From assembly GCA_964058805.1 (NCBI GenBank), contig CAXKVV010000246.1, positions 1 through 64,000 of the forward strand: DNA of 64,000 bases. The letters are read 5' to 3'. The translations under genes were made by a program, and so were the position numbers. How positions within the stretch are numbered: the first letter of the stretch is position 1; each line of letters begins with the position of its first letter. The stretch is from Schoenoplectus triqueter (taxonomy: Eukaryota > Streptophyta > Magnoliopsida > Poales > Cyperaceae). The notes under the pieces were generated by a model that did no database searches, was not told where the DNA came from, and saw only the letters and a list, made by a program, of their open reading frames with translations. Shown here one piece after another: positions 1 to 64,000 of this stretch.

Positions 1-179
1 TTTGCATCTTCAATTACATTCAATATGTCTAAACTTTTGTGTAGTATCTCCTATATCATAAGCATTCGACAATCGCTTAGTGAGAGATAGATCGTAGTTG
101 AGACAAAACCTAATTTTTTTATTCCACAATCTAAATGTAATGTCATCTTTGCTTCTCACATAGAGATGCTCATTCTACT

Positions 180-793
180 TAGGGCTGTAATTGAGTCGAG
201 TTTGAGAAAGTTGGATTTTAAGTTCAGCTCATGAAAGTATAAATCGAGAAGCTGAGCTCGTAAAACACTATGAAATGAAAGACTGAGCTCAAACTCGACT
301 CGTCACATTTCGAGCTAACTCACGAGCTGGGTCACGAGACAATATTTGTATGTTAATTCGATTTGACATTTAAGTTTGATACATCTATAAATTATTAGAT
401 TGGTATATCTATGATGTTGGTATAAGAGTTGTTACAAAATTGATATATCAACAAACTATGCTTTCATTGTCATCTTTGTTGCACTAATTTGAACGGGTGG
501 ACTGACAAAAATTATTGGGTTGGATATATAAGTCGAGTTATGAGCGAGTAAAAGGCACTGCTAAGCCGCTAATATAGTAAGAGAGAATGAGAGAGTAGGT
601 TATCGGATAGAATCTGTTGAAAAAAATGCATAATTAAACTATTGTTATTCGAGTCAAATCAATTCTAAATCAAACTCAGCTATTTTAACTACTGAGTCAA
701 ATTAGCTCAAATCAAATTAACTCAAATCAAATTAGTTGGAGGCCGAATCAATTCTAAACTGAATCACAAACCCGATATTTTTATACAACCTTA
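180..793. mobile_element. Non-autonomous hAT-type element (614 bp)
   Basis: The left end reads TAGGGCTGTAA and the right end, reverse-complemented, reads TAAGGTTGTATAA, giving imperfect terminal inverted repeats. The flanks ATTCTACT (172-179) and GTTCTACT (794-801) match at 7 of 8 positions, as expected for an aged 8-bp hAT target-site duplication. The interior is rich in GAGCTC/ACTCGA words and has no transposase frame. The superfamily call rests on duplication length and short TIRs. Confidence 0.6.
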
Positions 794-801
794 GTTCTAC
801 T

Positions 802-2113
802 TGTGTCATGGAGGAACAAGTCTCTCATTTAAAAATGGTCTCTTTCTCTTTTTCTCTCTCGATGTCCCAAACGTTAATGTTTTGTCTCACACAATCTCCT
901 ATTAACATGTGTATATGAACCTTTTCAGTCCCTCATATGGACTGAGCCACAAATGACCTAAAACCATCCAAATCCAACACCTTTATTCCCGATTTCATTT
1001 CCCTTTATTTTGGATCAAATATATATATATTTTTTTGTTAAAGATAAAAGTCTAAATAATTCAAATTTAAATGTTCATAAATAATTCATTATTCAGGTTT
1101 TGAATATATGACCTTCACATAGAGGGTATTACATTTGTTACTAAATCAAAAAATGATTCTTAGTTTAGACCAAAATTTTGTTACAACTAATGTACTTTTG
1201 AATGAAATATCTACTTTCTTATCCAATTAAGAAAAATAGTCCCAGCAAGCTTCTTTAATTAAATGTTCTGCTTTCTTTTTTGTACCTCATCCTCTCTCGT
1301 GAGTTCAATCCAACAAAACTATAAAAGTATCAACGAAAGTGAAAAAAACGATAAAGGAAAAGAGTATAATAGCACGCGAACTTGATACCAAGTATCTGAC
1401 CAGGCTTATTCCATAAAAAAAGAACCTATTACAGGAGGGGAAAAAAAGAAATAAATTCACATGTGCATGATGTCTACATGATATGATTATAGAATATGAC
1501 TTGGATCATGATTTATGAACTTTTCCTTGTGAAGCTAGTATGACAATAATCAACATAACTTTAAAAACATGAGAATATACCAATTGCCTCGTTTCCAATC
1601 TTAGAAAGAATGGAGACGCCCATTGGAATAAGTACTTGGAACATGAGAATATGCTATTTATTATAATAAATTAATTTGGATGCAGAGATGTCGAAATTGA
1701 AATTGAAGCTTATTATTTCCGCTGTTCAATAATCTCTAAAAACACATTATTCGGTTTCTGAGTTAACAGATAGGTATCTGCTATTTAACAATTTTTTTTG
1801 AAATTAAACTAATTAGTATACCAATTGAATGCAAACATTTTTTTTTGCTTTTTCCGCATTTGTTCCCGTTATATTGTTGCTTGTAAGCAATTAATCAGCA
1901 TGAAGAAGTTGATCTCACAAAAAAAACATGGAGAATTTGAGATAGAATATTTCCTTTGAAAGAGTTGATTTTTTTTTGGGAGAAAATCTTGTGAGCGTAG
2001 AACAATAAAAAGGGAAAGAGTCATGTTTTGAAAATTGTACAACTTTTCAGAACGTCTTTTTCTAGCTAGCATATGATATAACTTCATCAATCCAGTTAAT
2101 TTATCAATAGTAA
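802..2113. other. Intergenic, no gene seen
   Basis: AT-rich DNA with poly-A/T runs and no frame of recognisable composition. The stretch 1-179 at the window edge is similar. Nothing here could be assigned. Confidence 0.5.
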
Positions 2114-2229
2114 AAAAATCAGAGTAATTGATATATGATTAGAAAAATCAGAGTAATTGATATATGATAAGAAAAATCAGAGTAATTGATATATGATAAG
2201 AAAAATCAGAGTAATTGATATATGATTAG
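2114..2229. repeat. Four-copy 29-bp tandem repeat
   Basis: The unit begins AAAAATCAGAGTAATTG and recurs at 2114, 2143, 2172 and 2201. Copies differ only near the end of the unit (GATTAG versus GATAAG). The near identity suggests recent expansion. Confidence 0.9.
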
Positions 2230-3292
2230 TAATTACCACTTATTCTTTGAATAGTTGTGTATATTGATAGAATATGTTTTTTTAAACAAGAAAAGTGAAC
2301 TTTTTGTGGGCTTTATCTTTTGAATAATGGATATGCATTTTGCATGTATGAGGTCTTTGATTTCTTTTTCTTTTTTTTAAAAAAAAGAGAAAAAAAAAGT
2401 AAAAAGCAAAAGAAGATATGTTGGACCCATTTTTTTTCTTGGATGGAAACAAAAAACTTTGCAGTTAGGGCAGTTAAGGTAACCTTTTCTTGGAAATTTT
2501 TGTCATACAGTGAGGTTTCTCTTAAAATCAGTTAGAATCTTCACTTTGTATTATTGCCATTTCTAAGAGATCCATTAGAGCAAGACATAGACAATGACAT
2601 AGCACATTAGTAACATTTCATTAAAATAAGAAATTGGGTAAGGCAAAGTTCAAACGATTTTTCAACAATGAAACTATATGGAGTCGGAGCTCTCAACTAC
2701 ACAGCTACCCTGAAATCAATACTGACCTACTTTCAGTGAATTAATAATATTTAAAATATAAAGCGGCTTAATGTTATTTTACTCTTTCTTGTTTGCATTT
2801 CATAGCATTAATTGTATTCAGAGACTTATTATTATTTTCTTTATTTTGTGATACATCCTTTCCTTCTTTTCATTCATTTATTATTATTATTTTTATTTTT
2901 TTTTTGTAAATGAAGTGATCCTGAACTGGTTTTTTTCACTTTATGAAAGCCCATAAAACACAGTTGTATTGTATCATAATGATGTGTTTGTGTATATCCT
3001 AGTTCTACAACAAGCCCACAATTGTTCATATCACCTTTACGAAGGAAAATGACCATAGTATGTGAATTTGGGCTTTTGAATTCAGGAAAATCGAAAGAAC
3101 TTAGAAAAACAACAAGTGAATAATCCTCTCTTTCATTTTAGCCGTGGTCACGCTTTGGTCGCTCCAATATATATATATATATAAATGCTCTGATGAACTG
3201 GGCTGATGGGCCTTGATTTTAACAATACTCCGTGAAGAAACCTAAGAAATGTTAGGGTCCTAAACGAAACAAATTGAGAATGGATAGTAAAA
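2230..3292. other. Intergenic, no gene seen
   Basis: AT-rich sequence with short poly-purine and poly-pyrimidine tracts and an (AT)n run near 3168-3183. A 71-codon plus-strand frame near 2320-2535 is mostly Phe/Lys from homopolymers and is not a credible gene. Confidence 0.45.
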
Positions 3293-3667
3293 TTCAATAG
3301 GCTAGGTTAACTCAAAAAATATATAAAATTATTTTAAAATTTTAATTTATCATCTTCATTAAATTTTTTATATGAAAATCTCATGGGATGCAAAAATTTG
3401 GAGCGTTTTGAGGTTTTTAAGTCATCATTTTTAATTTATAAAAATAATGTTCAAATATTAAATATATTATTATTTTTTTAGAGCTGATTTTCAAAAATTA
3501 AAAACCATGATTTAAAAAACTCAAAACACTCCAAATTTTTGCATCCCAATAGATTTTCATATAAAGAATTTAATGAGAATGATAAATTAAAATTTTGAGA
3601 TGATTTGATATACTTTTTGAGTTAAGCTCACGGTATCTTTACTCTCTCTCTCTCTCGCTCTCTCTCT

Positions 3668-3703
<36 letters not shown>
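3293..3703. mobile_element. Inverted-repeat MITE, family A, copy 1
   Basis: The two halves are reverse complements. The left half carries CATGGGATGCAAAAATTTGG near 3384-3403 and the right half carries CCAAATTTTTGCATCCCA near 3531-3548. The right end runs through AAGCTCACGGTATCT into (CT)n and then (TA)n. The outermost part of the left end looks truncated. The same sequence recurs near 30.8 kb and, more decayed, near 53.2 kb. Confidence 0.7.
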
Positions 3704-3704
<1 letters not shown>

Positions 3705-4060
3705 TGAGTCGGATATGGATTTAATTTTTTGATCCGAATTTAGTCGGGTTGGGTTCGGGTCAACCCGACCCGATCCGACTAATTATGTTTTTGGAAGTTA
3801 TTTTGTGATTTAATACTAATTAAAACTTAAATATACACTAATATTGATTAATTATAAATTAATCAATATTTTATTACTTAAATTTATATAAAAATAATTA
3901 ATTATTTTATACGGGTCAGATCGGGTCGATCAGTGACCCGTCGGGTCGGGTATGGGTCAAGATTTTTTGATCCGAATTTAATCGGTTTAGGTTAAGAAAA
4001 ATAATAAAATAATGTGATCCAACTCGAAACCGACCCGACCCATTGACACCCCTAAAAAAA
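3704..4060. mobile_element. Degenerate GGGTCGGGT-type element
   Basis: The interior repeats GGGTCGGGT/ACCCGACCC words and the right end is ATTGACACCCCTA. Plant hAT MITEs often end in the reverse complement, TAGGGGTGTCAAT. The left terminus is lost in the neighbouring (TA)n tract and no target duplication could be read, so the boundaries are approximate. Confidence 0.4.
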
Positions 4061-4440
4061 AATATATATATATATATATAATAAAATAAATATTTATATT
4101 AATAATAAATATTTACAATATATATTTATTAATATTATTAATAATAATATTATATATAAATAAAATTTTTGACAACTGGTACTATTTTATGAATAAAATT
4201 TTATAATATATGTTTTATTTAAATATATATAATAGAGTATAAAATCATACCATATCTATATACACATCATTTAAATATAAATATAGATAATTAATATTTG
4301 AATATGAATGATATATTTATGATTAATTTTTAAATACAAGGCTAAACAGATAAATATTATCTGCTTTATTGACACCCCTATAAATTGCCGAATGAATCAA
4401 TCAATGTTCAAAAATCAGCAAGAGCAGTTCAGCAACGAGG
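4061..4440. other. AT-rich spacer
   Basis: Almost pure A/T with TA and AAT runs. A second ATTGACACCCCTA motif near 4368-4380 hints at another decayed MITE end. No gene is seen. Confidence 0.4.
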
Positions 4441-5074
4441 AAGAAAAAAAGAAGAGAACTTGAGTTCAAATATTTCCAAAATATAAGGGCCATATTTCGA
4501 ACGTGATTTCTTCTTATATGGGGAAATTATAATTTATAAGGTTATATCTGAAAAAGTTCTCTGACAAAATGTTCGCCTCTTACAATTCAAAAAGTAGGTC
4601 TCAGACTCTCAGTGTCATTTTCCGATTCAATTTTCCACCGGAAAGAGAATCCCATATCCATTCAACCAAGCCAATTCTAGGGTCAATGCGGAACAAGAAA
4701 CCCTTGCTATTTTTTCAGTTAGAGAATCGAAATTCAAGTCATTATTTATAAAATCGATCATCTGTTAAGAAGAGAAAAAGGAAGTTGGTTAGCAAGAGGT
4801 ACGATTTCAATTAGTTCAATCCAAACCTCGAAGCGCCCATATTGGAAGAAAGAGGAAAGAAGAGGAATCAAAGAATATCCTAGATGATCATCTTTACAGC
4901 TTTCGAAGAGGCGAGGTCTGAGATATAGTGGGAAAAGCAACTCTCTAACAGATAAATCCAAAAGAAAATAAAATAGAGAGAATTGTGGATTCTCCTTGTT
5001 TCGCTGCTCTCAGTTCGCTCTGTCTTCCGACAAAGAAGGCAACAATAGATTTGATTGGGAGGATCATATTTCAA
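4441..5074 (+). promoter_or_regulatory. Presumed promoter and 5' leader of the ICMT gene
   Basis: This stretch immediately precedes the ICMT start and is less AT-extreme than its left neighbour. The reading frame is open upstream to 4985, but that extension does not resemble the family N-terminus, so it is treated as leader. The transcription start cannot be placed from the sequence. Confidence 0.3.
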
Positions 5075-7393
5075 ATGGATGATGCATTGATGAGCTATTC
5101 TGCAATTCGTCAGATTTCACAGTTTCTTGGAGCAATAGTGTTCTTCCACGTGTCAGAATACCTCCTCGCCATCTTCTTCCATGGTCGCTCCAATGTCTCA
5201 TGTTCATGTCAGAATTCTTTTCCTCTATACATGCTATAGTTTGCTACTATTGTTTGGTACCGACTTTTTTGTTGCAAGCTGATAAAGTTGCCTTATAATC
5301 TGAGAATTTAGTACTCCATTAATCAAACCTAGGTTTGATTTAATGATTGAATTAGGATAAATTTAACTTAAAACGAGCTCGACTTAAGAACTAAAATCTG
5401 GTGTTATTTACTATATTGGTTATATACTTTAATCATGCCGAAATTTTAGACAATGAGCTTATAGATTGAGTAAAGCCACTGTATCTTTGAACAAACAAGC
5501 AGAAGAATGCCTTTTTATTAAAAAAAAAACAGATACATATTTGTGAAAGATTCATGTGAAAACCCAAGAATATTAAAAAAGAAACAAAAAATAAACTGGT
5601 ACCAGATCTCAACTTGAACACACATGCTTCCTAGACCAGATTCTTAACCCTGACAGTAATTGTTTTAACACAGAAGAGCCCTCAACCATATGTACCAAGG
5701 ATGTCTTTTGGCACTCCTATCCAAATAAACATAAACCAGTTAGCAACCACTAGGTACTCACAGATTCACATCCACAAAGTAGCGCAATCTCATGAACCAA
5801 TCTAAGCTGTGCATTCATTTTGCAAGGCTCAGGCCCGTACCTGAGACTGTTTAAGCTGCAGGTAATTTTGATTGAGCTTACATTAAGCAACTAATCTGGC
5901 TTCGCATTATGCAGAAATTATGTTCTTTTCTCAATTTTACTGCACTAAATATATTCTTTGGATCTAACAAACTGAACTCATGTACTGCTCAAAATACAGT
6001 CACTCTTTCTGAACTTGACATGACATATTGCACCTAGGTAATATTAATTGAATGATTATCTTTTATTGTAACACCCATATAGAGATGAAATCTAGTGAGG
6101 GTTTGTACTCTGAAAGTGTGAATTAATAAATTTTACCTCTGATGTTACTGCAGCATTTCTAATTAGCAAACATTATGCTATAGCTATGGGTTTTGCACTA
6201 GTCGAATATATAGTGGAAATAACTCTCTTCCCACAATGGAAGGAGATTTGGTTCATTTCCAGTTGTGGTCTTTTAATGATATTAATTGGAGAAGTGATTC
6301 GAAAGTCCGCGATTGTGACAGCAGGACGTTCGTTTACTCACTTGATCAGAATTTATTATGAAGAACAGCATGTGCTTATTACACATGGAATTTATAGGTA
6401 ATTAGTTATTGGTGTATTTTAGTTCAGTGTGTTGTTACCTTACCTGATTTGATACAATTATTAGATCAAACATGCAAGTATTCATGTCCTACAAGTCAAG
6501 GAATTTATATGGACGACACTATTCCATTTTTTAAAGAAAACAACATATCAGTCTAGGTCGAGACTGAAACTTTTGTCATGCATGGAACTTTTACCGGGCA
6601 CAAGTTTGTCCAGTTAATCTTGATGTATGTCCTTTGGTTGGGTTATCATTTTGGTAACATAGTGTTAATTTACATGTATCAGTTGAAGCTCTTCTGTCCC
6701 CTAGTTAGCATGTTAGTACTGTACAGTTAGAAGAACCATTACCAAAATAAGAGATGAATATCCAAATAATTTACATTTAAATTATATGCACACACTTTCT
6801 AATGACAGCATGTTAACAATTGCATTGTACAGTATAATGAGGCATCCAAGTTATTGTGGATTCTTTATATGGGCAATTGGGACTCAGGTCATGCTTTGCA
6901 ATCCAATTTCTGTAGTTGGTTTTGTGTTAGCTTTATGGCACTTCTTCTCCAAGCGAATACCGTATCCTAAGATTTTGTATCAGTATATGATGTAAAATAA
7001 CTAGCACAGCACACTGAGCTCCATAGAACAAATAGAATTCCTGCTCAACTTTTGTGTGATGCTGTTGTGAAACTTTTATTGAGTTCAACTGTTTCAGCAT
7101 ATGTTCTGTTGAAAACAACCCCTGAGTAAGCACTACCAGAAAAGCATTGAAACAAAAGTTCAAATTAAAACTAACTAAAAACTAGGTTGTTGAACAAAAT
7201 CACAAAACTAACAATATGAATGATGGTTATGTAGAATTCAGGTACAGGCAATCCAAATTATGGTTTAATACTTGGTTTTAGTTAATCTTTAACAGAAAAC
7301 AGATATGAGGAATTTTTCTTGAGACAGTTCTTTGGACGTGACTACATAGAATACTCAAGAAAAGTGCCTTCTGGTCTTCCCTTCATCAAATGA
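5075..7393 (+). CDS. ICMT: Isoprenylcysteine carboxyl methyltransferase (ICMT/STE14 type)
   Basis: ICMT methylates the C-terminal prenylcysteine of CaaX proteins with S-adenosylmethionine at the ER membrane. Four exons join in phase: 5075-5207, 6154-6397, 6833-6961 and 7303-7393, each with GT-AG borders, giving 198 aa (plant ICMT is about 197). Hydrophobic helices are visible at residues 17-35 and in the segment after SSFLISKHYA (from about 45). The conserved C-terminal half contains GRSFTHLI, then IMRHPSY (127-133), GTQVMLCNPIS, RIPYEE (167-172) and QFFGRDYIEYSRKVPSG, matching the family's SAM- and substrate-binding core. ATG 5075 was chosen because it aligns with the family N-terminus; the in-frame codon at 4985 would add 30 residues with no family match. 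No frameshift or lost motif is seen. Its 3' end faces the RING gene. Confidence 0.93.
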
Positions 7394-8168
7394 GGTAAAC
7401 CCTGATTTATTACACATTTAGCTTTGAGTTATCCTTCAAATATTTGCTCGTAGTTTGGACATCTGATGCTTTTATAATTGTCAGCTGTCAGCTCCTGGTT
7501 TTTTTCTCAAACACTGAAGTACTTGTGTCTTTAGTAATTTTCCAACTGTGCATTTTACAGACCTTGTATTTTAATGCATAATGGTTAATTTATAGATTGA
7601 AAAGTAATGTGATTCCAATAAATTCAACAGATTGGAGGGAGCTAAAGTTCATATATTGCAGTTGTTATAGTGTCTTTGATGAAGTTTGGAGTTGTGGTTC
7701 TAGCCTATTGGAGGGTTTTTATACTCTTTGGATTGTTAAATTGTTTCTTTTTTTTTTATTCATATAACAGTTTTGGTAGCTTCGTATTGTAGCAATAGAA
7801 TGTAACGCTGCATTTTAGTATTTAGTTTAAAAATTCCGATCCTGCTATTTTCTTCATACTAAGAAAAGTGCATTGTAATATTTTCACCTGAGTTTGTAGC
7901 CTGCTATCGTAAAATGCATAACATCATATGAACATAAATTATCAGAAATAGTAAAATATGCAAAAATCATATTCATTGAAAAAAAAAAATTCTGCTTTCT
8001 TAACTGGATGCTTCAATGTACAGATCATAGAAAATTGAAAAAAAAGGTAAAAAAACAGAAGTATGCTAACGTATGTTTTGGTTTCTAATTCTGAAAGTAG
8101 AAGTATCTGTCTGTGTACAAAAAGATTGAGAAATTGCGAAATGATCCCTTAATTTTTACAAATTGGGT
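7394..8168. other. Convergent intergenic/3' UTR region
   Basis: This separates the stop codons of the ICMT (+) and RING (-) genes and must hold both 3' UTRs and polyadenylation sites. It is AT-rich with an A-run near 7980-7990. No further gene is seen. Confidence 0.5.
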
Positions 8169-10561
8169 TTAGGATGAGAAAGAGGCTAATGCTTTGCAAA
8201 TGGGGCACCAATTTTTCAGCTGGAGCCATTGATGAATACAGTTTACATGGTAGTAATGGCTACAAGACATCTTTGCCACCTCTTCTCCAAAATTATACTC
8301 CTCCTGGAAATAAACAAATAACAAAACTCAGCAACAGCAGTGATGATTAATAAGTTCGATTTGACTGATAGAATTTTGAGAAATCCTTATATCATGGATC
8401 AGACTAATACATAATAATTGGCTCTGAATTATATAATCAAGTGGCCAACACAGAGAGTTAATCCACTTCTACTTCGATTTACTGAAGTCATTACCAAAAG
8501 AATAATTTATTTGAAGATTGATATAATCCATGTTTTCTGGCAAGGATTATTAAGGGGAGAGATCATTATAAAACAAGATTTCTTTTTGTTAGCAGTATCA
8601 TTCCTTGTCTTCTTTAAATAAAGTGCTTTTCTTGGAAATACTATGTAAAACATGCTTTTTAACCAAGAATGGCAATGGATGTCTTCTGCGAATACTGTTA
8701 TAAAATATAAACAAATATTACCTGACAAACAATGCACTTGATATCACCTTCTTCTTTTGTGCCGAGCAAATTTGAGCATGACGTTTTTTGTACGTAGAGG
8801 CTTGTTGCAAGGCATTCTGACAGGGCAGCATCTGACAACCCAGTATTTACTGTCCCGATTCTCTCACAGAAGGCTAATAACTCCTGTACCCAACATAATA
8901 ATAGTGAGATTTTGCACAATCAATACATAAATATAGTTTAGTTATCAATGCATCATCGTACATGACCCCAAACCTGAGGTCATCAATTGGCCCCAGACCC
9001 TACTATTAATAGTTAATGACACCTGACTGGAACAATGGTTCTGGTACATACAGAAATTTTGATTTCTGACTAAAGACAGAAAGCTCATGCGAATGGGGCT
9101 GTCAATAGATTTGATTCAATCAGAATTCAGATCCATGTATATATCTGTACCAATTGAAGGTATCAGGGTTTGGCAAGCCACTGGCCTCACTATAAGGAAT
9201 TATTGAATAAAGATCCATATCCATTACCTTAGCAGTTCTCAAAATGGATTCAAATTTTATTTTGCGTATTTTAGCAAAATAGTTTAAACAACGAAAGGCA
9301 CACTGTAGTAAAGGACATCATCAGTCCATGATACAGAAACTTCATTTTTTTGGACATAACCAAAAATAGTAAATTGCTCAAATACAAAAAATGTACCTAA
9401 TGTTAACAATAAGAAAACTATTTAAGTATATATAATATATAACTAATCAGATTCATATAGAATTTCCAGAATCAGTTCTGGCTTGATCAAATGTGAATCT
9501 AATTAGTTAGTGGCAATTATCGGAGACAGCCAAGGAGCCAATCATGTTGATTCTAATCAGGTTATCTAAAAAATGAATGCCCATAAAGACCCTAAATATT
9601 ATTGACAATGGTGAATTAAATAAATTAAAAAAATCTAAATGAATTAAAAAAAAGTAACCTCATATGACATGTCATCAATATCCATTCTCATCTCTCTGTG
9701 ACGATCAGGCCAGCTTTGGTCATCAAGAAATGAACTTGTTTCCTGATCTAAGAATCTCTAAAATTACATAAGTACCCTTCATTACTTCCCACAATTTACA
9801 GATATATTATTTCCAGTCAACTTTAGTTTAAATAAGGATTACCAATCCATCTACCAAGGATTATCATAGTAATCATGTAGGGTTCAGACCAAACAGGAAT
9901 GGCAACAAACTACACAGGCACACTAATAAGTTGGTTCATTGTTGACTTCCTATATATTTTGACAAGGAAAAACATTAAATTCACAACAGAAAAAGAGAGA
10001 GACCTCTGAGGTATCATCTATGTTAAAATTCCAATATGCCATATCATCTTCAGTACTTGTATGTGACAAATTGACGCCCCTTTGTCCATAATACGGTGAT
10101 ACTCTTCTACCATTAGCACGAAACCCGCTGCCATGCGAACGGCTGCTTCTCTCCTGATCAGATAATATCTCATCCCCATTTCCTCCCAATCTCTCCTCTT
10201 GCCTTTTTCTGACTGTACTGCTGCTGCTACCACTCCTAGAATTTCCGTTTCTACCCCTCAAAGATCCCTGTATTTGTGAAACTGTCCTTGTTAAGCTGCT
10301 TACTCTTTTGTTTATTTTAGCTGCCAAGTTTACATTATTGCCCCTTTTTTCAGCATTGGAGGATGAATTTGTTCTTTTAGAAGATTCTGAGTTGCACTTC
10401 TGAGAAGAGTGTAAATGAACTTGCTTGCATTTTTTAGCAGAATCTTGGTTACGCTTGTTGCTGTTGCTAGGGGTTTCCTTTTCATCTCTATAAACGAGGA
10501 TCGAGCCAGCTCTTGTCAGAATTAGACCTCCAACTGTTCTTCTTCCCATATGTTCTTCCAT
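8169..10561 (-). CDS. RING-H2 E3 ubiquitin ligase (RHG1A/MBR-like RING family)
   Basis: Four coding exons on the minus strand, 10561-10004, 9742-9659, 8883-8722 and 8303-8169, all join in phase 0 with GT-AG borders and give 312 aa. The N-terminus MEEHMGRRTVGGLI is family-like. The middle (about 30-180) is Ser/Asn/Arg-rich and probably disordered. The segment HREMRMDIDDMSYEELLAF (about 200-219) and ERIGTVNTGLSD match the conserved helix before the RING in this plant subfamily. The RING-H2 ligands are C264, C267, C282, H284, H287, C290, C301 and C304 (C-x2-C-x14-C-x-H-x2-H-x2-C-x10-C-x2-C). W294 lies where E2-contacting residues occur. The expected role is ubiquitin transfer from an E2 to unknown targets. 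The exact orthologue cannot be named. Confidence 0.9.
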
Positions 10562-12430
10562 GTTTCAATTTCAAAAAATTATTGAAAACAATTTGCAGGT
10601 TTTTGGGGCTTCTGATTGTAAATTGATGGCAATTGTTAGTTCTGCATTGAAATTTCATAAAAGAGTTAGAAAGAAAATGATATACCAGCTTTTTCCTCCT
10701 TGTTGATTCTATTACAGGTTAGGTTTTCTTAATAGTTACTCATAAGAAAACCAAAAAAAAAAAGAACACGAAGACGAGAGAATGCAACAGAAAATTAGGC
10801 AAAAATTAAGGCCATAATTTACGGAATACAAGACTTTACAAGCATCATTCATATTCTAAGCCCAACGCTAGTTCTAAAGAGAGAGAGAGAGAACATACCA
10901 GCTGATTATATGAAAAAGCATACAACTTATAAGGCGCATATCATCATTTTCTTATCAAATTGGTTTGCCAGAAAGAATTCAAGTTGGGTTCGTTTTAATA
11001 TATATATATAACTTATCTCCTTCTTATTTAAAAATTTTCCCATCATTCCCTAAACAAAATTTCATTTTTAAAGCAACCTTTACCTACAACTGGCTGAACC
11101 TTTAAGATGGAGGCCCACAACTGAACGACAGAGACCTAACACTTCAAGCTTCAAATAAATTTAAATTAAATAAGGCACAAGCTTGCCATAATCTGAACAT
11201 TCACAAAGGATATAATAAACTATTAGTAATAGTAATTATTACCTATCACGATCAATTTTAGTAGACTAAGCAAAAAGAAAGGGAGAGAAGAACTCTTATT
11301 AGTTTAACCTTCTAGGGAACGAGAGTCTGCATATAGATTATAAAAGACTTCCTGTTTTGGAATAAAAGAAAAAAAAAATAAAAAAAAGAATATCAACGCC
11401 AGAAAATGAAAAAGTACATCAAAGCCAGAACATATAATCAAACTTAAGCTCGCAATTATACAAAATTCCAAACAGCCAACCAGAAATTAAATCTAATTAC
11501 TTTTCCATCAACAATTAAAATCAAACTTAAGTAATTTTATTGCATATATAACAAAGTTAAAAGACGATAAAAACTACCCAATAACTTCCTTTTCTTATCC
11601 TGACATGATATCCAGCTATAATTTCTTTCGATAAGGGGCCTTCATAATAAAACATGAATCAACGATGTAAACAAACATAACAATAAGCTCAAAATATAAA
11701 TTATACTTAACTTAGACTCCGGAATGATTTCAGACTCATATTTATAAAAAAATAATTTAAAGCTACACAAATATTAACAGAGATAGTAATTTTCTTTATC
11801 ATATTTAGAAAAACTAAACAGATAAATATAAAGGAGAATTCAACGGAACTTCATCTAGGACATACAAAAGGAAAAAAGAAAACCTATCAAAAGGAAAAAC
11901 AAACTTAAGTACATAATACATATCAAAAGGAAAAAGAAAACCTATAAATCATGTCGTAAGTTTAGGACATACAAAATTAATTAAGAGAACAATCCATTAA
12001 AGCTTAGGCCTCTTCTTTTGCAAACCATCACAAGCCCGCGAAATCTTCATCAAAGTTAGAACTGAACCAGAAAAGCAAAGCAAAAGTCAACCAGGATGAG
12101 AGAACCTTTACCTTGCTAAAATAAACCACCTTTCCCTCTTCCTCTTGCCTACCAAAAGCCCACACGGAAAGCTAAACGAAATAGGAGATGACACGCGATC
12201 ACAATAAGTTTCAAATTGGGATAGAAATCGACAAGAGAGGAACTATTTGGGCTGTTTCAGTCAATTTAAGATTTTGGAATTGGGAATAGGAGGAGACCGG
12301 GTAGGATTGGAGGTTTGTTGTGGCAACTTAATTCGCTTCTTGTTTCATTCAAAGGGAAGAGAGAATTGGAGGCGTCTTGTTTAAATACGGCGACTTAAAT
12401 TTCTCTTATTTTGTCAGAGATAAAAGGTAT
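10562..12430 (-). promoter_or_regulatory. Long 5' leader (with intron) and promoter of the RING gene
   Basis: No coding frame exists between the RING start codon and about 12.4 kb, yet the far end looks like a gene start. On the minus strand a TATTTAAA box lies near 12381-12389, followed by a pyrimidine-rich leader (CCAATTCTCTCTTCCC). Members of this RING family often have introns in the 5' UTR, so the stretch is read as leader exon(s) plus intron(s). UTR splice sites were not fixed. Confidence 0.4.
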
Positions 12431-12565
12431 TTCTTAGCTGAACCTGGTTTATATTTAGGTGAACTGGAATGTCCAGTTCTTTCCTTCGGCCAAGGAAAGA
12501 TATTTTGATGTAAATCATCAAAATACAAATCGTCATTTCAGATTCTGTGTTTTAAGTGAGATTCA

Positions 12566-14033
12566 ATTCTTATTGATGATTTGTAGGACGTAGGTAATAT
12601 AGTAGTTATTTGGTTGAATTTGATAAAAAAAATTGTGATTTAAAATTTAAAAGAAAAATATTACAGTTATATTATAATTGATATTAAAAATAATTCAAAG
12701 TTTTTGATTCTGATTTGTCCTCTTTCTTCTCTAACTGTTGCTCATTCTCTTTCATTTTATTCTTTTCCTCCTCTCTCTCCTCCTCTCACTATTACTCTTC
12801 TTTTTATCCGCGCTCTCTCTCTCTCCGCTCTCTCCGCTCTATCTCTCTATCGAGCATTCTTTTTCACGTCTTCTTATTCAATTTATTATCATTGTTATTT
12901 AATTTGTCAGCTTTATCATTCAGATTTGGAAAAATATATTCATTTTTTTCTTTCTCAATTTGTTTATATTTCATGCATTTCACATGATTGATAAATACAT
13001 TCCATCGTCTATTTAGACACTGAAAAAAAATCAATGCTCTCGACGCCTGCAAGTATTATTTTGTATTTCAATTATTTTGAATAAACAAATATATGCATGC
13101 ATTTGAAAAAAGCCTCATAAATCAATAATAAAATAAATTTAAATATCACTAATAACTAAAGAAAAGATAGATAAGGAGGGAGTATTGTATAAAATTTCAT
13201 GATATTATTCATGTTAAGTTATTTATTATTTATGTTATCTCTTTTGTTATTCATCGTAAATGCATTATAGGTGAAACACACAAAGCGCATGAATAAAAAA
13301 AAATTCTTATTGATGATTTGTAGGACGTAGGTAATATAGTAGTCATTTGGTTGGATTTGATTAAAAAAATTATGATTTAAAATTTAATAGAGAAATATTA
13401 CGGTTATATTATAATTGATATCATAAGTGATATTAAAAATAATTCAAAATTTATTGCTTCCGATTTGTCCTCATTCTTCTCTAATTGTTGCTCATTCTCT
13501 CTCATTTTCTTCTCCCTCTTCTCTTCCTCTCACTATCGCTCTTTTTTTTTCTCCGCGCTCTCCCTCTCTCCGCTCTATATCTCTCTCTCTCTATCTATCG
13601 AGCACTCTTTTTTCACGTCTTCTTATTCAATTTATTATCATTGTTATTTAATTTATCGATTTTATATTCAGATTTGGGAAATATATTTGTTTTTTCTTTC
13701 TCAATCTTTTTATACTTAATGCATTTCACATGATTGATAAATGCGTTCTATGGTCTATTTAGACACTAAAAAAATCAATGCTCTCGACGTCTGCAAGTAT
13801 TGTTTTGTATTTCGATTATTTTAAATAAACAAATATGTACATGCATTTGAAAAAAAAGCCTCATAAATTAATAATAAAATAAATTTAAATATCACTAATA
13901 ACTAAAGAAAAGAGAGAGAAGGAGGGAGTATTGTATACAATTTTCTGTTAAGTTATTTGTTATTTATTTTATCTCTTTTGTTATTCATCTTAAGTGCATT
14001 ATAGGTGAAAACACAAAGTGCATGAATAAAATT
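12566..14033. repeat. Two-copy tandem duplication, unit about 737 bp
   Basis: Copy 1 (12566-13302) and copy 2 (13303-14033) both begin ATTCTTATTGATGATTTGTA and end near GCATGAATAAAA. They share a CT-rich stretch (CCGCTCTATCTCTC) and a Phe/Tyr-codon-like pyrimidine tract. They differ by scattered substitutions and small indels. Open frames of 80-95 codons inside are low-complexity Ser/Leu/Phe products of the CT tract, not genes. TG..CA termini are absent, so abutting solo LTRs are not supported. Confidence 0.85.
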
Positions 14034-15073
14034 CGAAAGTTATGTTATCGATTTTGGTGTCAGAACTTTAGTATCACCATATCCGCTTCCAATCTAAAAT
14101 TGTTAGTTCTGATGTACCTGAAATCACCAATTATTTGTTAAAGAAGTTCCGCACTGAAAATGATGTATATATATCAATAATTATTTATGTCAATAAATAA
14201 TCATTAGATATATTTCGAGAGAATTAAAATATATAGAATGTATAAAATTTTGCATTAATTGTCAATTTATTTTTTTCCTTACGTGTAAAGTTGATAGCAT
14301 ATGATTAATCGTTATAAACATATAATTGCTTTGGAAAATATGTTCATATTGATCAGTGTAAACTAGTGTTGCAATACTATAATAATATATTTTTTATTCC
14401 TTAAAGTATCATTTAGTCCTGAAAGTTTAAAATATATCATTTTAGTTCTTAAAGTTTCACTAACTTATCAATTTAATCCTTAAAATTTTGTATGTGTAAT
14501 AAATCAATCCAATAGTTACCAGCACTAAATATATATATATTTTTATTTTCATCTATATCATATAACATATCTTATAAATTTTATGAAAATTTTAAATTAT
14601 TATTTTAGTTAATTTACAATAGACATTAATTTATAGTTCATTACTATATCCATATTAGTTTCAATGCTAAAAATTATCTATTATAAATAAAGATATCATT
14701 TTGAATGAATCCTAAATATAAAACCAATTTAGTACAAATTAAAATTTTGAGGACTAAATAATATTTTTGAAACTTTAAAAATCAAAATAACAACAAAGAG
14801 ATATTTTAAGGATCAAATTCATATTTTTAAAACTTTACGAACTTAGTTGATAAAAGAATAATATTTTAGAACTGTTTATATAATTTTCTCTGAAATATAG
14901 TAAGTTTACATCTTAAAAACATACATCTTGTTAACGAAAATCTGGGCCATAAAGAGGTGTGCCATGACAAAATGTATCTTATTGTTTTATTAACATTTGC
15001 TTCTTGTGCTCCAGGTACAGTCAAAATGTATCTTCTCAGAGGCACGAGTGCTGAGAGGTCATCCAGATGGCAG
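14034..15073. other. Intergenic, no gene seen
   Basis: AT-rich sequence containing TTTAGTCCTTAAAGTTT-like words repeated in both orientations (about 14400-14860), suggesting an old inverted-repeat element with unclear ends. No gene is recognised. Confidence 0.4.
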
Positions 15074-15425
15074 TTTTTATTATTATTAATTATTATTAAA
15101 TTAATATTGTTAAAAATAAGAGTGAAAACCTTAAAATTTCAAATATACGAATGGCAGCGCGCCACTGTCAGTGGCGCGGACGAAACGCGTCACTGGCAGT
15201 GGCGCGTTTCAAAAAAAAAAAACGGAAACGCGCCACTGCCAGTGGTGCGTTTCGTAAAAAAAAAAACGGAAACGCGCCACTGGCAGTGGCTCGTTTCGTA
15301 AATTCAAACGCGCAGTGAGCGCGCCACTGCCAGTGACGCACTGTCATTCGTATATATGAAATTTTACGTTTCTCACTCTTATTTTTAATAATATTAATTT
15401 AATAAAACTTATTATTACTAAAAAC
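15074..15425. mobile_element. Fold-back element with GC-rich palindrome array
   Basis: The outer arms (about 15074-15160 and 15338-15425) are inverted copies sharing, left to right, TTAAAAATAAGAGTGA, AAAATTTCA, TATACGAATG and then CGC. Between them lie about five copies of a short self-complementary unit, CGCGCCACTG-N-CAGTGGCGCG with variants, at about 15156, 15184, 15228, 15272 and 15318, spaced by A-runs. The GC content contrasts sharply with the flanks. The frame running through it (Arg/His/Trp/Gln) is an artefact of the repeat. No transposase is present. Confidence 0.75.
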
Positions 15426-15627
15426 CCATATAATTATCCTCAAAAAAAAAGAGGGCCATAGAATAAACAGAGGGTCCCACGGGATTGAATCTAAGCCGTT
15501 GGATGAGGCGCGAACTAGTTTGATCTGACGGGAACGATGAATTCTAGACCGCTTCCACTAAACCGTCCTCCGAAATAAAACTATTTTTATCCATAAATTT
15601 GTTTACTTAAATAGGGGGGGAGAGTAA

Positions 15628-15726
15628 ACAACCAAAAAAAAAGGAGGCACTATCTATTTGACAATGATAGTGGGTCCAGGTTTCTCTCCGGTTTTCTCAC
15701 AACCAAAAAAAGGAGGCCCTATCTGA
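15628..15726. repeat. Short direct repeat (about 26-28 bp)
   Basis: ACAACCAAAAAAA followed by GGAGGCACTATCT near 15627-15655 recurs as GGAGGCCCTATCT near 15699-15724, spaced about 72 bp. The intervening sequence is unique. Confidence 0.7.
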
Positions 15727-17235
15727 ATATTTGTGGTGCAACCCCAAGTAGCTTGTAATAATGGGAAAATTAATAAATACACTAATGCCATGATAAGCAT
15801 GTTTAATGATTTTTTTCTCTACTGCAATTTTATTTCTATGAGCATTTTTAGAGTTGAGATATTTGGTCCCTTTCCATCTTGCTTCCTTCAATTGACAGCA
15901 CATTTTTTTGGATTTTTTTTAATCGCCACTACTGTTTTTTATGATGAGTATCTTTAAATGCAACAAGTCAATTGAAGGAATTTAGAATTTTAGGAAAATT
16001 TATCTTTTAGAAAATAAAATTATGCATTATGACTTGTTATCACATACCATGTTATGTGGTGTGCAACGTGTTGGGCAAATCGTTTTAGCAACAGAAAAGA
16101 CTACATATATAAATTCAACAGATAAATGATCCCAAGGCCTTCAGTTATTTATTTTAATAATTATAAGCCTAAAATTTAGAGTCTCATATCTTAATCTATG
16201 ATCGGACTAATTACAAGTGATGTTTGCACGTTAGAGCCAACATCAAGAAAATAAATAATATTTTTTTTCATATAGGCCCTCATGAATGACATAATTCTTA
16301 CGGGGAGGCTGATATTTGATTATCAACGTACTTTTGCATTTACTTAATATTATGATAATCTTAATTTGACAAAGTTAGATACTCGGTACCACTCTGATTA
16401 TTATAATTGTAATTAATACAATTGCGACTTCCATGAAATGAATTTATGATATTCATTATTCACCTGTTCGCATCTCATGCAAGTGGAAACGTGCAAAAAA
16501 AAATATATTTAAGTGTACTTAATTATACTTAATTTATACTTAATTGTACTTAAAACAGGCATCTCAAATAGGTCAACTTTGATAGTCTCACAATATGAAA
16601 ATGAAAAAATCACACATACCAGGAGAAGTCAGTATTCAGAATTATTTGACCTCAGTTGCCACATAAGTAGACTCTACACATGATCATGCACAGTTTTAGC
16701 CACATACAATCAGAAACTTAAACATAATTAATAGTTCTGTAATCTTTTCAGACCCAATATATATAGAATCTTTTAAGAAAAGAGAGAAGCTGGAAAATTT
16801 TAGGTGGCAACAACTCCGGCCAGGAATATTTTTTGGGTCTATGAGAGTAGGTCAAAGATGGTGCCTTTTGTGGGTGGTGTTGAATGACAAAATCTCTCAT
16901 TAGATGATAGAAATACAAAGACAAATATCATATCAGAAAATGATGTTCTTCTGAGCCATACACATTTTTTTTCTGTCAAAATAAAAATGATAACATGCTT
17001 TTCTACCATTATTTTTTTTAATCATTGAAACCACAAACTTGCTTTTCAACCATGCCGTGGTGGGTGGCAGCGATTTTATACCTTTATTCTTTTTAAAATT
17101 TTGCCACACACTTAATTGGATATATCTGAGATGTGTCCCTGTTTGAGTTATCTGGTTTAAATTGCTTGATGTAGGATTATTATGGTTGCATTGCTTCAGT
17201 GCACGTCTACCAGTTTTTTTGGAAGTATCTAGAAT
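15727..17235. other. Intergenic, no gene seen
   Basis: AT-rich sequence. The overlapping 70- to 110-codon frames on both strands have no recognisable motifs. A TTAATTATACTTAATTTATACTT-like run near 16510-16550 is low-complexity. Confidence 0.45.
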
Positions 17236-17750
17236 TAGGAGTGTGCAATTAATCAGTTTCAAATCAAAATAAATTTATGTATCTAAAATTTTATCTGATA
17301 TTAATTTTTGAACCGAATTAAATTTATAAAAATATCATCTGAATAAATTAAAAATTAAATAAATAAAAAATTATTCAATTTATTCAGTTAAACTGAAATT
17401 ATATTAGTTAAAGAGGATTGAAAAATATCAATAGTTAAAAAATTAATAGAAGAAATAAATAATTAAAAAATAAAATAAATAACTAAATTAAACCTATAAA
17501 AAATAAATATATTCAGATTATCTTTTATATAATCCTTATTTATATGAAGTAAAATGAATTTGCTTGGTAAATTTTGGTTTATTCGGTTTATCTGATTTCA
17601 AAAAACATAAACCAAATCATAGAACAATAACTGAATTTGCTAAGATTTTCAATTGAATTGAAATTTTAAATCGGAAAACTAAACTAAATAATTCAAAATT
17701 TTAATGATTCAGTTTAAAACCAATTAAATCAATCAGTTTACACACACCTA
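17236..17750. mobile_element. Non-autonomous hAT-type element (515 bp)
   Basis: The left end is TAGGAGTGTGCAATTAATCAG-like (17236 on) and the right end reverse-complements to TAGGTGTGTGTAAACTGATT. The flanks TCTAGAAT (17228-17235) and CCCAGAAT (17751-17758) match at 6 of 8, consistent with an old 8-bp duplication. The interior is AAT-rich with AACCGAAT/GGTTTATTCGG words and has no coding frame. Confidence 0.6.
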
Positions 17751-20700
17751 CCCAGAATAAAAAAAATAATAAATAAATTTGATGAGTTTTTAAAGGGGGA
17801 GAGCGCTTATATATCCTCTGGTGTGAAATCTGTAGAAGGACATTTTCAGACACGAACCGAAACGACATGGATTTGGACCCATCAGAATCCGAACCTCTGA
17901 AAAGTTTTTGGTGAAATTAATGTGATCTTTTGTGTCTTGTGAACGAATCTGGCAGGTTAGCTACACCTGTTGATTTTTTTTTTCTTGCTTGAAACGCAAA
18001 TCTTTGAAATTAACTACCGTTAATCAACAATTAAATGTAATTAAAGAATTTTATCTCAGAAAAGCGAACAAAATTACACTTTATAAAAGTAAATATACCG
18101 TTTTAATAACTTTATAAAACTATTGACATGTTAAATACACTTTTAAATTAGAAAAGCAAACAAAAAATATTCAATCAATCTAAGGAAAAAGATTTAATAC
18201 TATTTACCGAAAATTTCTATTTATCTTTGTTGAAGTGAAATATGTATAAAATCATACTCAGGGTGTGGAGTTGGGAATGAAAACACGGTGAGTTACAATT
18301 CCTTGGAAGCATTATCTTTTTGGCCGGTGGCATTAATGTGCGCATACATGTATACATCATTATGATTTAACTTTATTAATTAGTATTACCATTATTTTGA
18401 TAGATAAATTAACGCTAAAAAATGATAGCTCCGTATGCGAGTTGAGCAGGTTGTCCACGTAACTGAGACCATATTATAGAGAAATTCACCAATCATAATA
18501 GAGACTTTTAATTAATATATAGGTAAAGGAAAAGCCTAGAAATCAAGGTGTAATTATAAGTACATGTCTTTTCGCCTCTTGTATGGACAACATGGTGTGC
18601 TGCACTTGCCTTTGCTTTCTGCATATATCTTCATATCTGGCACATAATAATATAGAGACTTTTGTGCATGCCTTCTTTTTTTTTTACCTTTTTTTTTAAT
18701 TGGCAATTGTAAATGGCCATCCAGACAAAATTTAAAGCCGAGATAATTTTCTTTGCTTCTAATGTAATGATGTGTGCAGAGAAAACCGACCAAATTTGAA
18801 ATTTTGACGGAGAACCAAATAAAGTTCATGTTTTTGTATAATTAACAGATTTTTACACTTTTGATTGAGTTATCTACGAGGATAAATCCTGGTATTATAA
18901 AGTAAAATTGTATAAATCTAAACACGTTGTGCACTAACAACTACTTAACCTTGATAACATTTTTTAGGAAGCTTAAAGATCTCAGACCGAATTATTTTCT
19001 CAAATCATGCTAAATAAATTTTATAAAACAAAAACAGAATTATAGATATTTTAATTTTATTACACTTTTTTTTGCAATTTCAACATTCATTAATTTGATA
19101 TGTCATTTAATGTTATTAAATATAGACCATTACAATTTTCATGTTATCTGATGAAGTTTGGATTATATTTCATTTTTTGGGTTTCAAAATATAACTTATC
19201 TTTTATGATTGTCAAACTAACTTGTTGTCAATATATGTCATTATTTTGTTTTAAGCTCTGCGTCTGTTCATTTTTTTTTTAAGAAATGACTGAAATAACT
19301 GAACCCTCAACTCCTCCTAGTAAAAATTTTAAAAAGAAAAACATATTTTATAAGATCAAACTCAGTCTCTTTAAAAAAGATAACAAACTGTTAATAACCA
19401 TGGGCATCTCAATGTCAACTGATACAAATTCGGTACTCTAGCTCGCTAATAAATTACATTATTGTCCAATAAAAAAAATGCCAGAAGCACCTAGCATTAA
19501 TTGTTGTCCAATAAAAAAAATGTCAGAAGCACCTAGTATGCTAAATATATGTTCCACTAGTACTCATGAAAGCAATAGCCAATAAGTCAAAATCTGTTTT
19601 CTTCTCTCAAATTAATCCAAAGAAGAAATGGACCCCGCCAGAATCTTCAGCCAGCACCCAGAATTTAATTCTCCGCCTCTTTTTTTTTCACTTTTAAATA
19701 AATGATGAGGATATAATTTAACAATATAAAAAGATAAGGGTTTGAATGTCTTAATTTTTTGTTTTTAATACTTTAATATAAAATTAAAATGTCCAAATAA
19801 AGTAGTTAGATTTGATCAATATTACTTTGTTTATGCATAGTTAAAAATTATGACATTTTAAAATTATTTGACATGACATCAGAAAATTACAAACAATGCA
19901 TTAATATGAGTAAATTCTGGATATTGATTTTTTTTACTTATTGATCTATATAAAATGAAGATGACAAAATGAATATTTTAAGTACATAATTAAATATAAG
20001 ACAGATCAAATCTAATGATTTTATTTTAATATTTTACTTTCAAATAAAAAATGAAGACACAGAATTAAGTTAAAGAACATTTCAACCCTCCTCATATAAG
20101 AATTCAGTTTCATTTGTAATTATAAGAAACCGGTTTCATTTTTAAAATTACAGTGGGCATATAGTGAATCAACGGGGTCAGCTATATCTCGCAAAACTCT
20201 CGAAGATTGCCCTATTTACGGCTCCAAGTTTAGGAAAAAAAAATGCGTTGCAAACTAGTTCATATTTGTTTGTTTTTTAAGAGAAAGATGAGAGTCATAT
20301 ATGTTATATTCAACATGGCAGAAAAATGCTTTCCGAGACCATCATTCGTTCATTCTTCTCGAAATAAGAAATGCCTCGATGACTAAGGAGACAATTTTCT
20401 AAAAAAAAATGCTTTCCGAGACCATCATTCGTTCATTCTTCTTGAAAAGCTGCATTTTACACTTTTATAATTTAGATCCAGTAGGATAATATTTTCTTGC
20501 TCAAATCCTGGCTATCTAACGTAGGAAACAAATTTACCCTTTTAATGGTATGAAATATTAAACTGCGGATATAAATATATCAAATCAGGTCAATGTCCCT
20601 CATTTATTTCTAATTTATAGCTATTTGATGAAAATTATACTAACATTGTTTGAATTTTCAATAAGTATATTTCTCTTAACCCCATAAATCTTATATAATA

Positions 20701-21117
20701 TTTCAACAGTGAATCTTATTTTCTTGTGAAATGTTCAGTTTTGTCAATTTAACAATCTCTTAAATTTCTTAGATATTGAATGTGAACTGAATTTTTATCT
20801 TTTTTAAGTATTACAAAAGTAGCAAATAGACAATTCAATCAATGTAACTTTTTTTAGGAGAAATATTTTACAAAAATCATTTCTTTGTTCACCTCTTTAG
20901 GTGACATAACAAAGGTGCACAAAAAATGAAAATGAACTAAAATAATATAGCTCATTTAATTATGTAAAATGATTAATATTATTGAGTCCAAATTTCTTTT
21001 CGAGAAGGTAATTATGTTATTGTTTTAGATTCATATTCAAAATTGATTTTTCCTTCAAAATTTTGGTTTAGAAAAAAATTAATATTATGTTGCAATATAT
21101 CTGGCGCAGATCAAATG

Positions 21118-21158
<41 letters not shown>

Positions 21159-22740
21159 TTCATTTTTGAATAATTTAATAAAATATTTTATAGATTTTTT
21201 TACTTTTGAACTAATTTGACCCCTAAAAATATATTGTGTTAATAAATGAATGTATTAATGTATTATGATGAAATATTTTTAAAATTTATTATGATAATAT
21301 AAATTAAAATTAAATTAGTATTGAACCCCATTCAAAATTTTGTTGTGGAGCAATGCCTAGTACATTGTGAAACACACAATTTGTAAAGAGATGTCAGTAA
21401 AATTTTAGTAGAAGGGATAAAAAAAACTCTAGTTATCTATCATTATTCAATGAGAGATCTAAATTAAAATTCTCCTTACGCTTTTAAGAAATCTAAATTA
21501 TGATGGTAGAAACATAAAAAAAAATAACGAGTTATATAGAACTCACTTCTTTGCTGAAACAAGGAGCAATAAAGCACTCAGAAAGAGGGACAGAGGAGCA
21601 TAGCCCAAAATGGAAGGCTGCATTGCATTTTCAATCTCAATTCTCATGTTAGAAAGATGGAAAAGTAAGAATTAAATAATTGAAAGTTATTCTTATGCTA
21701 AATATCAAGAATGTTAGTATGTTACGAATTAATAAATTGTAAGGACACATTACACGTATGCGTTGCTTAAACTATTATTGCTTCAATAAAATATATTGCT
21801 CTTGTTTTTCCGTTTGTCTTTTGTATTTGTATAGCTATAACCAATTGTAGTTGGAAAGTACGTAGTAGGGCTATTCAATGGAGTTGGATAGCAGAAATTT
21901 TGTAGCACTTCTCATTATTAGTCGATTAATTGCTGTGTGGTATGTTTTCTACAATTATGCCTCGATAATTTGTATGGGCCATATATAATACATTGAATCA
22001 AATGATCGATGGATCCAAATAAATTTATTAAATCATTTAATTTCTTTTAACACTATTATGTAAGGTTTGTCTATCGTTTCTGCCAGCAGTTTACTAAAGC
22101 TTTTACGCCTATATACACACATATTAACTAAGATAAGACAAATAGTACACAAATGATTTAGTAGCTCAAGTGATAACTAATTAGAATGACTTCAAAGAAA
22201 TCATAGATTCAAACTCTTATAAATACAAAATAAAATTTATGAATTAGACTATATCTTTCTCTCTGAAAAAGACAAATAGTACAAAAAAAACCTCCCTTTT
22301 GTCATCTTGAAGATTCATTATTTGACACATTAGTCAACATTGATATTTTTTCTTTAAAATATTTTACTCTTGCCCGTGATAAAATTGTTCATGACTCTTT
22401 CATAGGATGCTATCACGTGTGATAATACAGTACAAAATATTTAGCAAAAAGCATACAAAGCTTATTCATAGCGAGAGTAAATGCGAATATTATTAATTTT
22501 TAAAATTACATAACTTTGTTATTTTATCATCCCTTCTTGTTAATGCCCACGACTAATTAATATATGATGATACTCCTACCTGTGCTCCAAAAAAGTGGAG
22601 AGAAGGGGAGGGAAGGGTAGAAAAAAGTGATCAGAATAAAATGTATTTACCTAAATAAATTTATTTGCTCCATAAAAATATAATTTGAAGGGGGGGAGGG
22701 GGAGAAAGAAAGATGAGAGGAATTCTTCTATACAAATTAT
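17751..22740. other. Long intergenic stretch with small local duplications
   Basis: No gene was recognised over about 5 kb. Visible structure: a tandem copy of TTGTCCAATAAAAAAAATG..AGAAGCACCTAG at about 19473 and 19503; a 38-bp direct repeat starting AAAAATGCTTTCCGAGACCA at 20322 and 20404; and a (TA)n tract at about 21120-21155. The frames at 18554-18829 (-) and 19100-19282 (+) show no family features. Confidence 0.45.
20322..20441. repeat. 38-bp direct repeat, two copies
   Basis: AAAAATGCTTTCCGAGACCA and the following ATTCGTTCATTCTTCT occur at about 20322-20359 and 20404-20441. The first copy is followed by CGAAATAAG and the second by TGAAAAGC. This is a local duplication of unknown origin. 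Confidence 0.8.
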
Positions 22741-24660
22741 GTTCGGTTTTGGAATGTCAAAATCTCATTAATACTCAAATTGCGGAAAGACCGTAAAACA
22801 AAAATTTTATTTCTATTTAAGTTAGGGATTAAAGTATGTCGGATAATTACCGAGAGATACAGACATTTAATCCTTTACAAAAGACGATAAAATATTATTT
22901 TACTTCTAACTTAAGTTTAGGGTTAAAATGATATGTCGGATGATTACCGAGAGATACACACCTCTTTAAACCTTTATTGATCTACTCCATAATTGATTTC
23001 TAAAATATTAATCTACTTAACAATTAAATAGATTAATATAAGATGTTATACCTCGCTTCCAAATTTCAATTGGAATGAAAATCGGCTTGTCTCGGAGCAC
23101 CAAACATCTGATGGCTCTATAGGTTATCCACCAGGACTGACCAGAGAGCGGCTTATTTCTTTTGCCAGAAATATCGTAAATCGCGGTTTCTCACAAAAAT
23201 ACTATTCACATCTCGCAGTAATTCTGTTTCACAAATGTGCAGAAATACCGCAACTTTCGTAAAAATACTATTCACCGATCCCGTGAATTCTGAAATAACC
23301 GTATACCGAGAGAGAAAGTAGAACTGATTGGGTGTAGCTTTCTCTCTCACCCTACCCCTCTATTTATAGAAAAAATAGAATTGCCAAATTACCAAAATGC
23401 CCTCATGAATAGTAGGGAGGTTTCAAAGTGAAAAGACCAAAATACCCTTAAAGTTCATCCAATTTATCAAAATGTCATTGGGCTTTTGACCAAATTACTG
23501 AAATACCCTTGGGCTTTTGGATAAATTACCAAAATACCCTTGGAGGTCGGCATGGGCTTTTCATGGGCCTTTTTGGGCTTTTCGGATTTTGGGCTTTTAA
23601 TTATTAATTAAGGCTTTAATTTTAAATGGGTTTTGGCCCATATTTCAAATCCATAATTAACATTTAAAATTCAAATCAAATATATATAATTGTCATGTAC
23701 AATTATATTTTTTTCGGTTGTTGTTTCAGTGAATTTATACGACGTGTCCAACACGTTATAAATTCAATCTGATTTTTGCTTCTTATCATCTCTATGACAA
23801 ATATAATTATATCATATATAATTAATTATAACCATCTTATTATTAATTATAAATAATTTATAATTAATCAATAAGATTCTCCGATTAACTCCTATTCGGT
23901 GTGACCCGACGGGATCCGTATTATGTTGGTAAATAGAGTTAAAACCGTTTTAACTTCTATAATCATAGGAGGCATCTGGCAGAATGCACTATGACCATCC
24001 AATTACACAGATGATGATGTACTGTACAATATCATGATCCAGTAAACTATTTACTTGTGTTTAATTCTTTTGTCTCATAGTTATCAAATCAGTTTCAAGG
24101 TAGGTATTTGTCATCCTTGCAGACATAATATTTTCTTAATCTTGAGTAAATTATCAAATGTAATTACTCTTGTAATTATACTGCTAGCAGATAATCTTAC
24201 TCTATCAAGGGGCCCAGTGATGCTATAACTCGTATAGAAATATGAGGGACAATAGTACTTTTGACAAACCATCTCTTCCTCCGCATAAGTTATGTATACC
24301 GAAGAGCTACCTTTATAGCCACCTTTTACGGATAACGTTTGATAGAAATCACACACATACATATTTTATGTAGAAAAAATGAATACCTCATACTTTAGAA
24401 TTTTAATACTGAACGAAAATATTAATGACACAAACACAATTCCATTTAATGTTTCATTCGGGGTCTATCAAATACGATGTTCCTAGAACATCTATCTATG
24501 TGATTAAAATGACAACTTTTTATCTATGGTCTGTAAAACTTGACCATCATTTAATCCACATACTAACCTGATAACGGTTAATTAGTGTTCCTGCTAATTA
24601 TCTTAGTTAGTGACTTTTAAGAATATATTCTATATTATGAAGTTTCACAATTTCAATCAT
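22741..24660 (-). mobile_element. Decayed LTR-retrotransposon-like region (candidate)
   Basis: The minus strand contains a promoter-like block TATAAATAGAGGGGTAGG (about 23351-23368) preceded by GGGCTTTT/GGCCCA words, as often seen in plant LTRs. Direct repeats occur of ATTACCGAGAGATACA (about 22846 and 22943) and of CAAAATACCCTT (about 23440-23540). GC content is higher than the surroundings. Two matching LTRs, a primer-binding site and pol motifs were not found, so the class is uncertain and the edges are approximate. Confidence 0.35.
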
Positions 24661-25733
24661 GAACTCAGAATGATTCATAAATTAAATAATACTCAAAGAA
24701 ATAAAATATCGTTTAAATATCCAATTCATGAACAAAACTTTATATAACTAATTTATCATATTATTGACTTTAAGATTATTACAAACTAACAAATTCAACC
24801 AAAATTTTATGTGTAAAATTTTATTTTTACTCTCATACTCATTAATTTTCCTTACCATTTCTTCTCTCCCTCCTCTTTTGTTAAGCACAGCGATAGATTC
24901 GTTTTCTTCTTTAATTTCTTCTATTTTCTTTTTTCTTTTTCTTTTTTTTTTCTTCTGAGATGCTTTTGAAGCAATGAAGCAATTGTAAATTTTCAAGTCA
25001 TTTTTTTAATAAAAAATTTGGAATGATTGTTGCCTCCCCTTAAAAAAAATAATATGGAGTTCTCTAGCATTCTCACTTAGCTAAAAAAATCAGGCCCCGT
25101 TTAGGAGGGGTAAGAAGGAAATTAGTCGCGGAGGATGGAAATGGGCTGTGATGTGATTTAATTAGCTGAATTACTAAAGTAGAACCATTAAAGTGAGAAA
25201 ATGATATACACTTGCTCGTGATTCTAACCCTAGAAAGTAAAAACTACCAATGCATTGGCATAGAGTACTGTAGAAATTGAACACACTAAAGAGGATAGAA
25301 AAGGTAAAAACCCTTCAACATTGAAGCACCTAAGATGCTAATATCTTAAGATATATTCAACGATACAAATATACTCTTTTTATCTGTTGCAAGGTCTGTA
25401 CATGCAGTTTTTCTTTATTATTCTTTATTTTTTTAACAAAAGAATCAAGACATGCACTTGTATCCATCAATTAAACGCATGCATACGAATTATGTACGTT
25501 TTTACTGGACATCTTACCATATTCAACGCAGGCTGATCTAAAATACCAGTAATGATAACTACACGTATGCTGAAATCTAGAACTCCAGTCTCCAGTACAA
25601 TTTTGTGTTTAATTAAAAGCTTGAGGTTCTTTCGAGAATTGAGCATAACCAGGTCGTGCAACCAGACCGGGCGATCCAGGACCCGACAACCATATCTTCG
25701 AGGAACAGGGATTGCATTGCCACCAAAAATACT
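24661..25733. other. Intergenic, no gene seen
   Basis: AT-rich sequence with a long T/C-rich tract (about 24890-24957). GGCCCCGTTTAGGAGGGG near 25093 resembles the terminus of some plant MITEs, but no partner end was found. Confidence 0.35.
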
Positions 25734-25801
25734 TCACAGTTCATGCAGTTCATCATCATTGCACAGCTTTACCTGGTTATATAGTGTCATAATGTCTGAG
25801 T
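25734..25801 (-). CDS. Possible terminal exon of an unrecognised gene
   Basis: On the minus strand an acceptor (TTTTTTGATGCAG) ends just before 25801. It is followed by an open phase-1 frame reading SDIMTLYNQVKLCNDDELHE-L and a TGA at 25736-25734. Composition is protein-like rather than repeat-like. The family is not recognised. It could pair with the exon-like segments at 26608-26715 and 28026-28103 on the same strand, but the phases do not join directly, so at least one exon would be missing. Confidence 0.3.
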
Positions 25802-26607
25802 CTGCATCAAAAAATTAAGATATTAATTAGAATAACTTTCAGTTCTCAGAAGTCAGTATCCCCTTGAATATTTAAAGTGGAATTCTATTCTTTAGAGAAA
25901 GAAAAAGAGGGATGACTTTGTAATTTTTCTTAATTTTATGCAATAAACATATACAGACTTTTTCGCTCTTGTCCAAGCCCCAGGCACATTACAGACATTT
26001 TTTTCCTTGAAAATGCAGACTAGAGATGCTTTTTAATTATACCAACGAACAAAAAGAAGTAAAATTTTGTGAAATATTTTTTTTTTCAATTTTGAACCGG
26101 TCTTTAGTCTAATAACAAAAACAATGTTTTTTGTGTGAGAATTGTGGGTTTGAAATTAACCCGGATTTTTAAGTGGCTTAGAATTTCATCTGCATCTCAA
26201 AAACAAAATTGTCATGGATAGGAATGAAATATTCTTAACAGTGTAAAAGACTAAAAGTTGAATATTCTTGAATTGAACTTCAAAAGGTTAATAACAAATA
26301 ATACAATATTTTGACGGATATGAATGAAACATAACAAATGAATCAGTGGTGGGTGATAACAACCAGGTATATATCTGAAACTTTCCATAAATATAAACAA
26401 TTAAAGCAGAAGGTTTGCATAGTCTTAAATATAGAGCAGAACTAGCAATTCCATAAGCCATTTTATTTCTTCGAATTTAGAACACAACTAGGAATCCCAT
26501 ACAAACCCAGCAAAAAGTTGAAGTTTAAATCAAAGTAACAGTCTGATTGTTTTTAATCTTTAAAGGAAACAACTCAAACGGGTGAAACTTACAAAAGGTC
26601 AAGTTAC

Positions 26608-26715
26608 CAATGTCCTAGTCGTACATGTTCTATTCGAATGCATGCGAATGCGAACTGACAAGGCAGCACGCTTGAGAGGAACTATGAGGCCCTTGTGCCA
26701 CCTTTGACTAAAATT
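26608..26715 (-). CDS. Possible internal exon of an unrecognised gene
   Basis: A minus-strand acceptor (ATATTTCAG) precedes 26715 and a donor (ACATTG|GTAAC) follows 26608. The 36 codons between are open and include QRWHKGLIVPLKRAALSVRI. This faintly resembles the W-x-K-x2-V-x-P-x-KRA pattern of the small gene at 43551-43635, which may be coincidence. No start codon lies in frame upstream. Confidence 0.25.
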
Positions 26716-27829
26716 CTGAAATATTCCTCTCTGTGCATGATTTAATTTGCTTCAAACTGTTCTTCGATTAATTAATTGGGTGTATATATAGTGGCAAGAG
26801 TTCTAATTTTTCAACTCTCACTCACTCTCTATATATAGAGCTTAAGGTTGGCCTTTCATTCACTTTCCTATTATAGATAGTACATGTTGTGCATTTTAAT
26901 CCAGCAATATACTGTTTTCTTTTTTCTTAATCTTTTTGAGTCGGATTTTGCTTTGAAAGTTAGATTTCTGATGCTAGAGTTCCTCTGAAAGAATTTAACA
27001 CTTAGGCAACAGGTGTCTTTGAGGGCCAAATTTAAAAATTCAAAACTTCGATCATCCCTCGAAACCAGAAAATTGAATTTCAATTATAAGCGTAAGGAAA
27101 CTGGAAAGCAAAGTATGAATTTGATAATTATATTCAAGAGTAATTCTGTACATATAAAGGAGAGAGAATCCAAAAATAGTAAACTAAGTAATTAGAGATG
27201 GCCTTGTTGGAGGTTTTAGTAAGAGTTAGCTAGCTCATCAGGCAGCGCATATACAAAGCTCTGACCCTATTCCTATATACATTTCTAATTTGCAGCTATT
27301 TCCTTTAACAAGCAGTATATGTGCACATCTATGCAGATGTGGATATGTATAAACTAAAGCTTCAAAAAGTATGAATACCACTGGTAATCAAGATTGATAT
27401 GACTATTATACTTGTAATAGAAACCCACATGTTTCCAGATTGGTTTGATAACGCAGTACAGATCTCCAAGTAATTAACTGCTTTTATTATGGCTCCAGCA
27501 TAAAAATCCAAATCATATAACAGGAAAGCATTTGAACTGTGGGATTGTTTCCGGCATTTTTGATGAATGGGAAGATTGTGCAGATATTATGCAAACACAA
27601 TAATACTGGATTGTCATAAACATACTATTTCCGCTCTTTTGTGTTTTGCCTCTCTTTTTTCTGCTAAACTTTGTTGGGTTCTTAATTTATGAGGAGGGGC
27701 AGTATTTAATTATGTGTACGGGTAAAATTTCTGACAGTACATGCTTTGGCCTGATACTAGATTAAAACAGAACATTGCCAGATTAAAATGCACAGCAAAA
27801 TATGATTGCGCAAATGGTATGCAAACTCA

Positions 27830-27897
27830 GTAGTGGCCCGTTTGGGTCAGGCTTGGGTCAAAGAATTTTGACCTGGTTACAATTGGATTGGATTAAA

Positions 27898-27941
<44 letters not shown>

Positions 27942-27985
27942 CCCGGGTCAAACCCAGCCAGATCCATTAACACCCTCACAGCAAC
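27830..27985. repeat. (AAT)n microsatellite inside a GGGTCA-rich repeat
   Basis: About 14 AAT units occupy 27898-27939. They are flanked by GGGTCAGGCTTGGGTCA on the left and GACCCGGGTCAAACCCAG on the right, ending near TTAACACCCTCA. The flanks look like a decayed hAT-type MITE expanded by the microsatellite. No matching target duplication was found. Confidence 0.55.
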
Positions 27986-28025
27986 CACATCTAATATTTA
28001 AAGATAATAGACAGAAAGCACTTAC

Positions 28026-28103
28026 CAATGCAGTTTTCAGATGATTACATGCTTCTCCCACTGACTGATACCTTCTCCAATTCTGAGCTTCTGTTTGTTC
28101 CAT
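28026..28103 (-). CDS. Possible first exon of an unrecognised gene
   Basis: Minus-strand ATG at 28103-28101 opens MEQTEAQNWRRYQSVGEACN followed by HLKTAL, then a strong donor (GCATTG|GTAAGTGC) at 28026/28025. The frame is also open upstream to about 28190 with basic, Ser-rich residues, so the true start or an organelle-targeting region could lie further 5'. A pyrimidine-rich leader sits near 28200. The protein family is not recognised. Confidence 0.35.
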
Positions 28104-29519
28104 GAACTCCCCTCTCCTCCTGGCAACTACCAGAAACCCTGGCCTAGTTAACACTTTTGCTGAGATGGATCGTTTGCTCGTGAACGCCACAGCTCCACTC
28201 AGCTTTCTCTTCTCTTCTCAACCCACTTATTAATCATGAAATTAATTTCATGTAGCATATAGATGAAGTCCGTCACTTTCCCTACTGGATTGGGCTGCAT
28301 GCGACAAATCAAATTGAATATATGTGTGTGGGTATTGGGTTGCGCCAAAATCCCATTTCTTGTCAGATTGAAATCGTATAACAATTGAATAAATAAACTT
28401 TCGTTTCTTGGTCAATGGAACAATTGATCGATGTATATTTGAAAGAGAGAAAGTTAGAAACATATATAAATTTTATATGTTGGAAGTGGGGAGGTTCAAA
28501 ACATTTTTAATAAAATTTAAGTTTAAAATTCATACTTTCAATAATTATTACAAAATCTCAATGCAAAATCAACAATTTAAAAATTTAAATAATTTTTTTG
28601 GTTCAAAATGCTTTGCACCTCCCCCACTTCTAAATTGGAAGGGAGAACTATAACTGTGTTTCTTGTCGCTTGTAAAATATTCAATGAAAATTCACTCCTT
28701 CTGCCCAGTAATCTCAAACTCATGAGCTATTAATTAAGCTTTGGTATGTTGTCGCTGCTTCAGTATATGCATCAAATTTCATGAATATAATATATTTATA
28801 TCTTACTAAACATGTTAAACATTCTTCTTTTTCCGGGATCACAGATATTAATTAGTCTAGACTCTGGAGTTACCACACCTCAAACTTACTATCCACATTT
28901 CCTTTTGTAAAAAACAAGAAAGGAAATTAAAATGCAATGAAGAAGATCATAAAATTATTTTTATAGCTCTCTTTCCTTTCTTGTCATTTGGGCCAGTTTC
29001 ATTGCATCTAATGGATAGTATCACCAACCCACCAGTCTGGGATTCCTCCAATTAAGCGAAAATGCACCCAAATTTAACCTATGGTCATTTAGAAACATGC
29101 AAAAAAACACCTTTCTTTAAAATTAATTGAGAAAATCTTTTATTCCCCATACCCACCTGGATAATTCTCACGTTATCAGCGCTCATTTCTTTAATTAAAC
29201 ACTTATCAATTGATCCCGACATCCCATATATATAGTTTATTCAATATAGTATTTTTTTCCCTTAATTAGATCTGACATCTAGCGATTTCTTTTTGAATTT
29301 TCTATTTCTTAGAACTTATGATATTGAAATGTGTTTCAGATATTATAATTTTGAAGTTGAACATATGATTAGAATGTTATGATATTGAATATATTATTAG
29401 ACTGATAAAATTATATAAAGATATATTTAAAGTGTACTTGATATTTTATGAGAAAATATTATTTTGTGAAGTTTAATTTTATTTTACGTGTTATTCAATA
29501 AATAATTGAAAAAAATCAC
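28104..29519. other. Intergenic, possible promoter region
   Basis: AT-rich DNA upstream of the possible minus-strand first exon. Short frames on both strands lack features. No repeat with definable ends was seen. Confidence 0.35.
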
Positions 29520-29935
29520 ATACTCCAGATAATCACATATAAATAATATTTAAATATCCATAACACATATCTAAATATCTAAATATCTAAATAAAAAATC
29601 TAAATACCTAGATATTATATTTAAATACTCATAACACATATCTAAATACCCATAACACATCTCTAAATACCTAAATAAGAAATCTAAATACCTAGATATT
29701 ATACTTAAATATCCATAACACATATCTAAATACCCAAAACACATATTTAAATACTTAAATAAGAATTTTAAATATCTAGATATTATACTTAAATACTCAT
29801 AACACATATATAAATACTCATAATAAATATCTAAATACCCAGAACACATCTCTAAATATCTAAATAAAAATATAAATACCTACATATTATACTTAAATAT
29901 CCAGAACACATATCTCAATAACTAACATAAATAAA
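29520..29935. repeat. AT-rich minisatellite, unit about 84-105 bp
   Basis: Four to five degenerate units share CTAAATACCTAGATATTATA, then CTTAAATA, ATAACACATATCTAAATACCC and TAAATAAGAA. Each unit holds a shorter internal repeat of about 21 bp (AACACATATCTAAATACC). The minus-strand 92-codon frame rich in Tyr/Leu/Ser is a by-product of the repeat. Confidence 0.85.
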
Positions 29936-30404
29936 TCACATTATATAAAAATAAAAATCTAAATACCTATAAACTTTTTTTAAATACTATATATATATAT
30001 ATATATATACCTAAACAATATGATTACATACAATACGGGCTTGACGTTTTAAAAATTGTCACATGGGCTTTGTGCATATGGTTTTTACTCGACGGAGGAA
30101 TAATCACTTGCGCGTTAAAAAGGAAAGTTTGTTAAGTGCAATTGAGCGAAACTTTTCGAAAATAAAAAGTCATTTGTGAGGAGATTTTTTTTAAGAGATT
30201 AACGCTGGATACTGTTAGTTGTGCCTAATTAATTACCACTTTTAGCTTTTAATTTATTCTTCTCAATTTTATTATATATTTTTATCATAATTCATAAGTA
30301 AATTATAAAGACATTTGCTCGTCTCTAAAGACATTAAATGTGATGATGTTAGATTTTGATTACAAGGACTTATGACACTCACCACAAAAATACGAGGGCA
30401 TATA
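29936..30404. other. Intergenic, no gene seen
   Basis: Unique AT-rich sequence with an (AT)n run near 29988-30010. No gene or repeat with readable ends was found. Confidence 0.4.
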
Positions 30405-30733
30405 TATATAGAGAAGGGATCGGTTGACAATGGGTTATTTTGACAATAGATCTTTAAATAAATATAATCTTAAAAATGATTTTTTTTATAGATGTGTTCT
30501 TCTACATTTAGATTGATGGTCATTCAATTTCATTATCGTTTGATAGTCCATTAAAGACCATCAAATTTTCATGTAATTTGCAAAGATTTCAATTTAACGG
30601 TTTTTGATGGACTATCAAACGATAATGAAATTTGAATGCCATCAATATAAAGGTAGAATGACATATTTATAAAAAAAATTCATTTTTTAAATTTTTTTAT
30701 AATTATTTAGAAGTTCATTGTCAATGGATCCCA

Positions 30734-30735
<2 letters not shown>
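30405..30735. mobile_element. Inverted-repeat MITE, family B, copy 1
   Basis: The ends are GGGATCGGTTGACAATGG on the left and CATTGTCAATGGATCCC on the right. Long inner arms contain ATTTCATTATCGTTTGATAG (about 30518) and its reverse complement CTATCAAACGATAATGAAAT (about 30612). The same arrangement recurs near 50.5 kb and, decayed, near 59.1 kb. There is no coding capacity. Confidence 0.75.
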
Positions 30736-30737
<2 letters not shown>

Positions 30738-30814
<77 letters not shown>

Positions 30815-31243
30815 TGGAGATAGCGTGAGCTTAAGCTCACGGAGGCCTTCCGTGAGCTTAACTCAAAAAACATATTAAATCATCTCAAAATATTAATTTA
30901 TCATTCTCATTAAATTCTTTATATGAAAATCTCATGGGATGCAAAAATTTGGAGCGTTTTGAGCTTTTTAAGTCATCGTTTTTAATTTTTGAAAATCAGC
31001 TATAAAAATAATAATAATATATTCAATACTTGAACATCATTTTAAAAAATTAAAAATGGTGACTTAAAAAGCTCAAAACTCTCCAAATTTTTGCATCCCA
31101 TGAGATTTTCATATAAAGAATTTAATGAGAATGATAAATTAAAATTTTGAGATGATTTAATATATTTTTTGAGTTAAACTCACGGAAGACCTCCGTGAGT
31201 TTAAGCTCATGGTATCTCCACTCTCTCTCTCTCTATATATATA
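30738..31243. mobile_element. Inverted-repeat MITE, family A, copy 2 (best preserved)
   Basis: A nearly full palindrome. The left end reads (TA)n(GA)n GTGGAGATAGCGTGAGC and the right end is its inverse, GCTCATGGTATCTCCAC(TC)n(TA)n. CTCACGGAGG/CCTCCGTGAG blocks lie inside the termini. The inner arms carry CATGGGATGCAAAAATTTGG and its reverse complement. Because the microsatellites are part of the inverted ends, they are included in the span. No transposase is present. Confidence 0.75.
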
Positions 31244-31721
31244 TAATTTCTTTAAGATAAACCTCAATTGCAAATAATACTCACAATTTTACATTATAAA
31301 AAGTTCTGATTAAAAATATTCACAGGGAGATTTGTCTTTGTTTTTGGAGTGCTAAGAATATTTCTCATTTATTTTTCTTTCAACGGTAACTTCTTCAAGG
31401 ATGAAGAACAACATACTTTTTCATTTGGCAGGTGATGATTCTTAGAAAAGTTAGGAACTGCCCCCAAAAAAGAGAGGCCGAGATTTGCTTGAAAGTATTT
31501 AAAGAAGAGCATGATTGGCCCATAAATATCCCATTATAAAGTTCCCATTATATACATACATTGAACGTTGTTGCTTTGATTGTAGGAGCACATACAAAAT
31601 CATTGCCTTCTAAACATTCTCTTTTCTTCTCTTTTTTCTTTCTTTTTTTGTGCTACTATTTACCTCTGATTCAATTATTAACATGATTTTCTTGATTAGA
31701 TCAGTCAATCCAAGTCGGTAG
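31244..31721. other. Region just downstream of the giant-intron gene
   Basis: It holds the presumed 3' UTR of the minus-strand gene that ends at 31722, and possibly a missing third exon, which was looked for and not found. T-rich tracts lie near 31620-31660. Confidence 0.35.
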
Positions 31722-34700
31722 TCAACGAATGGTACGCCTATGGGAGCCGGGTGTTTGTACCTCCATCTCTAATCTCAGAATTTCCCACAATACTTGCACA
31801 TCCTTGTATTCGCATGTTTGCACATCATCATATAGCTTCATGATTCCATTGTCTAATAAGTTAGAATAAGGAGAAATAAGTAATTAATTTGTATTGCTCT
31901 CAACAAAATAAAATAAGAAGGATCATCCATATGAAAAATGATGAAAATTTAGATATAATTTATCTTTTATCAAACTACACAAAAATTACAACAGCTTATA
32001 TTTAATGATCTGGGATAAAATATCAAAATTACTAAATTGCATTAAGTTGGTTCAACGATCAATCGATTCAATCCATAAGTCCAACAACAGCTTTACAATT
32101 TCTTTTTGGGAATCTTAAAATCAATTAATAAATGTGTAGTTCATACTGTCAATTTAAGCATTGCCAAGGAATCCCAACCAAAAAAAAGAAGAAGAAAGAA
32201 TATATGATATAATAGTAATACAAAGTTTTAAAAGAATTTTTACAGAAGCATATTTTGTTGGGGCTTAGTTAATTGAGTTGGAAATATCAAGATATCAATC
32301 CTGCTGCTTTTGATCACCTTTTGTTTTATATTTCTGTTCTCTGTTATTACATTTTTTTTCTCTTTCTTTGAGCATGGACTGTTGGAAAATAAGTTTGGAA
32401 AAGGTCCAAATTTTCTCTAGGAATTATTTTCTTTACGTATCAAATATATAATCATTTTCTTTGATTAATGTTAGCATTCTTGAGCCATATATATAATATA
32501 TGTACATGTATTAGCTGCCTATTAACTCTATAACATGTTGCTGTGTATCACACTATTCACTAATAATTTGTCCTTTTTTTTCTTTTTTCTTTTTTGCTTT
32601 TGACCCGTTCCAGATTCTCCCACTAAGCTAACCCAATAATATGTAAAAATTAAATTTGGATTATAGTAACCGTTAGTTACATTGTTATATATAGCCCAAT
32701 GTCATTGTGACAATAATACAGATCGAGTAGAACAAATCTGATACAATACTCATTCCGAGGCACGGAAAATTAAAATGTATAGTTCATTTGGATTGTCTAT
32801 ATAAAAGAATCACTTTCGATTTTTTTTTCTGTTATACTCCAAATATTATATCAATATGTTCTTCCGGATACTATGAAGCTATCATCATTAGTCTATATTT
32901 TGATGACAATCCCAAAGTCTTTACATACGCTTAAAAACAATAAAATATCATAATCCAGATAACAAAATTCTAATTTGATTTATTTTATTTACAGTCATCA
33001 GAAAATTTCTCTCACTAGTTCTAACTTCTAACGTGGATTTCCATAATCAGTCCAAAATGAAATATTTTTAAATAGGCTTTGCTGACCGTTTCAAATTCAA
33101 TCATTGAACTAAAGTATATAGAATTATAGATGGAGCTCTGCTTTTTACATATCAATCGAAAGGTCTAATCAAAATAAAAGATGTTGATTGAACCATTGAA
33201 AGAGCCCATGATAGGCACTATCATTAAGGGTTGAATAGGAGTTATCAAGGATCTTAAAAGAATCGAATAATAACTAGGTTTGATAAGGACCTACGAGAAG
33301 GTTGTATAGGACCGAGTTTGATAAGAATTTTGAAAGGATTAGATTCAAAGAATTTGATTTCTTAGAGGTAAATCTGATTCTTATCGAGTCTTCGGATTTA
33401 AGGGATTAAATAAGAGTTGGTTTGGAAGAGAGTTTGTTATTTTTTATTTTTTTTAATATTTCAATTATGGTTAAAATATAAGACAAAATATTAAAAAATA
33501 AAGCAAAATTTATAACTATAAATGTCAAAAGAAATATATTTTTTGTGTTTTGTTATTTTTTTAATATTTTCTATTTTTTTTAAATTTGAAATATAATTAA
33601 AATATAAAGGCTTGATAAGACTGAATCGGGTTTGGAAAGGACCGAATTTGAACATTGAAAAAGACTCATTTTTTTAAGATTAAATCCGACTATTATGAAA
33701 TTCGAACCTTAGAAAAGAAAAAAACCGAGTCAGATTTAAAAGAGATGAGTAAGGATCGATTTTTTTAAAGAAAAAGAGCTGAGTTGGATTTGAAAGAGAT
33801 GAGTAAGGACCGAATTATTTTAGCACGCCCTTATGGCTATATCCCAACTCAGTGACAAGCGAACATTATGGACAAACGATCGGATCTAAGTGCCACGTTG
33901 GCAAGCAGGAGCACGACCACAATCGATCTCTCCAATTAAACTATTTAACTTAATGCATATTGTCTTCATTGCACGCCTTCGAAAGCCATATGCATTATTA
34001 CACCAACTATATATAGTAATTTGGGCCCACTATTAAACCAATTTATCTATATATAGTAATTTGGGCCAACAATGCGGACTTAGATCCACGTGTTGACTTT
34101 AATTGGGCCCAACTTCTAATGCCTTAAATGTCGGCACAGATGTATATTGTATAATTATCCTTTTTCACATGTGCAATAACCTTGTAACAGTAAATTTGAT
34201 ATAGCGTAAAGTCATTATGTACTTAAATTTATTATGATGATTGATAAGTGTAACTTAAATTCTATCCAATCGTTTTCAAACAATGAATTAAATTGATGAA
34301 TCGAAACTGCTCAAACTGGTTATTTAATAACTATACATTAATATTAATATTTCTAATTTATAACTGTAGAATTCTAGTACAGAATCAAACCATAAAAAAA
34401 TAATGGGTTGCAAAATATTTTAGTCCACTCATTTTTGTTCATTACTTTTCATAATTTTACACTAAATAAAATTAACTTGCGATCACTCATGATTTATGAA
34501 GCAGATTGATTTTAACTATTTAGATTTATCATCTAAAAATAACCAAATAAAAATTTGAATTAATCTTATCAATTAATTATATCAGTAAATTTAAAAATAT
34601 ACCCTCCTATTATGAGATATATGTAAAGAAATTATAAAAAGTTTGGTACTTCGTTATTGAGGCATCACATACCGCCACACACAATCTGCTTAATTAACTA

Positions 34701-37700
34701 GTAATTAGTTAGACTGTTATAATTATAGATAGATTAGTTAGTTTAGTTATAGGACAAGCTGTAATAGCATTTCTATAATAGAATAAGATGAAAACAATTT
34801 ACAAACAAATTATCTTTCTCTGTCTTAATCTTTACATGATATCAGTCTCAAGATTAGTCAATAATGTCTTCAACTCCAGACCTTGTCTCCACTGACACCG
34901 CCACCACCCCCAATTCTACCGACACCACCACCTTCTCTAGCATCGATCCAACTATCTCTCTAACCCTTCTAGTGAATATCAAGCTTAACGAATCAATTTT
35001 TTTGACATGAAAATCGCAAATTCTACTATTAATCTACGGATATGATCTTTCTAAGTTTCTTGAATCATCTTCACTAGATAAAACTCGTCATACTTCTTCT
35101 GGTCAGATCGAACTCAACCCTTCTTATCTTTCTTGACGTCGACAAGATCAAATCTTGCTAGGATGGCTTCGCTCCTCCCTAACCGAACCTCTTCTAGCTC
35201 AAGTAATTTTCAGTGCCTCAGCAAAGGACTTTTGGATAGCTCTCGAAGATTATTTTTCTTCTACTTCTCGTGCTTGACTCAACGATCTGAAGCGATAGAT
35301 TCAGACAACTCAAAAAGACAATCTCTCTTGCTCTGGGTATATTTTCACCTCAGGCATGTCGCTGATGAACTGGCCTTCATCGGTTCTCCCATTCCCGAAG
35401 AGGATCTTGTCACAACTATAATTAATGGTCTCGGGACAGAATACAACTCGATTGTCGCTGCTCTCGCCACTGCCAGATGTCATGGTGTCTTCTCCTTCTC
35501 CGATCTTCGAGGTCTTCTTCTCAGCCACAAAGCCTTGCTCAAAACACAAACTATCTCGATCTCGACAACCTTTTACACGAGGAGAGGAGACAGGTCTCAA
35601 TATCGACAATCTTCTTATTCACATCCCCCTTCTCAGCTTCGGCCTAGGGAATCTACATTTGATTTTTTTTATTCTTCCACCAAGCCGCCTACTAGATCTT
35701 TTTTGGGCTATATTTCCACACCGAATGGGTCTTTCCTCGGATCTAATACTTCACATTCAGCTCTGACTCTCAGCCTATTTGCCAGATTTGTTCAAAAATT
35801 AGTCATAGTGCCAAATTATGCTTTAGGAGATATGATAAGGATAATGAATGGAAACTAAACCCAAGGTTTAAAGCATATAATGTGCAAGTTCTCCCTCAAA
35901 ACAATGACTTAACAAATTAGGTTATTGACTCGGGTGCCAATAATCATGTTATAAGTGATTTTAATAATATTTTCTCTTTTTTTGTCTATAATGGTCCCGA
36001 TAAACTTTAAATAGACAATGATATTGGTCTCTCCATCTCTCATATTAGTTCAAGTTCATTTTCAACATCAAATCACTCTATTCATCTAACTAATATGCTT
36101 CATGTACCCAAATTCTCTAATAATCTTATAAGTCTATCACAATTACTTCATGATAATCCATCTCTTTCTATTAACTTTTATCTTCTTCTTTTTTTGTACA
36201 ATTAAGGACCTCCACATTAAGATCACTCTTCTTTAAATATCTAGCTCTAATGGTCTTTATTCTTTTAAGATTTTTCTTCTCAAGTTTTTCTTGGTACTTG
36301 TACCAACTATTATTATTTGGCATGCAAGACTTGACCATCATTCCAACAACACTACAATAAAAATTATACACTCTTATAGTTTATCTTGTATTAGAGATAA
36401 TCTTTCTTGTCATGATTGTATACAAGCTAAACCTCGTGTTTTGCCTTTTTCTTCTTCTTTTTCTTCATTTTCTTTCTTTCCCTTATAATTAGTGCACTCT
36501 GATGTATGAGGATCATCCCCTATTATATCTTCTCATGGATATAGATATTATATTAACTTTTTTATGACTATTTTCATTTTACTTGAATTTATTTTATGAA
36601 ACACAAAAGTAAAGTTTGTGACATATTCTCTCTTTTTAAATCTCAAGTAGAAAACCTTCTAAACACAACTATTAAAACTTTACGAACCGATGGAGAAACC
36701 GAATATAAGCCTATAACTACCAAATTCTCACATCTTGTTCATCAAAGTACATGCCTCTATACTCCCCAACAAAAAGAAGTAGCTGAACGAAAACATAAAC
36801 ACATAGTTGAGCTCTCTCTTGTTACTATGTCTCATACATCCATGCCTCAAAAATATTGAGACGAAATATTTTCGAGTATAATATTTCTTATCAATAGCCT
36901 ACCTTCTCAAGACCTCATTCCCTACAAAACTTTGTTCCACAAAGAACCCGACTATAATATGCTATGTGTCTTAGGGTGTCTTTGTTTTCCTTTAACCCAC
37001 CCACATAACAAACACAATTAGATTTACGATAACAACCTTATGTTTTCATTGGCTATGACATCTCTCAAAAAGGTTATAAGTATTTACATCTCCCCTCAAA
37101 TAAAATCTTTATATCTAGGAATGTACAATTTGATGAACTAACATTTCCATTCAAGGACTTTTTTATTGCAAATCAGGGGACAACAAATGTGTTGCCCTCA
37201 TTTAACTTCCTACAACTTGACCTTCTTCAGCCTACATCAGCACCAGGCTCGCTTCATTCCTCCAACAATACTATTTCGACTTCTCCCTCAGCTTCATTCA
37301 ATTCGGACGACCATCTTCCTGCTTCATCATTGCCATCTGATCACCCAGCCCAACAAGTTCTTGAACAAGGCTCTATTGTTTCGGCCACATTCCTCGACAT
37401 TTTACCCTCTCTCATCTTATCTGATCCACCTGTCTCTAACGATCGGCATACTACATCTTCTTCGCCTCCACCAGACCACCACTTCTCTCTACCAACCACA
37501 CACTATTTTAATCGACCTCAGCCTTCATCTCTCTCATTGCTCTCTCATTCTCTTAACTCTCACCCAATGACTATCAGATCCAAAGATAACACCCGTACAG
37601 AAAAATCATTTGCAGACTTTGTTGCTCACCTTACAACCACCAAAACCGACCCTGTCACCTTTCTTCAGGCCAAAAAATCACCTCATTGGCGTGAGGCCAT

Positions 37701-40700
37701 GGCTTCTAAACTCAATGCTTTAGCCACCAATAACACCTGAACCTTGGTGTCTTCTCCGGCTGATCAAAAGGTCATCGGGTGTAAATGGGTCTATAAGACA
37801 AAATGAAAAGCTGATGACACCATTAATCGGTACAAAGCCCGTATGGTAGCTAAAGGGTTTAATCAAGAAGCATGTGTTGATTATGAAGAAACTTATAGCC
37901 CCATTGTTCGAGCTACTACAATTCGAGTCATTCTTTCTCTCGTCGTTTTCTCTCTCTGGCCGATCAAACAACTCAATGTTTTCAATGCTTTCTTGAATGA
38001 AGACTTATCCGAAAGGGTTTATATGGATCAACCTCCGGGTCTGCTAGACTCCATCCATCCAGACTTTGTTTGTCTTCTCCACAAATCGCTTTATGGCCTT
38101 AAATAGACACCACGAGCATGGTTTACCAAATTAAGCACCACCTTGCTTGATATTGGTTTTAAAGCATCTTATTATGATCATTCACTCTTCCGTTCTCATC
38201 ATCAAGGACACATTCTTCTACTTTTGATTTATGTCAATGATATTATTGTTATAGAAAGTGATCCTAGTCAAATCAATCAATGCATTGCTAAATTACATCA
38301 TCACTTCTCCATTTGAGACTTAAGTGATGTTCATTATTTTTTGGGCATTTAAGCAATAGTCAACAACATGGGATTATATCTCACGCAAATCAAATATCTC
38401 ACAAACTTGCTTACGCGTTCCAATATGATGCACTACAAACCTTGTTTATCTCCTATGGCCTCCGGCACGGTACTCACACCAGCGGATAGCCCACCTTGCT
38501 CAAATGCACAATTATATCATAGTGTGATTGATATAGTGTGGTTGATATTCTCCAATATGCCACGCTAACAAGGCTCGACATTACCTACTTGGTCAACAAG
38601 GTTTCCCATTACATGCACCAACCTAATGAAGATCATTGGAGTGTCGTCAAGAGGATTCATTGTTATATATCGGGTACTTTAACCTCTGGCCTTCAATTTC
38701 ACATCAATTCTCCTCCGCAGATTTACGCCTACAACGATACCGATTGGGCCAGTAGTATTGAGGATAGGAGATTCACTTCTGGTTTTTGTGTCTTTCTTGG
38801 TCGCAATCTTGTGTCTTGGTGCGCCAAGAAACAACCGACGGTTTCCCAATCTAGCACCGAAACTGAGTATCATAATTTAGCACTAGCTTGCACGGAAGTC
38901 ATGTGGCTCCAATATCTTCTCAAATAAATTCAAGTTCCCACCAAGCAGCCGCCCACTTTGTGGTGTGACAACATAAGTGCCACTTTTCTTGCTTCCAATC
39001 TCATGTTTCATGCTCGTGCCAAATATATCGAGATTGACTATCACTTAGTTCGTGAGAGAGTAGTTTCTAATAAGCTAAAGGTTCAGTTTATTTGTTCAGC
39101 CGATTAGCTAGCCGATATAATGACCAAGCCTTTGTCACTTCCTCAGTTGCAACATCTCTGAAGCAAGCTCAATGTGATAGTCCTCCCATTGGCTTGAGGG
39201 GGTGTATTGAGGTATCACATACTGCTACAGACAATTCGCTTGATTAACTAGTAATTAGTTAGATTGTTACAATTATAGATATATTAATTAGTTACAGGAC
39301 AAGCTATAATAGTGTTTCTATATATAGCATTGTACAAGCTATGAATGGAATAAGATGAAAACAATTTACAAACAAATTATCTTCCTCTATCTTAATCTTT
39401 ACATTCGTAGATAGAATAGATCATCACCCCATAGATATTGATGATAAAAAGAAAACCAACCAACAAAATTTACAGTTCAACTAGATAATTAACACTATTT
39501 GTTAGGTAGGAATGAACATTTTAGGATAAACTAACAAATTATCATTTTAGGATAAATTTAGCTACAAACTGCTCTGTAAGAAGTATAACAAAGGCTGATT
39601 TTTTTGGAAGCAACTAGAAAGTGCGGTTTTAGATTAAAAAAAAGTATGGCAAGTAAGGGGCCAATGTCCTTTTTTATCATGACAACTTTTTTTTAAAGAT
39701 ATTAATTGAACTCCTTAAATTGTGAGGATAATTCTATTATTTACCCATAACGAGAATACATGTCTTTGAATTGCTCATAACATAATATTAATATATATTG
39801 ATGTATGATATAGTATTTGAACTTAATATTGTATGGATCTGCCACTGATGGGACACGAACAGTAAAGCATATCTACACTGCAAAATGGAGTACAACAAAT
39901 TATTTTTATATAGTTCTGAAGGTGCCAATGAAATCATAATAATTCTATAATATTTTAATTATGCCGAAATTAATTTATAAATATTTTAGACTAAAAAACC
40001 AACAATGAAGAGAATTTATGGTATTAATTAATAATGTTCAGATAATAAAATTCATCTCACAGATCAACTATTTCTTTTTCATTTTTCTTTTAGTACGTAA
40101 GTGAAACCAGCTCTGATATTGAATAATTGGAGTCGGACTTCAAAAAGGAACTAAAGTCTTGCAAACCTTAATTCTGAACGTAGCTTTAAAGTACAATATC
40201 AAAATTAAATCTACTCCAAAACAGAACTATAATTTAATAATTCTAATTAAGGTCACGCCCAACTAGTTCAATCAATGAAATTCAAGCATCGAACGCAGGC
40301 AATAGTAAATGCAAGCGTCTAATAATTGAAAAGGAGAAGCTATATGTCGGCCTCTTCTTGCTATTATTGAGTTACTATTCAATGCATTTTCAGTGGGAAA
40401 TATATAATTTTGATTATTATTAATTTTTAGATAAAGATGAAGTTTAAATTATCCAACTTTAAATACATATATATATATAAACAATCCTCATTTTATTTGG
40501 ATGTTGAACGTGTGGTTTCTCTTAAGAAGAATATTTTCTTTATCACTAGATCAGAAGATTGATTCCCATAATCTTATTTATTAATATGGAGATTTCACCA
40601 TGTGATAATATGAAAGTTCAGGAAATATTATAATTGGCCTTTCAACTTATGAACAATTTTAAGAAAAAAATTACTTTTTTCCCCAACGCACAAATCAATG

Positions 40701-43635
40701 TCGTGGGCAGAAGAGCTTTATCTAATATAGTTTGAAAAAGGGAACACGCGGTTAGAATTCTTTGTCAGTGAATATTTTGACAGTTTTAATAAATAAAATT
40801 TACACTGAACAAAGTTTTTTTTAAATAAAAAATAGATATATCGCTAGCCTTGTGGACTGATTGTGCATTATATTATATCTCATTTCGTTAGACGGTTAAA
40901 ATGTAGACAATTACAAATTTTACATAATTTTAACAGCTGTAATACTTGCTTAGAATTTCCAGTTTTTGCTCACATGCATAACATAAATATGATATGCATG
41001 TCCGAATTCAACAAAAAAAAAAGTTAAAATTATACCTTACCATTGTCAAAATCGACCAGTTATCCTATATCATTTTATTATAAAAAAAATTAAGTTAACA
41101 CATTGTCAATAAATTCTAATATAGTTTTTAATAATTTGAACCATGATTTTTAAAACATAAGTTGCAGCATCTCGTTGCGTGAGTAAGAGAATTATAATCC
41201 GACAATAAGTTCAATTATGCGATGTGCAAATAAAATTAAAAGGCATGCAAGGCTAATTTAAAATTTGAATGTTTTATTTTACTAAATGGCCAACCAAATT
41301 AAGAAGATGGTGGTGATTGTTATGAATAAATCCATAACCGCCCAAACGAAAAAAGGACAAAAAGGTAATGATATAGAATCAGAATGTATGAGAGCTTCAT
41401 CAAAAAAAAAATGAAAAGAATAGAATGTATGTGAGCTTATTAACTGTCTTCTCCACAAAGTAACAAACAAACAGAGACGTGAGGTAACAAAACTTTTGAC
41501 CTACTAATTAATGGCGCGAATCCCGTGAGATGTAATCTCGTCCCATGACAAAAAAAAAGTTGCACATCACGAGCAAGTCATGAGCACGGGCGGCGGATGT
41601 AGAATTTTAGTAGGGGTAAATATCGGATTGTAATAGCTTATTGGGTTTAAATCCATTAACTAATCGGGTACTAAATAAAATAATAATAATTTAATATATA
41701 TTCTTACCTAATAAAAAATTTATTAGAATAATAACATTTTATATATTAAAAATAACAATAAAATAAAGCTCAAAGTAATAGATAATCAAATTGATGAAGA
41801 AAATTTTCATCTATAAAATTTTATATTTTGATATCTTTGCATAATTATTTCATTATATATGATATTAAATATTTTTTTCTCAATAAAATTAATTAGACAA
41901 TTCAGGGGGGGCAAAAAAAATTTCCAGAGGGACAAACTACCGAAAGTATTACCGAAAAGCACTGTTTTTAAAAATCCAGGGGGGCGCTGCCCCCCTGGTA
42001 CACTGTGCATCCGCCCCTGGTCATGAGATCAATTTATTGACACAGGGACCGTTGTTCGTCTCTTAATTATTTTTGTTACTTTGGTATACCATGTACTCAC
42101 TAAAATATTAGGAGTAATTAATTTTATGATGAAAACTTAACTTTCAAATTGCTTAACCTAAAGGTCATTGTTGAAACTTGACAAATTAGATTGAAATAGC
42201 TCACTTAGTTGACTAGATCATCTAAACACTAATATAAGTTTTCGGTGAAGTGAGAGGTTTTTTTTATTAAAATAAATATATGTTACTATTATGTAAAAAT
42301 TAAATAATTTGCTTTTATTCTCTCTACTTCATTAATTTCGCTTGCTATTAGGTTTCTACTAGAACTGAAACAATGAATAGGATTAATAAGTTTAGCTCTT
42401 CTCTGTTTGCCAATTTTGAATTTTGATAACCAAATAAGATTTTTTTTTCTCAGAAATTTCATGAACTTTAGTGATAAGAAAATTATTTTGTTTTCTCATT
42501 TTGGTCTAATGACTTCCTCTGCTTTGAAAAAGAATATGTTTTTTCATCGTCCAACGTGACCACTTATTTACATGTTTGTCTATAATCCGGTGAGGCTGCA
42601 AATGATTGTCACATATCAAGAAAATTGGTCCTCAAATATCTGTGATATATAGAGTAGGATAATTATTTTAATCAATTTTATTTTCATTTATTTATTTATT
42701 TTGGAGTGGATGAAAGACGTCCTTGGGGAATTTCATCAAAATAAAATATCGTAAGACTTTCCAATATTTTTTAATTAAAATAAACATAACAAACAAAAGA
42801 ATGAAAAAGGAAACAAAATGAAGAATATATTAAAAATAAAATGTTATTCGCACAAAGCGGGAAAGATTTCACAATATTGTTTTTAAAAGACAAAATATAA
42901 ATAAAAAGAGGAAAAGAAGCAAATAAAGAATTCAATTATTAAAAATAAAATATCGTACAAGGCGAAAAAGACTTTACAATACTATTTTTATTAGAAGACA
43001 ATAAAGAAAAAGAGGAAAAGGAAACAAAACAAAACAAAGAAAATTTTGTTTATTAATGAGGTGATATAATATTTTATTATTTGATGGAGAAATGGATTAT
43101 CTTGAAAATTTTGATAGATACTCTATTAATGAAACAAGGACAAAACAAACATATGAACAAAAGAGTACATCGGAATTGTCTATAGCGTTGCGCAATCGCC
43201 ACCTACAAGTAATTATCGCCATTTTTTTCTTATATGTATATCTCTGTTTTTTCGCAATTGAGCATTTATTTATTATATTCAAATGCGAACACCATAATTA
43301 AAAATAAACATATTTTTCGTGGATACGCATGTCATTAAAGATTTCTGACCATATTGTATACTTTGGTTAAATGTAATATATATGTTAAGGAGCATTTAAT
43401 TAGCAAAGTCTTATGTGTTAAATTAATTCTCCATTCACTATCGCTGCCGCTTGACGGCTTGAGCGCGAGAAAAAGAACGGGATTGGGATTCTCACAGTAG
43501 CTACTAGTTCGCAAAATGTGATAGTAATAGGGATGCGAGTGAAAACTTACAGTTCCGACGGGACCTTAGACGAGAAGAGATGAAGGCGAATGCACGCTTG
43601 ATGGGAAACACCAGCTTCCTCTTCCACCATGCCAT
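31722..43635 (-). CDS. Small plant protein of unknown function with an 11.7-kb intron
   Basis: Exon 1 (43635-43551) reads [20 protein letters not shown] and on to RSRRN, ending in phase 1 at a good donor (AACT|GTAAG). Exon 2 (31852-31722) follows an acceptor (TTATTAG) and completes the split codon, reading [30 protein letters not shown] and a TGA; total 71 aa. I recall a small plant-specific family of unknown function starting M-x-W-W-x-RK-V-x-FP-V-x-RAW and continuing KL-x-x-DVQTC-x-Y-x-DVQVMWEML; both exons match it and the phases agree. Family members are usually somewhat longer, so a third exon may use the possible donor GAG|GTACAA at 31761/31760; none was found. A (CT)n leader precedes the start. 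The intron holds a full copia element and an hAT element. Expression is not shown. Confidence 0.62.
33225..33845. repeat. Degenerate repeat rich in AGGACCGA/TTTGATAAG words
   Basis: Words such as GATAAGGACC, AGGACCGA, GAGTTTGATAAG and AGAGATGAGTAAGGA recur many times. The ends read TAAGGGTTGAA and GCACGCCCTTA, a weak inverted pair that may mark an old MITE. No convincing target duplication was found. It lies inside the giant intron. Confidence 0.45.
34650..34654. repeat. Left target-site duplication of the copia element
   Basis: TTCGT here is repeated exactly at 39404-39408 next to the right LTR. This fixes both ends of the element. Confidence 0.8.
34655..34836 (+). repeat. 5' LTR of the copia element (182 bp)
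   Basis: It begins TATTGAGGCATCACATAC and ends TCTTAATCTTTACA, matching the right LTR (39205-39403) along its length except for about 17 bp missing here. The first bases are TA rather than the usual TG in both LTRs. Confidence 0.85.
34864..39175 (+). pseudogene. Degenerate copia gag-pol reading frame
   Basis: The frame starts at ATG 34864 in a Ser/Thr-rich gag leader and is broken by many stops. Recognisable pieces: gag helix region (about 35040-35550), protease motif [10 protein letters not shown] (about 35920-35950), GAG-pre-integrase WHARLDHHS (about 36309), integrase core LRTDGETEY (about 36680), RT segments CKWVYKT (about 37779), [10 protein letters not shown] (about 37831) and VYMDQPPG (about 38017), and RNase H with DTDWASS (38738 on) and [13 protein letters not shown] (about 38850). 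Two RT catalytic Asp positions are Asn (QLNV near 37970 and YVND near 38232). Many stops look like CAG, CGA or TGG codons turned into TAG or TGA. Confidence 0.85.
39205..39403 (+). repeat. 3' LTR of the copia element (199 bp)
   Basis: It begins TATTGAGGTATCACATAC directly after the GAGGGGGTG tract and ends ATCTTTACA before the TTCGT duplication. It contains TCTATATATAGCATTGTACA, absent from the left LTR, with roughly 10-12 percent substitutions otherwise by eye. Confidence 0.85.
39409..41577. other. Intron sequence of the minus-strand gene, no other feature
   Basis: AT-rich DNA between the copia and hAT insertions. No exon, RNA gene or repeat with readable ends was recognised. Similar unassigned intron DNA covers about 31853-33224 and 33846-34649. 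Confidence 0.4.
41586..42020. mobile_element. Non-autonomous hAT-type element (435 bp)
   Basis: The right end reverse-complements to CCAGGGGCGGATGCACAG and the left end reads ACGGGCGGCGGATGTAGA, an imperfect inverted pair. TCATGAGC (41578-41585) and TCATGAGA (42021-42028) form a 7-of-8 target duplication. Near the right end (41976-41998) lies a perfect hairpin with 10-bp arms (CCAGGGGGGC and GCCCCCCTGG) around GCT. There is no coding frame. It lies within the giant intron. Confidence 0.7.
42029..43550. other. 5' part of the giant intron
   Basis: AT-rich; no exon with the family's sequence was found here. Two similar blocks (AAAATATCGTA..AAGACTTT..CAATA and neighbours near 42745, 42850 and 42950) suggest a short local triplication of about 100 bp. 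Confidence 0.4.
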
Positions 43636-43652
43636 ATTACTTACTATTAGAG

Positions 43653-43671
43653 GGAGAGAGAGAGAGAGAGA
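43653..43671. repeat. (GA)n microsatellite in the presumed 5' leader
   Basis: A GA run that reads (CT)n on the minus strand about 20 bases before the start codon of the small plant gene. CT-rich leaders are common just upstream of plant start codons. Confidence 0.7.
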
Positions 43672-44679
43672 GACTTCTGGTTGTGGTTAGATGAAGCTCT
43701 CTCCTCCTGCTCTCTCAGGAGTTGCACAGAGAGAGCTGTCACTATATTGATATTCATTTTTCATGGACGGTTCGGTTCTGTCTTTCAGTGGTTCACTTTT
43801 ACTTTGTTATCTTCACGCCGGATTTTCAATTTTCGAAAGAGAGTCATCACTCATCAGTATTCGTATTTATTTAGTATTTTCAGTGTATATATGATAGGTG
43901 AGATTTATACACCCGGATATAAATGTTTGATATGATAGTGATATAATATAATATTTTAAAATAAATACTAATACAACATGGGTGACGGACACAATAAATT
44001 AATGTAGTTTAATATAAACTAGTATTGAACATAGAAAATATTTGTGGTAGCAGACACAAATTAGTAGTGTAGTATCCAATTTCATTTGAAAAAAATAATA
44101 ATAAATGTACATTTTTATACAACTAAACTTATATAATTTATTTTTTTTAAAAATGCATAAAGTATGAAATTTATTGTCATTATTAATCGTTTGAAATATT
44201 AATATTAAAAATGTAATTATATATATGGTCATAGATAATTAATAAATAGGATGAAATGTAAAAATTCATTAAGCATAATATGAATTTTTTTTCTTTTATC
44301 CTATTAGCTATTTGAAAGTTGATGGTATGATTTTTCTATATTCCATAAATATAACATTATGTCAGAATTTTCATATTTTATATAAAATTTATTTAATTCA
44401 TAAGTTACATAATTCAAATTTTCATTTTTTTTAAAAAACTATTCATATTTTTTTTGTCTCACATATATCAAAATTGCTATTTGTCAAAATAAATTTGACC
44501 GCATGCTCTCCATTTTCCTCGCGGAGTGGTGAGAGTTTCAAACCCTTAAATATATTTTTTTAATTATCATATGAGTATTGAGATTTTAGTAAAATATAAA
44601 ATTAAAAATATGTTGTATCAAAATTAATAATTAAATATTAATCTGATAGTTAAAAATATTTTAGAATTAATATTAATTC
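43672..44679 (-). promoter_or_regulatory. Presumed promoter side of the giant-intron gene
   Basis: Upstream of the minus-strand start. The first 250 bases are less AT-rich than the rest, as expected near a gene start. Individual elements could not be assigned. No other gene is seen. Confidence 0.3.
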
Positions 44680-44682
44680 TAA

Positions 44683-45129
44683 GGGTGTATTTGGATGGTG
44701 TATAATAGTATTGTTCTGAGAAAAACAATACTGTTTTCGGATTAGCAACCATTCAAACATAAAATTGAAGTCGAAAATAGTAGCAGAACAATGCTAATCC
44801 GTTAATCCATAGAAAATATTGGGTTAACGGATTAGCGTCCATGAGGGTAGTGAAAATAATAAAAAAAATATTTTTTTTCTTTTATATTAGTATGGAGTAG
44901 TATTAAATAATAATAATTATTAAATAAAATACTAAAAAATAATTAATTATTTTAACTATTATCTTCATTGTTCTCAAATTATCATCTAAATAACAATTTA
45001 CTAATGCAAAATAATAAAAATTTATATCATTCTTATATTTCCTAAAATATCACTAATCTCACACTATTCTAACTACTAATCTAAACATTAATATTATTTC
45101 ACTAATCCTTTCCTCATCCAAACACACAC
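44683..45129. mobile_element. Tourist-like MITE (PIF/Harbinger type, 447 bp)
   Basis: The left end is GGGTGTATTTGGATGG and the right end reverse-complements to GTGTGTGTTTGGATGAGG. A 3-bp TAA flanks each side (44680-44682 and 45130-45132), the target preference of PIF/Harbinger. The interior is AT-rich and non-coding. Confidence 0.75.
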
Positions 45130-45153
45130 TAAAAAATTCGGACTCATGCCCAC

Positions 45154-45472
45154 CATAGTAACACCATTCGCGAATAATTCGTTTTTCACCTATAGCCGGA
45201 TGTTTCACGAATAATTCGTCAGTTTGATATACAGTGCGTTTTTTTTATCAAAAAAACGTTTTATTCGCGAATTATTCGGCAAAAAAACACATTATATATT
45301 ATTTTATATAGAATTTTATAGTTTTTAATATATTTTTAATATTTTGTCAATATAATATATATTTTATTTATATTATGTGAAACGAACTATTTCCGAATTA
45401 TATCCGTATTATACCCGAACGTCGAATTTTTGACCTCGCCGAACGTTTCCCGAATCGTAAATTGTTACTATG
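45154..45472. mobile_element. Non-autonomous hAT-type element (319 bp)
   Basis: Perfect 10-bp terminal inverted repeats CATAGTAACA and TGTTACTATG, with a perfect 8-bp target duplication ATGCCCAC at 45146-45153 and 45473-45480. The interior repeats CGCGAATAATTCG-type words. It sits only 24 bp from the Tourist-like element. Confidence 0.85.
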
Positions 45473-45480
45473 ATGCCCAC

Positions 45481-47107
45481 TCCTTCCCCGCTACGTTCCA
45501 TAGTTTTACTGACAGGAGGGATTTCTGTGCGGGACGGTGAAGTGGTTGTGAGCAACACTGACACGTGGGTCCCACATCAAACTATCCGGATGAAATTTGG
45601 CGCTTGGTGCTATGACGTGTTGATATCTGAGGCGTTTTGAACTGCATGTAGGACCCTTATCCCGTTATCCGTTAGTACTTTTGGATTGTCTAAAAAATAT
45701 TGTAAAAATAAAAAAATAGTAAAAAATAGTGATGTAAGAGAGAATGAAAAGAGTGAGATTATGATATTTAGTGAAATATAATTTTTTTTATACATTATGT
45801 TTATATCTCAATTTTAAAAGTCTAAATGGTCGATTCAAATCATTGAACATGATTTTATATTATAATATTTTTGGAGATCAAATTTTATATTTTATATTTT
45901 TTGCTATTTTTAAATGGATGAAAAATCGTTAGTTATTGAATAGTGTAGAAATCGTTAAATCAACAAACTTTATACCCATCTAAAAATAATATTTTTTTAA
46001 AGATATTTTAATATAAAGATCATGTTCAACAGTTGAGATCTGTTATTTAAACTTTTGAAATCGAGATACAAAAACAAGTACAAGAGGCTTTATACTTTAC
46101 AAAACATCATAGTCTCACTCTAATAAAATAATAATAATAATTTAAATGGTAGAGATGTTATTCGGATTGCATGTTTGAAATATTAACGAAAAATTAAGAA
46201 AACTGACAACTATTTTATCTCTCGCTAAAAATGATAAAATTGAGCTATTCTCATTATTTCAAAATAATAAATTTATGTTTGTAAGAAATTATACTAGTGA
46301 GTTTATGTGATTAAGAAATAATTTTTAAAGGTTTAAATATTTAAAATTTAAATATAATTCATACATATACATATTAGATAATTATTTTATAGACAAATTG
46401 TATATCAAAATTTTTATATTTTATAAGATCGGAATTTTTGTAACATTTCACTTATATCAAAGAATAATATAAATAATAAATACATCTAAAATTGATTCTA
46501 ACCATGCAACTTTAAATATGTAACTAAAACCAATTCAAATTAAATTCATAATATCCAACAGTCTTGAGCTTCACTCGGATCATTTTGCCTCCTAAAACAT
46601 CCACTTGTCATAGAAATGATAACAACAAGAAGTTGTAATTTTCGAAATATTGAGCTAAAATATGATCGTCGAAAAAAATAAAGGAAGTTCCTAAAATAAA
46701 GATACATAAGCATATCATAGAGATTATTAACATATTATTCAAATGTCATTATATAAAAGTACATTATATTACTAAAGTAATTATAGTGCATATTCAATTT
46801 AAAATATTTTATCTTCTATCATATAATTTTATTTTTACAGTAGAATTTGAATAATATTATGATGAATGATCAATTAATTTATAAATGATTTTAAATTTGA
46901 TGTCCATTTTATCTAAATCATTAGAAATATATATAATTTAAAAATTTATTTAAATAATACTCTTAAAAAAGATATAGTATAAATATTAAATATAGTATAA
47001 AATCACACATATTTTCATATTTTCGTAGTCAACTAGTTATAAAATATCAAAATTCGAGGAAAGTATAGTCGGCGTGGTTTTGCATGCCAGACAACAGCTT
47101 TAAGTTA
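45481..47107. other. Intergenic, no gene seen
   Basis: The first 150 bases are relatively GC-rich (GACACGTGGGTCCCAC near 45560 contains a G-box core CACGTG) and could be a promoter, but no gene start follows on either strand. The rest is AT-rich. Confidence 0.35.
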
Positions 47108-47115
47108 TCTAAAAC

Positions 47116-47390
47116 TAGAGGTGGCTTGATATAATTTTTTAAAAAGTCAAACTGATTTGATCCGATTCGAACTCGATTCAATCTGATCTGATTCAAGATC
47201 AAATGACATTCAATCCAATTGAAATCTATTGAAGATCCGAAAAAACACATGTAAATTGATCCGACCCGACTCGACCCTGATCTGACCCGGATTGATCTGA
47301 TTTCTTTCAAAAGGTCAAACTAATCCGACCCGTCTGACCCGAACCCGTCCCGATCCGAACCCACCCCGACCCACCCGATTGCCACCTCTG
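47116..47390. mobile_element. Non-autonomous hAT-type element (275 bp)
   Basis: Termini TAGAGGTGGC and GCCACCTCTG (inverse CAGAGGTGGC), with a perfect 8-bp duplication TCTAAAAC at 47108-47115 and 47391-47398. The interior is built from GATCCGA/CCCGACCC words shared with the repeats near 3.8 kb. Confidence 0.88.
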
Positions 47391-47605
47391 TCTAAAACAC
47401 GGTCTCTCTGATATTCTGTGTATCAGTTATTTTACAGCCGTAGCGCCATTGAATTGTAGTACGAGCCTCGATCCAGCATGTGGTGCCCAATAAAACAGTG
47501 ACATACTATACAGAATCACCACGGCAATGCATGAAGAAAATCGAATGCATTTATAGGCTTTAATAATTGGAACCTTCGGTTTGACATTTCTCAGCCGCAT
47601 AGCAA

Positions 47606-48569
47606 TAAGGGTTTCAATGATACTCATTTATTTATTTATCATATTCGTATCGTATTTGATAAGATAGATATGGGTAAAAAAATCATTAATTTATTTGATA
47701 TGGATAAAAATAAGAAATTTGTTTCGTCAAATAAATGGATAAGGGTATAGGTCAAGGTCATTTCGTACATGTTTGGCCTATAGGTAAATTATTAAAAAAA
47801 TAACTTATATTATTTCTAATATAATTTTATTTTCAATATAATTATTTCGTGTAATATTTTTTTGGTAAATAAAATAAAAAATAGAGAATTGGTAAGAACA
47901 CTCTGAAGTTGTGCGCTAATGGCTAGTAGTTTCAAACTTGATCCAGGCCATAGCGTACAACTTCGGGGTATTATTACCAATTCCTTATTTTTTTTATTTT
48001 ATTTAAATAAAAAAATTTGTATGTTAGTTGTCCCAATTTCTATGAGTTAATTACTATAAATTATAATTATTATCTTTTTGAAATTTAACCATCTTATAAA
48101 TTATAATGTTTGAATAATATTTAATAGATTACTTCTTAAAATGATTGAATGAGACAATATTAGATTTTATTTTAGAGAAGATGTTATTTTTTCTTTAATA
48201 TATTTTTTTATACTTAAAAAGTTTGACAAGAGATGTATATTTTTTAATTTATTTATTTTGAAATGATTCAAGCTAGGATTGATTACATAGTTTTATTTTT
48301 ATTTTATACTAGTAAAATAGAGATGTATTTGTATGAATGAAATGAGTTCATATATTTTTTTATAAATGATAATAAACTAAGTAATACATTAGTATTATTC
48401 GTTAGCACCCGTTACTGTTTTATTAACCGTTTATTTTAACGAATAAGGGTAAGGTACAGGTAAGTCTAATTTTAATGGGTAAGGGTAGGGTATGGGTAAG
48501 AGTAATTTAAAATGAGTATGATAATAAAAATACTTTCATCTGATCCGTACCGTACCCATTGACACCCTA
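47606..48569. mobile_element. Non-autonomous hAT-type element (964 bp)
   Basis: The left end TAAGGGTTTCAATGATAC pairs with the right end, which reverse-complements to TAGGGTGTCAATGGGTAC. Flanks CATAGCAA (47598-47605) and CATAGCTA (48570-48577) match at 7 of 8. The interior has GGGTAAGGGTA words near the right end and contains the hairpin at 47863-48005. No transposase was found. Confidence 0.7.
47863..48005. mobile_element. Nested hairpin MITE (about 140 bp)
   Basis: Arms of about 50 bp are inverted copies: the left has GAATTGGTAAGAACACTC and GAAGTTGTGCGCTA, the right TAGCGTACAACTTC and TATTATTACCAATTC. A loop of about 30 bp separates them. It lies wholly inside the 47606-48569 element. A microRNA-like precursor is possible, but nothing beyond the fold supports it. 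Confidence 0.65.
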
Positions 48570-48577
48570 CATAGCTA

Positions 48578-50467
48578 TAGTTTGAATAGGTTTGTTTCCG
48601 TCATGAACATTGTTTTAAATAATTCGTGACCGCATGATTATCCATTTATGGGCGTCACATGTATATAAATATATATATATATATATGTATGTTTAATAAT
48701 ATGTGATATTTTTTAAATATTTATCTTATTAAAATTATAAAATTAATTATAAAATATATTTTTCTATAAAAATAAAAATTATATTAATATATTTTTTATT
48801 TTTTATTTTATTTTAAAATTCTTTAAAATAAATTATCGATTCAATTTTTTAAGATTTTTTTAGAATACATAATCACATATTATATAATCTACATATCGAA
48901 CTGCATATGCACTCACATGTCACATATGTGTTATGCAGTTGTTAGCTACATACATATTAAAATTCATATTTTAAAATCTTAATTATGAATTTATCAATGA
49001 AAGCATCATTATTATCACTAATTATGTAAATGACAAATAACTTTTAAAAATATAATTAAAATTAAAAAATTTAAATATATTCAATAAAAATGGAACATTT
49101 TTTGAATATTAAAGATGTATATAATAATAATATAACTAAATATGATAATCTTTAAATAATGATATTAAAAAAATTAAATCATGTTAAGAGTTAAATTTCA
49201 CCTAAAGTAAATCACATCCATCTATTTTAAATGAGGAGAGAGAAAAATTATATATAACTCTATGAACTTTTGGATTTAAGTAGATGAAGAAATTTGAATA
49301 AAATAATAGTGAAAAGGAATGATGAAATGATATACTTGAAAATTTTAAAAACTTAACCCTTTATGCATTAAAATTTTATTGTTATTGGATTTTGAACCTG
49401 ATTTGAACAAGCATTATAATTTTCTATATACTAAGCATTTAAGGTGCTAGAACTGTTATACACTTCATACCGTAATGGTTCACTGAGCCAGTGCTGAACA
49501 ATAACTCAATACAATTCTAGCCCATTGAAGCACAGCCCACTAGCCCATATATCATCCAGCCCAAATCCTTATTGTAGACAACACAGGAACTCATGATTTA
49601 TGTAAGATTGTAAAAGCATTTTTAGGATAAGCAATAAATTAAGAGGTAGGATTTGCTTGAATTCTAGGTCTGGTCTATCATTTTTGTCTATGGTATTCGA
49701 CTTAAAAAGTTTAAGCCCAATTTAGTTCATTCATTCTCTGTCTGAGTTTGTATGATCCTATTTATTATTCATCATTTATTTTATTTTTTTTAATTTTAAT
49801 TTTGAATCAAAGATTTTAAATAACAAATATAATACCATCGCTGAACAAATCTACTTTACTTTGAAGTTTGTTCATACAAAACATAATGTAAGTTTGGCAT
49901 CTTCATTCCATTTAATTAAATCCATGTATATTGACATGTCATATGTCACAGAGTTAAATAACTTAAGAAATTAAATGATCAAGAATGAATATACATAATA
50001 CTGTAACTTTACTGATTGTAATTACAATGACTAAGTTCAATTATCATCCTAGATCAGATCAGACAGGGGGCCTAACTATTCTGTGTTTAAACTCACTTTG
50101 ATCATTTAATAGGCGCCGCAAACCAGTAATAGCCGAATCAGCTCGGATAATCCGACTGCACAGAACCTTGAGCCTTGAAGAACAACGCTAATTACTGATT
50201 CTGATTCTAGTGCCTACTATGGTCAATAGAAAATCATAAATTAACCTTCTATACAGGAAGGATTTGAGGAAAGGATCATATTTCAGTATTTCAGTCTTGC
50301 TGATACGGTTATCCATTTGTTATTCATGATATGGACTGAAAGTTCACTAAAAGAGCCTATGGTATAAAATTAGGTGAGACTTTGTTCAATTCACTTTTCT
50401 TTGTTTTTCCCAGGACCGAAAAATTGCACTCTGGTACAGTAAGATCTAAATTTTAATATAAAAGAAG
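48578..50467. other. Intergenic; one exon-like minus-strand segment
   Basis: Mostly AT-rich with an (AT)n run inside the neighbouring insert. On the minus strand, an acceptor-like AATTAG near 50184 is followed by an open frame containing RLKVLCSRIIRADSAITGLR and a TGA near 50066. The composition is protein-like but no family is recognised and no partner exon was seen, so no gene is called. Confidence 0.25.
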
Positions 50468-50835
50468 GGTGGGGATCACTTGACAATGGACTATTTTGAC
50501 AATTTTAACAATGAAATTTTAAATAAATATAAAAATAGAATTTTTTTTTTATAGATATGTCTTTTTACTTATAAATTGATAATGTTTTAAATTTTATGTA
50601 ATTTCATTATCGCTTGGTAGTCCATCAGAGGCTATTAAAATTTTATACAATTTACAACGATTATAATTTAACGATTTTTGTTGGATTATCAAACGATAAT
50701 GAAATTGTATAAAATTTGAAACACTATCAATTTATTAGTAAAAAAAGAGTATATTTATATTTTTTTCTATTTTAATTTTTTTATATTTATTTAAGAGTTC
50801 ATTATTAAAATTATTAAAATAACGAAGATCACAAC
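50468..50835. mobile_element. Inverted-repeat MITE, family B, copy 2
   Basis: It starts GGTGGGGATCACTTGACAATGG-like. The inner arms carry AATTTCATTATCGCTTGGTA (about 50598) and its inverse ATCAAACGATAATGAAATT (about 50687), as in the copy at 30405-30735. The outer right end (AACGAAGATCACAACCC) is more diverged. Confidence 0.7.
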
Positions 50836-53144
50836 CCATAAAAGAAATACCCTTAAATATTGTATGGGACATTTCATCTGTCTAATGGGTAAACGACAAT
50901 TTGAGATATATAAATTAAAAATTTGAGACCATGAAAGGGACAGGATATCGATGGTTTCCCACCGTTTTCTTTATCTTCTTTTTCCTTCAATTTGAGGTTA
51001 CACTATTATATATGTATTATATTTTATAATGATCGGCTGATGCTACATGCATGTATCTCAATTTAAGATTCCTGATCTTAAGAATGAGAAACCAGTTAAG
51101 TTTCACTATTTAAAAAATAACGACACATTATTTTACACAATTCCCAATTTTTTAATCAAAGGAGTTTCTGTAACAAAAAATCTAGAAATTTAAAGCTGGT
51201 TTATTAAAATTTTGATGCATGTTCTTTAGTTGAGAAATTCGAATAAACTATTTAGAAATTCTAAGATCGAAATTTAATATGATAAATACGGCTCAATCAG
51301 CAAGTAATACACACATACACACACACACACAAAAGAATGTAGCTTTCATCCAACTAACAAATACTTCTGAATTCAACGATGAAGATGGACTTTTATGCAC
51401 ATATATAGAAAGCATCCAAAACATAGGAGAGTCAAATAAGACTGCAAGGATATCCTTATTTGTCCTAAATTTCGTGAATTATCCAGAATTTTGAAGTTTA
51501 TAAACTTCCAAATCAGCACTTAAAATTGACTTCTAGAAGATGCTCCAATTGTGATGGGTACCTACTTCAATTCAACGCAAACACATAATTCCTATAAAAT
51601 TCCAGCTAAGCAATGATGCCAGTTGTTATTACAGGATACAGATATTCATCAAAGGGAACAATAAATAAAAGAAAAAGAAAAACATTCTTATGGAACAAGG
51701 CAAGTACAACGCCAGCTACGTGACAGGATATAATGCATGTCAAATTTAATATTGTCTAAACTTTTAAAGTCGAATTTACTCTTAATTAGCTGTTACTCTT
51801 TGGGGTTTAATTCACTGATGATTATTTTTTCGGTAAAATTCAAGAGAAATTAAGGTGGAAACATTCATCCTCTATATTAATTCATTCGAATATTTTTCTA
51901 CATTTTTAATTCTCTACAATAAAATAATAATTAAAATTTCTAAATTGCCTTAATTATCAATAGACACTACTAAATCTCAAACATACAAATTTGCACACAA
52001 AAATAATGCTTTAACCAACTGTATTTTTAAAAACAATCTTACATTTTGATTAAGTACTCTTCAACTACCAATTTTGCTAGTAACGTGGACGTTGATTGCT
52101 ATGGGACTCCTAGATTTTTATCTAAAAGAAAATATGTCGATATTAATTACAATATAGGATTGCATGTAATTAAACTTCCAAGTTGTTCCACAGAATGCTT
52201 GGGATTGTTGTTTGCAACACAACACATGATTTTTTATATTATTTTGGAATTCGTACTGATACAAATTATAAAAAGATTAAATAGTCCACATGTTGTGCGC
52301 CATAACAGAGAAAATGAATTCGCCAAGATGCATCAAAGTTTTGAGACACAATATCGTCACAATTAATGCACTATTGAAGCTCAATATTAGTTAAACTGAA
52401 GTTGAATAAAAGATTTGTAACGCTTAATTTCTTAAATAAAGGCATGATCACACAAGATAATTTTATTTATAGAGAGCATCGAAGGAAAAACAAAGGAGAA
52501 TTTGTGAATAAAATCAAATTGTAACCCAAAAGACGGCAAGAGACAAAGGTGAAATTAGGCGAACATGTAAATATTTTTTCTTTTTCTTTTCCTATTTGAG
52601 ACATTACTGAATCACGCTAGTGTTTAAATGCAGAAGAGAAATATATTTGATGACGTCAGCAAGTGCGCAAACACTCACCAGTAGCGGAGCTACAGCCTAA
52701 ATTATGAAGTGGCAAACTGGCAATTGAATCACAGACAAGAGTAAATATTTTTTTTCATGAGAGAAGAGAGGTCATTTTATTGTCCAAACTTAAACAAAAG
52801 TTAAATATTAGTATATTTTTTTATATATATTTAATTTTGAAGGGGGGCCATGACCCAAATAGAGAGAGCTCGCCACTTACACTCACAAACTAGCATACTA
52901 ACAAGTAACGAATATTACAACTACGAGCCACCACTATGAGAAATTAATATATTTTTCTCTTTTTACATGATAATTTGTGCTCTCGCCAGTCGCCACTATG
53001 AGCCAGGACCCACATAAATATTAACAAATGTTGCAACTGGAATTAATATTTGATATATCAAAGAACGACTCTTAAGTTAAGTATTCTTGAACCAACGGTC
53101 TAGCATCAAAGAAATATAATAATCAATTATGGGAGTAAATTTAG
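50836..53144. other. Intergenic, no gene called
   Basis: Contains a (CA)n microsatellite (about 51302-51332). A block near 52680-52880 begins AGTAGCGGAGCTACAGCC and ends with GGGGGGCCATGACCC..GCTCGCCACTTAC, resembling ends of decayed transposons. A 106-codon frame at 52046-52366 has no recognisable motif and lacks codon-bias support. Confidence 0.35.
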
Positions 53145-53500
53145 GTACTCTTAAGAATATAGAGTCTTTTTGTGATTCTAACTCAAAAATATATTAAATT
53201 ATTTTCAAATTTTAATTTATCATGTTCATTAAATTCTTCATATGAAAATCTCGTATGATACAAAAAAAAATAGAGTGTTTTGAGTTTTTTTGTCAATATT
53301 TTTCATTTTCAAAAATAATGTACAAATATTAAATATTTTATTATTTTTAGAGTTGGTTTTTCAAAATTAAAAATTTTTACATAAAAATTTAAAACAACCC
53401 AAATTTTTATATCTCGCAAAATTTTTATATAAAGAACATAATAAAAATTAGAGATGATTTAATGTATTTTTTGTGTTAAAAACACAAAATAACTCTGTGT
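53145..53500. mobile_element. Inverted-repeat MITE, family A, copy 3 (decayed)
   Basis: It follows the family A order: AACTCAAAAATATATTAAAT, then TTTTAATTTATCATGTTCAT, CATATGAAAATCTCG, and inverted partners CTCGCAAAATTTTTATATAAAG and GATGATTTAATGTATTTTTTG. The termini and the GGGATGCAAAAATTTGG core are heavily mutated. Confidence 0.6.
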
Positions 53501-55171
53501 TTCTAAAAATAGACTAGTTTTACTTTAATTATGATTTCATTTATATAATAATAATCATAATAATTAATATTTTGACGAAACATGTCAAACTTTTTGAACG
53601 TATAATTTCCCATGTTACATGTTTACTATCGAATGTGTGCAGACAAGCACACTCCAATAAAACACTGCCAAACAAACATGAACGTATAATTTCAGAATTA
53701 TTACAACATGAAATTATATATCCGATAACTACGAGGAGCTTGCAGGAATTGTACCCATTTTTTTGTATTGTATTCACTCGGATTCGCTGGAATAAAGGCT
53801 CTAACATGTTCAGCAATTAATGCTAGTAGTAGAACCAACATTCTTTTTCTACACTCCAAAAAATAAAAATTTACAATCTTTCTTTAGAGTATGCAATATA
53901 TAATAGACCTTATATAAAACACTCAAAAGAAAAAACTTTTGCAATATTTTTTTTAATTATGCAATATATAACAGACCTTATATAAAAGTAGTGTTTTTAG
54001 ATTTAAAATTTCATTTAAATTACTAAAGTATTTTGTTATAATATTCTTTTAGGAAATATAAATCTAATATAAATAACTTTCATTAGATTCAACAGAAATG
54101 TAATGTACATTTTAGTTTTAAAATCATTCAATTAATATGAAACTAATATAATCCACATTCTACAAATATGGTTTTAGTTCAACTTAAAAACAATAGTAGC
54201 ATAAATTAACATACTAATTTGGATATAGATAAAAAAATTGAACATTCTAAATAATATAAATTTTATTAACAAATATCATTTTTTATTTATCCATCATCTT
54301 GCAAATAAGTATGCAACAAAAAATTTGTTATGAATTAAGATTCAAAAAATACATTAAAAAAATAGAGTAAAATATGAACTCAATATTGAAATGTAGAATA
54401 CTAAGAGATTGACATGATGAGCACACCATACTCACAAGTGCAACTAGCTAAGTCGAGCTAAGCAAAGCTCAAGGTTAGTTCGCTAAGCAAATAAGTTGAG
54501 CTAGCTCATTAAACATTTTAATTTCGAGTCAAAATATTTGAATTGAGATCATTCATTAAATTAACAAGCTAACTGAATTAGCTCATTAAGCCTCATTTAA
54601 TAGTTAATAATAAATTTTTATCATTATTTGTATCAAAATTTATACAAAAATTAATGAAATCCCTAATAATAATATATTTCACTCAAATTTGATATATATA
54701 TATATATATGACAATAATAATTTAGTATATATCATACTATAAACTATTTACTATACTAAAAATTCATAATAGAATAATATAAATAATAAATATTAATAGT
54801 TTATCGAGTCAAATGAGACAAATAAGCCGAGTCCATCCAAACTTAAGTTTGGCTCATTACTTAATGATCTTGACGAGCTGATTCGTTAACAACTTAGTCC
54901 ATTAACAGATGAACCAATAGTGAGTTGATCCCAAACCGTTCCATGAATCTTTTTGTCAGCTCTAGATGCAAGATCTAAATTGTAGAACAGGTTCATTTAC
55001 AAGTAACGAACAGTATTCAAAATGAATTGCCACGTATTTGTGGGGGTTAGGCATCTCGACGCGTTATAAGAAGGAATTATAATTGGGATGAGAACAACTA
55101 CCAACCCAGATATTTCTCAAATCTCTCAGTCTCACCTTAAGCAAAGCAAAGAAGAAACATTTAAGTATTAA
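53501..55171. other. Intergenic upstream of the AIFM2-like gene
   Basis: Includes a direct repeat of TATGCAATATATAA..AGACCTTATATAAAA (about 53890 and 53955), and a block rich in GAGCTA/AGCTCA words (about 54440-54960) that resembles the 180-793 element but lacks clear ends. The last 150 bases are the presumed promoter, with a CCACGTA motif near 55030 and a TTATAAGAAGG box near 55065. Confidence 0.4.
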
Positions 55172-57486
55172 ATGGGGGAAGCTGGAAAAGGAACCAAGAA
55201 CGTGGTGGTGATAGGAGGCGGCGTGGGCGGGTCACTTCTTGCCAAGTCGCTTCAGTTTGATTCAAACCTAGCGCTTATTGATCCGTATGGTTTTTTTTTT
55301 CAAAATCCACTTCCGTTTCTTTGATAGATTGTTTAAATTCATGGTTTGGATTGTCAACGGTGCTTAATTTCCTCTCTGCTTTGATCAATTTTTGAGGTTT
55401 TGTTTCCCCCTTAATTTGGTGAAATTCAATCCTTCTATTTTCTATCTCTGCTTCGTATGGACAGGCTGGAATGAGGGTTTTAGGGGTTTGTTAATAGTTA
55501 TGGAAGTTTGAAATATAAGCCATTGAAAGTTCATAATTGCGACTTTTTGTTGAGAAAAAAAAACATAACTGAAGTTTTGTCCAACAACCTTTTTCCAATA
55601 TTATTTCCTGAAGTTTATTTAGTATTCCATTTTTTTCTATGTTTTGCTAAATAAGTAAATATTATTCTACTATCAAGTATCAACTATTCACTGGAAACTA
55701 AAACAATTACCAATTATTTGTTGGGTGTCAATGCAGACGAGTGAATTCTACCTTCCTGGTCCAAACTGAAATCCAGCTTATTACAATTATTGAGTATTGA
55801 CAGAATATTCTTTTATTCATTATAATTCATCTCCAGCTTCGATAATTAACGGAGATGTCATTTTCTGCAAAAGTACCAATAAAAATTGTGTATTTTAGGT
55901 TCTTGACGCCTTATATGAATTTACTGACTTGGGATTGCTTTCTTGTTATTTCATTAAACAGAAAAGATTATTTTGACATACCATGGACGGATCTCCGGTC
56001 GATGGTGGAGCCCACATTTGCTGAGAAAGCACTCATTAAACACTCAGAGTACCTCAGCAACGGCACAACCATCATTTCATGTGCAATTGATATTACAGCA
56101 ACTGAGGTGTTAACTGATGAAGGTCGTGCTGTGCCGTATGATTTTCTTGTTGTGGCTACTGGTCACAACGAGGCCATTCCCAAAACCAAAACCGAGAGAC
56201 TCGAGCAGTTTAAAAAAGGTACTTCCATATATTGAATCTAACTTACCTATAAGTGTTACTTAGATTCGATTTGGATGTTATGATATTGTTTGATAGTTAA
56301 TTCACCCGACCATATTAAAATGTTTCCTCTTAAAGCAAGTTGTATTCCTTCTAATAAAGGAAAGCTTGTTAGGTGCCAGGTCATTTGCATAATTACTCTT
56401 CCAATTTGCTCTAATAGAAATGCCCCTTAAACTTCACCTGCATGGCTGTATATGATGAATAATATTTCAATTTTTTTTGTAAAAAGATTAGTCAGAATGT
56501 TAATTTTTTTTGTTCTAATTTCACTTGCATATGCTTTAAACAGATCAAGATAAGATAAAATCTGCAAGTTCAATCCTGATTATCGGAGGCGGCCCCACGG
56601 GAGTCGAATTAGCTGGGGAGATCGTAACTGACTTCCCTGATAAAAAGGTTACTTTGGTTCACAAAGGACCGCGGTTGCTTGAATTCATTGGTATGAAGGC
56701 CTCCACAAAGGCCATGAAATGGCTGAAGTCAAAGAAAGTGGAGGTGCTTCTGGAACAAACCATAGACCTAGACTCTATTTCAGAGAGTTCCTGTGAATTC
56801 ACGACATCGACTGGTACAACTATCACAGCAGATTGTCACTTTGTTACCATAGGAAAGCCGCTTAGTTCGGGTTGGATGAGAGAAACTATATTGAAGGATA
56901 GCTTAGATGAACGTGGTAGATTGAAGGTGGATGATAAATTAAGGGTTAAAGGTCATGACAAAATTTTTGCCATTGGAGATATTACTGATGTTAAGGTATG
57001 ATCTCAAGTATTTTTGCCATTGGAGATATGATCTCAAGTATTTTTTATCATAGAAGAACATGTTTAAAACTCAAAAAAAATTAAAGCAATCCAACTAAGA
57101 GCAATCGTATTTTTTATTGACATTAAGTATATACATATAGTAGTATCTTTAATGATAACTAAACAAAAAAGGAAGAATTGCATACATGAAACTATTATTA
57201 ACTGATCTTGGGGAATTTGATTTGAGAGCAGGAACTAAAACAAGGATACCTAGCTCAAGCACACGCCACAGTGGTTGCCAAGAACATAAAATTGCTAATA
57301 AAGGGAGAGGACTCAAGCTTAGCTGCTTACAAGCCGAGTTCTGCATTGGCAATTGTTTCCTTGGGGCGCAAAAGTGCAGTCGCTCAATTCCCATTCATGA
57401 CCATTTCAGGCTGCTTCCCCGGCATGATCAAGTCTAAGGACCTGTTTCTAGGTAAAACCAGAAAACTCATGGGTGTAGACCCTTAA
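55172..57486 (+). CDS. FAD/NAD(P)H-dependent oxidoreductase, AIFM2/FSP1-like
   Basis: Four exons, 55172-55284, 55962-56218, 56544-56995 and 57232-57486, join in frame with GT-AG borders and give 358 aa. Animal AIFM2/FSP1 reduces quinones with NAD(P)H; plant relatives are annotated as AIF-homologous FAD oxidoreductases, and the substrate here is unknown. The FAD-binding Rossmann motif is VVVIGGGVGG (G15-x-G17-x2-G20), the NAD(P)H motif is IIGGGPTGVE (G138-G140...G143, E145), and the second FAD contact is the ..FAIGDI.. motif (G268-D269). DYFDIPWTDLRSMVEP follows the first beta-alpha-beta unit. The start was chosen because it directly precedes the Rossmann strand, as in the family. G2 is present, but K6 makes N-myristoylation unlikely. 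No transmembrane segment is evident. No break was found. Confidence 0.93.
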
Positions 57487-58495
57487 AATTTTCCGTAGTA
57501 CACGATGCTTGAATTTGTGTTGTATGTATTTTGCACTTGATATTTGTGTGTGATGTGTGTAAATATAATATGCTTTTGGATGCATCTCTGTTTTACGAGT
57601 TTAATTTTGCTAGTTTTCTGTTGTTTGGAGATAAGAGCATGTGTTACACTACATTTTAAGTCTATTGTGTTATTGGTTGTAAGTTGGTATTGGGAAATAC
57701 TTCTCCTTTATTTATTGAATTTGATTAAAATAAACTTGATAAAATATATAGCATTTTTTTCGTAAAACTAATTAATTGCCACAATACAAATATTCATTAT
57801 GTTATATTATTGTATTGTATCATATATTGTATTGTATCATATGATATCGTATGGTATAGTATCGTATCGTAGTGTTTTGTTATTTATATTTTGAATCCAA
57901 AGAGTTGATCCATATATATAATACAAAAACAAAATTACGCTAATGTATGGACCTAAAGAAAAATATCTTGGGAGTTAATTTATAAGAGCTGCGTTAGTTT
58001 TAAGAGAGGTATATTTTGTATTAATTAATAGCTTCTCTGACGTAGTAGAGGAGGACGTAATTGAGACAGAGGGACTTCATACTAGAGGAGAAAATAAGAA
58101 AGATAATCATGCGTTCCTCTACTTGATTGAAATAAAATAAAAATTAAGGATTTACTTGAACTAGAGAGATTAATTGATGAATAGACATAGTTTTCTATAT
58201 AAGATTTTATAATCATATTTATAATATTTTTTGCTGGTTGATATACCCAATTTATGTACATATTTTTTTCTGTTCTTCTTATTTCGATATAGATTAATTA
58301 CTTTGTTCAATATATTCCTATACTTATATAACATTTTTTTCACTAGTTTGAGACCCATATTAAATTATATTTCAATCGCAAATGAATTTTTAGTAATTAC
58401 TAATTTTACGTTCAGAAGTCATATTTTTTTTCTAATAATATGTGAACCACTATTTGCAAAGAGATAAAATTTTCATTTTTTTAATTTCGTTGAAT
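57487..58495. other. 3' UTR and intergenic sequence
   Basis: The first about 250 bases are the likely 3' UTR of the AIFM2-like gene. A degenerate TATTGTATCATA/ATCGTATCG repeat lies at about 57805-57875. No gene is recognised in the remainder. Confidence 0.45.
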
Positions 58496-58511
58496 ACATT
58501 ATCAATCACTT

Positions 58512-59016
58512 TTTTTTGAAAAAAGTGGAATATATCCACTAGTTTCATTGAAACTGAGAGCCTACAATATCCATAGCCCGATACGATACTAAACATATGA
58601 TACCTAAATCAGATTTACATTGTTCATAAAACTAAAACCACTACACCACACATACATCATCGGAGAGTGCTAATCATCAAAAGAGCACAAAAACAACCTA
58701 GCAACACAGAAGAACTGAGTTTTGATCAACTACGATAAAGAAACAAAAGCTACAAAGATAAATTGTTTAGGGTAACATAAGAGTCATTAATCTCTCTTTC
58801 AGACAAAGGAATTTCCATAACTACTTGGGTAACCTCCTGTTCCCTCACTGATATTTTCTCTACCCCTCTTCCTTTGACAGCCCCACGGCTAAATCCTGAA
58901 CGTGCAGAGAGAGAGCTTCCACGTCCTGTGGCAAAATAATCGATAAGTGCAACAAAGTAGCTTTGTCTTTATTTTCACATCAATATCGAGCCGGACTAAT
59001 AATTTGCATTCCTATC
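58512..59016 (-). mobile_element. Retroposed insertion, probably 5'-truncated LINE (505 bp)
   Basis: A 16-bp perfect direct repeat, ACATTATCAATCACTT, flanks the insert (58496-58511 and 59017-59032). Read on the minus strand the insert ends in a short A-run beside the duplication, the signature of target-primed reverse transcription. An open minus-strand frame (about 58945 to a stop near 58755) contains GRGSSLSARSGFSRGAVKGR and VREQEVTQVVMEIPLSERE. Gly/Arg-rich tails occur after the zinc knuckle of plant L1 ORF1, but no reverse transcriptase is present, so a retroposed host transcript remains possible. Confidence 0.65.
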
Positions 59017-59069
59017 ACATTATCAATCACTTAACTTACACTTTTAAATATATATTACAAGAAATAGAC

Positions 59070-59395
59070 ATATTTTCACAATATAATAATATAAAAGAAC
59101 ATATTATTTAACTTCAATTGATGATGTGTTTTAAATTTTATGCATCTAAAAGACGTTTGATATTTTATCAATGATCTAGAGTCTTAGACCATTCAAATTC
59201 ATTAAATTTTAGTGATCATCGATAAAGTATCAAATGACATTTAACTACATGAAATTTTAAAACAATACATGAAATTTTAAAACAATAAATCAATAGTTCA
59301 ATAATATTTCTACAAAGATCTTTTATTGTCTGAATTTATTTGAAAACCAAATGTCAAGATTGTTAAAATAATCATTCAAGTGATTTTTCCCCTCT
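59070..59395. mobile_element. Inverted-repeat MITE, family B, copy 3 (decayed)
   Basis: The right end CATTCAAGTGATTTTTCCCC is the inverse of the GGGGATCACTTG left end of copy 2. It has inner inverted blocks (TTTGATATTTTATCAATGAT and ATCATCGATAAAGTATCAAA) and the GTTTTAAATTTTATG segment. A 21-bp tandem copy ACATGAAATTTTAAAACAAT lies near 59248-59288. The outer left end is uncertain. Confidence 0.5.
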
Positions 59396-60090
59396 TACTT
59401 TTTAAAATACTAATTGTTTGATATAGTTTATTTTATGATTTATGTTTGCATTGAGATATAAAATAAGTCTTTGATATTCTGTATTTCTGCAACAAAGTAG
59501 TACTTAAAAAAATATAGATTAAATTATATATTATTCAAAATATTAATAAAAATTACATACGGTCTTTCATCATTTTTATGAGAATGAATTGTACATTGTC
59601 CTATTCGGGAAAAATACTGTTCACAAAATGTTTGCTTTTGGGAAAAAAATCGAATAAGAGTTTTATTGTATGATATGTCATGCAATTATTACTTATTTTT
59701 CAGACTATATTATATATTTCATAATGGTGCTAACCATCACTTATCATATATTAAAAAGAGTAAATTTGTCATAAAATTATAATTTCTCATATTTTTATTG
59801 TTTTTTAATTCATGTAATTGGTAAATTTACCATGTGATATTATAAATGCATGTGAATTTATAATGAGATGCTAGAGAAAATAAATTAATTATTTGTCCAT
59901 CAGCGTCTAGCCATAAATTAAGAAATATACAATTAGAGAAACAACAATTATGAAATCGATATGGTCTTTCGGCAGTGTGGCGTTTATTTTTCTTTCACTA
60001 TTGTAGTTATTGTGTATATTTTCTTTGTTCTCTAGATTCATGTAGTCTTTTCTTTTGGATTTTTTTAGTTTTTTTTTTTTGAGAAAAAAA
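59396..60090. other. Intergenic, no gene seen
   Basis: AT-rich sequence with T-runs near 60061-60080. No reading frame or repeat with readable ends was found. Confidence 0.4.
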
Positions 60091-60326
60091 TGTGGATGGA
60101 TTTTGATATAACGAGAGAGAGAATGAGAGAGAACAATCTTTTGATTATCTTGGAGTTAATTGATTATAATGTCTAAATCTCTATTTATAGGCTAATGATT
60201 TAACAAATTAACCATTTAATTTAACTAACTAATCATATTGCTAAACATCTCTCATATCATAGCTCTCACAATATCTTCTATACAATTCTACTAATCTCAA
60301 TCTATACTCTAACATCCCCTCTCAAA
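60091..60326 (-). mobile_element. LTR fragment with polypurine tract (copia-like, minus strand)
   Basis: Read on the minus strand, TTTGAGAGGGGA (60326-60315) is a polypurine tract directly followed by TGTTAGAGTATAGATTGAGA, an LTR start, continuing through TATAAATAGAGATTTAGACA to a CA end near 60104 or 60091. This is the 3' end of an LTR retrotransposon whose body would lie to the right (60327 on), on the same strand as the fused gene fragments. The left flank gives no clear target duplication. Confidence 0.6.
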
Positions 60327-60758
60327 CTCATCGTGCGGTACGCATGATGAGTTTGCACATCTCACGAGTTCTAATATCTCGATTCATGAATTTGATCTCC
60401 AATTGCATCATGGGTCTTCTTGAAGGAAGATAGAAGAAAGAAGAGTTTTTTTAGCTCAAGAAAAACTATAGATTGTTTCATACTCGTTTGAGTCATTTTG
60501 AAACATCAAATAGAAGATTTTTTGTCATTTTTAACAACAATTTGAGACTTGTTTGAGTTCTCTTGAAAGAAAAGAAAAAATGAATAGAAACCCGATGCAT
60601 GGTTTGATCATTAAAAATTTAATTGGGAATAAAGGTTAGGTTAGAAATTATAGGAAAAATTTAAAGAATTGAAGATGAAATTAGATTTGGAAGAGTTTAG
60701 GACAGCCTCGGCAACATTCTCCTCTGCTCTTGATTTTTGGAGTTGTCTCTTTCTTTGC
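60327..60758 (-). other. Sequence between LTR fragment and fused gene fragments
   Basis: The first 100 bases (CTCAAACTCATCGTGCGG on) look like the 3' internal end of a copia element. The rest is AT-rich with no clear frame until CAGCCTCGGCAACATTCTCC near 60703, where composition changes towards the gene fragments. Confidence 0.35.
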
Positions 60759-60961
60759 CTAAGCCGCAGCTTTTGGCTTCAGAGCAGTAGCCTTCTTTGG
60801 CTTGACAAGAGACAGCTTGGCTTTGGGCTTAGCTGCTGGTTTGGATTTGGTTTTAGCATCTACCTTGACTTTGGATGGTGAAATCACATATTTTGTAACA
60901 TTTCCCTTTAGTTTCATGCTAGCCTTTGGCTTAGTGGTTTGGCAGGTATAAATTTTGGTTT
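60759..60961 (-). pseudogene. Lys/Pro/Ala-rich fragment resembling a histone H1 tail (copy 1)
   Basis: A minus-strand frame reads TKPKASMKLKGNVTKYVISP, then KSKPAAKPKAK, KPKKATALKPKAAA and a stop at 60761-60759. Repeated K-P-A-K motifs without other sequence types are typical of linker-histone C-terminal tails. It abuts the CutA fragment (KPKFIPAKP continues the CutA frame) with a one-base shift inside the join. Another Lys-rich nuclear protein is possible. Confidence 0.45.
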
Positions 60962-61294
60962 AACACAGGTTGCAAGTTTTTCCTTGACAATGCTCTCAGA
61001 AAGTTTTTTATCCGCCTCTCTGTTAGGAACGGTAACATAGACAACAATAGAAGGAACCGTGGTGGAAGAAGTATCTATTCCAGTCGAGTGAAGATCTCCT
61101 TTCCTGAAGGCAATGGTAGAGAGAGCACCGATGCTGAGCACGCGCAGAGCCCGGACAAATGGAGATCGGCGGTGCAGTAGCGAGACTGGAGAGGAAGTAG
61201 AAGCTTCGCGAGACCCAGCGGAGGAGGAGAGAGGCGCTAGCGAATTGCTTGCACCCCTTGAAATTGTGCGCTTCCAGAAGCTTCCTAACGACAC
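60962..61294 (-). pseudogene. CUTA: CutA 5' fragment fused to other gene pieces (copy 1)
   Basis: On the minus strand the frame has a Ser/Arg-rich, transit-peptide-like stretch (SREASTSSPVSLLHRRSPF), then STTVPSIVVYVTVPNREADK and KLSESIVKEKLATCV. This is the start of the CutA domain, a trimeric protein found in plastids and associated with divalent metal tolerance. It stops at about the point where the native protein continues NIVPG; the core beta-alpha-beta fold and C-terminus are missing. No in-frame ATG remains near the fragment start. The break after CV may be an exon border of the donor gene. Confidence 0.78.
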
Positions 61295-61329
61295 CGATCC
61301 AGTGTATGCTTCCTATCAACGGGGCCCAC

Positions 61330-61517
61330 CAGCGCTGCCTTCTGCTTTTGAGAAATGACGGTCAAAACCCTAGCGATCGACAGCCTCACCACCTTAATCT
61401 TCAATAGCTTGGTCGGGACAACGCCATTGACTTTAGCAACGTGGAGGAGAGAGAGCTATGCCTTGATATCGTGAGCTGGGCGAGCAACTCCTGCTTTGTC
61501 TTGTCCCTCAGTTCGTG
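61330..61517 (-). pseudogene. RPL35: Ribosomal protein L35 (uL29) fragment
   Basis: Minus-strand translation gives HELRDKTKQELLAQL, then after a one-base frameshift [29 protein letters not shown] and ISQKQKAAL. This matches about 60 residues of cytosolic 60S protein L35 (123 aa), from near its N-terminus to the middle helix. A GAG codon has become TAG. The fragment is joined on its 3' side, after about 30 unassigned bases, to the CutA fragment, so it is not a working gene. No intron interrupts it. Confidence 0.82.
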
Positions 61518-61700
61518 CTTGTTTGTCTTAGAAGAATCGAACAGGAGATAGCCAGTTGATTCACGCCAGTTGATGCGTAAGAAATCGTCGGCTAAAGAGA
61601 GGAGAGAAAAAGCGAGAAATTGATTTCTTTATCCTTTCTTGATCTTGATCTTGATTGAAAAAAAATGCGATCAGATTGTTTCCTGATCAGTGGAGAAGCA
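61518..61700 (-). other. Leader-like sequence upstream of the fused fragments
   Basis: On the minus strand it reads CTCGCTTTTTCTCTCCTCTC and CAATCAAGATCAAGATCAAG, resembling a pyrimidine-rich 5' leader or a short repeat. It could be captured 5' UTR or donor-gene intron. Origin not determined. Confidence 0.3.
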
Positions 61701-61705
61701 GAGAG
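61701..61705. repeat. Left target-site duplication of the compact LTR element
   Basis: GAGAG here is repeated at 63382-63386 directly after the right LTR. The motif is simple, but its position at both LTR edges supports it. Confidence 0.65.
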
Positions 61706-62171
61706 TGTTGAAATATAAACTTAATTTTAGTATTAAAGTTAAATAAATTAGGAAATAAAGGGAGACTCTTTGGCTTCAGCGCTTTGGCAGAATTTTAAGG
61801 CTGATTAATGACAGCATTTGAAGGGGCAAATGGACGTGGAATTTAGTGTATGACCTATGGATGGAAAGCTATTGAAGTCTAGTTTCCAATGGTTTAAATT
61901 TTAAGTCATTTGGAGTTTTCTACAGAAATTTATGGCGATTTTAGTGAAATGGTATCAGCTGAAAGGGTGCTGTTTAGAATTCTGTTTTTATTATATGTTT
62001 TTATTACGAATTTTAAGAGTATGTCTAAGGCTATAAATAGACTTGTATTCTGTTATATGCAAGTAATAGAGAAGAGAAAAAGTGTAAGAGAAATAGAAGA
62101 TATAGTTTGAATAGAAAGATATTTCAGAATTGTTCTCTCTTCCTTCCACCGAGATATATCATATTATAACA
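61706..62171 (+). repeat. 5' LTR of the compact LTR element (466 bp)
   Basis: It starts TGTTGAAATATAAACTTAAT and ends ATATTATAACA (TG..CA). The first 250 bases match 62953 onward closely; the second half is more diverged, with indels. Confidence 0.85.
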
Positions 62172-62174
62172 AAG

Positions 62175-62187
62175 TGGTATCAGAGCC
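62175..62187 (+). promoter_or_regulatory. Primer-binding site (tRNA-Met type)
   Basis: TGGTATCAGAGCC lies three bases after the 5' LTR. It is the usual initiator-methionine tRNA primer site of plant copia and related elements, here unmutated. Confidence 0.9.
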
Positions 62188-62940
62188 AGGTTCAGTCGAT
62201 CAAGAAAGACCTGTCATGGCGAAAAAAAAGAAGAAGAAAAAGAAAAAAAAGAGATGTTGAAGAAAAAAATATGGTGAGTCTCGATTTTTATTTTAAAGAA
62301 AGTTAAGTGTTAAGAATATTTTCTGAGTTTATTTTAGTATATGAGTTTTTCTGTGTTGTTAGGAGCATTGAAAAAAAAATTAAATCTCCTTATTTTATTT
62401 TTTATGAGAAAAGAAAAAGTGTCGGAAAAATATCATGTGTTAAAAAAGAGGAGAAAAAAAGAGTGGAGATAGTTTTAGAGGAAAAAAAAAGAAAATTTGT
62501 CAATGATGAGAGTTATGTATCAAGCAGCGAATGTTACAAAAGCGTGGTGAAGTTTTTGCCAGTGGTCTTCGAAGAATCGGTGAGTGAAGCCGACATGAGC
62601 AATGATTCATGATAGTCTGTGCAATGAGTGCCAGGATAAGAGAACTAGCAACATTATGAGATGTTTTGCTGGAAGTGTGTGAAGACCATGAGAAGATGTG
62701 GTGTGGTGCCACATGGAAAAAAATACGGTGTGGAGCCGCGGTGTGGGTGTGAATCTCACATATACATGACCTGAAGAGTCAGACAAATTGGATGGCATAT
62801 GAGATGAAACCACGATTGATTTTTTGAATTTCCTATATCAATAAATCGAGAAGAAGCCGTCAATGAGTGACGTCGCTATTCGCTGTGAGTTATAAAAAAA
62901 TTCAATGATGATTGGCATGAAGGATGAAAAAGAAATTAAG
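62188..62940 (+). other. Interior of the compact LTR element, non-coding
   Basis: A 101-codon frame (62307-62612) is rich in Lys, Glu and Phe and shows no gag zinc knuckle or pol motif. A GAAGAATCGG/GTGTGGAGCC region (62560-62800) has mixed composition but no recognisable protein. It is probably remnant or filler from deletion of an autonomous element. Confidence 0.5.
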
Positions 62941-62952
62941 TTTAATAGGGGG

Positions 62953-63381
62953 TGTTGAAATATAAACTTAATTTTAGTATTAAAGTTAAATAAATTAGGA
63001 AATAAAGGGAGACTATTTTGCTTCAGCACTTTTGCAGAATTTTAAGGCTGATTAATGACAGCATTTGAAGGGGCAAATGGACGTGGAATTTAGTGTATGA
63101 CCTATGGATGGAAAGCTATTGAAGTCTATTCCAATGGTTCAAATATCAAGTCATTTGGAGTTCCCTACATAGAGTTATGGTGATTTTAGTGAAAGGGTAT
63201 CAGCTGAAATGGTGCTGTTTAGAATTCTGTTATTATTATATTTTTTTATTATGAATTTCTAGAGTTTTCTCAAATGTTTAGGCTATATAAAAAGTTATAT
63301 TTTGTTGTTTTGTAAGCAAGAAAGATACAAGGGTGTCTAATAGAAAGAAATCTTAGTTTATCCATCCCTTCGCTTTTAACA
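62953..63381 (+). repeat. 3' LTR of the compact LTR element (429 bp)
   Basis: It begins TGTTGAAATATAAACTTAAT right after the purine tract and ends CGCTTTTAACA. It is about 37 bp shorter than the left copy and differs mostly in its last 150 bases. Confidence 0.82.
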
Positions 63382-63541
63382 GAGAGGAAGAGAGAAATAA
63401 GAAGAGTAGAATAGAGAGTTTCTGCTGAGAATAGATTAAGAATAAAAGGGATTTATACTGAAATAGCTAAGAAAAGTAGTATAATTTCTGAAATAGAGGC
63501 TGGATAAGGTGCATAATGTCTGAAATAGATGTGAGTCTAAT
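63382..63541. other. Spacer between the LTR element and the second fused block
   Basis: Begins with the GAGAG duplication. AGA-rich sequence with CTGAAATAG repeated three times. It does not match the sequence beside copy 1, so it marks the edge of the duplicated block. Confidence 0.4.
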
Positions 63542-63740
63542 TCCGCAGCTTTTGGTTTCAGAGCAGTAGCCTTCTTTGGCTTGGCAAGAGACATCTTGGC
63601 TTTGGGCTTAGCTGCTGGTTTGGATTTGGTTTTAGCATCTACCTTGGCTTTGGATGGTGAAATCACATATTTTGTAACATTTTCCTTTAGTTTCATGCTG
63701 GTCTTTGGCTTAGTGGTTTGGCAGGTATAAATTTTGGTTT
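63542..63740 (-). pseudogene. Histone H1 tail-like fragment (copy 2)
   Basis: A near copy of 60762-60961: MKLKENVTKYVISPSKAKVD, KSKPAAKPKAK, KPKKATALKPKAA. The match stops exactly at CCGCAGC (63542-63548); beyond it the frame continues into unrelated sequence (ELDSHLF..), unlike copy 1, which ends in a stop. Confidence 0.45.
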
Positions 63741-64000
63741 AACACAGGTTGCAAGTTTTTCCTTGACAATGCTCTCAGAAAGTTTCTTACCCGCCTCTTT
63801 ATTAGGAATGGTAACATAGACAATAATAAAAGGAACCGTGGTGGAAGAAGTATCCATTCTAGTCGAGTGAAGAGCTCCTTTCCTGAAGGCAATGGTAGAG
63901 AGAGCACCGATGTTGAGCACGCACAGAGCTCGGACAAATGGAGATCGGCGGTGCAGTAGCGAGACTGGAGAGGAAGTAGAAGCTTCGTGAGACCCAGCGG
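63741..64000 (-). pseudogene. CUTA: CutA 5' fragment (copy 2), cut by the window end
   Basis: On the minus strand it contains SSTTVPFIIVYVTIPNKEAG and KKLSESIVKEKLATCV, then the same KPKFIPAKP join as copy 1. About one base in twenty differs from copy 1 by eye. The transit-peptide-like start and any RPL35 part would lie beyond 64000. Confidence 0.72.

Follow-up and report, generated by a model that had tools for sequence, protein, structure and literature searches.

Schoenoplectus triqueter, a sedge, probably harbors a family of small non-autonomous LTR retrotransposons whose ends stay constant and whose middle has been remade again and again, in part at least out of spliced host mRNAs. The parts that would be held constant are the LTR, the primer-binding site (PBS) with its leader, a 3' module, and the polypurine tract (PPT). 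Our entry point is one copy, called the carrier, whose cargo joins pieces of four host genes. The carrier has its 3' end in the window, by which we mean the whole 64,000-nucleotide stretch that was analyzed (positions 1 to 64,000 of contig CAXKVV010000246.1, here C241, of assembly GCA_964058805.1), and extends beyond its right edge. Other contigs of the assembly are named in the same way.

The carrier and its four-gene cargo

The carrier possesses the ends of an LTR retrotransposon: two direct LTRs of ~210 bp with TG...CA termini, the 5-bp TSD GATTT on both sides, a PBS, and a PPT (Table 1). The 5' LTR lies at C241:64674-64882, 0.7 kb beyond the window, and is followed by a PBS-like TGGTATCAGA and then by divergent bases; the tRNA assignment of the carrier and family PBS is presumptive. 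The LTR pair is 89.0% identical by global alignment and 90.9% identical in a comparison of 13 copies. The captured sequence is flanked by the PBS and the PPT and has the same sense as the element. The carrier measures 4.8 kb and has no pol; sister copies measure ~1.5-2.3 kb. We consider the element non-autonomous because the Pfam matches of 20 family cargos, described below, include no gag or pol. The four-gene block is the cargo of this non-autonomous LTR retrotransposon.

A preliminary sequence-only reading had pointed to an LTR end and polypurine tract at 60091-60326, which are indeed the 3' end of the carrier. It had offered a Pack-type DNA element, a Helitron, and retro-capture as possible vehicles, favoring an LTR retrotransposon, and the direct LTRs, the GATTT TSD, the PBS, and the PPT bear out that choice. 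Direct repeats form the ends, in place of the terminal inverted repeats that mark DNA transposons; a search for inverted repeats of at least 40 bp found none in 55000-64000, a span beyond which the carrier's right end lies.

Minus-strand positions 61518-60721 hold, in order, pieces of the genes for RPL35, a J-domain protein, CutA, and a histone H1 tail. The same reading had named RPL35, CutA, and an H1-like tail, all of which are present on that strand and in that order. It overlooked the J-domain piece at 61338-61241, between RPL35 and CutA, so its three-gene fusion is a four-gene one. It also overlooked the tandem duplication, in which a second copy of the whole block (94%) starts at 63543 and continues beyond the window, as well as the nested element and the variable cargo of the family.

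Donors for three of the pieces are separate genes on three contigs. Specifically, the RPL35 piece, ~60 codons long, is 77% and 88% identical in DNA to the two exons of its C638 donor, and the corresponding profile, PF00831, scores above cut-off in both cargo units on C241. The C1137 donor of the J-domain piece has a DnaJ domain match under the curated cut-off and, by protein comparison, is closest to Carex rostrata (76%), then Rhynchospora pubera (66%), which accords with a sedge host. The C800 donor is an open linker histone H1 gene. The CutA assignment comes from protein and profile comparisons: the ORF holding the CutA piece aligns with Carex rostrata CutA at 68% identity across 70% of the query (E 1e-27), and unit B gives a CutA1 profile match with E 4e-4 and 20.4 bits, under the 22.4-bit cut-off. 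A DNA search of the assembly (82.09 Mb, 2086 contigs) found no CutA donor, and the Pfam CutA1 profile (PF03091) gave no match over the whole genome, the window's own short piece being likewise under threshold. In Carex rostrata, CutA and the J-domain protein occur as two distinct proteins. Thus, the pieces do not belong to one conserved host gene. Rfam returned 0 matches on the window and donor loci. Elsewhere in the window, an ORF at 56540-57001 resembles, by eye, a pyridine-nucleotide oxidoreductase exon.

Table 1. Features of the carrier, its cargo units, and the nested element in the window.
Feature	Position	Strand	Remarks
TSD GATTT	60099..60103	.	Read directly; partner copy at C241:64883-64887, outside window
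3' LTR of carrier (TGTTAGAG...TATATCA)	60104..60314	-	~90% to 5' LTR C241:64674-64882
Polypurine tract (GAGTTTGAGAGGGGA)	60315..60329	-	Read directly; sister copies have a similar tract
Conserved 3' untranslated module, common to family	60315..60698	-	Sister copies match at mostly 78-88%
Cargo unit A, linker histone H1 tail	60721..60959	-	91% over 240 bp to C800 gene (L010:4634-4872), E 9e-93
Cargo unit A, CutA N-terminal part	~60962..61228	-	Passes the point where a genomic-looking relative leaves CutA
Cargo unit A, J-domain protein N-terminus	61241..61338	-	80-81% over ~99 bp to donor C1137 (L009:4863-4961)
Cargo unit A, RPL35 fragment	61339..61518	-	Two exons joined at ~61396; donor C638 (L008:4944-5066 + 5167-5223); PF00831
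Cargo unit A, upstream part of duplicated block	61519..61705	-	Within 94% match to unit B
Nested-element TSD GAGAG, left	61701..61705	.	Read directly
Nested TRIM-like element, 5' LTR	61706..62171	+	Differs from its 3' LTR at 40/413 sites
Nested-element PBS (TGGTATCAGAGCCAGG)	62175..62190	+	Read from sequence
Nested-element purine-rich tract before 3' LTR	62940..62952	+	Read from sequence
Nested TRIM-like element, 3' LTR	62953..63381	+	Differs from its 5' LTR at 40/413 sites
Nested-element TSD GAGAG, right	63382..63386	.	Read directly
Unit A leader module, repeating the post-PBS leader	63387..63548	-	94% to C241:64485-64654
Cargo unit B (H1, CutA, edge of J-domain side in window; rest to C241:64491)	63543..64000	-	94% match to unit A

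Tandem units and a nested element

Between the carrier LTRs, a unit of leader plus cargo occurs twice: unit A at 60764-61705 with its leader at 63387-63548, and unit B at 63543-64491 with its leader to 64654. An LTR element with full anatomy, 61706-63381, is inserted in unit A; its PBS, TGGTATCAGAGCCAGG, presumably matches initiator Met tRNA. Twelve other copies of the nested element, 1.6-1.75 kb long, are 82-89% alike over nearly its whole length, and so its interior is mostly constant. Further relatives match on either side of query positions ~565-773 and have another middle between.

The two units differ at 56/1104 sites (5.1%), the outer LTRs at 23/209 (11.0%), and the nested LTRs at 40/413 (9.7%), with a Fisher p of ~0.002 for the units against each LTR pair. 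By these counts, the duplication looks younger than the nested insertion that interrupts one unit. Candidate explanations for this mismatch in age are gene conversion affecting the units, allelic recombination, and a higher rate of decay in the LTRs.

Spliced origin of the RPL35 piece and possibly of CutA

The donor RPL35 gene has an intron of ~100 bp (GTACGC...GTGTAG) that is precisely absent from both cargo units, where the exons are joined exactly. Because the donor intron is exactly missing, the captured RPL35 sequence was spliced. The initial impression that the block shows no introns is thus right where examined, and the donor alignment, which distinguishes cDNA from DNA capture, favors cDNA for RPL35, the one gene covered by the donor-intron test at the DNA level. 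The CutA segment of the element reads ...SIGALSTIAFRKG-DLHSTG..., that is, ...IAFRKG straight into ...LHS. At that point, two Carex rostrata CutA isoforms have 10 and 19 extra residues, and a genomic-looking relative, P0078, departs from CutA into unrelated residues, as an unspliced intron would. This arrangement is consistent with, and is not proof of, a spliced CutA piece.

The joins themselves carry short matches. Specifically, GAAG is present in both donors at the join of RPL35 and the J-domain piece, where the element has one extra G, and the two units join at GG in the contexts CTGCGG and CTGCTGG. Such matches form the pattern expected of template switching, a suggestion drawn from only two joins, read by eye.

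A family with constant ends

Copies with shared ends, for which the sequence-only reading had proposed a search of the assembly, are present. The carrier ends match at least 49 loci, C241 included, a count obtained by clustering 42 DNA matches to the 5' query and 53 to the 3' query (40/84 and 40/93 candidates scored). Both queries contain the LTR, and hence a match to both, as at 21 loci, is no proof of both ends. Contigs C156/C938 and C657/C1982 give mirror-image matches. Since mirrored contigs suggest that both haplotypes are kept as separate contigs in this 82-Mb assembly, copy counts may include alleles.

Fifteen copies, among them C241, C156, C353, C421, and C316, have LTR matches at both ends together with the leader and the 3' module, and their LTR, leader, and 3' modules are ~70-90% alike. 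In another set of 15 copies, C241 again included, TSDs read by eye are exact over 5 bp in three (C241, C1179, and C1615), agree at 4/5 bases in C1248, C42, C1475, and C272, and are not readable in eight. The family PBS TGGTATCAGAGC is present in 6/15 copies of the latter set; near variants occur in seven, including C241, and none was seen in two.

The LTR pairs of 13 copies are 86.1-99.5% identical. Insertions therefore seem to range from old to recent, with the window's element in the older half. Pairs at 98-100% occur in C1179, C349, C583, C597, C1955, C316, C528, and C766. For 7/13 copies, an LTR resembles an LTR from a different copy more than it does its own partner. A simple history in which LTRs are identical at insertion would not predict this pattern, which suggests recombination or age. 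A sub-family comprising L062 (C1955:9.1-11.2 kb), L067, L068, and L069 has LTR pairs at 98-100%, a differently built 3' part, and the youngest-looking insertions.

Copia-type reverse transcriptase candidates are numerous in the genome. In an RVT_2 search for an autonomous partner, with 150/1074 candidates scored, none was seen by eye between the LTRs of a known family member. The C156 copy, whose ends lie 8.5 kb apart, was considered for that role and set aside: its interior consists of a Serinc cargo and a nested element on the opposite strand. Specifically, C156:1717-10258 (L033/L074/L072) shows the Serinc cargo interrupted by an opposite-strand element with ORFs that, named by eye, are Ty3-like. 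In the window itself, ORFs at 35082-37740 resemble, by eye, pieces of copia-type retroelements.

Host-gene pieces in sister copies

Twenty cargos were compared, a set that leaves aside C597 (a near-duplicate of C583) and C277 (too short). Several copies have partial anatomy: C376, C1208, and C140 have no 3' module within the stretch examined, C691 has no 5' end, C1248 and C52 have no leader match, and C151 has no 3' LTR. Recognized host-gene pieces, mostly from different genes, occur in 10 of the cargos and in none of the other 10.

The Pfam-recognized pieces lie in sense. At E 0.01, Pfam finds 10 host families in the 60 sense frames of the 20 cargos (Serinc, PRA1, NDUFB7, HSBP1, L29 [RPL35], Glrx-like, Skp1, L25p, CutA1, and TFIIF-alpha) and 0 families in the 60 antisense frames. 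Counted per cargo, 9/20 have a sense match at E 0.01 or better, and 7/20 have one above the curated cut-off. PDB searches add NDUFS7 in C272, which brings the total to 10/20, and ABCE1 as a second gene in C42; both were initially chosen by eye among the sense ORFs and are uninformative on strand bias. Two of the ten counted cargos, C1615 with TFIIF-alpha and C251 with L25p, have matches under the Pfam cut-off and, because the C1615 frame drew 0 matches in PDB, TFIIF-alpha in that copy rests on one sub-cut-off Pfam match. Three further cargos, scanned in sense frames only, hold Myb and bromodomain pieces (C353), NDUFB7 (C766), and a weak bromodomain match (C421); the scan of C1339 covered one frame. 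The Myb-like/bromodomain cargo of C353 (L060) and C421 (L061) may derive from one plant gene having both domains. A BSD domain picked by eye in the C1208 cargo was dropped when Pfam gave no confirmation.

Searches of the assembly for donors of the C42, C1179, and C1615 cargos matched only other family members, and a protein search found no donor for the Serinc cargo of C156. The assembly looks incomplete.

Cargo also moves and is exchanged. C583 and C597 have cargos that are 99.4% alike, with similarity ending at the element borders on both sides; because they share cargo but not flanks, the loaded element has moved. Apart from this pair, cargo middles share mostly short stretches, the longest ~180 bp, and some cargo modules are common to copies with different LTRs. 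C349 and C1955 share 1066 bp at 98.2%, flanked by a leader side at 91% and by LTR and 3' ends at ~70-80%. An NDUFB7 piece of 68-103 bp is 97-99% alike between C1179 and each of C766, C316, and C528, and C353 and C421 have cargo in common at ~81%. To judge from these alignments, cargo is sometimes inherited and sometimes set in a different frame, and is not new in every copy.

A model of repeated capture

The notion is that element RNA and host mRNAs would be packaged together in the particles of an autonomous partner, both the packaging and the identity of the partner being our inference. Reverse transcriptase could then jump between RNAs at short matches, as the joins suggest, and the joined cDNA, completed with the PBS and PPT that the element itself supplies, would be integrated. 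In the C241 copy, four mRNAs, those for RPL35, the J-domain protein, CutA, and H1, would have been joined in this manner. Subsequently, the leader-plus-cargo unit would have been tandemly duplicated, and another LTR element would have entered one unit. A stronger version, to which we assign even chances, envisions a "Pack-LTR" message collector: the ends serve as a docking frame, the interior is rebuilt from one copy to the next out of spliced mRNAs, and recombination among packaged RNAs passes finished modules from one LTR type to another.

Sense, intron-less pieces could likewise arise by read-through transduction, in which an element beside host genes is transcribed into its neighbors and takes spliced sequence along; a review classes maize Bs1 and an Arabidopsis TRIM in this way (PMC13317346). 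We nonetheless judge this route unlikely for the sedge family. Several rounds of transduction would be needed to gather four genes, three of which sit on separate contigs; the cargo is enclosed by leader and 3' module instead of lying beyond an LTR; and sister copies carry different genes.

Comparably improbable is the idea that the fused block is a working chimeric gene under selection, here or in relatives, with the element merely its vehicle. This possibility gains from separate JGI proteins. The protein encoded by the CutA-holding ORF has 240 matches, of which 120 were listed and 12 of those were examined; among these 12, five JGI clusters hold parts of the chimera: P0057 (RPL35 to CutA), and P0058, P0059, P0073, and P0074 (CutA to H1). 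P0057 keeps the frame from RPL35 to CutA open across 165 aa, and CutA and H1 share one open frame in P0073 (132 aa) and P0074 (126 aa). The smaller divergence of the two units relative to the LTRs also fits selection. In both units of the window, however, the CutA-to-H1 frame is shifted, and in unit A the H1 piece contains a stop. The chimera also matters for annotation: for pieces of this kind, JGI records use the names "ribosomal protein L29" and "CutA1 divalent ion tolerance protein."

Capture of genomic pieces at the DNA level, whether by gap repair, a Pack-type DNA transposon, or a Helitron, is common for Pack-type elements. Here we regard it as very improbable: the precisely missing intron contradicts it for RPL35, the sense-antisense count of 10 Pfam families versus 0 in the same 20 cargos speaks against it, and so do direct LTRs with a 5-bp TSD. 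Finally, assembly chimerism or contamination, conceivable in a draft of 2086 contigs and named as a possible refutation in the sequence-only reading, has a negligible chance of being correct, because parts of the chimera recur in separate JGI sequences, the joins are identical in two units, and the TSDs match.

Relation to known systems

The sequence-only reading knew of no described element with its trio of genes. We found none with the present set in the open-licence literature, although the kind of event is known from Bs1 and soybean TRIMs. Bs1 of maize is an LTR element with segments of three host genes that led to a chimeric gene (PMC13317346), and it is termed exon-only in PMC4717578. 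As portrayed there, Bs1 holds one gene set, whereas the sedge family carries different genes per copy, four in C241, where the cargo unit is doubled. Template switching is described for Veju and BARE elements (PMC13317346). TRIMs of soybean and Medicago, such as GmaRetroS15, are 1,172-1,449 bp long, carry exon-only fragments, in one case from three genes, and have 5-bp TSDs (Gao et al. 2016, PMC4717578). According to that paper, gene fragments occur in 30 TRIM elements from 7/289 subfamilies, and all but two had at least two copies. LTRs of ~210 bp and the lack of pol would suit a TRIM, but the gene-carrying TRIMs of that paper, at 1.2-1.4 kb, are shorter than the carrier (4.8 kb) and its sister copies; relative to the TRIMs as described there, the sedge family differs in that cargo changes in most copies examined and modules cross LTR types.

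LTR-captured host genes are reported in rice and sorghum (PMC3726574), as is NLR retroduplication by LTR retrotransposons in pepper (PMC5664825). These surveys span many families and, as far as consulted, do not mention any one family that combines constant ends with a variable interior. In the literature consulted, gene capture by small LTR elements likewise appears as isolated elements or in a minor fraction of subfamilies. In the open-licence literature, we found no description of an LTR family with constant ends and different host cargo in most copies. The mechanism class, exon capture by LTR elements and TRIMs, is known; what looks new is a family with a changing interior.

A variable-cargo family would reveal the rate at which a plant reverse transcriptase takes up host mRNA, the sites at which it switches, and the birth and spread of chimeric frames. 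Because a single genome would offer numerous natural joins, one could measure directly how templates are chosen with respect to abundance, microhomology, and polarity.

The nearest parallel in behavior is provided by Pack-MULEs, in which numerous copies of one kind of element enclose differing host-gene fragments within constant ends. Pack-MULEs have been compared with TRIMs, as DNA transposons that capture exons and introns (PMC4717578). They are a functional analogue only, as the sedge family has LTRs and, where examined, spliced sequence. If the "Pack-LTR" proposal is correct, the family would be an RNA-level counterpart of Pack-MULEs, with some of its own copies moved recently, and would keep yielding new chimeric frames such as CutA-H1.
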